Program-made: the position numbers and the translations under genes
Shown: positions 1 through 64,000 of the stretch, in pieces
Layout: every line of letters begins with the position of its first letter
How positions within the stretch are numbered: position 1 is the first letter of the stretch
The notes under the pieces: model-generated
Database searches by the model: none
Told to the model about the DNA's origin: nothing
What the model saw: the letters and a program-made list of their open reading frames with translations, nothing else
Source: Prorocentrum cordatum
Lineage: Eukaryota > Sar > Dinophyceae > Prorocentrales > Prorocentraceae
Reading direction: 5' to 3'
Length of the DNA: 64,000 nt
Assembly (NCBI GenBank): GCA_963575745.1
Contig: CAUYUJ010016162.1
Location: 201,666 to 265,665, forward strand

Positions 1-811
1 GCGGGCTAGTTGGCTCGGAACCGCGCGGCGGACCTTTTGCTTGGTCTGCCGCGAACCCGTTCTCTTCCGTGCACAGTTGCACTTTGAGACATGCCGAATG
101 CAGCCGCGACGGCGCAATTGCAAACGAATTACTACATCTCGAGGTCTTTGGTGATTTTGGGTCGCTTGGAAATTATTTTCTCGAAATTTGAACATTCGTT
201 AGAGCTCTGGTATTTGTTCCCATGGCGTTTGATAGCACTCCCGCTCGCCATCTTGATTTCAGGTCCAGATCATCATCATCACTATCAAAAAGCATCCGGG
301 CGGGGTCTCATGTTCGGAGTCACTCTGACAGGTGATGTCGGCTCCCTAAACTGCACCCATCGATGCAAAATGATATGCTGCACCCCACTGAGAGCTCTAG
401 AGTGTCATTGGATGGCTGAGTCGCGAGTTAATGTTGAAAACCTTTCTATGCATAGGCGCGTTGAGTGTTGTATTTCGATAGTAACTGAAGGTGCAGGCCA
501 GCTAGGGGGCTTTGATTCTCTCAGATGAAAGCTATGGCATGTCACGAAGCAGTTCGAACAGCAGAAGCGCATCATCGAGGTGAATTCGGCAGATACGATC
601 GAACAACTCGATCAATAAGAGTCTTATGTCGGCTTGCATCGATGAGGTCCTGGACTGAATGAACTGAAGCTGCAGGCCTGCCACGGAGCTCTGGTTCTCT
701 CAGATGAAAGCTCAGGCGACATTTTTGCGCGCCCCATTTACATTCATGGCAGGGAAGCTCTACGAGTTCCCGGCGGTAACCAAGGTTGACGGTTTACCGC
801 TGGCTTCCAGT
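1..811 (+). repeat. Diverged class A module
   Basis: The leader region at about 150-300 matches the class A leader (GAAATTTGAACATTCGTTAGAGCT, then the CCGCTCGCCATCTTGAT block) with many substitutions. The end at about 744-811 is the class A 3' end: GGAAGCTCTACGAGTT, then GGCGGTAA and TTTACCGC flanking the usual loop, ending CCAGT. The middle has drifted so far that the 178-bp subrepeats are barely recognisable. The first ~150 bases have no clear match to other copies. The 145-codon open frame at 91-528 lies across this repeat and is probably chance. Confidence 0.65.
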
Positions 812-849
812 AGCCAGCCTCGCCGGCATCTCCCGGGAGCTTTATAATC

Positions 850-1092
850 CGGGATAGCTCTTTGAGAGATAACAAGGTTCCAGATTAGAGGCCGGAGGCC
901 GGTGGTGCCGCCCGGAAGCTCAGCCCCGCCGGTCCGGAATTTTTCGGCGCGCCTCGTTTCGCCCGGCAGCGCGTTCCGGAGAGCCCCCGGCCGGCCATGT
1001 GATTACGTTTCCCAGAACGCTGGCCCGGGGGCTCCCTGGCAGAGCTTCCAGGGAGCTCCGCCAGGGAGCTTCGCAGAGCTCCCGGCCGGCCG
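850..1092 (+). repeat. Diverged class C unit
   Basis: It starts with CCGGGATAGCTC and a degenerate GATTAGA(A)GCCGG block typical of class C units, and ends in a GC-rich run of GGGAGCTCC-like inverted repeats. It lacks the 34-bp palindrome. Overlapping open frames on both strands are a by-product of GC richness. Confidence 0.55.
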
Positions 1093-1397
1093 TACCTCGT
1101 AGAGCTCTTCGGCATCGATGAGCTAGAGGAATTCCGGCGTAGGGTGCAGATAGTATCTCGTAGAGTTCTGATGGTAACAGAGCTAGAGGAATTCGGCGAC
1201 AGGGTGGAGTTAGTACCTCGTAGAGCTGTTCGTTATCGATGAGCTAGAGGAATTCTGGCGCGAGGTGGAGCTAGTACGTCGCTGAGCTCTTCGTTATTGA
1301 TGGGCTAGAGGAATAACTCGTAGAGCTTCCCTTAGCTAGTTGCTGGAAGCTTAAGAGTACCTCGTAGAGCTGTTCGTTATCGATGAGCTAGAGGAAT
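1093..1397 (+). repeat. Tandem class M fold-back units (mini-B and mini-A)
   Basis: Four tandem ~60-bp mini-B units start at 1093, 1154, 1214 and 1275. Each reads ACCTCGTAGAGCTC ... GATGAGCTAGAGGAATTC ... GGTGGAGCTAGT. Then come one mini-A unit (about 1314-1352) and another mini-B (to 1397). The two halves of each unit are imperfect inverted repeats around ATCGAT. The same sequence forms the 5' end of full class B modules, so these are either solo 5' ends or independent fold-back elements. Confidence 0.75.
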
Positions 1398-3262
1398 TTT
1401 CCGGAGAGCTCTCTGAGAGCTATAGGGCTTTAGATTAGAAGCTGGACGGTGGTGGTGCCTGCCAGCAGCTCCTCCACGGCGGTCCAGAATCGTCGCCGCG
1501 AAATTGAAAAGTTTGCAGCGTGTCCGGGAGCGCTTCAGGCACGCGTCCACTCGTGCCTGCACGCGTGCAGCCAGGCGTTGAAGCGTTGCTGAAGCGCTTG
1601 AGTGCCTCTTTGCTATCCAGGTTTTGGACGCTCCCAAGTCCAGCGCGGGGTGGAGCTAGTTGGTCGACCCGGCCAGAACGGACAATAGTTACCGGAGAGC
1701 TCTCTGAGAGCTTTAGGGCTTTAGATTAGAAGCCGGACGGTGGTGGTGCCTGCCAGCAGCCCATCTTTGCCGGTCCACGATCCCCGGAAGGACTTGTAAA
1801 ACTGGCGCCGGCGGTGAACCGTCAACCTGGTCGCCGCCGCGAACCTCGTAGAGCTCCTTGCCATGTTTTCACGTTCATATGGGTTCGGCTCCCGGAAGTC
1901 AATCGATAGTAACGCTGCATCCAGGAAACTGAGCTGCTCCGGGAACAAAGCTTATATGCGCATGCTTAGCGTAAAATCTGGTTTCTCAAAATGAATGGAC
2001 AAATATCTTCCAAATCTTAGCAAAACCGACCCAAAGTCACCACATTGTCCTTTCTGGTCGGGTCGGCCAACTAGCTCTACCCCGCGCCCCAATTCCTCTA
2101 GCTCATCGATGGCGAAGAGCTGGGACTTGTAAAACTTCGCAGCGTGTCCGGGAGCGCTTCCGGCACGCGTCAACGCGTGCCTGCACGCGTGCAGGCACGC
2201 GTGAAAGCGTCGCCGGCAGCGCTTCAGAAGCGCTTCAGGAGAGCCCCCCAGAGCTCGTCAGGAAAGCTGTCCAGAGTATTCAGAGCATCGCAGGGAAGCT
2301 TTCCAGCGTCTCCAGCGCTGCGTCACGCGAGGTTTCCAGCGTCTCCACGCACGCTAAACCGCGTGCGTGTGCTGCATTTGTGCGAGCGCCTCTTTGCTAT
2401 CCGGGTTTTTCCCGGAGAGCTTTCTGAGAGCTATCGGGTTTCAGATTAGAAGCCGGACGGTGGTGGTGCCTGCCAGCAGCCCACCTTCGCCGGCCCACAA
2501 TCCCCGGAGGGGGGCGCTTCCGGCAGCGCTTCAGAAGCGCTTCAGGAGAGCTCTTCAGCGATTTTTCCAGTGTGAGTGCCTCTTTGCTATCAGGGTTTTG
2601 GTCGCTACCAAGATGATCGCTCCAAGTTCCCGGATCCCGGAGAGCTCTCTGAGAGCTATAGGGCTTTAGATTAAAAGCCGGACGGTGGTGGTGCCTGCCA
2701 GCAGCCCATCTTCGCCGGTCCAGAATCGTCGCAGCGAGTTGTAAAAGGTCGCAGCGTGTCCGGGAGCCCTTCCGGCACGCGTCCACGCGTGCCTGCACGC
2801 GTGCAGGCATGCGTGGAAGCGTCGCTGGCAGCGCCCCCCAAGCGCTTCAGGAGAGCTCCCCAGAGCTCTTCAGGAAAGCGCTGCAGAGTATGCCACTTTG
2901 GTATCCGGGTTTGGGACGCTACCAAGTTCCCAGAGGGCCCTGTGAAAGCTGCAGGGTTTAGATTAGAAGCCGGACAGTGGTGGTGCCCGCCAGCAGCCCA
3001 TCTTCGCGGGTCCAGAATCGTCGCAGCGAGTTGTGAAAGGTCGCAGCGTGTCCGGGAGCGCTTCCGGCACGCGCCCACGCGTGCGTGCACGCGTGCAGGC
3101 ACGCGCGGAAGCGTAGCTGACAGCGCTTCAGAAGCGCTTCAGGTGAGCTCCCTGGGGCTCTTCAGGAAAGCTTCCAGAGTTTTCTGAGCGTCGCAGGTAA
3201 GCTTTCCAGCGTCTCCAGAGCTCGTCACGCGAAGGCCCCAGCGTCTCCACGCTCGCTAAACT
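1398..3262 (+). repeat. Array of class C1 units
   Basis: Units start at about 1398, 1692, 2407, 2635 and 2930. Each opens (T)TCCGGAGAGCTC-TCTGAGAGCT, continues with TTTAGATTAGAAGCCGGACGGTGGTGGTGCC, then TGTCCGGGAGCGCTTCCGG, a MluI-rich palindrome (about 2773-2806), and closes GCTATCCGGGTTTTGGACGCTACCAAG. The second unit is split by a backward class B insertion at 1804-2122. The last is split by a backward class A module at 3263. Units are joined head to tail and share the junction TTTTTCCCGG. Confidence 0.8.
1804..2122 (-). mobile_element. Class B retroposon-like insertion with 14-bp target duplication
   Basis: On the minus strand this is a class B module cut at its 5' end (it starts near AGCTCTTCGCCATCGATGAG) and complete at its 3' end: GAGCTCTACGAGGTTC, hairpin, GGCGCC. 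It interrupts a class C unit. The host sequence GGACTTGTAAAACT is present immediately left (1790-1803) and right (2123-2136), identical over 14 bases. A 5' truncation, fixed 3' end and target-site duplication together are the signature of target-primed reverse transcription. No coding frame is present, so it would be non-autonomous. Confidence 0.85.
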
Positions 3263-4476
3263 GGGCGCCGGCGGTAAGCCGTCAACCTTTCTTACCGCCG
3301 GGGGACTCGTAGAGCTTCCTGACAATATATAATGTGGAAAAATGCAGAGAACGAATAGTTTTTCAGCCCAAGCGATTTCAGATCTCTCGATGCAACAGCC
3401 GAACGCCCCCGATGCTTCTGGATTGTCTTCTTTACGAGCTCTTTAGCTCTGCTACAGCCCGAGTTACGTGCGTAAATCGACAGCACCTCTCAAAATGACT
3501 CTAACAAAACGAATAGTTTGGCAACCCAGCTCAAGTATCAAACCGAGTTCAGACCTCTGAATGCGACAGGCGGACGCGTCTGATGTCTGCGAATCGACTC
3601 CTGTGATTACCAGCCCTGCAGCAACCCTACAGCCCGAGTTAAGTGCAGAAAACCGACAGCACCTCTCAGGATGACTCGAACAATACAATAGTTTCGCGGA
3701 CCTAGTTCGGGCAGCAGACCGAGTTTCGAGCTCTCGATTCGACAGGCGGACGCGCCTGATCTCTTCAAATCGATTCCTGTGGCCACCAGCACTGTAGCCC
3801 CCCTCCCAGCCCGAGTTACGTGCAGAAAACCGAGAGCACTTCTGAAGATGTCTCGAACAATACGAATAGTTTCGCGATTCTAGATCGGGCAGCAGACCGA
3901 GTTCAGAGCTTTGGATTCAACAGACAAATGCGACTGATGATTCAAAATCGATTTCTGTAAGTATCAGCTCTGTAGATGTCCTATAGCTCGAGTTAAGTAC
4001 AGAAAACCGAGAGCGTCTGTCAAGATGACTCGAATAATACGAATAGGTTTGCGGACCTAGCTCAGCTAGCAGACCGAGTTCAGACCTCTAGATTCAACAG
4101 GCGAACGCGCCTGATCATTCTGAATCGATTAGCTGTGCTTACCAGCTCTGCAGCTGTCCTAAAGCTCGAGTTATGTTCAGATGACCGTCATCGCGGGTCA
4201 AGATGACTTGAAACGGCCGATCCCGCCTGCCTGCTTTTTGGCAGTAAAAGGTACCCGATCGAGCTGAGATCAAGATGGCGAGCAGGAATAAGATCAAATA
4301 TCATGGGAAAAAATACTAGAGCTCAAACGAATTGTTGAATTTCGAGAACAAAATTTTCAACCGACCAAAAGTCAGCAAAAGGTCCGTCGAGATTTTTCTT
4401 GCCAACTAGCTCTGCAGCGCCCCGGAATTACTCTTAAGCTTCCAGCAATAACTTGCTAAGGGAAGCTCTACGAGTT
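3263..4476 (-). mobile_element. Near full-length class A module, inverted
   Basis: Read on the minus strand it runs from AACTCGTAGAGCTTCC (mini-A end, at 4476) through the leader and ~178-bp subrepeats to the 3' hairpin at about 3271-3302 and GGCGCCC. It sits in a class C sequence whose uninterrupted form is visible at about 2343-2375 (CGCTAAACCGCGTGCG). The two flanks here are CGCTAAACT and ACTGCGTGCG, so borders are known to within a few bases and the duplication is at most about 3 bp. Confidence 0.8.
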
Positions 4477-5087
4477 ACTGCGTGCGTGTGCTGCGTCTCT
4501 CTGAGAGCCATAGGGTTTTAGATTACAAGCCAGACGGCGTCGGCGCCTTGCCAGCAGCCCATCTTCGCCGGTCCACGATCCCCAGAGATACTTGTAAGCT
4601 CTGCGGCGTGCCCAGGAGCGCTTCGGGCACGCGTCCATGCGTGCCTGCTCGCGTGCAGGCACGCGTGGAAGCGTCGCTGGCAGCGCTTCAGAAGCGCATC
4701 AGGAGAGCCCCCCCGAGCTCCCCAGAGGAACTTTTCCAGAGTACTCAGATCTTCGTAGGGAAGCTTTCTAGCGTCTCGAGAAATCCTGATGGTTTCTTAA
4801 CATAATTCGAGCTGTAGATGAGCTACAGAGCCTTTTCCCGGGGAGCTCTCTGAGAGCTATAAGGTTTTAGATTAGACGCCAGACGGTGGTGGTGCCTGCC
4901 AGCAGCCCACCTCCACCGCTCCACGATCCCCGCAGCAACTCGCCTGAGCCCGGCAGCCCGTCCGGGAGCGTTTCCGGCAAGCGTCCACGCGTGCCTGCAT
5001 GCGCGCAGGCACGCGTGGAAGCGTTCCTGGCAGCGCTTCAGAAGCGCTGCAGGGTGGCCCCGGTGGCTGTAACTCGCAGAGCTTCCC
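4477..5087 (+). repeat. Class C1 units
   Basis: One unit runs from about 4490 (the 5' end merges with the tail of the unit broken by the class A module) to about 4800. A second starts at 4837 (TTCCCGGGGAGCTC) and ends near 5070. Both carry the GATTA(GA/CA)AGCC block and a near-perfect version of the 34-bp palindrome. Bases 4801-4836 contain only a fragment of mini-B. Confidence 0.75.
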
Positions 5088-5325
5088 TTAGCTGGTAACT
5101 CGTAGAGCTTCCCTTAGCTAGTTGCTGGAAACTTACGAGTAACTCGTAGAGCTTCCCTCAGCTAGTTGCTGGAAGCTTAAGAGTAGTTATAACTCGTAGA
5201 GCTTCCTTGTGATAGTTGCTGGAAGCTTAAGAGTAACTCGTAGAGCTTCCCTTAGCTAGTTGCTGGGAACTTTAAAGTAACTCGTAGAGCTTCCCTTAGC
5301 TAGTTGCTGGAAGCTTAAAAGTAAT
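5088..5325 (+). repeat. Tandem array of mini-A fold-back units
   Basis: Five or so head-to-tail copies of a ~45-47 bp unit. Each begins TAACTCGTAGAGCTTCC, continues CTTAGCTAGTTGCTGGAAGCTTAAGAG and closes at the next TAA. AGAGCTTCC and GGAAGCTT give each unit inverted ends around a short AGCTA centre. Individual copies carry private substitutions (for example GGAAACTTACGAG, GGGAACTTTAAAG), so the array is not a recent amplification. Confidence 0.85.
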
Positions 5326-5945
5326 TCCCGGGAAGCTCTCTGAGAGCTAGAGGGCTTTAGATTAGAAGCCGGACGGTGGTGGTGCCCGCCAGGAGTTCTT
5401 CCACGGCGGCCCAGGATCCTCGCAGCGACACGCCCGCCCCGGCAGCCCGTCCGGGAGCGCTTCCGGCAAGCGTCCACGCGCGCAGGCGCGCGCGCAGGCA
5501 CGCGTGGAAGCATTCCTGGCAGCGCTTCAGAAACGCTGCAGGTGAGCCCCCCAGAGCCCCAGAAGCGCTTCACGAGAACGTCCGAAGGCTCGCCAGGAAA
5601 GCTTTCCAGCGAGTGTGCTCTTTGCTCTCCGGGTTTTTCCCGAGGGGCTCCCCTTTCGTGGCTCCCCGGGTTCTGCAGCGTGTCCCGGAGTGCCTGTTCC
5701 AATACGTTCCCGTAGCACGTGCTCCAGAGGCCTCCCGCAGCTTCCCGGGCAGCGTGCCGTCACGCGTGCAGCGTGCCCCCAAGCGTGCAGGCATGCGTGA
5801 AAGCGTCAGCGTGCCGTCATGCTCCAGAGGCCTCGCGAAGCTTCCTGGGCAGCGTGCCGTCACGCGTGCAGCGTGCCCCCAAGCGTGCAGGCACGCGTGA
5901 AAGCGTTCTAACAGCGAGTCAGAGGCTCTTCGGGGGAGATTTCGA
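5326..5945 (+). repeat. Class C1 unit followed by a rearranged unit with a ~100-bp tandem duplication
   Basis: A normal unit spans 5326-5640. From 5641 the sequence keeps class C motifs but is rearranged. A block beginning GCTCCAGAGGCCTC and ending GCGTGAAAGCGT occurs twice, at about 5719-5806 and 5819-5905, with few differences. The open frames on both strands follow from the duplication and the high GC. Confidence 0.7.
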
Positions 5946-6282
5946 GTAACGGTTGAGCTCCGCTAGCATGCTCCAGCCTGCGCCGGAGTTCCTCCAGCTC
6001 ATCGACTGGCACCGGCGATGAACCGTCGACCTGGTACCTCGTAGAGCTCTTCGGCATCGATGAGCTAGAGGAATTCCGGCGCGGGGTGGAGCTAGTAACT
6101 CGTAGAGCTTCCCTTAGCAAGTTACTGCTGGAAGCTTAAGAGTAACTCGAAGAGCTTCCCTTAGCAAGTTGTTGCTGGAAGCTTAAGAGTAATACCTCGT
6201 AGAGCTCTTCGGCATCGATGAGCTAGAGGAATTCCGGCGCGGGGTGGAGCTAGTAACTCGTAGAGCTTCCCTTAGCAAGTTA
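5946..6282. repeat. Mixed class M fragments and a degenerate hairpin end
   Basis: It holds a degenerate inverted class B 3' end (about 6007-6050: GGCACCGGCGATGAACCGTCGACC, with one hairpin arm deleted), then mini-B (about 6040-6092), two mini-A copies (about 6093-6192), mini-B again (about 6193-6254) and a partial mini-A up to 6282. Confidence 0.7.
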
Positions 6283-8079
6283 TTCCCGGAGAGCTCTCTG
6301 AGAGCCAGAGGGCTTAAGATTAGAAGCCGGACGGTGGTGGTGCCCTCCAGCAGCCCATCTCCGCCGCTCCACGATCCCCGCAGCGACTTGTAAAACGTCG
6401 CAGCGGGTCCGGGAGAGCTTCCGGCAAGCGTGAACGCGTGCCTGCACGCGCGCAGGCACGCGTGGAAGCGTTCCTGGCAGTGCTTCAGAGACCCTGCATG
6501 GGAGCCCCCAAGAGCCCCAGAAGCGCTTCACGGAGCGTCGGACGGCTCGCCAGAAAAGCTTTCCGGCGTGTGTTCTCTTTGCTCTCCGGTGCTCTCCGGG
6601 TTTTGGACGCTATCAAGTTGCTGGAAGCTTAAGAGTAACTCGCAGAGCTTCCCTTAGCTAGTTGCTGGAAGCTTGAGAGTAATTCCGGCGCGCTGGAGAG
6701 CTAGTTGGCAAGAAAAATCTCGACTGACCTTTTGCTGATTTTTGGTCGGTTGAAAATTCCCGGAGAGCTCTCTGAGAGCTAGAGGGCTTTAGATTAGAAG
6801 CCGGGCGGTGGTGGTGCCCGCCAGCAGCCCATCTCCGCCGCTCCACGATCCTCGCAGCAACTCGCCCGTCCCGGCAGCGGGTCCGGGAGAGCTTCCGGCA
6901 AGCGTCCACGCGTGCCTGCACGCGTGCAGGCACGCGTGGAAGCGTTCCTGGCAGCGCTTCAGAGACGCTGCAGGGGGGCCCCCAGAGCCCCAGAAGAGCT
7001 TCACGAGAGCTTCCGTGGGCTTGCCAGGAAGGCTTTCTGGTGTGCGTCCTCTTGGCTTTCCGTGTTTTTCCCGGAGAGCTCTCTGAGAGCTAGAGGGCTT
7101 TAGATTAGAAGCCGGGCGGTGGTGGTGCCCGCCAGCAGCCCATTTCCCCCGCTCCACGATCCTCGCAGCAACTCGCCCGTCCCGGCAGCGGGTCCGGGAG
7201 AGCTTCCGGCAAGCGTCCACGCGTGCTTGCACGCGCGCAGGCACGCGCGGAAGCGTTCCTGGCAGCGCTTCAGAGACGCTGCAGGGGAGCCCCCAGAGCC
7301 CCAGAGGAGCTTCACGAGAGCTTCCGTGGGCTTGCCAGGAAGGCTTTCTGGTGTGTGTCCTCTTAACTCGTAGAGCTTCCCTTAGCTAGTTGCTGGAAGC
7401 TTAAGAGTAATTCCCGGGGAGCTCTCTGAGAGCTAAAGGGTTTTAGATTAGAAGCCGGACGGTGGCGGTGCCCGCCACCAGCCCTCTCCGCCGCTCCACG
7501 ATCCTCGCAGCAACTCGCCCATCCCCGCCGCCCCACGACGATCCCCGCAGCGATCTTAAAAACGTCGCAGCGGGTCCGGGGGAGCTTCCGGCAAGCGTTT
7601 ACGCGTGCAGGCACGCGCGCAGGCACGCGTGGAAGCGTTCCTGGCAGCGCTTCGGAAGCGCCGCCGGGGAGCCCCCCAGAAACCCAGAAGAGCTTCACGA
7701 GAGCTTCCGCGTGCTTGCCAGGAAAGCTTTCCTGCGTGTGTCTCCTTTGCTCTCCGGGTTTTTCCCGGAGAGCTCGCTGAGAGCTAAAGGGTTTTAGATT
7801 AGAAGCCGGACGGTGGTGGCGCCCGCCAGCAGCCCATCTCCGCCGCTCCACGATCCTCGCAGCAACTCGCCCGTCCCGAGAGGGTCCGGGAGAGCTTCCG
7901 GCAAGCGTTTACGCGTGCCTACAGGCGTGCAGGCACGCGTGGAAGCGTTCCTGGCAGCGCTTCACAAGCGCTTCTGGGGAGCCCCCGTGAGCTCTCCAGG
8001 AAAGATCGTGAGATCTTCCGTCCCCGAGGGTCTCTTCGCTCTCCGGGTTTTGGACGCTACCAAGTGGACGCTACCAAGT
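6283..8079 (+). repeat. Class C1 array (five units)
   Basis: Units start at about 6283, 6758, 7069, 7411 and 7762. Between the first two lie mini-A copies and a short class A leader fragment (6619-6757). Another mini-A sits at 7363-7410. A perfect 34-bp palindrome is at 6906-6939. Inverted ends are CCCGGAGAGC at the start and GCTCTCCGGG at the end (for example 7740-7775). The last unit ends in two tandem copies of the 14-mer GGACGCTACCAAGT (8052-8065 and 8066-8079). Confidence 0.85.
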
Positions 8080-8194
8080 CCCGGCGCACTGGAAAGCTAG
8101 TTGACAAGAAAAATCTCGACGGACCTTTTGGTAACTTTTGGTCGGTTGAAAATTTTGCTATCGAAATTCAACAATTCGTTTGAGCTCTAGTATT
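8080..8194 (+). repeat. Class A leader fragment
   Basis: It matches the class A leader from the CGGCGCACTGGA(A)AGCTAGTTG block through GAGCTCTAGTATTTT and then stops abruptly at a class C unit. No 3' hairpin is present, so it is a 5' piece only, opposite to what simple 5' truncation leaves. Confidence 0.8.
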
Positions 8195-9180
8195 TTCCTG
8201 GGGAGCTCTCTGAGAGCTAAAGGGCTTTAGACTAGAAGCCGGACGTCCCCGCAGCGACCTGTAAAACGTCGAGGCGGGTCTGGGAGAGCTTGCGGCAAGC
8301 GTTTACGCGTGCCTGCACGCGTGCAGGCACGCGTGGAAGCGGTCCTGGCAGCGCTTCGGAAGCGCTGCCAGGGAGCTCCCCAGAGCCCCAGAAGAGCTTC
8401 ACGAGAGTTCCCGTGCGCTTGCCAGGAAAGCTTTCCTGTGTGCGCCCCCTTTGCTCTCCGGGTTTTTCCCGGTGAGCTCGCTGAGAGCTAAAGGGCTTTA
8501 GATTAGAAGCCGGACGGTGGTGGTGCCCGCCAGCAGCCCCCTCCGCCGCTCCACGATCCTCGCAGCAACTCGCCCGCCCCGGCAGCGGGTCCGGGAGAGC
8601 TTCCGGCAAGCGTTCACGCGTGCCTACAGGCGTGTAGGCACGCGTGGAAGCGTTCCTGGCAGCGCTTCACAAGCGCTTCTGGGGAGCCCCCACGAGCTCT
8701 CCAGGAAAGATCGAAAGATTGTCCGCCCCCTCTTCGCTCTCCGGGTTTTCGACGCTACCAAGTAACTCGTAGTGCTTCCCTAAGCTAGTTGCTGGAAGCT
8801 TAAGAGTAATAACTCGTAGAGCTTCCCTTAGCAAGTTATTGCTGGAAGCTTAAGAGTACCTCGTAGAGCTCTTCGGCATCGAGGGTTTTAGATTAGAAGC
8901 CGGGCGGTGGTGGTGCCCGCCAGCAGCCCATCTCCGCCGCTCCACGATCCTCGCAGCGGCTCGCCTGGCCCGGCACCTGGTCCGGGAGAGCTTCCGGCAA
9001 GCGTCCACGCGTGCCTGCACGCGGGCAGGCACGCGTGGAAGCGTTCCTGGCAGCGTTTCAGAGACGCTGCAGGAGAGCCCCCAGAGCCCCAAAAGAGCTT
9101 CACGAGAGCTTCCGTGGGCCTGCCAGGAAGGCTTTCCGATGTGTGCCCTCTTTGCTCTCCGGGTTTTGGACGCTACCAAG
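8195..9180 (+). repeat. Class C1 units with intervening mini-A/mini-B
   Basis: Units start at about 8195, 8467 and 8883; the last lacks its first ~20 bases and is fused directly to a mini-B fragment. Mini-A copies occupy about 8763-8856. Each unit has the GCGTGCCTGCACGC-type palindrome and ends in CTCTCCGGGTTTT. Confidence 0.8.
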
Positions 9181-9478
9181 TTGCTGGAAGCGTAAGAGTA
9201 CCTCGTAGAGCTCTTCGGCATCGATGAGCTAGAGGAATTCCAGCGCGGGGTGGAGCTATTACCTCGTAGAGCTCTTCGGCATCGATGAGCTAGAGGAATT
9301 CCGGCGCGGGGTGGAGCTAGTAACTCGTAGAGCTTCCCTTAGCAAGTTGTTGCTGGAAGCTTAAGGAGTAACTCGTAGAGCTTCCCTTAGCAAGTTATTG
9401 CTGGAAGCTTAAGAGTAATTCCGGCGCGCTGAAAAGCTAGTTGGCAAGAAAAATCTCGACAGACCCTTTGCTGACTTT
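9181..9478 (+). repeat. Mini-A, mini-B and class A leader fragments
   Basis: Two mini-B copies (about 9199-9320) and two mini-A copies (about 9321-9418) are followed by a class A leader fragment that breaks off inside GCTGACTTTT where the next class C unit begins. Confidence 0.75.
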
Positions 9479-10385
9479 TTCCCGGAGAGCTCGCTGAGAG
9501 CTAAAGGGTTTAAGATTAGGAGCCGGACGGTGGTGGTGCCCGCCAGGAGCTCCTCCACGGCGGCCCACAGGCCTCGCAGAAACTCCGGCGAGCCGGCAAC
9601 GGGTTCGGGGGCGCTCTCCACGTGTGCCTGCACGCGTGCAGGCACGTGTGGAAGCGTTCCTGGCAGCACTTCGACAGCGCTGCAGGGGGGCTCCCCAGCG
9701 CTCTCGAGAAAAGATTTCCCCTCCCGACAGTCTCTTCGCTCCCCGGGTTTTGGACGCTACCAAGTTCCCGGAGAGCTCTGTGAGAGCTAGAGGGTTTTAG
9801 ATTAGAAGCCGGGCGGTGGTGGTGCCCGCCAGCAGCCCATCTCCGCCGCTCCACGATCCTCGCAGCGGCTCGCCTGGCCCGGCAGCTGGTCCGGGAGATC
9901 TTCCGGCAAGCGTCCACGCGTGCCTGCACGCGTGCAGGCACGCGTGGAAGCGTTCCTGAAAGCGCTTCAGAGACGCTGCAGGAGAGCCCCCAGAGCCCCA
10001 GAAGAGCTTCACGAGAGCTTCCGTGGGCCTGCCAGGAAGGCTCTCCGATGTGTGCCCTCTTTGCTTTCCGGGTTTTGGACGCTACCAAGTTCCCGGAGAG
10101 CTCGCTGGGAGCTAAAGGGCTTAAGAGTAGAAGCCGGACGGTAGTGGTGCCCGCCAGGAGCTCTCCCACGGCGCTCCACAGGCCTCGCAGCGACTCCGGC
10201 GACCCGGCAACGGGTCCGGGAGAGTCTCCAGCAAGCTTCCAAACGTGCCTGCACGCGTGCAGGCACGCATGGAAGCGATCCTGGCAGCGCTTCAGCAGCG
10301 CTGCAGGGGGGCCCTCCTGAGCTCAGCAGGAAAGATTTCCCGTCCTGGAGTGTGTCTTCGCTCTCCGGGTTTGGGGCGCTACCAA
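9479..10385 (+). repeat. Class C1 array (three units)
   Basis: Units start at 9479, 9764 and 10090. The first and third use the variant GGAGCTC(C/T)(T/C)CCACGGCG after GCCA and have shortened palindromes. The middle one is close to the 6758 and 8883 units. Ends are (C)CGGGTTTTGGACGCTACCAAGT, followed by the next unit or by mini-B. Confidence 0.8.
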
Positions 10386-10477
10386 GTACCTCGTAGAGCT
10401 CTTCGGCATCGATGAGCTAGAGGAATTCCGGCGCGGGGTGGAGCTCGTAACTCGTAGAGCTTTCCTTGGCAAGTTGT
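10386..10477 (+). repeat. Mini-B plus partial mini-A
   Basis: TACCTCGTAGAGCTC ... GGTGGAGCTCGT, then TAACTCGTAGAGCTTTCC cut off by the next class C unit. Confidence 0.75.
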
Positions 10478-11405
10478 TCCCGGAGAGCTCTCTGAGAGCT
10501 AGAGGGTTTTAGATTAGAAGCCGGATAGTGGTGGTGCCAGCCAGCAGTCCATCTCCGCCGCTCCAGAATCCCCGCAGCAGCTCGCCTGACCCGGCAGCTG
10601 GTCCGGGGGAGCTTCTGGCAAGCGTCCACGCGTGCCTGCACGCGTGGAAGGCTTCCTGGCAGCGCTTCCGAAGCGATTCAGGGTGGCCCCCCAGCTCTCT
10701 CCAAAGACGATTTCTCCTTCCTGGAGGTCTCTTTGCTCTCCGGGTTTTGGACGCTACCAGGTTGCTGGAAGCTTAAAAGTAATAACTCGTAGAGCTTCCC
10801 TGAGCAAGTCATTGCTGGAAGCTCGAGAGTAATTCCGGGGCGCTGGAGAGCTAGTTGGCAAGAAAAATTCCCGGAGAGCTCGCTGAGAGCTACAGGGTTT
10901 AAGATTAGAAGCCGGACGGTGGTGGCGCCGCCAGGAGCTCCTTTCCGTCGCTCCAGAATCCTCGCAGCGCCTCGCCTGGCCCGGCAGCGTGTCCGGGAGT
11001 GCTTCCGGCAAGCTTCCACGCGTGCCCGCAGGCGTGCAGGCACGCATGGAAGCGTTTCTGCCAGCGCTTCGGCAGCGCTGCAGGGAAGCTTCCCAGGGCT
11101 CTCCAGGAAAGATTCCCCGCCCCCACAAGGTATCTTCACTTTCCGGGTTTTTCCCGGAGAGCTCGCTGAGAGCTACAGGGCTTAAGATTAGAAGCCGGAC
11201 GGTGGTGCTCCAGAATCCTCGCAGCGCCTCGCCTGGCCCGGCAGCGTGTCCGGGAGTGCTTCCGGCAAGCTTCCACGCGTGCCCGCAGGCGTGCAGGCAC
11301 GCATGGAAGCGTTTCTGCCATCGCTTCGGCAGCGCTGCAGGGCAGCTTCCCAGGGCCCTCCAGGAAAATTCCCCGCTTCACTGTCCGGGTTTTGCACGCA
11401 ACAAA
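10478..11405 (+). repeat. Class C1 array (three units)
   Basis: Units start at 10478, 10868 and 11151. Mini-A copies and a 35-base class A leader fragment lie at about 10762-10867. The 10868 and 11151 units are close relatives; the second lacks about 35 bases after GGACGGTGGTG. Both carry a CGTGCCCGCAGGCGTGCAGGCACG version of the palindrome. Confidence 0.8.
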
Positions 11406-11664
11406 GTAACTCGCAGAGTTTCCCTCAGCAAGCTATTGCTGGAAGCTTACGAGTGACTCGTAGAGCTTCCCTAAGCTAGTTGCTGGAAGCTTAAGAGTAA
11501 GTCTGGCGCGCTGGAGAGCTAGTAACTCGTAGAGCTTCCCTTCGCAAGGAATACCTCGCACAGCTTTTCGGCATCGATGAGCTAGAAGAATTCCGGCGCA
11601 GGGTGGAGCTAGTAACTCGTAGAGCTTTCCTAAGCAAGTTATTGCTGGAAGCTTAAGAGTAACT
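11406..11664. repeat. Mini-A and mini-B cluster
   Basis: Mini-A at about 11406-11451, a second at 11453-11498, a leader fragment, a partial mini-A, mini-B at about 11550-11611 and mini-A at about 11612-11661. The cluster ends at AACT, where a backward class A module begins. Confidence 0.75.
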
Positions 11665-12391
11665 GGGCGCCGGCGGTAAACCGTCAACCTTGGTTACCGC
11701 CGGGGAACTCGAAGAGCTTCCAAGCTCGACTTAAGTTGAGAAAACCAACAGCACCTACGAACATTCTAACTCATAGTGAATATTTTTTGACCTCTGAATG
11801 CGACAAGCGGGCGCGTCTGATTTCTGCGAATCGATTCCTGTCATTACCAGCCCCGCAGCCCCCCTACAGCCCGAGGTCAGTGCAGAAAACCGACAGCATC
11901 TCTCAGGATGACTCGACCAATACGAATAATTTCGCGATTCTAGATCGGCCAGAAGACCGAGTTCAGAGCTCTGGAGTCAACAGACAAACGCAACTGACGA
12001 TTCTGAATCAGTTTCTGTAAATATCAGCTCTGTAGCTGTCTGACAGCTCGAGTTCAGTGCAAAATACCGACAGTTTCTGTCAAGATGACTCGAATAATAC
12101 GAATAGGTTTGTGGACCTAGCTCGGCTCACAGAACGAGTTCAGACCTCTGGATTCAACAGGCGAACGCGCCTGATGATTCTGAGTGCGATGGGTGTGCTT
12201 ACCAGCTCTGTAGCTACCCTACAGCTCGAGTTAAGTACAAAATATTGACAGTTTCTGTCAAGATGACTCGAATAATACGAATAGGTTAGCGGACCTAGCT
12301 CGGCTCACAGACCGAGTTCAGACCTCTGGATTCAACAGGCGAACGCGCGTGATAATTCTGAGTGCGATAGCTGTGCTTACCAGCTCTATAG
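11665..12391 (-). mobile_element. Inverted class A module, 5'-truncated
   Basis: On the minus strand the 3' hairpin is at the left (about 11670-11703) with the TTCCCCGGCGGTAACCAAGG variant, preceded by shortened subrepeats. Three to four subrepeats with spacing near 178 bp follow. The 5' end is lost inside a subrepeat (ACCAGCTCTATAG) at 12391, where a mini-B begins. Confidence 0.75.
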
Positions 12392-12555
12392 AATACCTCG
12401 TACAGCTTTTCGGCATCGATGAGCTAGAAGAATTCCGGCGCAGGGTGGAGCTAGTAACTCGTAGAGCTTTCCCAAGCAAGTTATTGCTGGAAGCTTAAGA
12501 GTACTCCCGGGGAGCTGGAGAGCTAGTAACTCGTAGAGCTTCCCTGAGCAAGTTA
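12392..12555 (+). repeat. Mini-B and mini-A cluster
   Basis: Mini-B (about 12392-12453), mini-A (about 12454-12503), a short leader fragment, and a partial mini-A ending where a class C2 unit starts. Confidence 0.75.
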
Positions 12556-15024
12556 TTCCCGGATAGCTCCTTGGAGAGCTAAGGGCTTCAGAGAAGAAGC
12601 CGGAGGTGGGTGGTGAGGAGGACACGCCCACGCTCGCCGGTCCACGATCCCCGGAGCAACTCGCCGGAGTTCGCAGCGTGTCCGGGAGCGTGGCTTCCTA
12701 GCGTTTCCCAATACGCGTGGCTCCAGGGTGCGCGAATCGCTTCGGCAGAGCTTCGGAAGAGCTCTGGCAGTTCTTCCAGGCTCCGAGGCAGATCTTCCTT
12801 GCGCGCTTTGCAGGACCCCACGCATCGTAAACGGCGCCCCTGCAAGCGTCTCCTGCGAGGTTTCCAGCGTCCCGCGCATCGTTTCACGCGGCCTGGCAGA
12901 GGTCCCCGTGCGGCCTTCCGCGCTTGGCTTCGCTATCCGGGTTTTTCCCGGATAACTCCTTGGAGAGCTAAGGGCTTCAGAGAAGAAGCCGGAGGTGGGT
13001 GGTGAGGGGGACACGCCCACGATCGCCGGAGCAACTCGCCGGAGTTCGCAGCGTGTCCGGGAGCGTGGCTTCCTAGCGTTTCCCAATACGCGTGGCTCAA
13101 GGGTGCGCGAAGCGCTGCGGCAGAGCTTCGGCAGAGCTTCGCCAGTGCTCGCAGGCTCCTGGGCAGAGGTGTCGTGTTAGGTTTCACAGAGCCCCGCGCG
13201 TCGTAAAAGATGCTCTCGCAGGCGTCTCCTGCGAGGTTTCCAGCGCCCCAAGCATCGTTCCAGGCGGCCTGGCAGAGGTCGCCGCGCGGCGCTTTCGAGC
13301 GCTCTGCGCTCCGCGCCTTGCCTCGCTATCCGGGTTTTGGACGCTTACAAGTTCCCGGATAGCTCCTTGGGGAGCTGAGGGTTTCAGATAAGAAGCCGGC
13401 GGTGGGTGGTGAGGGGGACACGCCCACCTCCGCCGGTCCACGATCCCCGCAGGAACTTGCCGGAACCGGCAGCGGGTCCGGGAGCGTGGCTTCCTAGCGT
13501 TTCCCAATACGCGTGGCTCCAGGGTGCGCGAAGCGCTTCGGCAGAGCTTCGGAAGAGCTTCGGCAGTTCTTCCAGGCTCCTAGGCAGATCTTCCTTGCGC
13601 GCTTTGCAGGGCCCCACGCATCGTAAACGGCGCCCCTGCAAGCGTCTCCTGCGAGGTTTCCAGCGTCCCGCGCATCGTTTCAGGCGGCCTGGCAGAGGTC
13701 CCCGTGCGACGTTCCGCGCTTCGCTTCGCTATCCGGGTTTTTCCCGGATAGCTCCTTGGAGAGCTGAGGGTTTCAGATAAGAAGCCGGCGGTGGGTGGTG
13801 AGGAGCACACGCCCACCTCCGCCGGTCCACGATTCTCGCTGCGCCCTGCCGGAGCTTGCAGCGGGTCCGGGAGCGTGGCTTCCTAGCGTTTCCCAAAACG
13901 CGTGGCTCCAGGGTGCGCAAAGCGCTTCGGCAGAGCTTCGGAAGAGCTTCGGCAGTTCTTCCAGGCTCCTAGGCAGATCTTCCCTTTGCGCTTTGCAGGA
14001 CCCCACGCATCTGAAACGGCGCCCCTGCAAGCGTCTTCTGCGAGGTTTCCAGCGTCCCGCGTACCGTTTCAAGCGGCACGGCAGAGGTCCCCGTGCAGCG
14101 TTTTCCCGGATAGCTCCTTGGAGAGCTGAGGGTTTCAGACTTGTAAGCGTCCAAAACCCGGATAGCGAAGCCAGGCGCGGAGCGCGAAGCAATACGGCGC
14201 ACGGGGACCTCTGCCAGGTCGCTTGAAACGATGCGCGGAACGCTGGAAACCTCGCAGGACACGCTTGCAGGGGCGCCGTTTACGATGCGTGGGGCCCTGC
14301 AAAGCGCACAAGGAAGATCTGCCTAGGAGCCTGGAAGAACTGCCGAAGCTCTTCCGAAGCTCTGCCGAAGCGCTTCGCGTACCCTTGAGCCACGCGTACT
14401 GGGAAACGCTAGGAAGCCACGCTCCCGGACCCGCTGCAAGCTCCGGCAACCTGCTGCGGGGATCGTGGCCCGGCGGAGGTGGGCGTGTGCTCCTCACCAC
14501 CCACCGCCGGCTTCTTATCTGAAACCCTCAGCTCTCCAAGGAGCTATCCGGGAATAAGAAGCTGGAGCTGGGTGGTGAGGGAGACACGCCCACCTCCGCC
14601 GGTCCACGATCCCCGCAGCGACTCGCCGGAGGTTGCAGCGGGTCCGGGGGCGTGGCTTCCTAGCGTTTCCCAATGCGCGTGGCTCCAGGGTGCGCGAAGC
14701 GCTTCGGCAGAGCTTCGGAAGAGCTTCGGCAGTTCCCGGATAGCCCTTTTGTTGGGCTACATAGGGTTGTTAGAGGAGAAGCCGGCGGGTGCGCGTGCAT
14801 CGCCGCACTCCCACGCTCCCGGTCCACGATCCCCGCAGCGGCTCGCCGGGGCTTGCAGCGTGTCCGGGAGCGTTTCAGGCACGCGTGCACGTGTGCGTGC
14901 ACACGTGCAGGCGCGCGTGGAAGCGTCGCTGGCAGCGCTTCCGGAGCGCTTCAGGGGAGCTGTCCAGCGTCTTCAGAGCTCTGTCACGCGAGGTCTCCAG
15001 CGTCTCCACGCACGGTGAACGGCG
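12556..15024. repeat. Array of class C2 units with one inverted unit
   Basis: C2 units (about 350-400 bp) start TTCCCGGATAGCTCCTTGGAGAGCT and end TTCGCTATCCGGGTT. Forward units start at about 12556, 12947, 13353 and 13742. A fragment at 14104-14140 is joined to a complete inverted unit at about 14141-14554, making a head-to-head pair with 13742-14102. A forward unit lacking its 5' end follows (14555-14735). A third variant at 14736-15024 (TTCCCGGATAGCCCTTTTGTTGGGCTA) keeps a CACGTGTGCGTGCACACGTGC palindrome like C1. C2 units lack the full 34-bp palindrome but have GCTTCGG(C/A)AGAGCTTCGG repeats. Long frames on both strands reflect composition. Confidence 0.85.
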
Positions 15025-15028
15025 TACT

Positions 15029-16472
15029 GGGCGCCGGCGGTAAACCGTCAACCTTGGTTACCGCCGGGGAACTCGTAGAGCTTCCAAGCTCGACTTAAGT
15101 TGAGAAAACCGAGAGCACCTACCAACATTCTGACTCATAGTGAATATTTTTTGACCTCTGAATGCGACAAGCGGACGCGTCTGATCAGACCGAGTTCAGA
15201 CCTCTCAATGCGACAGGCGGACGCGTCTGATGTCTGCGAATCGACTCATGTGATTACCAGCCCTGCAGCCCCCTACAGCCGGAGTTGTCTGATGTTTGCA
15301 AATCGATTTCTATGACCCGCAGCACTGTAGCCCTCCCCCAGCACGAGTTGAGTGCAGAAAATTGAGAGCACTTTTCACAATGATTCGGACAATACGAATA
15401 GGTTTGCGAACCTAGCTCGGGCAGCAGGCCGAGTTCAGAGCTCTCGATACAACAGACAAACACTTCAGATAAATTTCAATCGATTTCTGTGACTGTAGGC
15501 TCTCTACCTGCCTACAGCTCGAGTTAAGTACAGAAATTACCGAGAGCGTTTGTCAAGATGACTCCAATAATACGAATAGGTTTGCGGACCTAGCTCGGCT
15601 AGCAGACCCAGTTCAGACCTCTGGATCCGACAGGCGAACGCGCCTGATGATTCTGAGTGCGATAGGTGTGCTTATCAGATCTGTAGCTGCCCTGCAGCTC
15701 GAATTAAGTACAAAATACCGACAACGCGTATCAAGTTGACTCGAATATTGCGAATAGGTTTGCGGACCTAGCTCAGCTAGCACACTGAGTTCAGCTTTAT
15801 GGATCCGACAGGCGAACGCGCCTGATGATTCTGAGTGCGATAGGTGTGCTTACCAGCACTTTAGCTGCCCTACAGCTCGAGTTAAGTAGAAAATACCGAC
15901 AACGCGTATCAAGTTGACTCGAATAATACGAATAGGTTGGCGGACCTAGCTCGACTAGCAGACCGAGTTCAGACCTATGGATTGAACAGACGAACGCGCC
16001 TGAAGATTCTGAGTGCGATAGGTGTGCTTAACAGCACTATAGCTGCCCTACAGCTCGAGTTAAAGAGAAAATGCCGACAACGCGTATCAAGTTCACCCGA
16101 ATAATACGAATAGGTTTGCGGACCTAGCTCGGCTAGCAGACCGAGTTCAGACCTCTGGATTCAACAGACGAACGCGCCTGATCATTCTGAGTGCGATAGC
16201 TGTGCTTACCAGCTCTCTAGCTGGTCTACAGCTCGAGTTAAGTACAAAATACCGACAGCGTGTATCAAGATGACTCGAAACGGCCGATCCCGCCAGTGTG
16301 CTTTTTGGCCTTCAAAGTTACCCGATCAAGCTGAGATCAAGATGGCGAGCGGGAATAAGATCGAATATCACGGGAAAAAATACTAGAGCTCTAACGAATG
16401 GTCAAATTTCGAGAATATAATTTTCAACCGACCAAAAGTCGCGAAAACTTCAGTTCTTTTTTTTCGAGCCAA
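15029..16472 (-). mobile_element. Inverted class A module
   Basis: The left edge is the 3' end (GGGCGCC, hairpin at about 15034-15068, TTCCCCGG variant). It is followed on the minus strand by shortened, partly duplicated subrepeats, then a run of regular ~178-bp subrepeats to about 16270, then the leader (GAGATCAAGATGGCGAGCGGG, AACGAATGGTCAAATTTCGAG). It ends at TTCGAGCCAA against the next module, so the mini-A end is missing. Confidence 0.75.
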
Positions 16473-17650
16473 TGGGCGCCGGCGGTAAACCGTCAACCTT
16501 TCTTACCGCCGGGGGACTCGTAGAGCTTCCTGACAGTAAATAGTGTGTAAAAAAACTCCAAAGGACGACCAGTTTTTCAGCCCAAGCGATTTCACACCTC
16601 TCAAGATGACTCTAACAAAGAACAAACAGTTTCGCAATCCAGTTCGAGTATCAAACCGAGTTCAGACCTCTGAATGCGACAGGCGGGCCCGTCTGATGTC
16701 TGCGAATCCACTCATGTGATTCCCAGCCCTGCAGCCCCCCTACAGCCCGAGTTAAGTGCAGAAAACCAGCAGTATCGACTCGAATAATAAAATAGTTTTG
16801 CGGACCTAGTTTGAGCAGCAGACCGAGTTTCAAGCTCTGGAATCGACAGACAGACGCGCCTGATGTGTGCAAATCGATATCTGTGACCCGCAGCACTGTA
16901 GCCCTACCCAGCACGAGTTGAGTGCAGAAAATCGAGAGCACTCTTCAAGATGATTCGGACAATACGAATAGTTTCGCGAACCTAGCTCAGGCAGCAGGCC
17001 GAGTTCAGAGCTCTCGGTTCAATAGACGAACGCGAATGGTGATTTCCCATCGATGTCTGTGACAATGAGCCCTGTAGCTGCCCTACAGCTCGAGTTAAAT
17101 ACAGAAAACCGAGAGCGTCTGTCAAGATGACTCCAATAATGCGAATAGGTTTGCGAACCTAGCTCGGCTAGCAGACCGAGTTCAGACCTCTGGATTCAAC
17201 AGGCGAACGCGCCTGATAATTCTGAATGCGATAGGTGTGCTTACCAGCTCTGTAGCTGCCCTACAGCTCGAGTTAAGTACAAAATACCGACAACGCGTAT
17301 CAAGATGACTCGACACGGCCGTTCCCGCCGGGACGCTTTTTGGCAGTAAAAGGTACCCGATCGAGCTGAGATCAAGATGGCGAGCGGGAATAAGATCGAA
17401 TATCACGGGAAAAAATACTAGAGCTCTAACGAATGGTCAAATTTCGAGAACAAAATTTTCAACCGACCAAAAGTCAGCAAAAGGTCCGTCGAGATTTTTC
17501 TTGCCAACTAGCTCTCCAGCGCTCCGGAATTACTCTTAAGCTTCCAGCAATAACTTGCTGAGGGAAGCTCTACGAGTTACTAGCTCTCCGGCGCGCCGGA
17601 ATTACTCTTAGGTTCCAGCTATAACTAGCTAAGGGAAGCTCTACGAGTTA
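16473..17650 (-). mobile_element. Inverted class A module with complete 5' end
   Basis: The 3' hairpin is at the left (about 16480-16514). On the minus strand the 5' end at 17650 carries two successive mini-A/leader starts (17530-17650), each reading TAACTCGTAGAGCTTCC on that strand. The right flank GTTAGGCCGCCCCTGC is class C-like sequence. Confidence 0.75.
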
Positions 17651-19292
17651 CGTTAGGCCGCCCCTGCACGCGTAAACCGCGTTGTTCCCGGATAGCTCCT
17701 TGGAGAGCAGATGGTTTCAGAGAAGAAGCCGGCTTTGGGTGGTGAGGAGGACACGCCCACCTCCGCCGGTCCACGATCGTCGCAGCAGCTTGCCGGAACT
17801 TGCAGCGTGTCCGGGAGCGTGGCTTCCTAGCGTTTCCCAATACGCGTGGCTCCAGGGTGCGCGAAGCGCTTCGGCAGAGCTTCGGAAGAGCTTCGGCAGT
17901 TCTTCCAGGCCCCCAGGCAGATCTTCCTTGCGCGCTTTGCAGGGCCCCACGATCGTAAACGGCGCCCCTGCAAGCGTCTCCTGCGAGGTCTCCAGCGTCC
18001 CGCGCATCGTATCAGGCAGCCTGGCAGAGGTCCCCGTGCGGCGTTCGGCGCTTGGCTTCGCTATCCGGATATTGAACGCTTAGAAGTTCTTCCAGGCTCC
18101 TGGGCAGATCTTCCTTGCGCGCTTTGCAGGGCCCCACGCATCGTAAACGGCGCCCCTGCCTGCGAGGTTTCCAGCGTCCCGCGCATCGTTTCAGGCGATC
18201 GGGCAGAGGTCCCGTGCGGCGTTCCGCGCTTGGCTTCGCTAGACGAGTTTTTCCCGGGGAGCTCCTTGGAGAGCTAAAGGGTTTAAGATTAGAAGCCGGA
18301 CGGTGGTGGTGCCCGCCAGGAGCTCCTGTCTGGCGCTCCACGTTCCCCGCAGCGGCTCCGGTGATCCGGCAGCTGGTCCGGGGGAGCTTCCGGCAAGCTT
18401 CCACGCGTGCCTGCACGCGTGCAGGTACGCGTGGAAGCGTTTCCGCCAGCGCTTCGGCAGCGCTGCTGGGGAGGTTCACAGAGCTCAAGATTCCCCATGT
18501 CCAAAGGGCCTCTTCGCTCTTCGGGTTTTTCCCGGATAGCTCCTTGGAGAGCTAAGGGTTTAAGATTAGAAGCCGGACGGTGGTGGTGCCCGCCAGGAGC
18601 CCCTCCACGGCGGTCCACGCTCGTCGCAGCGGCTTGCCGGAGTTCGCAGCGTGTCCGGGAGCGTGGCTTCGTAGCGTTTCCCAATACGCGTGGCTCCAGG
18701 GTGCGCGAAGCGCTTCGGCAGAGCTTCGGAAGAGCTTCGGCAGTTCTTCCAGGCTCCTAGGCAGATCTTCCTTGCGCGCTTTGCAGGGCTCCACGCATCG
18801 TAAACGGCGCCCCTGCAAGCGTCTCCTAGGAGGTTTCAAACGTCCCGCGCATCGTTTCAGACGGCCTGGCAGAGGTTCCCGTGCGGCGTTCCGCGCTTGG
18901 CTTCGCTATCCGGGTTTTTCCCGGATAGCTCCTGGAGAGCTGAGGGTTTCAGATAAGAAGCCGGCGGTGGGTGGTGAGGAGCGCACGCCCACCTCCGCCG
19001 GTCCACGATCTTTCCAGCGCCCTGCCGGAACTTGCAGCGTGTCCGGGAGCGTGGCTTCCTAGCGTTTCCCAATACGCGTGGCTCCAGGGTGCGCGAAGCG
19101 CTTCGGCAGAGCTTCGGAAGAGCTTCGGCAGTTCCTCCAGGCTCCTAGGCAGATCTTCCTTGCGCGCTTTGCAGGGCCCCACGCATCGTAAACGGCGCCC
19201 CTGCGAGCGTCTTCTGCGAGGTTTCCAGCGTCCCGCGCATCGTTTCAGGCGGCCTGGCAGAGGTCCCCGTGCAACGTTCCGCGCTTGGCTTC
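17651..19292 (+). repeat. Array of class C2 and one C1-like unit
   Basis: C2 units start at about 17685, 18531 and 18919. Bases 18086-18251 repeat the right half of the preceding unit, starting within it at TTCTTCCAGGCTCC. The unit at 18252-18530 has a C2 start (GAGCTCCTTGGAGAGCT) but a C1 interior with the palindrome at about 18401-18434 (one mismatch), so it is a recombinant of the two subclasses. Confidence 0.8.
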
Positions 19293-19363
19293 GAGCTTCC
19301 CTTAGCTAGTAACTCGTAGAGCTTCCCTTAGCTAGTTATAGCTGGAAGCTAAGAGTAATAACT
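19293..19363 (+). repeat. Mini-A copies
   Basis: One partial and one complete mini-A copy. The end AAGAGTAATAACT serves as target for the class B insertion that follows. Confidence 0.75.
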
Positions 19364-19683
19364 GGCGCCGGCGGTGAACCGTCAACCTGGTCACCGCCGG
19401 GAACCTCGTAGAGCTCCTTCCACGCGTAAGAGTGCTGAGAATCGAAAGATAAAGCTTCTGGAAGCATTTCTCGAAAAAGGGAAAACATGATTTTTGTTCG
19501 GGTCGACACGAAGATGGTTCCCCCAAGTGTTTTGATAGTGATATTGCTTCTAGAGCCCTGAAAATTCTACCAGCTGATGCGCCATAGCTTATTGTAGGTA
19601 GGAAAAATCCAACTTATGAAAACGAATTGTCAAATCTTGCACAATGTTCCAAAAACCGACCCCAGGTTACCACATTGTCTCTT
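19364..19683 (-). mobile_element. Inverted class B insertion with 12-bp target duplication
   Basis: On the minus strand it is cut at its 5' end (the first bases match the block just before GACAATGTGGT) and complete at its 3' end: GAGCTCTACGAGGTTC, hairpin CCGGCGGTGA/TCACCGCCGG, GGCGCC. Flanks are AGAGTAATAACT (19352-19363) and AGAATAATAACT (19684-19695), 11 of 12 identical. This is the last backward copy; every A or B module to its right points forwards. Confidence 0.8.
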
Positions 19684-19690
19684 AGAATAA

Positions 19691-20750
19691 TAACTCGTAG
19701 AGCTTCCCTTAGCTAGTCATAGCTGGAAGCTAAGAGTAATTCCGGCGCGCTGGAGAGCTAGTTGGCAAGAAAAATCTCGACGGAACTTTGACGGCATTTG
19801 CTCGGTTGAAAATTTTGTTCTCGAAATTTGACAATTCGTTAGAGCTCTAGTATTTTTTCCCGTGATATTCGATCTTATTCCCGCTCGCCATCTTGATCTC
19901 AGCTCGATCGGGTGGATAATACTATCAAAAAGCTCCCTGGCGGGATCGGCCGCTTTGAGTTATCTTCATACGCGCTGACGGTTTTCGGAACATAACTCGA
20001 GCTCTAGGGCAGCTACAGAGCTGGTAAGCACAGCTAATGCATGCAGAATGATCAGGCGCGTTCGCCTGTTGAATCCAGAGGCCTGAACTCGGTCTGTCAG
20101 CCGAGCTAGGTCCGCAAACCTGTTCGTATTATTCGAGTCAACTTCATACGCGTTGTCGGTATTTTCTACTTAACTCGAGATTTACGGCAGCTATAGTGCT
20201 GGTAAGCACTCCTATCGCACTCAGAATGGTCAGATGCGTTCGTCTGTTGAATCCATAGGTCTGAACTCGGTCTGCTAGTCGAGCTAGGTCCGCAAACCTA
20301 TTCGTATTATTCGAGTCAACTTGATACGCGTTGTCGTTATTCTCTACTTAACTCGAGCTGTAGGGCAGCTACAGTGCTGGTAGGCACACCTACCGCACTC
20401 AGAATTATCAGGCGCGTTCGCCTGTTCAATCCAGAGCTCTGAACTCGGTCTCTTGCGCGATCCAGAATCACGAAACTGTTCGTATTCTTCTAGTCATCTT
20501 GAGAGCTACTGTCGGCGTTCTGCACTTAACTCGGGCTGGAGGGAGGCTGCAGGGCGGGTAATCACAGGAATCGATTCGGAGCTATCAGACGCGTCCGTCT
20601 GTCGCATTCAGAGGTCTGAACTCGGTCTGATACTCGTGTTGGGCTGAAAAACTATTCGTTCTCTACAATTTCTTTCGACAGTATATGTTCTCAGGAAGCT
20701 CTACGAGTCCCCCGGCGGTAAGAAAGGTTGACGGTTTACCGCCGGCGCCC
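19691..20750 (+). repeat. Class A module, complete
   Basis: It starts with mini-A (TAACTCGTAGAGCTTCC), runs through the leader and about four subrepeats, and ends with the hairpin at 20712-20745, arms CCGGCGGTAA and TTACCGCCGG (10 of 10 paired, 14-base loop), then GGCGCCC and AGT. It is nearly identical to 21943-23022. Confidence 0.9.
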
Positions 20751-20753
20751 AGT

Positions 20754-21939
20754 TCCGGCGCGCCCCAGAGCTAGTTGGCAAGAAAAATCTCGACGGAACT
20801 TTTGGTGACTTTTGCTCGGTTGAAAATTTTGTTCTCGAAATTTGACCAATTCGTTAGAGCTCTAGTATTTTTTCCCGTGATATTCGATCTTATTCCCGCT
20901 CGCCATCTTGATCTCAGCTCGATCGGGTAACTTTGAAGGCCAAAAAGCTCGGTGGGATCGGCCGTTTCGAGTCATCTTGATACGCGCTGTCGGTTTTCTG
21001 AACATAACTCGAGCTCTAGGGCAGCTACAGAGCTGGTAAGCACAGCTAATGCATACAGAATGATCAGGCGCGTTCGCCTGTTGAACCCAGAGGTCTGAAC
21101 TCGGTCTGTCAGCCGAGCTAGGTCCGCAAACCTGTTTGTATTATTCGAGTCAAGTTGATACATGTTGTCGGTATTTTCTACTTAACTCGAGCTGTAGGGC
21201 AGCTACAGTGCTGGTAAGCACTCGTATCGCACTCAGAATGATAAGACGCGTTCGTCTGTTGAATCCATAGGTCTGAACTCCGTCTGCTAGCCGAGCTAGG
21301 TCCGCAAACCTATTCGTATTATTCGAGTCAACTTGATACGCGTTGTCGGTGTTTTCTACTTAACTCGAGCTGTAGGGCAGCTACAGTGCTGGTAAGCACG
21401 CGTATTGCACTCAGAATTATCAGACGCGTTCGTCTGTTGAATCCAGAGCTCTGAACTCGGTCTGCTAGCCGAGCTAGGTCCGCAAACCTATTCGTACTAT
21501 TCGAGTCAACTTGATACGCGTTGTCGGTATTTTCTATTTAACTCGAGCTTTAGGGCGGCTACAGTGCTGGTAAGCACACCTACTGCACTCAGAATCATCA
21601 GGCGCGTTCGCCTGTTAAATCGAGAGCTCTGAACTCGGTCTGCTGCGCGATCCAGAATCACGAAACTGTTCGTATTCTTCCAGTCATCTTGAGAGCTACT
21701 GTCGGCGTTCTGCACTTAATTCGGGCTGTAGGGAGGCTACAGGGCGGGTAATCAATGGGATCGATTCGGCGACATCAGACGCGCCCGTCTGTCGCATTCA
21801 GAGGTCTGAACTCAGTCTGATACTCGAATTCGGCTCAAAAACTATTCGTTCTCTGCAATTTTTTCGACAGTATATGTTGTCAGGAAGCTCTACGAGTCCC
21901 CCGGCGGTAACAAAGGTCGACGGTTTACCGCCGGCGCCC
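20754..21939 (+). repeat. Class A module lacking mini-A
   Basis: It begins at TCCGGCGCGCC, just inside the leader, and has five subrepeats and the GTAACAAAGG hairpin variant. Nearly identical to 23026-24213. With its left neighbour it forms one half of a ~2.27-kb tandem duplication. Confidence 0.85.
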
Positions 21940-21942
21940 AGT

Positions 21943-23022
21943 TATAGCTGGAAGCTAAGAGTAACTCGTAGAGCTTCCCTTAGCTAGTTATAGCTGGAAG
22001 CTAAGAGTAATTCCGGCGCGTCCCAGAGCTAGTTGGCTCGAAAAATCTCGACGGAACTTTTGGTGACTTTTGCTCGGTTGAAAATTTCGTTCTCGAAATT
22101 TGACAGTTCGTTAGAGCTCTAGTATTTTTTCCCGTGATATTCGATCTTATTCCCGCTCGCCATCTTGATCTCAGCTCGATCGGGTGGATATTACTATCGA
22201 AAAGCTCGCTGGCGGGATCGGCCGCTTTGAGTTATCTTCATACGCGCTGACGGTTTTCGGAACATAACTCGAGCTCTAGGGCAGCTACAGAGCTGGTAAG
22301 CACAGCTAATGCATGCAGAATGATCAGGCGCGTTCGCCTGTTGAATCCAGAGGCCTGAACTCGGTCTGTCAGCCGAGCTAGGTCCGCAAACCTGTTCGTA
22401 TTATTCGAGTCAACTTCATACGCGTTGTCGGTATTTTCTACTTAACTCGAGATTTACGGCAGCTATAGTGCTGGTAAGCACTCCTATCGCACTCAGAATG
22501 GTCAGATGCGTTCGTCTGTTGAATCCATAGGTCTGAACTCGGTCTGCTAGTCGAGCTAGGTCCGCAAACCTATTCGTATTATTCGAGTCAACTTGATACG
22601 CGTTGTCGTTATTCTCTACTTAACTCGAGCTGTAGGGCAGCTACAGTGCTGGTAGGCACACCTACCGCACTCAGAATTATCAGGCGCGCTCGCCTGTTCA
22701 ATCCAGAGCTCTGAACTCGGTCTCTTGCGCGATCCAGAATCACGAAACTGTTCGTATTCTTCTAGTCATCTTGAGAGCTACTGTCGGCGTTCTGCACTTA
22801 ACTCGGGCTGGAGGGAGGCTGCAGGGCGGGTAATCACAGGAATCGATTCGGAGCTATCAGACGCGTCCGTCTGTCGCATTCAGAGGTCTGAACTCGGTCT
22901 GATACTCGTGTTGGGCTGAAAAACTATTCGTTCTCTACAATTTCTTTCGACAGTATATGTTCTCAGGAAGCTCTACGAGTCCCCCGGCGGTAAGAAAGGT
23001 TGACGGTTTACCGCCGGCGCCC
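21943..23022 (+). repeat. Class A module, second copy of the 19.7-kb module
   Basis: It begins with one and a half mini-A copies. From the leader onward it matches 19.8-20.75 kb with very few differences at an offset of about 2272 bases. The 3' end is complete. Confidence 0.9.
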
Positions 23023-23025
23023 AGT

Positions 23026-24213
23026 AATTCCGGCGCGTCCCAGAGCTAGTTGGCCCGAAAAATCTCGACGGAACTTTTGGTGACTTTTGCTCGGTTGAAA
23101 ATTTCGTTCTCGAAATTTGACAATTCGTTAGAGCTCTAGTATTTTTTCCCGTGATATTCGATCTTATTCCCGCTCGCCATCTTGATCTCAGCTCGATCGG
23201 GTAACTTTGAAGGCCAAAAAGCACGGTGGCGGGAACGGCCGTTTCGAGTCATCTTGATACGCGCTGTCGGTTTTCTGAACATAACTCGAGCTCTAGGGCA
23301 GCTACAGAGCTGGTAAGCACAGCTAATGCATGCAGAATGATCAGGCGCGTTCGCCTGTTGAACCCAGAGGTCTGAACTCGGTCTGCTAGCCGAGCTAGGT
23401 CCGCAAACCTGTTCGTATTATTCGAGTCAAGTTGATACGCGTTGTCGGTATTTTCTACTTAACTCGAGCTGTAGGGCAGCTACAGTGCTGGTAAGCACTC
23501 GTATCGCACTCAGAATGATGAGACGCGTTCGTCTGTTGAATCCATAGGTCTGAACTCCGTCTGCTAGCCGAGCTAGGTCCGCAAACCTATTCGTATTATT
23601 CGAGTCAACTTGATACGCGTTGTCGGTGTTTTCTACTTAACTCGAGCTGTAGGGCAGCTACAGTGCTGGTAAGCACGCGTATTGCACTCAGAATTATCAG
23701 ACGCGTTCTTCTGTTGAATCCATAGCTCTGAACTCGGTCTGCTAGCCGAGCTAGGTCCGCAAACCTATTCGTACTATTCGAGTCAACTTGATACGCGTTG
23801 TCGGTATTTTCTATTTAACTCGAGCTTTAGGGCGGCTACAGTGCTGGTAAACACACCTACTGCACTCAGAATCATCAGGCGCGTTCGCCTGTTAAATCGA
23901 GAGCTCTGAACTCGGTCTGCGCGATCCAGAATCACGAAACTGTTCGTATTCTTCCAGTCATCTTGAGAGCTACTGTCGGCGTTCTGCACTTAATTCGGGC
24001 TGTAGGGAGGCTTCAGGGCGGGTAATCAATGGGATCGATTCGGAGGCATCAGACGCGCCCGTCTGTCGCATTCAGAGGTCTGAACTCAGTCTGATACTCG
24101 AATTCGGCTCAAAAACTATTCGTTCTCTGCAATTTTTTCGACAGTATATGTTGTCAGGAAGCTCTACGAGTCCCCCGGCGGTAACAAAGGTTGACGGTTT
24201 ACCGCCGGCGCCC
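23026..24213 (+). repeat. Class A module, second copy of the 20.8-kb module
   Basis: It matches 20754-21939 at an offset of about 2272-2277 with small indels (for example loss of CTG near 23917). The 3' hairpin is complete. Confidence 0.9.
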
Positions 24214-24216
24214 AGT

Positions 24217-24292
24217 GGCTTCGCTATCCGGGTTTTGGACGCTTACAAATGGACGCTTACAAGTGGACGCTACCAAGTGGACGCTTACAAGT
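24217..24292 (+). repeat. Class C tail with four tandem 14-mers
   Basis: A class C2 end (GGCTTCGCTATCCGGGTTTT) followed by four head-to-tail copies of GGACGC(T)TACAAGT-type 14-mers at 24237, 24251, 24265 and 24279. The same 14-mer closes class C units in the left field and is duplicated at 8052-8079. Confidence 0.9.
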
Positions 24293-24879
24293 TCGAATCA
24301 TCCTGAGAGATGCTGTCGGTTTTCTGCACTTAACTCGGGCTGTATCGGGGGCTGCAGGGATGGTAATCACATAAGTCGATTAGAGAGGTGAACAAATATT
24401 CACTATGAGTCAGAATGTTGGCATTGGTATTGTTCGAGTCATCTTGAGAAGTACTCTCGGTTTTCTGTACTTAAATCGTGCTGGGGAGGGCTACAGTGCT
24501 CCTGGTCACAGGAATCGATTTCGAGACATCAGGCACGTCCGTTCGTCGAACCGAGAGCTCGGAACTCGCTCTGCTGCTCGAACGAACTCTCGGTTTTCTG
24601 CACTCAACTCAGGCTGTATGGGTTGCAGAGCTGGTAATCAAAGGAATCGAACTGCAGACATCAGGCCTCTCCGCCTGTCGCATTCAGAGGTCTAAATTCG
24701 GTTTCATACTCGAGCGGAAAACTGTTGGTTTCTTTAGTTAGAGTCATCTTGAGAGGTCTATAATCGCTTGGGCTGAAAAACTAGTCGATCTCTGAAATTC
24801 TTTTCCACATTATATATTGTCAGGAAGCTCTACGAGTCCCCCTGCGGTAAGAAAGGTTGAAGGTTTACTGCCGGCGCCC
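24293..24879 (+). repeat. Short class A module
   Basis: It starts inside a subrepeat (TCGAATCATCCTGAGAG), has about three shortened subrepeats and a 3' hairpin with one damaged arm (CCTGCGGTAA against TTTACTGCCGG). Confidence 0.8.
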
Positions 24880-24882
24880 AGT

Positions 24883-26624
24883 TCGTTAGAGCTCTAGTAT
24901 TTTTTTTCGTGATATTGGATCTTATTGTTGCTCGTTATCTTGATCTCAGCTCGATCGGGTAACTTTGAAGGCCAAAAAGCAGGCAGGCGGGAACAGCCTT
25001 TTCGAGTCATCTTGATACGCGCTGTCGGTTTCTTAAGATAACTCGAGTTTCAGGACAACTACAGAGCTGGCCAGCACCTCTAATGCATTCGAAATGATCA
25101 GGTGCGTTTGCCTGTTGAATCCAGATCGGTCTAGCCGAGCTAGGGTCGCAAACCTATTCGTGTTATCCGAGTCATTGTAGCAGACGCTCTCGGTTATTCG
25201 TACTGAACTCGATCTGTAGGGCAGCCACAGAAATCGATTGAGAATTATCAGTCCCGTTCGTCTGTTGAATCAAGAGCTCTCAACTCGGCCTGCTTCACGA
25301 GCTAGGTTCGCGAACCTATTGGTATTGTTCGAGTCATCTTGAGAAGTGCTCTCGGTTTTCTGTACTTTAATCGTGCTGAGGGAGGCTACAGTGCTGCTCG
25401 TCACAGGAATCGATTTCGAACATCAGGCGCGTCCGTTCGTCGAACCGAGAGCTCGGAACTCGGTCTGCTGCTCGAACGAGATCCGCGAAACTGTTGTATT
25501 ATTTGAGTTATCCTGAGAGGTATTCCTGGTTTTCTGCACTTAACTGAGGCTGCGATCCGCAGACATCAGACGCGTCCGCCTGTCGCATTCAGAGCTCTGA
25601 ACTCGGTTTCATACTCGAGCTCGATTGGGAAACTGTTCGTTTGTTTGCTAGAGTCATCTTGAGACTCTGGCGGGATCGGCCGTTTTGAGTCATCTTGATA
25701 CGCGCTGACGGTTTTCGCAAGATAAGTCGAGGTTCAGGGCAGCTACAGAGCTGGTCATCACAGCTATCGCATTCAGAATTATCAGGTGCGTTCGCCTGTT
25801 GAAACCTGAGGCCTGAAATCGGTCTGCTAGCCGAGCTAGGTCCGCAAACCTATTCGTATTATTCGAGTCATCGTAGCAGACGCTCTCGGTTTTCCGTACT
25901 CAACTCGAGCTTTAGGGCAGTTACAGAGCTCATAGTCACAGAAATCGATTGGGAATCATCAAGCGCGTTCGTCTGTTGAATCGAGAGCTCTGAACTCGGC
26001 CTGCTGTCCGAGCTAAGTTCACGAAACTATTCGTATTGTTCGCGTCATCTTGAGAAGTGCTCTCGGTTTTCTGCACTTAACTCGTGCTGGGAGATGACCA
26101 CTTTTCTGCTGGTCACAGAAATCGATTTCGAAAGATCAGGCGCGTCCGTCTGTCGAACAAAGAGCTCGGAACTCGGTCTGCTACTCGAACTAGCTCCGCG
26201 AAACTATTGTATTATTCAAGTTATCCTGAGAGCTCCTGTTGGTTTCTGCACTTCACTCGGGCTGTAGGGGGGCTGCAGGCTGGTAATAACAGAAGTCGAT
26301 TCGCAGACATCAGACGCGTCCGCCTGTCGCATTAAGAGGTCTGAACTCGGTTTGACACTCGAGCTGGGTTCCAAACTGTTTGTTTGAGTCATCTTGAGAG
26401 GTCTGGCTTGGGCTGGAATTCTCTTGAATTTTTTTCCACACTATATATATTGTCAGGAAGCTCTACGAGTCAAGCTGAGCTCTTGGCCAGCAAGCGCCTC
26501 GCTGAAGGTGTTGAGCACCTGCTGCTCCTCTGCTGCGGACCTGAATCCTGAGCGGGGGCTCCTCTGTCCCTGTGGGCTCCGAGCAAAGCAAAAAACAAAG
26601 GTTGACGGTTTACCGCCGGCGCCC
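24883..26624 (+). repeat. Class A module, internally fused, hairpin interrupted
   Basis: It starts in the leader (TCGTTAGAGCTCTAG). Near 25670 the end of one copy (GTCATCTTGAG) is joined to the start of another (ACTCTGGCGGGATCGGCC), so two copies are fused without a hairpin between them. The terminal hairpin is interrupted by a 123-bp insertion at 26471-26593. Confidence 0.8.
26471..26593 (+). mobile_element. Short retroelement-type insertion in a class A hairpin
   Basis: After CTCTACGAGT the expected CCCCCGGCGGTAA is replaced by 123 bases unrelated to any other repeat here, ending GCAAAGC then an A-run and joining AACAAAGGTTGACGG of the hairpin. The left hairpin arm is deleted and there is no target duplication. 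It looks like a 5'-truncated insert of a retroelement different from those at 42, 46 and 48 kb, since its 3' end differs. Confidence 0.75.
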
Positions 26625-26627
26625 AGT

Positions 26628-27699
26628 TGCTGGAAGCTTAAGAGTAATTCCGGGGAGCCGGAGAGCTAGTTGGCAAGAAAAATCTCGACGGACCTTTTGC
26701 TGACTTTTGGTCGGTTGAAAATTTTGTTCTCGAAATTCAACAATTCGTTTGAGCTCTAGTATTTTTTCCCATGATATTCGATCTTATTCCCGCTCGCCAT
26801 CTTGATCTCAGCTCGATCGGGTAACTTTGCAAGGCCAAAAAGCAGGCAGGCGGGAACGGCCGTTTCGAGTCATCTTGATACGCGCTGTCGGTTTTCACAA
26901 GATAACTCGAGCTTCAGGACAACTACAGAGCTGGTCAGCACAGCTAATGCATTCAGAATGATCAAACACGTTCGCCTGTTGAATGCAGAGGTCTGAACTC
27001 GGTCTGCTAGCCGAGCTAGGGTCGCAAACCTATTCGTATTATTCGAGTCATTGTAGCAGACGCTCTCGGTTATTCGTACTGAACGTACTGAACTCGAGGG
27101 CAACCACAGAGCTGATAATTACAGAAATCGATTGAGAATTATCAGGCGCGTTCGTCCGTTGAATCAAGAGCTCTGAACTCGGCCTGCTCCCCGAGCTAGG
27201 TTCGCGAACCTATTGGTATTGTTCGAGTCATCTTGAGAAGTGCTCTCGATTTTCTGTACTGAAATCGTGCTCGGGGAGGGCTACAGTGCTGCTGGTCACA
27301 GGAATCGATTTCGAGACATCAGGCGCGTCCGTTCGTCGAACCGAGAGCTCGGAACTCGGTTTGCTGCTCGAACGAGATCCGCGAAACTGTTGTATTATTC
27401 GAGTCATCCTGAGAGGTACTCTCGGTTTTCTGCACTTAACTCAGGCTGTATGGGGGGCTGCAGAGCACAGGAATCGATCCGCAGAATCAGACGCGTCCGC
27501 CTGTCGCATTCGGAGGTCTGAACTCAGTTTCATACTCGAGCTCGATTAGAAAACTGTTCGTTTGTTTTGTTAGAGTCACCTTGAGAGGTCTATAATCGCT
27601 TGGGCTGAAAAACTAGTCGTTCTCTGAAATTCTTTTTCATATAATATATTGTCAGGAAGCCCGGCGGTAAGAAAGGTTGACGGTTTACCGCCGGCGCCC
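26628..27699 (+). repeat. Class A module
   Basis: It starts with half a mini-A (TGCTGGAAGCTTAAGAG), then the leader and subrepeats. At about 27659 the sequence GGAAGC joins CCGGCGG directly, so TCTACGAGTCCC is deleted. The hairpin itself is intact. Confidence 0.85.
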
Positions 27700-27702
27700 A
27701 GT

Positions 27703-28748
27703 TTGCAAGACAAATCTCGACGGACCTTTTGCTGACTGTTGGTCGGTTGAAAATTCTGTTTTCAAAGTTTGACAATTCGTTGGAGCTCTAGTATTCTTTC
27801 CCATGATATTCGATCTTATTCCCGCTCGCCATCTTGATCTCAGCTCGATCGGGTAACTTTGAAGGCCAAAAAGCAGGCAGGCGGGAACGGCCGTTTCGAG
27901 TCATCTTGATACGCGCTGTCGGTTTTCTCAAGATAACTCGAGCTTTAGGACAACTACAGAGCTGGTCAGCACAGCTAATGCGTTCAGAATGATCAGGCGC
28001 GTTCGCCTGTTGAATCCAGAGGTCTGAACTCGGTCTGCTAGCCGAGCTAGGATCGCAAACCTATTCGTATTATTCGAGTCATTGTAGCAGGCGCTCTCGA
28101 TTTTTCGTACTTAACTCGATCTGTAGGGCAGCCACAGAGCTGGTAATCACAGAAATCGATTGAGAATTATCAGGCGCGTTCGTCTGTTGAATCAAGAGCT
28201 CTGAACTCGGCCTGCTCCCCGAGCTAGGTTCGCGAACCTATTGATATTGTTCGAGTCATCGTGAGAAGTGCTCTCGGTTTTCTGTACTTAAATCGTGCTG
28301 GGGGAGGGCTACAGTGCTGCTGGTCACAGGAATCGATTTCGAGACATCAGGCGCGTGCGTTCGTCGAACCGAGAGCTCGGAACTCGGTCTACTGCTCGAA
28401 CGAGATCCGCGAAACTGTTGTATTATTCGAGTCATTCTGAGAGGTACTCTCGGTTTTCTGCACTTAACTGAGGCTGTATGGGGGGCTGCAGAGCTGGTAA
28501 TCACAGGAATCGATCCGGAGACGTCAGACGCGTCCGCCTGTCGCATTCAGAGGTCTGAACTTGGTTTCATACTCGAGCTCGATTGGAAAACTGTTCGTTT
28601 GTTTTGTTAGAGTCATCTTCAGAGGTCTATAATCGCTTGGGCTGAAAAACTAGTCGTTCTCTGAAACTCTTTTTCGCATTATATATTGTCAGGAAGCTCT
28701 ACGAGTCCCCCGGCGGTAAGAAAGGTTGACGGTTTACCGCCGTCGCCC
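27703..28748 (+). repeat. Class A module
   Basis: It starts in the leader at TGCAAGACAAATCTCGACGG. Subrepeats resemble those of the previous copy. The right hairpin arm has one change (TTTACCGCCGTCGCCC). Confidence 0.85.
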
Positions 28749-28750
28749 AG

Positions 28751-29906
28751 TAACTCGTAGAGCTTCCCTTAGCTAGTTATAGCTGGAAGCTTAGAGTAAT
28801 TCCGGCGCGCTGGAGAGCTAGTTGGCTCGGAAAAAAAGAACTGAACTTAACTCGTAGAGCTTCCCCTAGCTAGTTATAGCTGGAAGCTTAGAGTAATTCT
28901 GGCGCGCTGGAGAGCTAGTTGGCTCGGAAAAAAAGAATTGAACTTTTCACATCTTTTGGTCGGTTGAAAATATTGTTCTCGAAATTTGACAATTCGTAAG
29001 AGCTCTAGTATTTTTTCCCGTGATATTCGATCTTATTCCCGCTCGCCATCTTGATCTCAGCTCGATCGGGTATCTTTTACTGCCAAAAAGCACACTGGCG
29101 GGATCGGCCGTTTCGAGTCATCTTGATACGCGTTGTCGGTATTTTGTACTTAACTCGAGCTGTAGGACAGCTACAGAGCTGGTCAGCACACCTATCGCAT
29201 TCAGAATCATCAGGCGCGTTCGCCTGTTGAATCCAGAGGTCTGAATTCGGTTTGCTAGCCGAGCTAGGTCCGCAAACCTATTCGTATTATTCAAGTCATC
29301 TTCATTCGCACTGTCGGTATTCTGAACTTAACTCGAGATATAGGACAGCTACAGAGCTGGTAAGCACGCCTCATCGACTCAGAATCATCAGGCGCGTTCG
29401 GCTGTTCCAACCAGAGGTCTGAACTCGGTCTGATAGCCGAGCCAGGTCCGCAAACCTATTCGTATTATTCGAATCATCTTGATAGGCGCTCTCGGTTTCC
29501 TGTACTTAACTCGAGCTATAGGACAGCTACAGGGCTGATAGTCACAGAAACCGATTCAGAATTATCAGTCGCGTTTGTCTGTCGAATCCAGAGCTCTGAA
29601 CTCTGTCTGCTGCGCGATCCAGAATCACGAAACTGTTCGTATTCTTCCAGTCATCTTGAGAGCTACTGTCGGCGTTCTGCACTTAACTCGGGCTGTAGGG
29701 AGGCTGCAGGGCGGGTAATCACAGGAATCGATTCGGAGACATCAGACGCGTCCGTCTGTCGCATTCAGAGGTCTGACCTCGGTCTGATACTCGAGTTGGG
29801 CTGAAAAACTATTCGTTCTCTGCAATTTTTTCGACATTATATGTTGTCAGGAAGCTCTACGAGTCCCCCGGCGGTAACAAAGGTTGACGGCTTACCGCCG
29901 GCGCCC
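28751..29906 (+). repeat. Class A module with duplicated 5' start
   Basis: Mini-A and the first ~95 bases of leader are present twice (28751-28845 and 28846-28940). End structures are complete: AACTCGTAGAGCTTCC at 28752-28767 and its complement at 29850-29864. The right hairpin arm begins CTTACC. Confidence 0.85.
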
Positions 29907-29908
29907 AG

Positions 29909-31014
29909 TAACTCGTAGAGCTTCCTTTAGCAAGTTATTGCTGGAAGCTTTAGAGTAATTCCGGAGCGCTGGAGAGCTAGTTGGCTCGAAAAAAAAGAAC
30001 TGAACTTTTCACAACTTTTGCTCGGTTGAAAATTTTGTTCTCAAAATTTGACAATTCGTTTGAGCTCTAGTATTTTTTTCCGTGATATTCGATCTTATTC
30101 CCGCTCGCCATCTTGATCTCAGCTCGATCGGGTACCTTTTGCTGCCAAAAAGCACACTGGCGGGATCGGCCGTTTTGAGTCATCTTGTCACGCGCCGTCG
30201 GTATTGTGTACTTAACTCGAGCTGTAGGGCAGCTACAGAGCTGGTAAGCACACCTATCGCAATCAGAATCATCAGGCGCGTTCGCCTGTTGAATCTAGAG
30301 GTCTGAACTCGGTCTGTGAGCCGAGCTAGGTCCGCAAACCTATTCGTATTATTCGAGTCATCTTGACAGACGCTCTCGGTTTTCTGTACTTAACGCGAGC
30401 TATAGGGCAGCTACAGAGCTCATAGTCACAGAAATCGATCGGGAATCATCAGGCGCGTTCGTATGTTGATTCGAGAGCTCTAAAATCGGCCTGCTGCTCG
30501 AGCTAGGTTCGCCAAACTATTCGTATTGTCCGAATCATCTTGAAAAGTGCTTTAATTATCTGCACTCAACTCGTGCTGGGGGATGGCTAGAGTGCTGCGG
30601 GTCACAGGAATCGATTTGCACAGATCAGGCGCTTCCGTCGGTCAATTGTAGAGCTCGGAACTCGGTCTGCTGCTCGATTTAGATCTGCGAAACTATTGTA
30701 TTATTTGAGTCATCCTGAGAGATGTTGTCAGTTTTCTGCACTTAACTCGGTCTTCAGCGGGGCTGCAGGGCTGTTAATCACATGGGTCGATCAGACGCGT
30801 GCGCCTAGCGCATTCAGAGGTCTGAATTCGGTTTGATACTCGATCTGGATTGCGAAACTATTTGTTTTTTCTTAGAGTCTTTTTGAGAGGTATGAAATCG
30901 CTTGGGCTGAAAAAAGTAGTCGTTCTCTGGAGTTTTTTCCCACACTATATGCTGTCAGGAAGCTCTACGAGTCCCCCGGCGGTAACAAAGGTTGACGGTT
31001 TACCGCCGGCGCCC
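29909..31014 (+). repeat. Class A module, complete
   Basis: It has mini-A, leader, subrepeats, and a 3' end with the GTAACAAAGG loop. With its left neighbour it is one half of a ~2.07-kb duplication. Confidence 0.9.
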
Positions 31015-31017
31015 AGT

Positions 31018-31977
31018 TTCACATCTTTTGGTCGGTTGAAAATTTTGTTCTCGAAATTTGACAATTCGTTAGAGCTCTAGTATTTTTTCCCGTGATATTT
31101 GATCTTATTCCCGCTCGCCATCTTGATCTCAGCTCCATCGGGTATCTTTTACTGCCAAAAAGCACACTGGCGGGATCGGCCGTTTCGAGTCATCTTGATA
31201 CGCGTTGTCGGTATTTTGTACTTAACTCGAGCTGTAGGACAGCTACAGAGCTGGTCAGCACACCTATCGCATTCAGAATCATCAGGCGCGTTCGCCTGTT
31301 GAATCCAGAGGTCTGAACTCGGTTTGCTAGCCGAGCTAGGTCCGCAAACCTATTCGTATTATTCAAGTCATCTTGATTCGCACTGTCGGTATTCTGAACT
31401 TAACTCGAGATATAGGACAGCTACAGAGCTGGTAAGCACGCCTCATCGACTCAGAATCATCAGGCGCGTTCGGCTGTTCCAACCAGAGGTCTGAACTCGG
31501 TCTGCTAGCCGAGCCAGGTCCGCAAACCTATTCGTATTATTCGAATCATCTTGATAGGCGCTCTCGGTTTCCTGTACTCACTCGAGCTATAGGACAGCTA
31601 CAGGGCTGATAGTCACAGAAACCGATTCAGAATTATCAGTCGCGTTTGTCTGTCGAATCCAGAGCTCTGAATTCTGTCTGCTGCGCGATCCAGAATCACG
31701 AAACTGTTCGTATTCTTCCAGTCATCTTGAGAGCTACTGTCGGCGTTCTGCACTTAACTCGGGCTGTAGGGAGGCTGCAGGGCGGGTAATCACAGGAATC
31801 GATTCGAAGACATCAGACGCGTCCGTCTGTCGCATTCAGAGGTCTGACCTCGGTCTGATACTCGAGTTGGGCTGAAAAACTATTTGTTCTCTGCAATTTT
31901 TTCGACATTATATGTTGTCAGGAAGCTCTACGAGTCCCCCGGCGGTAACAAAGGTTGACGGTTTACCGCCGGCGCCC
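31018..31977 (+). repeat. Class A module, duplicate of the 28.9-kb module
   Basis: It starts at TCACATCTTTTGGTCGG and matches 28.95-29.9 kb at an offset of about 2072. Subrepeats start at about 31186, 31364, 31542 and 31718, giving spacings of 178, 178 and 176 bp; this copy is the clearest place to measure the period. Confidence 0.9.
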
Positions 31978-31979
31978 AG

Positions 31980-33085
31980 TAACTCGTAGAGCTTCCTTTA
32001 GCAAGTTATTGCTGGAAGCTTTAGAGTAATTCCGGAGCGCTGGAGAGCTAGTTGGCTCGAAAAAAAAGAACTGAGCTTTTCACAACTTTTGCTCGGTTGA
32101 AAATTTTGTTCTCAAAATTTGACAATTCGTTTGAGCTCTAGTATTTTTTTCCGTGATATTCGATCTTATTCCCGCTCGCCATCTTGATCTCAGCTCGATC
32201 GGGTACCTTTTGCTGCCAAAAAGCACACTGGCGGGATCGGCCGTTTTGAGTCATCTTGTCACGCGCCGTCGGTATTGTGTACTTAACTCGAGCTGTAGGG
32301 CAGCTACAGAGCTGGTAAGCACACCTATCGCAATCAGAATCATCAGGCGCGTTCGCCTGTTGAATCTAGAGGTCTGAACTCGGTCTGTGAGCCGAGCTAG
32401 GTCCGCAAACCTATTCGTATTATTCGAGTCATCTTGACAGACGCTCTCGGTTTTCTGTACTTAACGCGAGCTATAGGGCAGCTACAGAGCTCATAGTCAC
32501 AGAAATCGATCGGGAATCATCAGGCGCGTTCGTATGTTGATTCGAGAGCTCTAAAATCGGCCTGCTGCTCGAGCTAGGTTCGCCAAACTATTCGTATTGT
32601 TCGAATCATCTTGAAAAGTGCTTTAATTATCTGCACTCAACTCGTGCGGGGGGATGGCTAGAGTGCTGCGGGTCACACAAATCGATTTGCACAGATCAGG
32701 CGCTTCCGTCGGTCGATTCTAGAGCTCGGAACTCGGTCTGCTGCTCGATTTAGATCTGCGAAACTATTGTATTATTTGAGTCATCCTGAGAGATGTTGTC
32801 AGTTTTCTGCACTTAACTCGGTCTTCAGCGGGGCTGCAGGGCTGTTAATCACATGGGTCGATCAGACGCGTGCGCCTAGCGCATTCAGAGGTCTGAATTC
32901 GGTTTGATACTCGATCTGGATTGCGAAACTATTTGTTTTTTCTTAGAGTCTTTTTGAGAGGTATGAAATCGCTTGGGCTGAAAAAAGTAGTCGTTCTCTG
33001 GAGTTTTTTCCCACACTATATGCTGTCAGGAAGCTCTACGAGTCCCCCGGCGGTAACAAAGGTTGACGGTTTACCGCCGGCGCCC
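31980..33085 (+). repeat. Class A module, duplicate of the 29.9-kb module
   Basis: It matches 29909-31014 at an offset of about 2071 with only a few substitutions. The hairpin is complete and is followed by a class B module. Confidence 0.9.
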
Positions 33086-33088
33086 AGT

Positions 33089-33428
33089 TGGCCCAGCCGG
33101 CCGAGGCGGACAGGACAATGTGGCAACTTTAGGGTGGTTTTGCGATTTTTTGAAAGATATTTGACCATTCATTTTGAAAAAGCAGATCTTTACGCCCAGC
33201 ATTGGCATATGAACTCCTCTCTGACAGCAGCTCAGCTCTCTCGATGCATTTTTGCATGAGTTGACTCCCGGGAACTGAGCGAATATGAACATCGAAAAAA
33301 TCGAATTTCAAGATTTTCGAAAAATCTCATTTTTTTTTATTCTGTGTCGATTCTCTCCACTCTTACTAGTGAGAGGAGCTCTACGAGGTTCCCGGCAGTG
33401 ACCAGGTTGACGGTTCACCGTCGGCGCC
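33089..33428 (+). repeat. Class B module, 5'-truncated
   Basis: It starts at TGGCCCAGCCGGCC, runs through the GGACAATGTGG, TTGAAAGATATTTGACC and ATGCATTTTTGCATGAG blocks, and ends GAGCTCTACGAGGTT, CCGGCAGTGA hairpin, GGCGCC. Confidence 0.85.
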
Positions 33429-33431
33429 AGT

Positions 33432-33753
33432 TGCTGGAAGCTCAGAGTAATTCCGGCGCGCTGGGCTGCCCGAACTAGGTCCGCGAAACTATTCCTATTG
33501 TTCGAGTCATCCTGAGAGGTGCTGTCGATTTTCTGCACTTAGCTCGGGCTGTAGGGGGGCTGCACGGCGAGTAATGACAGGAGTCGATTCGCAGACATCA
33601 GACGCGTCCGTCTGTCGCATTCAGAGGTCAAACACTATTCACTATAAGTCAGATTGTTGGTCAGTGCTGTCTGTTTTCTCAACTTAAGTCGAGTTAGGAA
33701 GCTCTAGGAGTCTCCCGGCGGTAACCAAGGTTGACGGTTTACCGCCGGTGCCC
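33432..33753 (+). repeat. Short class A module (A-prime 3' end)
   Basis: A mini-A and leader fragment (about 50 bases) is joined to the last one and a half subrepeats, then CTCAACTTAAGTCGAG and the hairpin with GTAACCAAGG. The interior is deleted. Confidence 0.8.
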
Positions 33754-33756
33754 AGT

Positions 33757-34434
33757 TGGCAAGAAAAATCTCGACAGAACTTGTGGTGACTTTTGGTCGT
33801 TTGAACATTTTCTTCTCGAAATTTGACCATTCGTTAGAGCTCTAGTATTTTCTTAACATAACTCGAGATTTAGGACATCTACAGAGCTGGTAAGCACAGC
33901 TAATCGATGCAGAATGATTAGGCGCGTTCGCCTGTTGAATCCTAGAGGTCTGAACTCGGTCTGTGAGCCGAGCTAGGTCCGCAAACCTATTCGTATTATT
34001 CAAGTCATCTTGATAGAAACTCTCGGTTTTCTGTACTTAACTCGAGCTGTGCGCTGAGAGGGGGCTCCAGTGCTGGTTGTCATAAGAATCGATTTAAAGA
34101 GATCACGCGCGTCCGCCTGTCGAATCCAGAGCTCGCAACCCGGTCTGCTGCCCGAACTAGGTTCGCGAAACTATTGTATTCTTCGAGTCATCCTGAGAGA
34201 TACTGTCGGTTCTCTGCACTGACCTCGGGCTGTAGGGGGGCTGCGGGGCTGGTAATGACAGGAGTTCATTCGCAGACATCAGACGCGTCCGCTTGTCGCA
34301 TTCAGAGGTCAAAAAATATTCACTCTAAGTCAGAATGTTGATAGGTGCTGTCGGTTTTCTCAACTTAAGTCGAGCTTGGAAGCTCTACGAGTTCCCCGGC
34401 GGTAACCAAGGTTGACGGTTTACCGCCGGCGCCC
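33757..34434 (+). repeat. Class A-prime module
   Basis: Leader from TGGCAAGAAAAATCTCG, with a large deletion that joins GAGCTCTAGTATTTT to TTAACATAACTCGAG, then three subrepeats and the A-prime end (TTCCCCGGCGGTAACCAAGG). Confidence 0.8.
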
Positions 34435-34437
34435 AGT

Positions 34438-35558
34438 GATTCCGGCGCGCTGGAGAGCTAGTTGGCAAGAAAAATCTCGACGGACCTTTTGGTGACTTTT
34501 GGTGGGTTGAAAATGACTCGTAGAGCTTCCCTTAGCTAGTTGCTGGAAGCTTAAGAGTAATTCCGGGGCGCTGGAGAGCTAGTTGGCAAGAAAAGTCTCG
34601 ACGGAACTTTTGGTGACTTTTGGTCGGTTGAAAATTTTGTTCTCGAAATTTAACAATTCGTTTGAGCTCTAGTATTTTTTCCCGTGATATTCGATCTTAT
34701 TCCCACTCGCCATCTTCTCAGCTCGATCGGGTGAATATTACTATCGAAAAGCACTCTGGCGGGATCGGCCGTTTTGAGTCATCTTGATATGCACTAACGG
34801 TTTTCTGAACATTACTCGAGCTTTAGGACAGCTACAGAGCTGGTAAGCACAGCTAATCGATGTAGAATGATTAGGCGCGTTCGCCTGTTGAATCCAGAGG
34901 TCTGAGCTCGGTCTGTTAGCCGAGCTAGGTCCGCAAACCTATTCGTATTATTCGAGTCATCTTGACAGGAACACTCGGTTTTCTGTACTGAACTCGAGCT
35001 GTAGGACAGCTACAGAGCTGATATTTACAGAACCCGATTCAGAATCATCAGTTGCGTTTGTCTGTCGAAACCAGAGCTCTGAACTCGGTCTGCTGCCCGA
35101 TCTAGAATCGCGAAACTATTCGTATTGGTCGAGTCATCTTGAGAAGTGCTCTCGGTTTTCTTCACTTAACTCGCGCTAAGGGGGGCTAGAGTGCTGGTGG
35201 TGACAGAAACCGATTTGAAGACATCGGGCGCGTCCGCCTGTCGAATCCAGAGCTCGGAACTCGGTCTGCTGCCCGAATTAGGTTTGCGAACCTATTGTAT
35301 TGTTCGAGTCATCCTGAGAGGTGCTGTCGGTTTTCTGCACTTAACTCGGGCTGTAGGGGGGCTGCAGGGCTGGTAACGAATGGAGTCGACGATTCGCAGA
35401 CACCAGACGCGTCCGCCTGTCGCATTCAGAGGTCGAAAAATATTCACTATGAGTTGGAAGGTTGGTAGGTGCTGTCAGTTTTCTCAACTTGAGTCGAGCT
35501 AGGAAGCTCTACGAGTTCCCCGGCGGTAACCAAGGTTGACGGTTTACCGCCGGCGCCC
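34438..35558 (+). repeat. Class A-prime module with duplicated 5' part
   Basis: Leader fragment, then a mini-A restart at about 34514, full leader, four subrepeats and the A-prime 3' end. Confidence 0.85.
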
Positions 35559-35561
35559 AGT

Positions 35562-35963
35562 TTTGTTTTCGAAATACCTCGTAGAGCTCTTTGGCATCGA
35601 TGAGCTAGAGGAATTCCGGCGCGGGGTGGAGCTAGTTGGCCCAGCCGGCCGAGGCGGACAATGTGATAACTTTTGGGTGGTTTTGCGAAAATTTGAAAGA
35701 TATTTGACCATTTATATTGAGAAAGCAGATTTTTACGCCGAGCATCGGCATATGAACTTCTCTCTAACATCAGCTCAGCTCTCTCGATGCATTTTTGCAT
35801 GAGTTGACTTCCAGGAACTGAGCGAATATGAACATCGAAAAAATCGAATTTCAAGATTTTCGAAAACTCTCAATTTTTTTGTATTCTGTGTCGATTCTTT
35901 AGCAGTGAGAGAGCTCTACGAGGTTCCCGGCGGTGACCAGGTTGACGGTTTACCGCCGGCGCC
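35562..35963 (+). repeat. Class B module, complete
   Basis: A short TTTGTTTTCGAAA fragment is followed by ACCTCGTAGAGCTC (mini-B), the class B interior, GAGCTCTACGAGGTT and a hairpin ending GGCGCC. Here the right arm is TTTACC rather than TTCACC, leaving one GT wobble. Confidence 0.85.
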
Positions 35964-35966
35964 AGT

Positions 35967-37042
35967 TTGAACATTCGTTAGAGCTCTAATATTTTTTTCC
36001 ATGATATTCGATCTTTTTGCCGCTCGCCATCTTGATCTCAGCTCGATCGGGTAGCTTTTACTGCCAAAAAGCAGGCAGGCGGGATCGGCCGTTTCGAGTC
36101 ATCTTGATGCGCGCTGTCGGTTTTATCAAGATAACTCGAGCTTGAGGACAGCTACAGAGCTAGTGAGCACAGCTAATCGATGCAGAATGATCAGGCGCGT
36201 TCGCCTGTTGAACCCAGAGGTCTGAACTCGGTCTGCTAGCCGGGCTAGGTCCGCAAACCTATTCGTATTATTCGAGTCATCTTGACATGCGCTCTTCGTT
36301 TTCTGTACTTAACTCGAGCTGCACGACAGCTATATGGCTGATACGTACAGAATCTGATTCAGACTCCTTAGTGGCCGTTGTCTGTTGAATTCAGACCTCC
36401 GAACTCGGTCTGCTCTCCGATCTAGAATCACAAAACTATTTCTATTGTTCGAGTCGCTTGCGAGATGCTGTCGGTTCTCTGCACTTAACTCGGGCTGTAC
36501 GGGGGCTGCATGGCTGGTAATCACTGGAGTCGATTCGGAGACATCAGGCGCGTTCGCCTGTGGAATCCAGAGCACCGAACTCGGTCTGTTGCCCGAACTA
36601 GGTCCGCGAAACTATTCGTATTGTTCGAGTCATCCTGAGAGGTGCTTTCGGTTTCCTGCACAACTCGGCTGCAGGGAGGCTGCAGGGCTGGTAATCACAG
36701 GGATCGATCCAGAGACATCATACACGTCCGCCTGTCGCATGCAGAGGTCTGAACTCGGTCTGATACTCGAACTAGGTTTGCCAAACTATTCGTATTGTTC
36801 GAGTCATCCTGAGAGGTGCTGTCGATTTACGCACGTAACTTGGCTGTAGGAGAGCGACAGAGCTCGTACAGAGGACAATCTAGAAGCATCGGGGGCGTTC
36901 GGCTGTTTCATCCGAGAGGTATCAAATTGCCTGGGCTGAAAAACTATTTTTTCTGTGTAATTTCTTTCGACATTACATGTTGTCAGGAAGCTCTACGAGT
37001 CCCCCGGCGGTAAGAAAGGTTGACGGTTTACCGCCGGCGCCC
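35967..37042 (+). repeat. Class A module, related to the 41-kb module
   Basis: It starts in the leader at TGAACATTCGTTAGAGC. It matches 40.93-41.93 kb closely at an offset of about 4964; 60 bases present here (around 36705-36765) are missing there. Confidence 0.85.
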
Positions 37043-37045
37043 AGT

Positions 37046-38399
37046 GGACGCTACTTAGTCTCGACGGACTTTTCGGTGACTTTTGGTCGGTTGAAAATGC
37101 CTCGAAGAGCTCTTCGTCGTCGATGAGCTAGAGGAATAACTCGTAGAGCTTCCCTTAGCAAGTTATTGCTGGAAGCTAAGAGTAATTCCGGGGCGCTGGA
37201 GAGCTAGTAACTCGTAGAGCTTCCCTTAGCAAGTTATTGCTGGAAGCTTAAGAGTAATTCCGGCGCGCTGGAGAGCAAGTTGGCAAGAAAAATCTCGACG
37301 GACCTTTTGGTGACTTTTGGTCGGTTCATTCGTTGGAGCTCTAGTATTTTTTCCCGTGATATTCGATCATATTCCCGCTCGCCGTCTTGATCTCAGCTCG
37401 ATCGGGTACCTTTTGCTGCCAAAAAGCAGGCAGGCGGGATCGCCCGTTTCGGGTCATCTTGTCACGCGGTGATGGTTTTCTCAAGATAACTCGAGCTTCA
37501 GGACAGCTACAGAGCTGGTGAGCACATCTAATTGATTCAGAATGATCAGGCGCGTTCGCCTGTTGAACCTAGAGGTCTGAACTCGGTCTGCTAGCCGAGC
37601 TAGGTCCGCAAATCTATTCGTATTATTCGAATCATTTTGACAGACACTCTCGGTTTTCTGTACTTAACTCGATCTACAGGACAGCTACAGAGCTTATACG
37701 GACAGAATCTGATTCAGAATCATCAGTGGCCGTTGTCTCTTGAATCCAGAGCTCTGAACTCCGTCTGCTGCCCGATCTAGAATCGCGAAACTATTCGTAT
37801 TGTGCGAGTCATCTTGAAAGATGCTGTCGGTTCTCTGCACTTAACTCGGGCTGTAGGGGAGCTGCATGGCTGGTAATCACTGGAATCGATTCAGAGACAT
37901 CAGGCGCGTCCGCCTTTCGAATCCAGAGCTCCGAACTCTGTCTGCTGCCCCAACAGGTCCGCCAAACTGTTCGTATTGTTCGAGTCATCCTGAGAAGTGC
38001 TGTCGGTTTCCTGCACATAACTCGGGCTGTTGGGGGGGCTGCAGGGCTGGTAATCACTGGAGTCGATTCGGAGACATCATACGCGTCTGCCTGTCGCATG
38101 CACAGGTCTGAACTCGGTCTGATACTCGAGCTAGGTTCGCCAAACTATTCGTATTGTTCGAGTAATCTTGAGAGGTGCTGTCGATTTACGCACGTAACTC
38201 GGGCTGTAGCAGAGCTACAGAGCTCGTACGAAGACAATCTAGAAGCATCGGGGGCGTGCGGCTGTTGCATCCTAGAGGTTTGAAATTGCTTGGGCTGACA
38301 AACTATGTTTTCTGTGTATTTTTTTCGACATTATATGTTGTCAGGAAGCTCTGCGAGTCCCCGGCGGTAAGAAAGGTTGACGGTTTACCGCCGGCGCCC
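37046..38399 (+). repeat. Class A module with scrambled 5' part
   Basis: It starts with a class C-type 14-mer (GGACGCTACTTAGT), a leader fragment, a degenerate mini-B, two mini-A copies and then a full leader, five subrepeats and a complete hairpin. Confidence 0.85.
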
Positions 38400-38402
38400 A
38401 GT

Positions 38403-39547
38403 TGGCAAGACAAATCTCGACGGACCTTTTGGTGACTTTTGGTCGGTTGAAAATTTTGTTCTCAAAATTTGAACATTCGTTAGAGCTCTAGTATTTTTTC
38501 CCATGATATTCGATCTTATTCCCGCTCGCCATCGTGATCTCAGCTCGATCGGGTACCTTTTACTGCCAAAAAGCAGGCAGGCGGGATCGGCCGTTTCGAG
38601 TCATCTTGATATGCGCTGTCGGTTTTCTGAACATAACTCGAGCTTCAGGACAGCTACAGGGCCAGTGAGCACAGCTAATCGATGTAGAATGATCAGGCGC
38701 GTTCGCCTGTTGAACCAGAGGCCTGAACTCGGTCTGCTAGCCGAGCTAGGTCCGCAAACCTATTCGTATTATCCGAGTCATCTTGACAGACGCTCTCGGT
38801 ATTTTGTGCTTAACTCGAGCTGTAGGGCAGCTACAGAGCTCATAGTCACAGAAATCGATTGGGACTCATCAGGCGTGTTTGTCTGTTGAATCGAGAGCTC
38901 TGAACTCGCCCTGCTGCCCGAGCTAGAATCGCGAAACTATTCGTATTGTTCGAGTCATCTGAAGAGGTACTGTCGCTTTCTAAACTTAACTCGGGCTGTA
39001 GGGGGCTACAGTGCTGGTGGGGACAGCAATCGATTTGAAGACATCAGAAGCGTCCGCCTGTGGAAGCCAGAGCTCGGAACTCGGCCTGCTGCCTGAACTC
39101 GGTCCGCGAACCTGTTCCTATTGTTCGAGTCATCCTGAAAGGTGCTGTCGGTTTTCTGCACTTAACTCGGGCTGTAGGGGAGCTGCAGGGCTGGTAATCA
39201 CAGGAATCGATTCGGAGACATCAGACGCGTCCGCCTGTCGCATTCAGAGGCCTGAACTCGGTCTGATACTCGAGCTGGGTATAGGAAACTATTCGTTTTG
39301 TTTGAGTTATCTTCAGAAATGCTGTTGATTAGCGTACGTAACTCGGGCTGTAGCAGAGCTACATAGCTCGTACAGAAGACAATCCAGAAGCACCAGGGGG
39401 CGGTCGGCTGTTGCATCGAGAGGTCTGAAATCGCTTGGGCTGAAAAACTATTCGTTCTCTGCAATTTATTTTCTACATTATATATAGTCAGGAAGCTCTA
39501 CGAGTCCCCCGGCGGTAAGAAAGGTTGACGGTTTACCGCCGGCGCCC
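38403..39547 (+). repeat. Class A module
   Basis: It starts at TGGCAAGACAAATCTCG. Five subrepeats and a complete hairpin with the GTAAGAAAGG loop. Confidence 0.85.
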
Positions 39548-39550
39548 AGT

Positions 39551-40030
39551 TCCGGCGCGGGGTGAAGCTAGTAACTCGTAGAGCTTCCCTTAGCAAGACA
39601 TTGCTGTAAGAGTAATTCCGGGGCGCTGGAGAGCCAGTACCTCGTAGAGCTCTTCGGCATCGATGAGCTAGAGGAATTCGGGGGCGGGGTGGAGCTAGTT
39701 TGCCGACCCGGCCTTAAGAGACAATGTGATAACTTGGTGTCGGTTTTTCTATCTTTGCGTAAAATTTGAAAGTTCGTTTGAAGAACAGGTATTTTTCCCA
39801 CCTGTAGTGGGTTATGTCGCGTCTACCAGTAAACTTTTCAGGTGCGTAGCTGCGGTATTACTATGAAAACACTTGGGGGAACCGACGTTGAATAACAACA
39901 GAAAACGTGATTTTCCGAGTTTCTCAGGTCTTGCTCTATGCGCTTTCTTCATACTTACCGAGGAGCGCCGTCTGAGAAAAGAGCTCTACGAGGGGCCCGG
40001 CGGTGACCTGGTTGACGGTTTACCGCCGGA
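39551..40030 (+). repeat. Class B module, variant interior
   Basis: Partial mini-B, mini-A, leader fragment, then full mini-B at about 39639. The interior differs after the TTGAAAGTTCGTTTG block: it contains TTACTATGAAAACACTTGGGGGAACCGACGTTG, also seen in the 51.8, 52.2 and 55.1-kb copies. The 3' end is shortened to GCCGGACAGT. Confidence 0.8.
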
Positions 40031-40033
40031 CAG

Positions 40034-42337
40034 TTGGCCAGAAAAATCTCGACGGACATTTTGATGACTTTTCGTCGGTCGAAAATTCGGTTCTCGAAAT
40101 TTAACCATTCGTTAGAGCTCTAGTATGTTTTTCAGCTCGATCGGTTACCTTTTACTGTCAAAAAGCACTGCGGCGGGATCGCCCGTTTCGGGTCAGCTTG
40201 TCACGTGGTGACAGTTTTCTCAAGATAACTCGAGCTTCAGGACAGCTACAGAGCTGGTAAGCACAGCTAATCGATTCAGAATAATCAGACGCGTTCGCCT
40301 GTTGAACCCAGAGGTCTGAACTCGGTCTGCTAGCCGAGCTAGGTCCGCAAACCTATTCGTATTATTCGAGTTATCCGAACTGAAGGACAGTACAGAGCTG
40401 ATACCTACAGAATCTGATTCATAATTATCAGTGGCCCTTGTCTGGTGACTCCGGAGCTCTGACTTCGGTCTGCTGCCCGATCCAGAATCGCAAAAACTGT
40501 TCGTATTGTTCGAGTTATCTTGAGAGATGCTCTTGGTTCTCTGCACTTAACTCGGGCTGTAGGGCAGCTGCATGGCTGGTAATCACTAGAATCGATTCGG
40601 AGACATCAGACGCGTCCGCCTTTCGAATCCAGAGCTTCGAACTCTTTCTGCTGCCCGAACTAGGTCTGCGAAAATATTCGGCCTGTTGGATTCACCTGCC
40701 AAAAATATTCGCCAAAATATTCGCATTGTTGGACTCATCCTGACAGGTGCTGTCGGTTTCCTGCACTTAACTCGGGCTGTAGGGGGTGCTGTTGGGCTGG
40801 TAAGCACAGGAGTGAAATTGCTTGGGCTGATTTAAGAGTAATTCCGGGGCGCTGGAGAGCTAGTTGGCAAGAAAAATCTCGACGGACCTTTTGGTGACTT
40901 TTGGTCGGTTGAAAATTTTGTTCTCGAAATTTGTACATTCGTTAGAGCTCTAGTATTTTTTCCCATGATTTTCGATCTTATTGCCGCTCGCCATCTTGAT
41001 CTCAGCTCGATCGGGTAGCTTTTACTGCCAAAAAGCAGGCAGGCGGGATCGGCCGTTTCGAGTCATCTTGATACGCGCTGTCGGTTTTATCAAGATAACT
41101 CGAGCTTGAGGACAGCTACAGAGCTGGTGAGCACAGCTAATCGATTCAGAATGATCAGGCGCGTTCGCCTGTTGAACCCAGAGGTCTGAACTCGGTCTGC
41201 TAGCCGAGCTAGGTCCGCAAACCTATTCGTATTATTCGAGTCATCTTGACATACGCCCTCCGTTTTCTGTACTTAGCTCGAGCTGCACGACAGCTATATG
41301 GCTGATACGTACAGAATCTGATTCAGAGTCCTTAGTGGCCGTTGTCTGTTGAATTCAGACCTCCGAACTCGGTCTGCTCTCCGATCTAGAATCGCAAAAC
41401 TATTTCTATTGTTCGAGTCGCTTGCGAGATGCTGTCGGTTCTCTGCACTTAACTCGGGCTGTAGGGGGGCTGCATGGCTGGTAATCACTGGAGTCGATTC
41501 GGAGACATCAGGCGCGTTCGCCTGCGGAATCCAGAGCACCGAACTCGGTCTGTTGCCCGAACTAGGTCCGCGAAACTATTCGTATTGTTCGAGTCATCCT
41601 GAGAGGTGCTTTCGGTTTCCTGCACAACTCGGCTGCAGGGAGGCTGCAGGGCTGGTAATCACAGGGATACTCGAACTAGGTTTGCCAAACTATTCGTATT
41701 GTTCGAGTCATCCTGAGAGGTGCTGTCGATTTACGCACGTAACTTGGCTGTAGGAGAGCGACAGAGCTCGTACAGAGGACAATCTAGAAGCATCGGGGGC
41801 GTTCGGCTGTTTCATCCGAGAGGTCTCAAATTGCCTGGGCTGAACAACTATTTTTTCTGTGTAATTTCTTTCGACACTACATGTTGTCAGGAAGCTCTAC
41901 GAGTCCCCCGGCGGTAAGAAAGGTTGACGCCTCATCAGTTTAATTTTAGTTCCGCCTCATCAGTTTCATTTGACACGTTTGATCGCCTTGAGTGGTCTCC
42001 AATTGATTTGTTTTGTTGGGTGCTTCCTTCACTATCTTGATCGTTCCGACGTGCCTGTTGATTGAGACGTACTGTGGCCTCAAAGAGGTTCGATAGTATT
42101 TGATCTCCTTAATTCATCACTTCACATTTGACGTTGAGCATAAGACTCTTGTCATACCGCGGGTTGTACAAGCGTATTTCGGAGAGCTGAGGCTGTCGTC
42201 TTCCTGATCGTCAGGATCGGTGAGGCTTCGCCTGCTCCCTATACGTCCGCGTCCTTACTTCCGACTAGGCTGGAAAGCCTGCACAGTCGACCGCAAAGTC
42301 CGCAAAAAGAAAGGTTGACGGTTTACCGCCGGCGCCC
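40034..42337 (+). repeat. Two fused class A modules, hairpin interrupted
   Basis: The first copy (40034-40828) stops inside the last subrepeat (GCTTGGGCTGA) and joins the leader of the second at TTTAAGAGTAATTCC with no hairpin between. The second matches 35.97-37.04 kb. Its 3' hairpin is interrupted by the 377-bp insertion at 41930-42306. Confidence 0.85.
41930..42306 (+). mobile_element. 5'-truncated LINE-type insertion with 14-bp target duplication
   Basis: 377 bases split a class A hairpin. AAGAAAGGTTGACG occurs on both sides (41916-41929 and 42307-42320), a perfect 14-bp target duplication. The insert consists only of the 3' UTR shared with 46.4-46.68 and 48.2-48.57 kb, including the stem-loop at 42262-42289 and the tail CCGCAAAGTCCGCAAA. 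A 5' truncation plus a duplication of this length is typical of target-primed reverse transcription. Confidence 0.9.
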
Positions 42338-42340
42338 AGT

Positions 42341-42378
42341 CGTTTCTGCCAGCGCTTCCGCAGCGACGCAGGGGAGCT
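42341..42378 (+). repeat. Class C fragment
   Basis: CGTTTCTGCCAGCGCTTCCG and the following bases match the middle of C1 units such as 11055-11095. It is an isolated 38-base piece between two class A modules. Confidence 0.75.
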
Positions 42379-42379
42379 T

Positions 42380-43561
42380 AACTCGTAGAGCTTCCCTTAG
42401 CAAGTTATTGCTGGAAGCTTAAGAGTAATTCCGGGGCGCTGGAGAGCTAGTTGGCAAGAAAAATCTCGACGGACCTTTTGCTGACTTTTGGTCGGTTGAA
42501 ATTTTTTTCTCGAAAATTAACAATTCGTTTGAGCTCTAGTATTTTTTCCCGTGATATTCGATCTTATTCCCGCTCGCCATCTTGATCTCAGCTCGATCGG
42601 GTACCTTTTACTGCCAAAAAGCACACAGGCGGTATCAGGTGGTTCGAGTCATCTTGTCACGCGGTGTCGGTTTTCTCAAGATAACTCGAGCTTCAGGACA
42701 GCTTAAGGGCTGGTAAGCACAGCTAATTGATTCAGACTGATCAGGCGCGTTCGCCTGTTGAAGCCAGAGGTCTGGATTCGGTCTGCTAGCCGAGGTAGGT
42801 GGGCAAACCTATTCGTATTATTCGAATCATCTTGACAGGCGCTCTCGGTTTTCTGTACTTAACTCGAGCTACAGGACAGCTAAAGAGCTGTTACGTACAG
42901 AATCTGATTCAGAATCATCCGTGGCCGTTGTCTATTGAATCCAGAGCTCTGAAGTCGGTCTGCTGCCCGATGTAGAATCGCGAAACTATTCGTATTGTTC
43001 GAGTTGCTTAGAAGATTGTGTCGGTTCTCTGCACTTAACTCGGGCTGTAGGGGGGGGCTTCATGGCTGGTAATCACTCCAATCGATTCGAAGACATGAGG
43101 CGCGTTCGCCTGTGGAATCCAGAGCTCCGAAATCGGTCTGTTGCCCGAATTAGATCCGCGAAACTGTTCGTATTGTGCGAGTCATCCTGAGAGGTGCCAT
43201 CGGTTTCCTGCACTTAACTCGGCTGCAGGGGGGTTTGCAGGGCTGGTAATCACAGGGATCGTCGGATGCAGAGGTCTGAACTCGGTCTGAAACTTTTGCC
43301 AAACTATTCGTATTGTTCGAGCCATCTTGAGAGGTGCTGTCGATTTACGCACGTAACTCGGGCTGTAGGAGAGCTACAGAGCTCGTACAGAAGACAATCT
43401 AGAAGCATCGGGGGCGTTCGGCTGTCGCATCCGAGAGGTCTCAAATTGCCTGGGCTGAACAACTTTTTTTTCTGTGTAATTTCTTTCGACGTTATATGTT
43501 CTCAGGAAGCTCTACGAGTCCCCCGGCGGTAAGAAAGGTTGACGGTTTACCGCCGGCGCCC
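42380..43561 (+). repeat. Class A module, complete
   Basis: Mini-A, leader, five subrepeats and complete hairpin. The leader carries small changes (GGCGGTATCAGGTGG in place of GGCGGGATCGGCCG). Confidence 0.85.
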
Positions 43562-43564
43562 AGT

Positions 43565-43705
43565 TTGGCTGGTAATCACAGGAGTGAAATTGCTTGGGCT
43601 GAAAAACTAATTTTTCAGTGTAATTTTTTTCCACATTATATGTTGTCAGGAAGCTCTACGAGTCCCCCGGCGGTAACAAAGGTTGACGGTTTACCGCCGG
43701 CGCCC
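43565..43705 (+). repeat. Strongly 5'-truncated class A module
   Basis: Only the last ~140 bases of class A are present, from inside the last subrepeat through GGAAGCTCTACGAGT to the hairpin and GGCGCCC. Together with longer neighbours ending at the same base it shows that truncation affects the 5' side. Confidence 0.85.
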
Positions 43706-43707
43706 AG

Positions 43708-44027
43708 TTGGTCGACCCGGCCAGAAAGAACAAAGTGATATCTTTTGGGTGGTTTTGGATTTTTTTGAAAGATATTTGACAGTTTATTTTGAGAAAGCAA
43801 CCTGCAAACGACTATGAGGGCCTCTCTGTCTTAGTATGAGCTCTGTAGGCGCAATTTAACTATCAAAACACTTGGAGCAACCATCTTCATGTCGACACGA
43901 ACAATGTTTGCCCTTTTCGAGAAATACTTCCACAAGCTTTCTCTTTCGACTCTGAGCACTCTTACGCGTGAAAGGAGCTCTACGAGGTTCCCGGCGGCGA
44001 CCAGGTTGACGGTTCACCGCCGGCGCC
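43708..44027 (+). repeat. Class B module, 5'-truncated
   Basis: It starts at TGGTCGACCCGGCCAG and ends GAGCTCTACGAGGTT, CCGGCGGCGA hairpin, GGCGCC. The interior resembles 52.6-52.9 kb and the minus strand of 19.4-19.7 kb (CTTTCTCTTTCGACTC, ACGCGTGAAAGGAGC). Confidence 0.85.
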
Positions 44028-44030
44028 AGT

Positions 44031-45063
44031 TTTATTCAACAATTCGTTAGAGCTCTAGTATTTTTTCCCCGTGATATTCGATCTTATTCCCGCTCGCCAT
44101 CTTGATCTCAGCTCGATCGGGTACCTTTTACTGCCAAAAAGCGTCCCGGCGGGATCGGCCATATCGAGTCATCTTGATACGCGTTGTCGGTATTTTGTAC
44201 TTAACTCGAGCTTTAGGACAGCTACAGAGCTGGTAAGCACAGCTAATCGATTCAGAATGATGAATCGCGGTCGCCCGTTGAAGCCAGAGGTCTGAACTCG
44301 TCTGCTAGCCGAGCTAGGTCCGCAAACCTATTCGTATTATTCGAGTCATCTTGACATACGCTCTCGGTTTTCTGTACTTATCTCGAGCTTCAGGACAGCT
44401 ACAGAGCTGGTGCGTACAGAATCTGGTTAGTGGCCGTTGTCTGTTGAATCCAGAGCTCTGAACTCGATCTGCTGCCCGATCTAGAATCGCGACAATTCGT
44501 ATTGTTTGAGTCATCTTGAGAGATGCTGTCGGTTCTCTGCACTTAACTCGGGCTGTAGGGCGGCTGCAGGGCTGTTAACCACTGGAATCGATTCGAAGAC
44601 ATCAGGCGCGTCCGCCTTTCGAATCCAGAGCTCCGAAGTCTGTCTGCTGCTCGAACTAGGTCCGCGAAACTGTTCGTATTCTTCGAGTCATCCTGAGAGG
44701 TGCTGTCCGTTTCCTGCACTCAACTCGGGCTGTAGGGGGCTGTTGGGCTGGGAATCACAGGAATCGATTCAGAGACATGAGAGGCGTCCGCCTGTCGCAT
44801 GCAGAGGTCTGAACTCGGTATGATACTCGAGCTAGGTTTGCAAAACTATTCGTATTGTTCGAGTCATCTCGAGAGGTGCTGTTGATTTACGCACGTAACT
44901 CGGGCTGTAGGAGAACAGAGCTCGTGCAGAAGATCATCCAGACGCATCGGGGGCGTTCGGCTGTTGCATCCGAGAGGTCTGAAATTGCTTGGGCTGAAAA
45001 AATATGTTTTCTGTGTAATTTTTTCCGACATTATATGTTGTCAGGAAGCTCTACGAGTTCCCC
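44031..45063 (+). repeat. Class A module cut off at its hairpin by insertions
   Basis: It starts in the leader (TTATTCAACAATTCG), has five subrepeats and ends GGAAGCTCTACGAGTTCCCC, where the first of two retroelement-type inserts begins. The matching end of a hairpin resumes at 48568. Confidence 0.85.
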
Positions 45064-45310
45064 GTCTCCATATTGTTGGTGTTCATATCCATTTCTGGTT
45101 GCGGTTTGGTGGTGGCAATTTGTACACGCTGACTTGTTCCTCACTGCCTAGAGCGGTGCTCGTAAGTCTCGGTTCTTTCAGATCTGCCTTGAGTGGATTG
45201 CATATTGTTCAATTTGCAGTATTTCATTGTTGTGGTCTCTCAGGTGTCCTCATACATTTTCCTTCAGTTTTCTGCCATATACCTATCATTTGTGGTCTTG
45301 TTTGTGCCAG

Positions 45311-46027
45311 ATGCCTCATGTGCGGAGTCTCGCATCCAGGTGTTTGCGTCGGACTCGGGCTTGCCAACTTGGATGGGTTCGACCGAATTGTCCTCTTCCG
45401 TTGGTGCTCGAAGGCCTAGTCGCCCGTGACACGGTCTTGCATGCAGAGTTGGATGCTCAGGCCAATAAGTTGTTGACAGCATTACTCCATCCCTCTGATA
45501 GCTGCCCGAAAGTTGATTCCGTTGCACTTCGCGGTTTTTCTTCTGCTAGTGATGCTGGGGTCCAGGTTGACGAGGTCGAATATCCTTCTCAAAGCATTCG
45601 AGTATTTTCAATTGATGCTGGTGTCCAGGTTGACGAAGTACACTGTCCCTTTCAGAGCATTCGAGTGTCCTCAATTGATGCTGAGGTCCAAGTGCATTCC
45701 CAAAGCATTCGAGTGTCTTCAATGGGTGCCGGCGTGCAAACTCAGTTCACTTGCGAGGACGCCTGTGTGCAAACTCAGTTCACTTCAATGGGTGCTGGCG
45801 TGCATACTCAGGTCACTTTGAAGGACGCCTGTGTGCAAACTCAGATCACTTTCCAGGACGCCGTCAAAACATGGATTGACAGGAGCACTGCCCAGAAGGG
45901 GTTCACCGGCCAGATTGCGCTGCAGTATTTAATCCAGGGGCTTGAATCATCTCTGCCTCGAGTGGAGTGCAGAATTCATTGTGTATCCTTCAATTCATGC
46001 AAGTTCGAGGATGACAAGAGTCATTGA
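45311..46027 (+). CDS. Hypothetical protein with short internal repeats, in a retroelement insert
   Basis: I do not recognise this protein. The frame is open from 45152; the first ATG is at 45311, giving about 238 residues; earlier starts would need a non-ATG codon. The middle has at least two repeat types: three copies around AGVQVDEV followed by SQSIRVSSIDA, then four copies around ACVQTQFT or AGVHTQVT. The C-terminal quarter (KTWIDRSTAQKGFTGQIA and on) is not repetitive and looks globular. No reverse transcriptase or zinc-knuckle motif is visible. It is followed by a minisatellite and then by a 3' UTR shared with two other inserts, so it is probably the payload or ORF1-like protein of a non-autonomous retroelement. 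The repeated segments could also be minisatellite expansion in a dead gene. Confidence 0.5.
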   Translation: MPHVRSLASRCLRRTRACQLGWVRPNCPLPLVLEGLVARDTVLHAELDAQANKLLTALLHPSDSCPKVDSVALRGFSSASDAGVQVDEVEYPSQSIRVFSIDAGVQVDEVHCPFQSIRVSSIDAEVQVHSQSIRVSSMGAGVQTQFTCEDACVQTQFTSMGAGVHTQVTLKDACVQTQITFQDAVKTWIDRSTAQKGFTGQIALQYLIQGLESSLPRVECRIHCVSFNSCKFEDDKSH

Positions 46028-46175
46028 GTCATTGATAACATTGGAGTCATTGGAGTTGCGGCGAACATTGGAGCCATTGGAGTCATTGATAACATTGGAG
46101 TCATTGAGTCATTGATAACATTGGGGTCATTGATAACATTGGAGTCATTGATAACATTTGAGTCATTTGATAACT
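46021..46175 (+). repeat. 18-bp minisatellite
   Basis: Imperfect head-to-tail copies of ATTGGAGTCATTGATAAC and shortened forms, starting at the stop codon of the preceding ORF. Confidence 0.85.
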
Positions 46176-46176
46176 C

Positions 46177-46400
46177 ATTGCATGAGGTCTTACTCTTCTC
46201 CGCCTCGAGTGGAGTGCAGAATTCATTGAGTTGATGTGATTGGTGTTCGCTGCTCGCTCATGCCATGCTTGTGCGTGTTGTGCGTGCGTGCTTCACTTCA
46301 CTTCACACACTCATAAGAGCTTAGGCTGTCGTCTTAATTGATTACTCATTGCATGACGTCTTACTTTTCTCCGCCTCGAGTGGAGTGCTGAATTCAGTGT
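46177..46400 (+). repeat. Repeated CCTCGAGTGGAGTGC block
   Basis: CCTCGAGTGGAGTGCAGAATTC occurs at about 45957 (inside the ORF), 46203 and 46372. The last two are each preceded by CATTGCATGA(G/C)GTCTTACT. The spacer between them is T-rich with CTTCACTTCACTTCACAC. This looks like tandem duplication of the 3' end of the ORF into the UTR. Confidence 0.7.
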
Positions 46401-46684
46401 GTACCCTCAGTTTCATTTGACATGTGACGTGCCTGTAGATTGAGACGTACTGTGGCCTCAAAGAGGTTCGATAGTATTTGATCTCCTTAATTCATCAATT
46501 CACATTTGACGTTGAGCATAAGACTCTTGTCATACCGCGGGTTGTACAAGCGTATTTCGGAGAGCTTAGGCTGTCGCCTTCCTGATCGTTGGATCGGTGA
46601 GGCTTCGCCTGCTCCCTATACGTCCGCTTCCTTGCTTTCGACTAGGCTGGAAAGCCTGCACAGTCGACCGCAAAGTCCGCAAAA

Positions 46685-46739
46685 AACAAAGGTTGACTCA
46701 AGGAAGCTCTACGAGTCCCCCGGCGGTAAGAAAGGTTGA
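46685..46739 (+). repeat. Remnant hairpin sequence between two insertions
   Basis: AACAAAGGTTGAC (hairpin loop) is followed directly by GGAAGCTCTACGAGT, the left arm CCGGCGGTAA and AAGAAAGGTTGA. The right arm of the first hairpin is missing. The next insertion starts inside the second loop. Confidence 0.8.
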
Positions 46740-46855
46740 GGACGCGGAGCTTACCTCCCGCTCTCCCTCGGCCTTGTCCCGCCGGGGGGCTCTCTCGAGC
46801 TGCATTGTGCAGTCAGGAGTCTTTGGTTCCTCATACTGTACACGGTGCTCTCACT

Positions 46856-47767
46856 ATGAGGGACGACGGCGGCGCCGCGTTGGCTGCTTCTCGTGTGGAG
46901 GCAGCGGTCCGCGCTGCTGTTCAGGCAGGTGCCCCGCGCAGGACTGTCGCAGCCGCCGCGGCTGCCGTGGCCTCGGTCATGGCGGCGACGCGGTGTGGCG
47001 TTGGTCCGGCGCAGGGCGCCCCTGATCCCGCTGCCGCCGGGTCGGCCGGATCCCGGCGGCAGCGGAGGAGGCTGAGGAAGAAAATTATGACGTGCAGGTC
47101 GGGGCAGGATGCTGTCCTTGGGGAGTCTGTCGGGCAGACCCTAAAGGCTGATCAGGATGTTGATCATGAGATATCTTGTTATCACACGTCCAGTGTTGAT
47201 CACAGGCGAGTCCAGCTTGATGATCGGTCTTCAGTGGTTTCTTATGAGATTCCCCTTCAAGCAAGGCTGAGACCCATATCGAGGAGGCCGAAGAAGAAAA
47301 CTATGAGTTGCAGGTCGGGGCATGATGCTGTCCTTGGGGAGCCTGTAGGGCAGACCCTAAAGACTCAGCGTGTTGATCATGAAGTTGCGCACGTGGGTTC
47401 GCACGTTCCTGTTCTTGCTCAGACGGCAGCTGATGTGAAGATGTCGGAGTTGGAGATGGATAACGAGGATAACATGCGGTGCTTACTACTTCAGACGATG
47501 CATAAGATGGATGACAATACTGAGAGGATCCAGGACGCCATAGTAGTTCAGGGTAGTAAAATCGATAATGTTCAGACCCAGGTACAGAAGCAGGGTAGTA
47601 AAATCGATAATGCTCAGACCCAGGTACAGAGACTTGAGGCCAGATACAATCAACTTGAGGCCTTCGTCCAGAGACTTCAGGGACTGGCGCGATCAGGTTC
47701 TGCGGCGAGTGCTGCGTCTACGAGGCCTGTGTTTACGAGACCTGCTAATACTATACATTATACCTGA
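46856..47767 (+). CDS. Coiled-coil protein, probable ORF1-type protein of a non-autonomous retroelement
   Basis: The frame runs through the 5' junction; the first ATG within the insert (46856) gives 303 residues. Residues 1-60 are alanine- and arginine-rich (RVEAAVRAAVQAG, RRTVAAAAAAVASV), then comes a basic patch RRQRRRLRKK. A ~36-residue segment occurs twice: CRSGQDAVLGESVGQTLK and CRSGHDAVLGEPVGQTLK, each followed by VDHE. The C-terminal third (about residues 200-290) is a heptad-rich coiled coil containing two copies of QGSKIDN(V/A)QTQVQ. Basic N-terminus plus coiled coil fits an RNA-binding, self-associating ORF1-type protein, but no RNA-recognition or zinc-knuckle motif is visible, so this is inference. 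The T-rich 3' part and lack of ORF2 make the element non-autonomous. Confidence 0.6.
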   Translation: MRDDGGAALAASRVEAAVRAAVQAGAPRRTVAAAAAAVASVMAATRCGVGPAQGAPDPAAAGSAGSRRQRRRLRKKIMTCRSGQDAVLGESVGQTLKADQDVDHEISCYHTSSVDHRRVQLDDRSSVVSYEIPLQARLRPISRRPKKKTMSCRSGHDAVLGEPVGQTLKTQRVDHEVAHVGSHVPVLAQTAADVKMSELEMDNEDNMRCLLLQTMHKMDDNTERIQDAIVVQGSKIDNVQTQVQKQGSKIDNAQTQVQRLEARYNQLEAFVQRLQGLARSGSAASAASTRPVFTRPANTIHYT

Positions 47768-48198
47768 GTATATGCTGCCTGCCGCCGCCTCTCTGTGTTG
47801 CTGGCTTGTATTGTGTCACGTGCTTGTTCAGTGAGACGAGTTTGAACTTTTGTGACTTGTAATTGCGTTGCTTTCTTCATGCTTGTGTGTTCATGCATGC
47901 ACGCGTGTCGAATAAGAGCTTCGCTTGATGGCCACTTGTTGCATGCATTAATGATTGAGATCGCATCGCGTGGTCTTTTTGTTTGTTATTGGGACTGCCT
48001 CGTGTGGTTATTCAGTGCATCTTTATTCAGTGCAGCCATGGCTGTAATGCTTGTATCTCATTTGTTCTTCTTTTCCTCACTTTATCTCTCATTGAGCTCT
48101 AACAATTCAGTGTGTGCATGTTCAGTCCCTGGCCAGGTCTCCTGGCTCTCTTGTCGCAGTCTTAGTCTTGCCTCTTCAGTGTTCTCACTGTTGTAGGG

Positions 48199-48567
48199 TT
48201 TAATTTTAGTTCCGCCTCATCAGTTTCATTTGACACGTTTGATCGCCTTGAGTGGTCTCCAATTGATTTGTTTTGCTGGGTGCTTCCTTCACTTTCTTGA
48301 TCGTTCCGACGTGCCTGTTGATTGAGACGTACTGTGGCCTCAAAGAGGTTCGATAGTATTTGATCTCCTTAATTCATCACTTCGCATTTGACGTTGAGCA
48401 TAAGACTCTTGTCATACCGCGGGTTGTACAAGCGTATTTCGGAGAGCTTAGGCTGTCGTCTTCCTGATCGTCAGGATCGGTGAGGCTTCGCCTGCTCCCT
48501 ATACGTCCGCGTCTTTACTTCCGACTAGGCTGGAAAGCCTGCACAGTCGACCGCAAAGTCCGCAAAA
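48199..48567 (+). promoter_or_regulatory. Shared retroelement 3' UTR with terminal stem-loop
   Basis: The third and longest copy of the 3' UTR also found at 41940-42306 and 46400-46684. The terminal stem-loop (48522-48549) has arms CGACTAGGCT and AGCCT-GCAC-AGTCG: ten pairs, a four-base bulge and a GGAA loop of GNRA type. It is followed by CCGCAAAGTCCGC and an A-run. In LINEs of the stringent type a conserved 3' stem-loop plus short tail repeat is what the reverse transcriptase recognises; that role here is inferred. Confidence 0.7.
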
Positions 48568-48598
48568 AACAAAGGTTGACGGTTTACCGCCGGCGCCC
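48568..48598 (+). repeat. Remaining 3' part of an interrupted class A hairpin
   Basis: AACAAAGGTTGACGG, right arm TTTACCGCCGG and CGCCC, followed by AGT. It completes the class A end broken by the insertions. Confidence 0.85.
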
Positions 48599-48601
48599 AG
48601 T

Positions 48602-49759
48602 TCCGGGGCGCTTGAGAGCCAGTTGGCAAGACAAATCTCGACGGACGTTTTGACGACTTTTGCTCGGTTGAAAATTTTGTTCTCGAAATTCAACCATTCG
48701 TTAGAGCTCTAGTATGTTTTCCCGTGATATTCGATCTTATTCCCGCTCGCCATCTTGATCTCAGCTCGATCGGGTACCTTTTACTGCCAAAAAGCACTGC
48801 GGCGGGATCGGCCGTTTCGAGTTATCTCGATTCGCGCTGTCGGTTTTCTCAAGATAACTCGAGCTTTAGGACAGCTACAGAGCTGGTAAGCACAGCTAAT
48901 CGATTCAGAATGATCAGGCGCGTTTGTCTTTTGAACCCAGAGGTCTGAACTCGGTCTGCTAGCCGAGCTAGGTCCGCAAACTTATTCGTATTATTCGAGT
49001 CATCTTGACAGACGCTCTCGGTTTTCTGTACTTACCTCGAGCTACTGGACAGCTATAGAGCTGATACGTACAGAAACCAATTCTGAATCATCAATTGCGT
49101 TTGTCTGTTGAATCCAGAGCTCTGAACTCGGTCTGCTGCCCGATCTAGAATCGCGAAACTATTCGTATTGTTCGAGTCATCTTAAGAGATGCTGTTGGTT
49201 CTCTGCACTGAACTCGGGCTGTGGGGGGGCTGCATGGCTGGTAATCAGTGGAATCGATTCGGAGACATCAGGTGCGTCCGCCTTTCGAATCCAGAGCTTG
49301 GAACTCTGTCTGTTGCCGAGTCCGCGAAAATATTATTCTTCGAGCCATCCTGAGGTGCTGTCGGTTTCCTACACTTAACTCGGGCTGTAGGGGGGCTGCA
49401 GGGCTGGTAATCACAGGAATCGATTCAGAGACATCAGACGCGTCCGCCTGTTGCATGGAGAGGTCTGAACTCGGTCTGATATTCGAGCTAGGTTTGCCAA
49501 GCTATTCGTATTGTTCGAGTCATATTGAGAGGTGCTCTCGATTTGCGCACGTAGCTCGGGCTGTAGGAGAGCTACAGAGCTCGTACAGAAGACAATCCAG
49601 AAGCATCGGGGGCGTTCGGCTGTTACATCGGAGAGGTTTGAAATTGCTTGGGCTGAACAACTATTTTTTCAGTGTAATTTTCTTCGACATTACATGTTGT
49701 CAGGAAGCTCTACGAGTCCCCCGGCGGTAACGAAGGTTGACGGTTTACCGCCGGCGCCC
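48602..49759 (+). repeat. Class A module
   Basis: Leader from CCGGGGCGCTTGAGAGCCAG, five subrepeats and complete hairpin with a GTAACGAAGG loop. Confidence 0.85.
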
Positions 49760-49761
49760 AG

Positions 49762-50720
49762 TAACTCGTAGAGCTTCCTTCAGCAAGTTATTGCTGGAAG
49801 CTTAAGAGTAATTCCGGGGCGCTGGAGAGCTAGTGACTCGTAGAGCTTCCCTAAGCTAGTTGCTGGAAGCTTAAGAGTAATTCTGGCGCACTGGAGAGCT
49901 AGTTGGCAAGAAAAATCTCGACGGAACTTTTGCTGACTTTTGCTCGGTTGAAAATTTTGTTCTCAAAATTCAACAATTCGTTTGAGCTCTAGTATTTTTT
50001 CCCGTGATATTCGATCTTATTCCCGCTCGCCATTTTGATCTCAGCTCGATCGGGTGAGTATTACTATCGAAAAACACTGTGGCGGGATCGGCCGTTTCGA
50101 GTCATCTTGAATCCGCGCTGACGGTTTTCTGAACATAACTCGAGATTTAGGACAGCTACAGAGCTGGTAAGCACAGCTAATCGATGTAGAATGATTAGGC
50201 GCGTTCGCCTGTTGAATCCAGAGGTCTGAACTCGGTCTGTTAGCCGAGCTAGGTCCGCAAACCTATTCGTATTTTTCGAGTCCTCTTGCAGAAACTTTCG
50301 GTTTTCTGTACTTAACTCGAGCTGTAGGACAGCTACATATTTGATATTTACAGAAATCGATTCAGAATCATCAGTTGTGTTTGTCTGTCGAATCCAGAGC
50401 TCTGAACTCGGTCTGCTGCCCGATCTAGAATCGCGAAACTATTCGTATTGGTCGAGTAATCTTGAGAAGTGCTCTCGGTTTTCCTCACTCAACTCGCGCT
50501 GAGGGGGGCTACAGTGCTTGTTGGGGGGCTGCAGGGCTGGTAATGACAGGAGTCGATTCGCAGACATCAGACGCGTCCGCCTGGCATTCAGAGGTCAAAA
50601 AATATTCACTATGAGTCGGAATGTTGGTAGGTGCTGTCGGTTTTCTCAACTTAAGTCGAGCTAGGGAGCTCTACGAGTCTCCCGGCGGTAAGAAAGGTTG
50701 ACGGTTTACCGCCGGCGCCC
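49762..50720 (+). repeat. Class A-prime module with duplicated 5' part
   Basis: Two mini-A/leader starts (49762 and about 49835), full leader, three subrepeats, a deletion inside the next one (CTACAGTGCTTGTTGGGGGGCTGCAGG) and the A-prime end (CTCAACTTAAGTCGAGC). Confidence 0.85.
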
Positions 50721-50723
50721 AGT

Positions 50724-51840
50724 TGGCAAGGAAAATCTCGACGGACCTTTTGGTGACTTTTGGTCGGTTGAACATTTTGTTTTCGAAATTCAACAATTCG
50801 TTTGAGCTCTAGTAATTTTTCCCGTGATATTCGATCTCATTCCCGCTCGCCATCTTGATCTCAGCTCGATCGGGTACCTTTTATTGCCAAAAAGCACACG
50901 GGCGGGATCGGTCGTTTCGAGTCATCTTGTCACGCGGTGTCGGTTTTCTCAAGATAACTCGAGCTTCAGGACAGCTAAAGAGCTGGTAAGCACAGCTAAT
51001 CGATTCAGAATGATCAGGCGCGTTTGTCTGTTGAAGCCAGAGGTCTGAATTCGGTCTGCTAGCCGAGCTAGGTGCGCAAACCTATTCGTATTTTTCGGGT
51101 CAGCTTGACAGGCGCTCTCGGTTTTCTGTACTTAACTCGAGCTACATGACAGCTAGAGAGCTGATGCGTACAGAATCTGATTCAGAATTATCAGTGGCCG
51201 TTGTCTGTTGAATCCAGAGCTCTGAACTCGGTCTGCTGCCCGATCTAGAATCGCGAAACTATTCGTATTGTTCGAGTCGCTGGCGAGATGCTGTCGGTTC
51301 TCTGCACTCAACTCGGGCTGTAGGGGGCTGCATGGCTGGTAATCACTGGAATCGATTCGGAGACATCAGGCGCGTCTGCCTGCAAAATCTAGAGCTCCGA
51401 ACTCGGTCTGTCGCTCGAACTAGGTCCGCGAAACTAGTCGTATTGTTCGAGTCATCCTGAGAGATGCTGTCGGTTTCCTGCACTTAACTCGGCTGCAGGG
51501 GGGCTGCAGGGCTGGTAATCACAGGGATCGCTTCAGAGACATCAGACGCGTCCGCCTGTCGCATGCAGAGGTCTGAACTCGGTCTGATACTCGAACTAGG
51601 TTTGCCAAACTATTCGTATTGTTCGAGTCATCTTGAGAGGTGCTGTCGATTTACACACGTAACTCGGGCTGTAGGAGAGCTACAGAGCTCGTACAGAAGA
51701 CAATCTAGAAGCATCGGGGGCGTTCGGCTGTTGCATCCGAGAGGTTTCAAATTGCCTGGGCTGAAAAACTATTTTTTTCTGTGTAATTTCTTTCGACATT
51801 ATATGTTGTCAGGAAGCTCTACGAGCCCCCCTGCGGTAAC
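50724..51840 (+). repeat. Class A module fused to class B inside its hairpin
   Basis: Leader, five subrepeats, GGAAGCTCTACGAG, CCCCCCTGCGGTAAC, then class B interior sequence. Only the left hairpin arm is present. Confidence 0.85.
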
Positions 51841-52154
51841 TCAATTTAAAATTTGTTTGACAATTCATTTTGAGAAAGCAAATTTTTACTCCGAGCATCA
51901 GTACCTTTATTTTCTTCTGCGAGCAGCTCAGCTCGTTCGTGAGAGTTTTACTATCCAAACACTTGGAGGAACCGACGTATCGTTAACATCGAGAAATGCA
52001 ATTATGATATTTTTTCTAGAAATGCTCTAAGAAGCTGTCTGCTTCAAATCTGAGCACTCTTACGCGTGCAAGGAGCTCTACGAGGTTCGAACGATCCTGC
52101 TGGACGAACGGTGCGAAAACCAAAAAACCAGGTTGACGGTCCACCGCCGGCGCC
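51841..52154 (+). repeat. Class B module, 5'-truncated, hairpin interrupted
   Basis: It starts at TTTGTTTGACAATTCATTTTGAG. The 3' end is GAGCTCTACGAGGTTC, then a 38-base insert, then ACCAGGTTGACGG, right arm TCCACCGCCGG and GGCGCC. It is followed by AGT and the next class B module. Confidence 0.8.
52089..52126 (+). mobile_element. Very short insertion in a class B hairpin
   Basis: 38 bases (GAACGATCCTGCTGGACG, then an A-rich end GCGAAAACC-AAAAA) replace the left hairpin arm and join at ACCAGGTTGACGG. It has the same layout as the 26-kb insert but in a class B hairpin. It is too short to assign to a family. Confidence 0.6.
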
Positions 52155-52157
52155 AGT

Positions 52158-52427
52158 ATTTGACAATTCATTTTGAGGAAGCAGATTTTTCGCACCTGTA
52201 ATGGTTATGTCGCGTCTGCCAGTAAATTCTCAGGTCTGTAGGTGCAGTATTACTATCAAAACACTTGGGAAAACCGATGTTGGAAAAAATCAGAAAAACG
52301 TGTTTTTTCGAGTTTTTCTTTTCTCGCTCCAGAAGCTTTCTTCATTTGTTTCGACGATCGCCGTGCAAAAAAAGAGCTCTACGAGGTTCCCGGCGGTAAC
52401 CAGGTTGACGATTCACCGCCGGTTCCC
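52158..52427 (+). repeat. Class B module, 5'-truncated
   Basis: It starts at TTTGACAATTCATTTTGAGG; the interior is the TATCAAAACACTTGGG variant. Its hairpin arms are CCGGCGGTAA and TTCACCGCCGG (one mismatch), and its end is GGTTCCC rather than GGCGCC. Confidence 0.85.
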
Positions 52428-52430
52428 AGT

Positions 52431-52528
52431 GGTCGGTTGAAAATAACTCGTAGAGCTTCCCTTAGCAAGTTATTGCTGGAAGCTTGAGAGTAATTCCGGG
52501 GCGCTGGAGAGCTAGTTGGCAAGAAAAA
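52431..52528 (+). repeat. Mini-A and class A leader fragments
   Basis: GGTCGGTTGAAAA, a complete mini-A and a leader start (GGCGCTGGAGAGCTAGTTGG), cut off by the next mini-B. Confidence 0.75.
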
Positions 52529-52529
52529 T

Positions 52530-52925
52530 ACCTCGTAGAGCTCTTCGTTATCGATGAGCTAGAGGAATTCCGGCGCGGGGTGGAGCTAGTTGGCCCACCC
52601 GGCCAGAAAGGACAAAGTGATAACTTTTGGGTGGTTTTGCGATTTTTTGAAAGATATTTGATACTTCATTTTGAGAAAGCAGATTTCTCGCACCTGTAAA
52701 CGACTATGAGGGCCTCTCTGTCTTAGTATGAGCTCTGTAGGCGCCTTTTTACTATCAAAACACTTGGAGGAACCATCTTCATGTCGACACAAAAAACATT
52801 TTTTTTGTGTTTTTTCGAGAAATCCGTCCGGAAGCTCTCTCTTTCGACTCCGAGCACTCTTACGCGTGAAATGAGCTCTACGAGGTTCCCGGCGGTGACC
52901 AGGTTGACGGTTCACCGCCGGCGGC
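52530..52925 (+). repeat. Class B module, complete
   Basis: The best class B reference copy. Inverted ends are ACCTCGTAGAGCTC at 52530-52543 and GAGCTCTACGAGGT at 52873-52886. The hairpin CCGGCGGTGA (52889-52898) and TCACCGCCGG (52912-52921) pairs perfectly. Confidence 0.9.
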
Positions 52926-52927
52926 AG

Positions 52928-53852
52928 TCTTGACGGAACTTTTGGTGACTTTTGGTCGGTTGAAAATTTTGTTTTCTATATTCAACCATTCGTTAGAGCT
53001 CTAGTATTTTTTCATGATATTCGATCTTATTCCCGCTCGCCATCTTGATCTCAGCTCGATCGGGTACCTTTTACTGCCAAAAAGCACGCGGGCGGGATCA
53101 GCCGTTTCGAGTCATCTTAATACGCGCTGTCGGTTTTCTCAAGATAACTCGAGCTCCAAGACAGCTACAGAGCTGGTAAGCACAGCTAATCGATCCAGAA
53201 TGATCAGGCGCGTTCGCCTGTTGAACCCAGAGGTCTGAACTCGGTCTGCTAGCCGAGCTAGGTCCGCAAACCTATTCGTATTATTCGAGTCATCTTAACT
53301 CGAGCTACAGGACAGCTACAGAGCTGATACGTACAGAATCTGATTCAGAGTCATGAGTGGCCGTTGTCTGTTGAATCCAGAGCTCTGAACTCTGCTGCCC
53401 GATCTAGAATCGCGAAACTATTCGTATTGTTCGAGTCATCCTGAGAGGTGCTGTCGGTTTCCTGCACTTAACTCGGGCTGTAGGGGGGGCTGCAGGGCTG
53501 GTGATCACAGGAATCGATTCAGAGACATCAGACGCGTCCGCCTGTCGCATGCAGAGGTCGCAACTCATTCTGATACTCGAGCTAGGTTTGCCAAGCTATT
53601 CGAATAGTTCGAGTCATCTTGAGAGGTGCTGTCGATTTACGCACGTAACTCGGGCTGTAGGAGAGCTACAGAGCTCGTACAGAAGACAATCCAGAAGCAT
53701 CGGGGGCGTTCGGCTGTTGCATCCGAGAGGTCTGAAATTGCTTGGGCTGAAAAAGTATTTTTTCGGTGTAATTTTTTCCGACATTATATGTTGTCAGGAA
53801 GCTCTACGAGTCCCCGGCGGTAACAAAGGTTGACGGTTTACCGCCGGCGCCC
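52928..53852 (+). repeat. Class A module
   Basis: It starts in the leader at TTGACGGAACTTTTGG. Subrepeat two is partly deleted (GTCATCTTAACTCGAGC). The hairpin is complete. Confidence 0.85.
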
Positions 53853-53855
53853 AGT

Positions 53856-54567
53856 TTTTTTCTCGACATTCAAGCATTCGTTTGAGCTCTAGTATTTTTT
53901 CCCGTGATATTCGATGTTATTCATGCTCGCCATCTTGATCTCAGCTCGATCGGGTACCTTTTACTGCCAAAAAGCACGCGGGCGGGATCGGCCGTTTCGA
54001 GTCATCTTGTCACGCGGTGACGGTTTTCTCAAGATAACTCGAGCTTCAGGACAGCTACCGAGCTGGTAAGCACAGGTAATCGATTCAAAATGATCCGGCG
54101 CGTTCGCCTGTTGAACCGAGAGGTATGAACTCGGTCTGCTAGCCGAGCTAGGTCCGCAAACCTATTCGTATTATTCGAGTCATCTTGACAGACGCTCTCG
54201 GTTTTCTGTACTTAACTCGAGCTACAGGACAGCTACAGAGCTGATATACAGAATCTGATTCAGACTCATCAGTGGCCGTTGTCTGTTGAATCCAGAGCTC
54301 TGAACTCGGTCTGCTGCCCGATCTAGAATCGCGAAACTATTCGTATTGTTGAAGTCATCTTGAGAGATGCTGTCGGTTCTCTGCACTTAACTCGGGCTGT
54401 AGGGGGGCTGCGTGGCTGGTAATTACTGGAATCAATTCGGAGACATCCGGCGCGTCCGCCTTCGGAATCCAGAGCTCCGAACTCTGTCTGCTGCCTGAAC
54501 TAGGTCCGCGAAACTATTCGTATTGTTCGAGTCATCCTGAGAGGTGCTGTCGGTTTCCTGCACTTAA
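53856..54567 (+). repeat. Class A module without 3' end
   Basis: Leader from TTTTTCTCGACATTC and three to four subrepeats. It breaks off at CTGCACTT, where a mini-A of the next module begins. No hairpin is present. Confidence 0.8.
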
Positions 54568-56183
54568 CTCGTAGAGCTTCCCTTAGCACGTTCTTGCTGG
54601 AAGCTTAAGAGTAATTCCGGGGCGCTGGAGAGGTAGTTGGCAAGAAAAATCTCGACGGACCTTTTGGTGACTTTTGGTCGGTTGAAAATTTTGTTCTCGG
54701 AAATTCAACCATTCGTTAGAGCTCTAGTATTTTTTCCCGTGATATTCGATCTTATTCCCGCTCGCCATCTTGATTTCAGCTCGATCGGGTACCTTTTACT
54801 GCCAAAAAGCACTCCGGCGGGATCGGCCGTTTCGAGTCATCTTGATACGCGCTGTCAGTATATTGGCCTCAACTCGAGCTTTAGGACAGCTACAGAGCTG
54901 GTAAGCACAGCTAATCGGTTCAGAATGATCAGGCGCGTTCGCCTGTTGAACCCAGAGGTCTGAACTCGGTCTGCTAGCCGAGCTAGGTCCGCAAACCTAT
55001 TCGTATTATTCGAGTCATCTTGACAGACGCTCTCGGTTTTTTGTACTTAACTCGAGCTACAGGACAGCTACGGAGCTGATACGTACAGAATCTGATTCAG
55101 AGTCATCAGTGGCCGTTGTCTGTTGAATGCAGAGTTCTGAATACCTCGTAGAGCACTTCGGCATCGATGAGCTAGAGGAATTCCGGCGCGGGGTGGAGCT
55201 AGTTGGCCCACCCGGCCGAGGCGGACAATGTGACAACTTTTGGGTGGTTTTGCGAATATTTGAAAGATATTTGACAATTTATTTTGAGAAACCACATTTT
55301 TCGCACCTGTAGTGGGTTTTGCCGCGTCTGCCAGTAAAATTTTCAGGTCTGTAGGTGCAGTATTACTATCAAAAGATTTGGGGGAACCGACGTTGAGTGA
55401 AAGCAGAAACGTGATTTTCTGAGTTTTTTTCTTTCTCGCTCCAGAAGCTTTCTCTCTGTATTCCGACGATCGCCGTGCAAGAAAAGAGCTCTACGAGGTT
55501 CCCGGCGGTAGCCAGGTTGACGGTTTACCGCCGGTTCCAGTTCGGTCTGCTGCCCGATTTAGAGTCGCGAAACTATTCGTATTGTTCGAGTCATCTTGAG
55601 AGATGCTGTCGGTTCTCTGCACTTAACTCGGGCTGTAGGGGGGCTGCATGGCTGGTAATCACTGGAATCGATTCGGAGACATCAGGCGCGTCCGCCTTCG
55701 GAATCCAGAGCTCCGAACTCTGTCTGCTGCCCAAACTAGGTCCGCGGAACTATTCGTATTGTTCGAGTTATCCTGAGAGGTGCTGTCGGTTTCCTGCACT
55801 TAACTCGGGCTGTAGGGGGGGCTACAGGGCTGGTAATCACAGGAATCGATTCAGAGACATCAAACGCGTCCGCCTGTCGCATGCAGAGGTCTGAACTCGG
55901 TCTGATACTCGAGCTAGGTTTGCCAAACTATTCGTATTGTTCGAGTCATCTTGAGAGGTGCTGTCGATTTACGCACGTAACTCGGGCTGTAGAAGAGCTA
56001 CAGAGCTCGTACAGAAGACAATCCAGAAGCATCGCGGGCGTTCGGCTGTTGCATCCGAGAGGTCTGAAATTGCCTGGGCTGAATTATTTGTTCTGTGTAT
56101 TTTTTTTCCGACATTATATGTTGTCAGGAAGCTCTACGAGTCCCCCGGCGGTAACAAAGGTTGACGGTTTACCGCCGGCGCCC
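54568..56183 (+). repeat. Class A module split by a nested class B module
   Basis: Mini-A, leader and two subrepeats, then a class B module at 55141-55538, after which the subrepeat resumes exactly (TCGGTCTGCTGCCCGA). It ends with a complete hairpin but GGCGCCCA instead of GGCGCCCAGT. The duplication at the nested insertion is at most a few bases. Confidence 0.85.
55141..55538 (+). mobile_element. Class B module nested in a class A subrepeat
   Basis: Full mini-B start (TACCTCGTAGAGCAC) and class B interior of the 39.6-kb type; it ends GAGCTCTACGAGGTT, CCGGCGGTAG hairpin and GGTTCC before AGTT. Interrupted class A sequence continues on both sides, so it arrived after the host module. Confidence 0.85.
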
Positions 56184-56184
56184 A

Positions 56185-56566
56185 TAACTCGGGCTGTAGG
56201 GCGGCTGCAGGGCTGGTAATCACAGGAATCGATTCAGAGACATCAGACGCGTGCGCCTGTCGCATGCAGAGGTCTGAACTCGGTCTGATACTCGAGCTAG
56301 GCTTGCGAAACTATTCGTATTGTTCGAGTCATCTTGAGAGGTGCTGTCGATTGACGCACGTAACTCGGGCTGTAGGAAAGCTACAGAGCTCGTACAGAAG
56401 ACAATCCAGAAGCATCGGGGGCGTGCAGCTGTTGCATCCGAGGGGTTTGAAATTGCTTGGGCTGAAACACTGTTTTTTGGGTGAATTTTTTTGACATTAT
56501 ATATTGTCACGAAGCTCTACGAGTCCCCCGGCGGTAACAAAGGTTGACGGTTTACCGCCGGCGCCC
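56185..56566 (+). repeat. 5'-truncated class A module
   Basis: Only the last two subrepeats and the 3' end are present. It starts at AACTCGGGCTGTAGG and has a complete hairpin. Confidence 0.85.
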
Positions 56567-56569
56567 AGT

Positions 56570-56880
56570 AATACCTCGTAGAGCTCTTCGGCATCGATGA
56601 GCTAGAGGAATTCCGGCGCGGGGTGGAGCTGGTTGGCCCACCCGGCCGAGGCGGACAATGTGGCAACTTTTGGGTGGTTTTGCGAATATTTGAAAGATAT
56701 TTGACCATTTATTTTGAGAAAGCAGATTTTTGAGAAAGCAGATTTTTGCGCGTCGCATTGGCAAATAAACTCCTTTCCGACAGCAGCTCAGCTCTGCCGA
56801 TGCATTTTCTTATGAGTTGACTTCCAGGAACTGAGCGAATATGAACATCGAAAAAATCGAAAATGCAGATTTTCGAAAAA

Positions 56881-56973
<93 letters not shown>

Positions 56974-57061
56974 TCTACTCCGATTCTGAGCACTCTTGCC
57001 AGTGTCAGGAGCTCTACGAGGTTCCCGGCGGTGACCAGGTTGACGGTTCACCGCCGGCGCC
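56570..57061 (+). repeat. Class B module with expanded T-tract
   Basis: A complete class B: mini-B start, interior like 33.1 and 35.6 kb (with a tandem repeat of GAGAAAGCAGATTTTTG), a homopolymer of 89 T at 56883-56971 where sister copies have about 8-10, then GAGCTCTACGAGGTT and a perfect hairpin (57025-57034 with 57048-57057). Confidence 0.9.
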
Positions 57062-57064
57062 AGT

Positions 57065-58186
57065 TCCGGGGCGCTGGAGAGCTAGTTGGCAAGAAAAATC
57101 TCGACGGACCTTTTGGTGACTTTTGGTCGGTTGAAAATTTTGTTCTCGGAATTCAACCATTCGTTAGAGCTCTAGTATTTTTCCCGTGATATTCGATCTT
57201 ATTCCCGCTCGCCATCTTGATCTCAGCTCGGTTGGATACCTTTTACTGCCAAAAAGCGTCGAGGCGGGATCGGCCGTTTCGGGTTATCTTGATACGCGCT
57301 GTCGGTAAATTGAACTTAACTCGAGATATAGGACAGCTACAGAGCTGATAAGCACACCTTATCGATTCAGAATGATCAGGCGCGTTCGGCTTGCAACCAG
57401 AGGTCCGAACTCGGTCTGGTAGCCGAGCTAGGTCCGCAAACCTATTCGTATGATTCGAGTCATCTTGACAAGCGCTCTCGGTTTCTGTATTTAGAGCTAT
57501 ACAACAGCTACAGAGCTGATACTTACAGAAACCGATTCGGAATCATCAGTCGCGTTCGTCTGTTGACTCCAGAGCTCTGAACTCGGTCTGCTGCCCGATC
57601 CAGAATCGCGAAACTATTCGTATTGTTGGAGTGATCTTGAGAGGTGCTGTCGGTTTTCTGCACTTAACTCGGGCTGTAGGGGGACTACAGGGCTGGTGAT
57701 CACATCAATCGATTGGAAGGCATCAGGCGCATCCGCCTCTGGAATGCAGAGCTCCGAACTCGGTCTGCTGCCCGAACTCGGTCCGCGAAACTGTTCGTAT
57801 TGTTCGAGTCATCCTGAAAGATGCTGTCGGCTTTCTGCACTTAACTCGGGCTGTAGGGGGGCTGCAGGGCTGGCAATCGCAGGAATCGATTCAGAGACAT
57901 CAGACGCGTCCGCCTGTCGCATTCAGAGGTCTGAACTCGGTCTGATACTCGAGCTGGGTTTGCCAAACTCTTTGTTTTCTTCGAGTGATCTTGAGAGGTG
58001 CCGTCGATTGACGCACGTAACTCGGGCTGTAGGATAGCTATAGAGCTCGTACAGAAGGCAATCCAGAAGCATCGGGGGGCGTTCGGCTGTTGCATCGAGA
58101 GGTCTGAAATCGCTTGGGCTGAAAAACTATTCGTTCTCTGCAAGTGTTTTCAACATTATATATTGTAAGGAAGCTCTACGAGTCCC
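57065..58186 (+). repeat. Class A module cut at its hairpin by the LINE
   Basis: Leader from CCGGGGCGCTGGAGAGC, five subrepeats and GGAAGCTCTACGAGTCCC, then the spliced-leader start of the LINE. The hairpin itself is not seen before the window ends. Confidence 0.85.
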
Positions 58187-58207
58187 CCGTAGCCATTTTG
58201 GCTCAAG
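58187..58207 (+). other. Dinoflagellate spliced-leader sequence (DinoSL) at the LINE 5' end
   Basis: The 21 bases begin CCGTAGCC, continue ATTTTGG and end CTCAAG. As far as I know the conserved DinoSL core they match it in full. This leader is added to the 5' end of nuclear mRNAs by trans-splicing in dinoflagellates. Its presence as DNA at the exact start of an insertion means the inserted copy was made from a trans-spliced RNA. The first C residues overlap the C-run of the hairpin, so the junction is uncertain by about two bases. Confidence 0.95.
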
Positions 58208-58222
58208 GTGTGTTGGCTCAAG
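58208..58222 (+). other. Relict spliced leader
   Basis: The 15 bases directly after the full leader (GTGTGTTGGCTCAAG) align with the last 15 of DinoSL (CCATTTTGGCTCAAG) at 11 of 15 positions, with the final ten identical. A 15-base remnant is what remains if a new leader is spliced to the AG inside the old leader (CCGTAG/CC), the pattern known from recycled dinoflagellate cDNAs. It implies an earlier round of trans-splicing and reinsertion. Confidence 0.8.
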
Positions 58223-58545
58223 GTCGCGGACGCGTACAGCTACGACTGCCTGGGGAACCTCCTCGTAGTTGTGCGCCAGTGATCAGTGGGCTGAGCTTTG
58301 TTTACCCAGCGGTAACGAACACACCAGACAGCATCGAGCCTCCGTGGGGAGAGTGAGGCTAACATCTTTCGTTTCGATTGTATACCATCATTTTCGGAGC
58401 AACGGCGATTGTTGAGCCTGAGCACGTTTCAGAGCACCAGCGACGGGACAAGATTTCCATTCAACGGCAAGAGGAGAAGCGACGTCGATTGGAGGACCAG
58501 CAGTTTTTGCAAAAGTGGAGTATTTCGACTGACATTGTAGGAAAG
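58223..58545 (+). other. LINE 5' untranslated region
   Basis: The ORF1 frame is open from 58363 but has no ATG before 58546. The upstream open part would encode a charged helical stretch (RDKISIQRQEEKRRRLEDQQ) that looks coding, so a non-ATG start or a lost upstream ATG is possible. Confidence 0.6.
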
Positions 58546-59709
58546 ATGGCCCTCAATGGTGCAGCATCAACTCCAATGGCAGCAGCAGCAGCAGCAGCTC
58601 CAATCGACAAGACACCTGCCAATGGTCGTCGCCGACGGAGGACAGAGGAGGAGGGGGAGGACGCAGCAAGAGGAAATGCAGGCATGGATGGACTGGATGA
58701 GTCAATCAGTTCCGATGGAGAGCAGTTTGATCCGGAAAATTGGCAGCAACAGATGTTCAACATGAATAAAGCAATTAGCAAGAACACACGTAAGACAGAG
58801 CGTAAGGTCAAGAGTTTGCAAAACGATGTGGGAAACATCCAGAGACGTCAAGATGAGGCAGATATTAAGATGAATTATTTGCAGAAGCAGTTTACGGAGT
58901 TCCAAAGGGAGGCGGGAAAGAGTGCGAGCATTGCATCAGGATCGACGGGAACGGGCACCACTCCGAACTTAGCATGGGGGATGGCAAAAGGATTGGGTAA
59001 AGGAGCTCAGGGCGCATGGAGTGCATCGAAGATCGAAATCAAAGGATGGGTTGTTCATTGGAAAGACCCCCCAATGCGTACGGCAGAAATGTTGACCCCA
59101 TACGATGCAGAGAAACTGATTGAGAATGTCATGGCCGTTTTATCGGATGATTTGAGGCAGAGGATCGATCAGAAAGCCAGTTTGGAGATGATGGGAGCTT
59201 ATACCGATAATCAGGGCCGTCAAAACACTCGTTCACTTATTTCAAAAGTGAGTTTGATTGCAACGCGAGGTACATATTCGAGCCAGTTGTGGGATATCAA
59301 ACGTAACATCGACCCTCATGTCCGAGTGCTGCCTGAGGGACCGCTCATCGCGGGTATGACGTCAAAGCCAGATACTTTCACAGGAGGAAACGTCAGGTGT
59401 GTGATTGAGAGTGCACCGTGGAAGCACCCACACATTGCCAAGATCGGTCAGTTTAAAGAGATCTGGAAACATCGTCAAATGTACCAGGATGCCGCCAATG
59501 TTGTCCAGAATGTGCCAGAGGTGAGGGGAAAAGCAGGGCCTCCAGTGACGGAGATTCTCACGATCGCACCCGACAGCCAGACTCGCCCAGTGTCGCTGGC
59601 GGAGTGGACGGAGACAGCAGGTTGGACGATTCACAATGATTCGATGATGACCCTGATGCCGACGTTCACAGCGGCAAAGTTCAAAGCAGACCTCGAGGCC
59701 CTAGCCTGA
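58546..59709 (+). CDS. LINE ORF1 protein
   Basis: 387 residues from the first ATG. The N-terminus has an alanine run encoded by GCA repeats (residues ~10-18) and a basic and acidic segment (GRRRRRTEEEGED). Residues ~70-130 form a predicted coiled coil (NMNKAISKNTRKTERKVKSL, then IQRRQDEADIKMNYLQKQF). The C-terminal ~220 residues begin near IKGWVVHWKD and look globular; no CCHC zinc knuckle is seen. ORF1 proteins of LINEs bind element RNA and assemble into particles; assignment rests on position before ORF2 and coiled coil, not on a recognised domain. The stop is UGA followed by CGG, and the frame continues without another stop into ORF2, which starts 36 bases downstream in the same frame. A fusion protein by readthrough is therefore possible. 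Confidence 0.8.
   Translation: MALNGAASTPMAAAAAAAPIDKTPANGRRRRRTEEEGEDAARGNAGMDGLDESISSDGEQFDPENWQQQMFNMNKAISKNTRKTERKVKSLQNDVGNIQRRQDEADIKMNYLQKQFTEFQREAGKSASIASGSTGTGTTPNLAWGMAKGLGKGAQGAWSASKIEIKGWVVHWKDPPMRTAEMLTPYDAEKLIENVMAVLSDDLRQRIDQKASLEMMGAYTDNQGRQNTRSLISKVSLIATRGTYSSQLWDIKRNIDPHVRVLPEGPLIAGMTSKPDTFTGGNVRCVIESAPWKHPHIAKIGQFKEIWKHRQMYQDAANVVQNVPEVRGKAGPPVTEILTIAPDSQTRPVSLAEWTETAGWTIHNDSMMTLMPTFTAAKFKADLEALA
59707..59709 (+). promoter_or_regulatory. UGA-CGG stop between ORF1 and ORF2, possible readthrough site
   Basis: ORF1 ends GCC-UGA-CGG. UGA followed by CGG or CUA is the core of type II readthrough signals known from several RNA viruses. The same frame continues for 12 sense codons to the ORF2 ATG. 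Known signals also need a downstream RNA structure, which I could not test. Confidence 0.45.
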
Positions 59710-59745
59710 CGGGGCCACTCCAGATGTGATCTGAAAGGAAGTTTG

Positions 59746-62700
59746 ATGAGTTGGAGCGTCTGGAGGGCAGGTAAAGACAAAACAACTCAAGTTTTACAAC
59801 GAATTCAAATGCATGGAAGAAGTGTTGCTTTGGTAGGCCTCCAGGAGTGCCTGCGCCTCACACACAGTATCATTTCAAAAGAGGGATGGAGATTGTTGCG
59901 TAGTAAAGACAAGCTAGCGGGTTTCATGTTCCGAGCGAGTGTTCCTATTAGATACACAGACAATCAGTCAAATCGGGTTGTGCTCATCGTGGTCGGCAAA
60001 ATCATCGTTGTCTCGGCTTACGTTCCACATGAGGGGAGAAGGAATGCGGTGGCAGAGTTCAATGCCCTAGCCAACTTGGTGAGGTCGAAGATCCAGGCAG
60101 CACGTGTGCAGTTTGAGCAAGAAGGGGGGAAAGATTTTGAGGTGGCCATCTTGACATATGCGAATGTTGAGTTGCCTGCACATGTACGGGGTGAAGGAGG
60201 AAAGGAGGTCACTGGAGGAGGTGTACGTACGGACTTGCAGGTGGGACAGGTGGTGGGAGGCTTCGAGACGGAGAGGACGAGGAGGAAACGGAGGATGCGT
60301 GAAGCCCTAGTCGACCTTATTGTTGAGCTGGACCTTGTGGCGTCGAACACGTTTCGGGAAAGGCTCCCAACGCATTTTACTCGTGCACATAAGGTACCGC
60401 AGGTGCTCGATTACATTCTTGCTCCGGCGTGGTGGGGGGAAGCTCGAGTACAGTGGCAGGACGTCAGGGACACAGGTAATGAGACGTCGGACCATGCAGC
60501 GGTGTTGTTGGAGTTGCCCGTATCGATCCGCCCGGCCCCGAGAGCAAAAATGAAGCGACCCGTACACCCCAAATGGGGGCCAGAGACCGAGCCAGGCCGC
60601 AGATTGTTCTCAGCCCAGAACTACGACAGATTAGTGACGGAGCGGGGGGAGGGAGACTACGTGCCACCAGGTAAGTTGTCCGAGGTGATGCTAGGCGCGG
60701 CGGAGGGGATCCCGACGAAGCAGATGACTCGAGAGGTGCCTCAGAAGTCAGAGAAACACAAAGCCCTGGAAAGAGCCAAAATGTTGAAACAATGGGAGGA
60801 CGAGGAGGAGAGGAAAGAGATAAACCGTCAGTTGCGAAAGGAAAAGAATGCCCTAAAGTGTGCCATGCTTAAGTATGCCAGCAGATCAAAGAAGAAAACC
60901 AGGACCGAGATGATCACTAAGTTAAACATCAATGGGAGGATGGAGGAGGATCAAACAACATGGAGTTCGGCACTGTATGAGCATACTAAGGGGAAGTTTA
61001 CGAATGAGCAGATCAGGAGGGAGACGGAGGAGGTGATGGAGGAGCTCAGGGACCAGGCCCACACGGACACCGTCAGGTTGACTTTCGACTTTAGTGCGAT
61101 GATGAGTGCCAGATCCAGACTGTCGGTGGGCAAGCAGACGGGGGAGGACGGGATCACGGTTAGCATGCTGAAGACTCTAGGCTTCGGGAACCTTCAGGAG
61201 ATATTTAAGACGTTTTCGGCCATATATGAGGGACGGGAGCCGACGCCAGAAGACTGGCGCAAGATAATACTCACGCTCATCCCCAAGAGTGAGAAGATTA
61301 CGAGTTTGGAGGATACCAGAGCGATTGCAGTTTCTTCATGCTTAACTAAGTGGTATTCGCTTTCCCTGGTTGTGGTCCTGGAGAGGTTCCCGGCCAAAAA
61401 CTTGGATCCCGAGATGAATGTATATGGGTTCATGTCTGGGAGAAAAACGACGGAGGTCACCTCGATGATTAAACATATCGGTAAACATGCCTCGATTTGG
61501 GGGAAGGGACAGAGCTTTTGGCTCTGCAGTTGTGATATTCTGAAAGCGTACGACCACCTTCGACTTACGACATGTGTGAGAGCAATGAGAAAGCTGGGTG
61601 TTCCTTCTTCTTTTCAGTATGCTATCCTGGAGCCGATGCTGAGAAACACGGCGTCGGCAAATTTCCAGAGTACCCAGTGCGAAACAGTGCCGTGGGACAC
61701 CTGTGTTAGGACGGGAGGGGTTGAGAGCCCCATCTTATTTGTGCTTGTCACGATTGCGATGATTGCCCCGACGATACACTCGTGGAAAGAGAGAGGCCTC
61801 GGATACAACATCGAGAGACCGAGGGCGTATGCAGATTCGATCGAGGCTAAAGTTGGAGCCAGTTCTCGCGCGATCGAAGGCTCCCAGGAGATGGAGGTCC
61901 ATCAGAGTCTCAGTCATGCGATCTGGGCGGATAACTTCTTCATCTTTGCCCAAGGTGATCGGCAGGAGGGAAAGAAGATGATTTCCACGATGATGCAGGA
62001 ACTGACGATATCGATACGTGAATGGGGCTTCGAGTGGAAACCCAGTTCGATTGAGTTAGCGACGTTTGGGGTTGACTTTGAGGCAGAGGCGTTGGAGATT
62101 CTAATCCCGACCAAATCTTTTGAGCAAGGACCGAAAAGACAGAGATCAGAGATCACATCTTTGGATTCAGCTGCGAGAGTAACCCCGTTGACAGGACACA
62201 CACCGCTTCCTCATTCTTCTATGCCAGTGTCACAATCACTTCTTCGTTCACAGTTGCCAGATCCGCAATCACATTTCCATTCGAAATATCCGACAGCTAC
62301 GCTGAGCAAAATATCCGACAGCTGCGCTGAACAGACGTATCAGACAGCTACGCTGAACAGAGACATACCGGTCCCCCAATCGCCTGAGACAGCACCAACG
62401 ACGTTTTCTTATGCACATTTGCCAATGTCAGTGCCAGATGTTCACTCTCATGTGCCATCGTCGTCGTTAATAAGAGTGCCTGTTGTTCTTTCGCAGTTGC
62501 CTGCAAAAACGGATTCTCCTCATTCTCGTGTGTCTTCGTCGTCGTCGATAAGAGTGCCTGTTGCCTCAGCTTGCAGTGTGCAGCCTGTTGCCTCAGCTTG
62601 CAGCGTGCACGAATTGTCTGAGCATGCGGGTGCTGGCGCGTCCACCGACTTGGTGAAGTCACTTTTTGTTCCGCGAGTGCAGGAGATTACATTTTTGGGT

Positions 62701-63840
62701 GTGCGGCTACACACTCGAATGAGGACGCACTTGGACGTGCAGTATCGGCTCCAGAAAGCTCAGCATGCGTTCTTTCAAGACATGAGTTTGTATCGATGTC
62801 GGTCGGTACCGTGGACGGTGAAATGGGAGAAGTATGTGAGCAAAGTACAGAGCACTTTCTTGTATAGTGTTGAAGGATCGAGTATCGACAAATCGGCATT
62901 GCAGGATACTCATAAGTTTGAGGGACGTTGCTTGATAAAAATAGTTGGTGTACGAAAAAGGATCGATGAATCATGGTTCAGCTTCAATGTCAGAGCCTAT
63001 AACTTTGCCAGGGAGAAATTTCGGGAAAAACATCCCAGCCTGGTTGAGTTGTACTTGCAGAAACAATGGGAGTGGAATAAGGATTGTTGCTTGTTCTTGA
63101 AGACGGCGGACATCGCGACAGATGCTGTTGGCAGTCAACAGAGTTCTGGAGCTTGGCGAGAATCAGCAAGTGTGTGCCGCAGTTTCATGACTGCGAGGTT
63201 GGCGATGTTCCATGGTATGAAACGGTGGACGGAGAGACGTGACTTGTACAATGAAGCGATCAGGGTGCTGAGTAAAAGCTGGAATAACCCAGAAGTGTCA
63301 GAAAAACGACGGAGGATTGATTCCCAGGCAATAGGTCAGACATCATGGCACGCTACATTTGAAAGTTTTCGGGGAGATGAGTATTGGAAACACTTGACAC
63401 ATGATGAGGAGACGCGGAAAGCATGGATTGAACATATCAAACAGAGGACAGGACTTACATTCGATCGACATTTTAAGCAGGAGAAAGAAAAACGGGTGGG
63501 ACCTAACACTTGGGAGGAGGAGGAGGCACCAACACGGGCGGAAACTACAAAGCAGGCAAAGAGGCTCGCACATGTCTTCGCGACGATGACGGATTGGTGG
63601 GAGTACGAACAGGGGATTGCACGAGGGCTGCCAGTGGAGATTCAGGGAGATAACATGGCCACGATTAAGTGGTTGAACGGGGAGTGGAAGATCCACAACC
63701 GAACATATGCCAGACAGATTGCCGAAATACAAAATGAGTTTCACGAGTTGCATGAGGAGTTTAACGTTGTCGGAGTCACGGTCGGAGGAGACATAGGGAA
63801 GCATGTCTATCGGGAGGGAAATCTGAGGGCTGATGAATGA
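59746..63840 (+). CDS. LINE ORF2: endonuclease, reverse transcriptase, RNase H-like C-terminus
   Basis: 1364 residues from ATG 59746 to UGA 63838. Residues ~1-255 are an APE-type endonuclease: VGLQE (~30-34), VVSAYVPH, and a closing SDHAAV (~248). The first-motif Asn is Ser (SWSVWRAG), and the usual GDxN motif reads LTYAN (~136-140), without the Asp. Residues ~468-800 are reverse transcriptase: LIPKSEK (~511), motif A CDILKAYDHL (Asp 597), motif B RTGGVESPILF (~655), motif C WADN (727-730, Asn in place of the second Asp). A Ser/Pro/Val-rich insert (~800-970) precedes FLGVRL (~983). After a connection region, the C-terminus has IQGDNMATIKWLNG (Asp 1302) and HVYREGNLRADE (1353-1364), the second half of an RNase H fold. 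The protein copies element RNA at the nicked target. The UGA is probably a late mutation because the frame stays open and domain-like beyond it. Confidence 0.9.
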   Translation: MSWSVWRAGKDKTTQVLQRIQMHGRSVALVGLQECLRLTHSIISKEGWRLLRSKDKLAGFMFRASVPIRYTDNQSNRVVLIVVGKIIVVSAYVPHEGRRNAVAEFNALANLVRSKIQAARVQFEQEGGKDFEVAILTYANVELPAHVRGEGGKEVTGGGVRTDLQVGQVVGGFETERTRRKRRMREALVDLIVELDLVASNTFRERLPTHFTRAHKVPQVLDYILAPAWWGEARVQWQDVRDTGNETSDHAAVLLELPVSIRPAPRAKMKRPVHPKWGPETEPGRRLFSAQNYDRLVTERGEGDYVPPGKLSEVMLGAAEGIPTKQMTREVPQKSEKHKALERAKMLKQWEDEEERKEINRQLRKEKNALKCAMLKYASRSKKKTRTEMITKLNINGRMEEDQTTWSSALYEHTKGKFTNEQIRRETEEVMEELRDQAHTDTVRLTFDFSAMMSARSRLSVGKQTGEDGITVSMLKTLGFGNLQEIFKTFSAIYEGREPTPEDWRKIILTLIPKSEKITSLEDTRAIAVSSCLTKWYSLSLVVVLERFPAKNLDPEMNVYGFMSGRKTTEVTSMIKHIGKHASIWGKGQSFWLCSCDILKAYDHLRLTTCVRAMRKLGVPSSFQYAILEPMLRNTASANFQSTQCETVPWDTCVRTGGVESPILFVLVTIAMIAPTIHSWKERGLGYNIERPRAYADSIEAKVGASSRAIEGSQEMEVHQSLSHAIWADNFFIFAQGDRQEGKKMISTMMQELTISIREWGFEWKPSSIELATFGVDFEAEALEILIPTKSFEQGPKRQRSEITSLDSAARVTPLTGHTPLPHSSMPVSQSLLRSQLPDPQSHFHSKYPTATLSKISDSCAEQTYQTATLNRDIPVPQSPETAPTTFSYAHLPMSVPDVHSHVPSSSLIRVPVVLSQLPAKTDSPHSRVSSSSSIRVPVASACSVQPVASACSVHELSEHAGAGASTDLVKSLFVPRVQEITFLGVRLHTRMRTHLDVQYRLQKAQHAFFQDMSLYRCRSVPWTVKWEKYVSKVQSTFLYSVEGSSIDKSALQDTHKFEGRCLIKIVGVRKRIDESWFSFNVRAYNFAREKFREKHPSLVELYLQKQWEWNKDCCLFLKTADIATDAVGSQQSSGAWRESASVCRSFMTARLAMFHGMKRWTERRDLYNEAIRVLSKSWNNPEVSEKRRRIDSQAIGQTSWHATFESFRGDEYWKHLTHDEETRKAWIEHIKQRTGLTFDRHFKQEKEKRVGPNTWEEEEAPTRAETTKQAKRLAHVFATMTDWWEYEQGIARGLPVEIQGDNMATIKWLNGEWKIHNRTYARQIAEIQNEFHELHEEFNVVGVTVGGDIGKHVYREGNLRADE
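62285..62360 (+). repeat. 25-bp minisatellite inside ORF2
   Basis: Three copies of an ATATCCGACAGCTACGCTGA-type unit at 62285, 62310 and 62335, periods about 25 and 26. Because 25 is not a multiple of three, successive copies are read in different frames. Confidence 0.8.
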
Positions 63841-64000
63841 ACTCACATTGCACGCATCAGAGATATAGAGTATGATAGGACTCACGAGCTACAGGAGTAT
63901 GACCTCTACGCCCTGCGGGGCGCTTTCGACGGTGGAGTCGATAAGGATAAAGCAGGAGCAGGTTGGTGGCTGGAGGGATTGATCAAATCATCGGCATCTC
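63841..64000 (+). pseudogene. In-frame continuation of ORF2 after the UGA
   Basis: The ORF2 frame stays open for 53 codons to the window end. It reads THIARIRD directly after the RADE-stop, completing a RADxxTHxAR-type motif, and then LRGAFDGGVDKDKAGAGWW, which resembles the first strand of an RNase H domain (catalytic Asp in FDGG). The strong fit argues that UGA replaced a sense codon. Confidence 0.75.

Follow-up and report, generated by a model that had tools for sequence, protein, structure and literature searches.

The window, that is, the whole 64,000-nucleotide stretch of the Prorocentrum cordatum contig CAUYUJ010016162.1 analysed here, holds at its end a LINE whose first bases are those of the host's spliced leader, DinoSL. 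The features of this element and of the repeat in which it lies are collected in Table 1.

Table 1. Features of the LINE and its 5′ junction in the window.
Feature	Positions	Strand	Evidence or remark
5′ half of broken target repeat, GGAAGCTCTACGAGTCCCCCG	58169..58189	+	Intact repeat copies; CCG at 58187-58189 common to repeat and leader
Complete DinoSL (21 of 22 nt), first bases of LINE	58187..58207	+	Exact match to CCGTAGCCATTTTGGCTCAAG
Spacer GTGTG between both leaders	58208..58212	+	Family-wide; origin unexplained
Older leader 3′ end, TTGGCTCAAG	58213..58222	+	
Conserved 5′ UTR hairpin directly behind older leader	58222..58284	+	Compensatory changes between families
5′ UTR without ATG	58223..58545	+	
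ORF1, 387 aa from first ATG	58546..59709	+	No Pfam match above cut-off
ORF2, 1376 aa stop to stop, first ATG 59746	59710..63840	+	RVT_1; SDH motif by eye
Reverse transcriptase domain	61279..62043	+	RVT_1 2.2e-10; WADN motif 61924-61935
ORF2 frame continued	63841..64000	+	3′ UTR and A-tail outside window, to ~64234 equivalent

ORF2 encodes a reverse transcriptase of LINE type, with the RVT_1 match (2.2e-10) and LINE-1 ORF2 as its best solved relatives (E 3.5e-7). The segment 59710-60900 gave no Pfam match, and the SDH motif of an APE-like endonuclease was seen by eye only. The stop codon of ORF2 (TGA, 63838-63840) is replaced by a sense codon in 8 of 8 other copies read (codons by eye). With LINE-1-type EN-RT non-LTR retrotransposons the element shares the two ORFs, LINE-1 ORF2 as best solved relative, an A-rich 3′ end and 5′ truncation, whereas the fixed target repeat, the WADN motif and RNase H motifs in an unusual order (by eye) are different. 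The reverse transcriptase motif of L1 is FADD. Since WADN was found also in a family only 24-28% identical in ORF2 (L050, L051), it is read here as a trait of the group rather than as damage. The RNase H-like motifs, seen by eye at ~63500-64000 and in L042 (positions 1-360), come as GDN.., REGNLRADE.., then DGG..AGAGWW and E, an order that looks by eye like that of a circular permutation. Scans of viral and prokaryote collections, which reach close relatives only, gave no relative of ORF2.

The hairpin at the start of the 5′ UTR has 20 pairs, with 97% of the cells paired across 23 sequences. Changes on both sides were found at 9 pairs, as high a value was reached in 0 of 500 shuffles and all slid controls were far lower, although related sequences can beat such shuffles without any structure. 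The hairpin is common to LINE families only 24-28% identical in ORF2. An Rfam search of 58100-58700 gave a single chance-level match, to a microRNA family, and no HDV-like ribozyme.

Upstream of the LINE lies a dispersed host repeat, GGAAGCTCTACGAGTCCCCCG^GCGGTAAC.., of which the window contains many intact copies that continue past GGAAGCTCTACGAGTCCCCCG with GCGGTAACAAAGGTTGACGGTTTACCGCC. The LINE interrupts this hairpin repeat at the CCG present in both repeat and leader, and its 3′ end (..GGCAAAAAA, followed by an A-rich tail) meets the other half of the repeat at L042:~500, equivalent to window ~64234. With one half of the repeat upstream and the other half behind the A-rich tail, the window LINE is thus a 6.05-kb insertion in the hairpin repeat, and it begins with the leader. 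Of 13 loci fetched for their 3′ ends, 9 have the LINE tail and then the same half of the target, the exceptions being L043, L051, L052 and L053, among which L052 is non-autonomous with another tail. The hallmarks of a non-LTR retrotransposon are present in the A-rich 3′ end, the variable 5′ truncation and the absence of LTRs.

Three non-autonomous retroelements occupy the same hairpin target elsewhere in the window (45065-46686, 46740-48569 and 41930-42308). They have a common 3′ tail of 270-370 bp that ends in A's and is 96-99% identical, and none has a leader at its 5′ end; one is plainly truncated. The start of another locus, L074, resembles by eye that of the 46740-48569 element, yet L074 has a leader. 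A run of 89 T's lies beside repeats at 56883-56971.

The leader sequence CCGTAGCCATTTTGGCTCAAG is matched only once in the 64 kb at up to 3 mismatches, and in none of 100 shuffles. The 22nd base of DinoSL (D, being T, A or G) cannot be read at 58187, where the preceding base is C and the target likewise has C. Directly behind, at 58208-58222, GTGTGTTGGCTCAAG is identical in 11 of 15 positions to the last 15 bases of the leader (fixed-place chance 7.9e-5). All four mismatches fall within its first five bases, and its last 10 bases match the leader exactly (chance 8.9e-7). On these figures a chance origin of the leader at 58187 was rejected. The start of element E1 (CCGTCTCCATATTG..) was considered as a decayed leader as well and rejected, since the 12 best-scoring 21-base matches of the window, with 13/21 or more, did not include it.

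The preliminary description of this DNA had stated that the LINE begins exactly with a DinoSL, and the exact 21-nt match set against the broken host repeat bears this out. It had also described a 15-base degenerate copy of the leader's end; the match is real, but it is not a decayed CCATTTTGGCTCAAG, its GTGTG being a trait of the family. Re-splicing within the old leader, by which that copy had been explained, does not seem to fit the window copy, as a splice at the internal TAG should leave CCATTTTGGCTCAAG, and GTGTG (once GCGTG) is instead fixed in the family. The relict CCATTTTGGCTCAAG is absent from the window copy and present in the close relative L034.

Retroelements of the SLACS/CRE type insert into the SL RNA genes of trypanosomatids, and a similar insertion here would place a leader at the 5′ junction. 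This is next to impossible, because the hairpin repeat lies on both flanks with the leader inside the insertion, instead of an SL RNA gene target, and there is one leader in 64 kb; for the window copy it is refuted by the filled and empty copies of the target. An SL gene array, named earlier as an alternative, was looked for in the 64 kb and none was found.

The genome assembly searched comprises 4,128,499,153 bases in 21,875 contigs. The query 58165-58700 had at least 41 matches (40 of 145 first-look candidates scored), of which 30 were taken as loci, the window included, and their 5′ ends were sorted by eye. Eight begin with a complete leader (L002, L003, L004, L006, L007 with one mismatch, L009, L016 and L018), 13 start inside the leader, 6 inside the GTGTGTTGGCTCAAG unit (two of them, L012 and L013, identical over the compared stretch) and 3 at or beyond its end (L020, L021 and L031). 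No conserved non-leader 5′ UTR runs through this position in the 30 family loci, in agreement with the earlier expectation. After the addition of ten more distant loci a complete leader with at most 1 mismatch was the 5′ terminus in 13 of 40 (L002-L041), and the remaining loci begin further in, within leader, relict or body. The target flank is a plain repeat junction in 28 of the 30 family loci (L028 and L030 differ, by eye). Each of the 13 complete leaders stands directly behind a CTACG(A)G flank, and 12 of these joins (not L018) fall, as judged by eye, where the C-run of the target shares CCG or CC with the leader.

With up to 3 mismatches allowed, the genome contains the first 34 nt of the family body 30 times, against 0 in controls. 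Over the first ~2 kb the 30 copies differ by 1-6% from the majority sequence, and the nearest neighbours in one subgroup by 0.4-0.8%. On a tree of 34 loci the full leader is found in 9 rows and requires 7 changes, of which supported branches force at least 5. Its distribution shows no clustering, as the shuffled mean is 8.2 and 94 of 500 shuffles were as low. This scatter by itself shows only that 5′ truncation is frequent.

The leader might be inherited DNA, captured once and copied passively ever since from a promoter of the element that starts at its first base. In its favour, GTGTGTTGGCTCAAG follows the leader directly in 7 of the 8 full-leader copies of the family, including L003 with GCGTG. 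The eighth copy, L018, has GAAAG inserted in front of GTGTGTTGGCTCAAG, however, and relatives at ~87-92% identity have other inner ends: GTTGACG with GGCTCAAG in L036, the canonical CCATTTTGGCTCAAG in L034 and AACGGTTG+CGGCTCAAG in L033. In the second family, with 24-28% identity in ORF2, L040 has TAACGTGTC between the new and the old leader and L041 has TTCCCC, despite being 97.3% identical over 5.9 kb. Leaders are also stacked, with about five leader-like ends in a row in L085 and four in L084. Inheritance would further demand, as a coincidence, that promoters in several families start exactly at leader base 1, and on this evidence it is distinctly improbable. The different spacers in copies 97.3% identical, together with the stacked leaders, point to leaders having been added repeatedly. 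The earlier claim that leader-bearing RNA served as template more than once thereby gains support from several families.

The cap is found beyond the families compared above. When the genome was searched for a leader end with the shared 5′ UTR motif behind it, 37 matches at 35 places were obtained, and 0 in the control. In our own sorting the cap is carried by at least seven 5′ UTR types, with leaders from double to stacked, and each type has at least one complete leader of at most 1 mismatch among the loci read. The cap recurs in non-autonomous kin of the LINE. Among these capped loci, L082 and L086 lie outside the hairpin repeat. L081 and L082, which represent a further leader-capped type with the 5′ UTR GGCGTCGCCAAAAGGCTCGC, have another, GC-rich flank in common, possibly another target repeat. 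Two loci that first looked single-leadered, C20416 and C21715, had leader-like pieces upstream when fetched as L075 and L080, and no single-leader copy is claimed.

In U6-L1 chimeras the foreign RNA is joined by template switching of the reverse transcriptase. A jump from the LINE RNA onto SL RNA during copying would likewise put a leader at the 5′ end, and short repeated 5′ pieces in two loci suggest that jumps occur. In L024 the leaders are preceded by a leader end and the first 7 body bases; in L033, which is not among the 30 family loci, they are preceded by CAAG and 10 body bases (L033:~1230-1260). These pieces perhaps look more like jumps of the reverse transcriptase, and the trans-splicing model leaves them unexplained. 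As the source of the leader itself template switching is very unlikely. Jumps would give ragged joins, whereas each of the 13 complete leaders ends precisely at CTCAAG, the end of the exon, no intron-like sequence behind it is common to them, and in the window's family the body has a single starting point.

From a canonical relict the splice acceptor is deduced to be the TAG within the earlier leader (PMC3229502); shorter relicts have been reported and TG has been proposed as a further acceptor (PMC12014239). In the elements described here the spacers TTCCCC, GTCCCC and GTTGACG are the sequence behind an AG in intact copies of the target. Of the 16 spacers compared, 3 (5 nt or longer) and a further one of 3 nt equal the sequence behind an AG in the target over their whole length, and the other 12, GTGTG included, have no such full match. 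Shuffled spacers match as well in 0.5% of cases for GTTGACG, 15% for GTCCCC and 19% for TTCCCC, so that a single spacer match is weak. A target origin of all spacers was not upheld. In L074 the relict leader is separated from the body by 16 nt of target (AAAAGAGCTCTACGAG) that equal the flank of this locus, for which two separate insertions could be an alternative source. The junction of L084 as it now stands (AAG, GTTG, truncated leader) is composed like the internal unit GTTGTGCTCAAG of the same locus. To judge from these junctions, AGs in the target likely served as splice acceptors in some rounds, not as the rule.

Relict leaders are not confined to this family. A leader followed within 25 nt by GGCTCAAG gave 2,111 matches in the genome (996 + 1,115, with stacks counted repeatedly; control 0), so that the arrangement noted earlier at the start of the window LINE does stand there but is as such common; among the matches listed, the relict is CCATTTTGGCTCAAG at most places. 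Relict-bearing retrogenes are well described (PMC12014239, PMC7245778, PMC3229502), with an LTR element, Ty1/copia, favoured as enzyme source (PMC6050394), and both this and the number of pattern matches suit a LINE that is one of many messages retroposed in trans, with nothing special about it. In a sample of the first 20 listed places with exactly leader + CCATTTTGGCTCAAG, longer stacks left out, in 14 the 60 bases upstream contained a TCC/AGG run that was pure over 12 nt or more, compared with 0.16% of 5,000 random window stretches. Three of these 14 loci, L087-L089, all leader-capped, were followed downstream. All three had an endonuclease domain (Exo_endo_phos) and two a significant RVT_1 match; in L089 the reverse transcriptase was seen by eye, Pfam giving the endonuclease alone. 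As the three relict loci followed, out of 20 sampled, are LINE-like, canonical leader relicts in the P. cordatum genome can mark LINEs in some cases. This argues against the ordinary recycled message, as does the insertion of the family at one sequence-specific target, which self-mobilisation predicts, and that explanation is considered unlikely. L055-L074 and L087-L089 are leader + relict elements of other kinds in (TCC)n microsatellites, where the [T]CC of the leader continues the repeat.

The window element is very probably a full-length copy of a site-specific LINE that obtains its 5′ end from the spliced-leader trans-splicing of the host. The central idea of the preliminary description, that trans-splicing supplies the 5′ end, stands on this reading and is supported by other copies and families. 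To go by the junctions, transcription would enter the LINE from upstream, and the pre-mRNA would receive the 22-nt leader at an AG, either the end of the encoded leader or the TAG inside it, or alternatively an AG in the target DNA beside a 5′-truncated copy. The capped mRNA would be translated and then, presumably by target-primed reverse transcription, copied back into a further repeat copy at a fixed position; the 3′ junction of this step is observed. A complete cDNA would end in the leader and join the target at the shared CCG; the junction is observed, and the homology may be what guides it. Old leaders would remain inside as relicts, so that every lineage would preserve an incomplete tally of the rounds it has gone through. 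That trans-splicing is part of the life cycle of the LINE and acts in each round is what we infer from these sequences.

Taken together, the families suggest a broader reading, to which we give about an even chance. Dinoflagellate LINEs of several clades would have left the making of their 5′ ends to the host SL machinery, and the favoured targets would match the first bases of the leader (the CCCCG hairpin repeat, TCC microsatellites). The leader would have two roles, capping the mRNA and forming the joint of the 5′ junction; the target could give the next acceptor, stacked leaders with caught target DNA would form a ledger of rounds and earlier sites, and DinoSL relicts may often mark LINEs.

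Like the relict-SL retrogenes of dinoflagellates, in which leader-bearing cDNA is reinserted and re-spliced to leave tandem leaders and the relict CCATTTTGGCTCAAG (PMC3229502, PMC12014239, PMC7245778), the window LINE carries a leader at the 5′ end of the insert. It differs in that the unit is a LINE with its non-autonomous kin, the leader is truncated at 5′ junctions, the target site is specific and target DNA is sometimes caught between leaders. The L1Tc/ingi LINEs with Pr77 also live in a host that trans-splices its mRNAs and also have a conserved 5′ element, but L1Tc has an unspliced translatable RNA, an internal promoter and an HDV-like ribozyme (PMC8190864), whereas here the leader is the 5′ end. 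DinoSLs have been reported near endogenised viral genes (6/26), with mediation by LINEs suggested (PMC10235124), and the source of retroposition has been called unknown, with Ty1/copia favoured (PMC6050394). In the available portions of PMC6050394, PMC12014239, PMC7245778, PMC8045281, PMC11453091, PMC10235124, PMC8190864, PMC7789003, PMC3942190, PMC10666404 and PMC3229502, no description of LINEs beginning with a leader was found.

The wider pattern across families is of more interest than the single window copy. LINEs need an intact 5′ end and a route to transcription. Internal promoters and ribozymes are among the solutions known; in the present elements the 5′ end seems to be renewed by the trans-splicing of the host. 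This makes it testable which retroelements generate dinoflagellate retrogenes, and the stacked relicts would offer a record of rounds for each lineage. DinoSL relicts have been used in print as retrogene markers, and a relict leader by itself may not suffice to recognise a host retrogene.

Two exact DinoSL copies were also noticed in an IMG/VR viral contig, L001, at 2746-2766 and 2893-2913 on the minus strand, 147 bp apart. One of them precedes a GC-richer ORF in this AT-rich contig, and it may be asked whether that ORF is a gene captured from a leader-capped mRNA.
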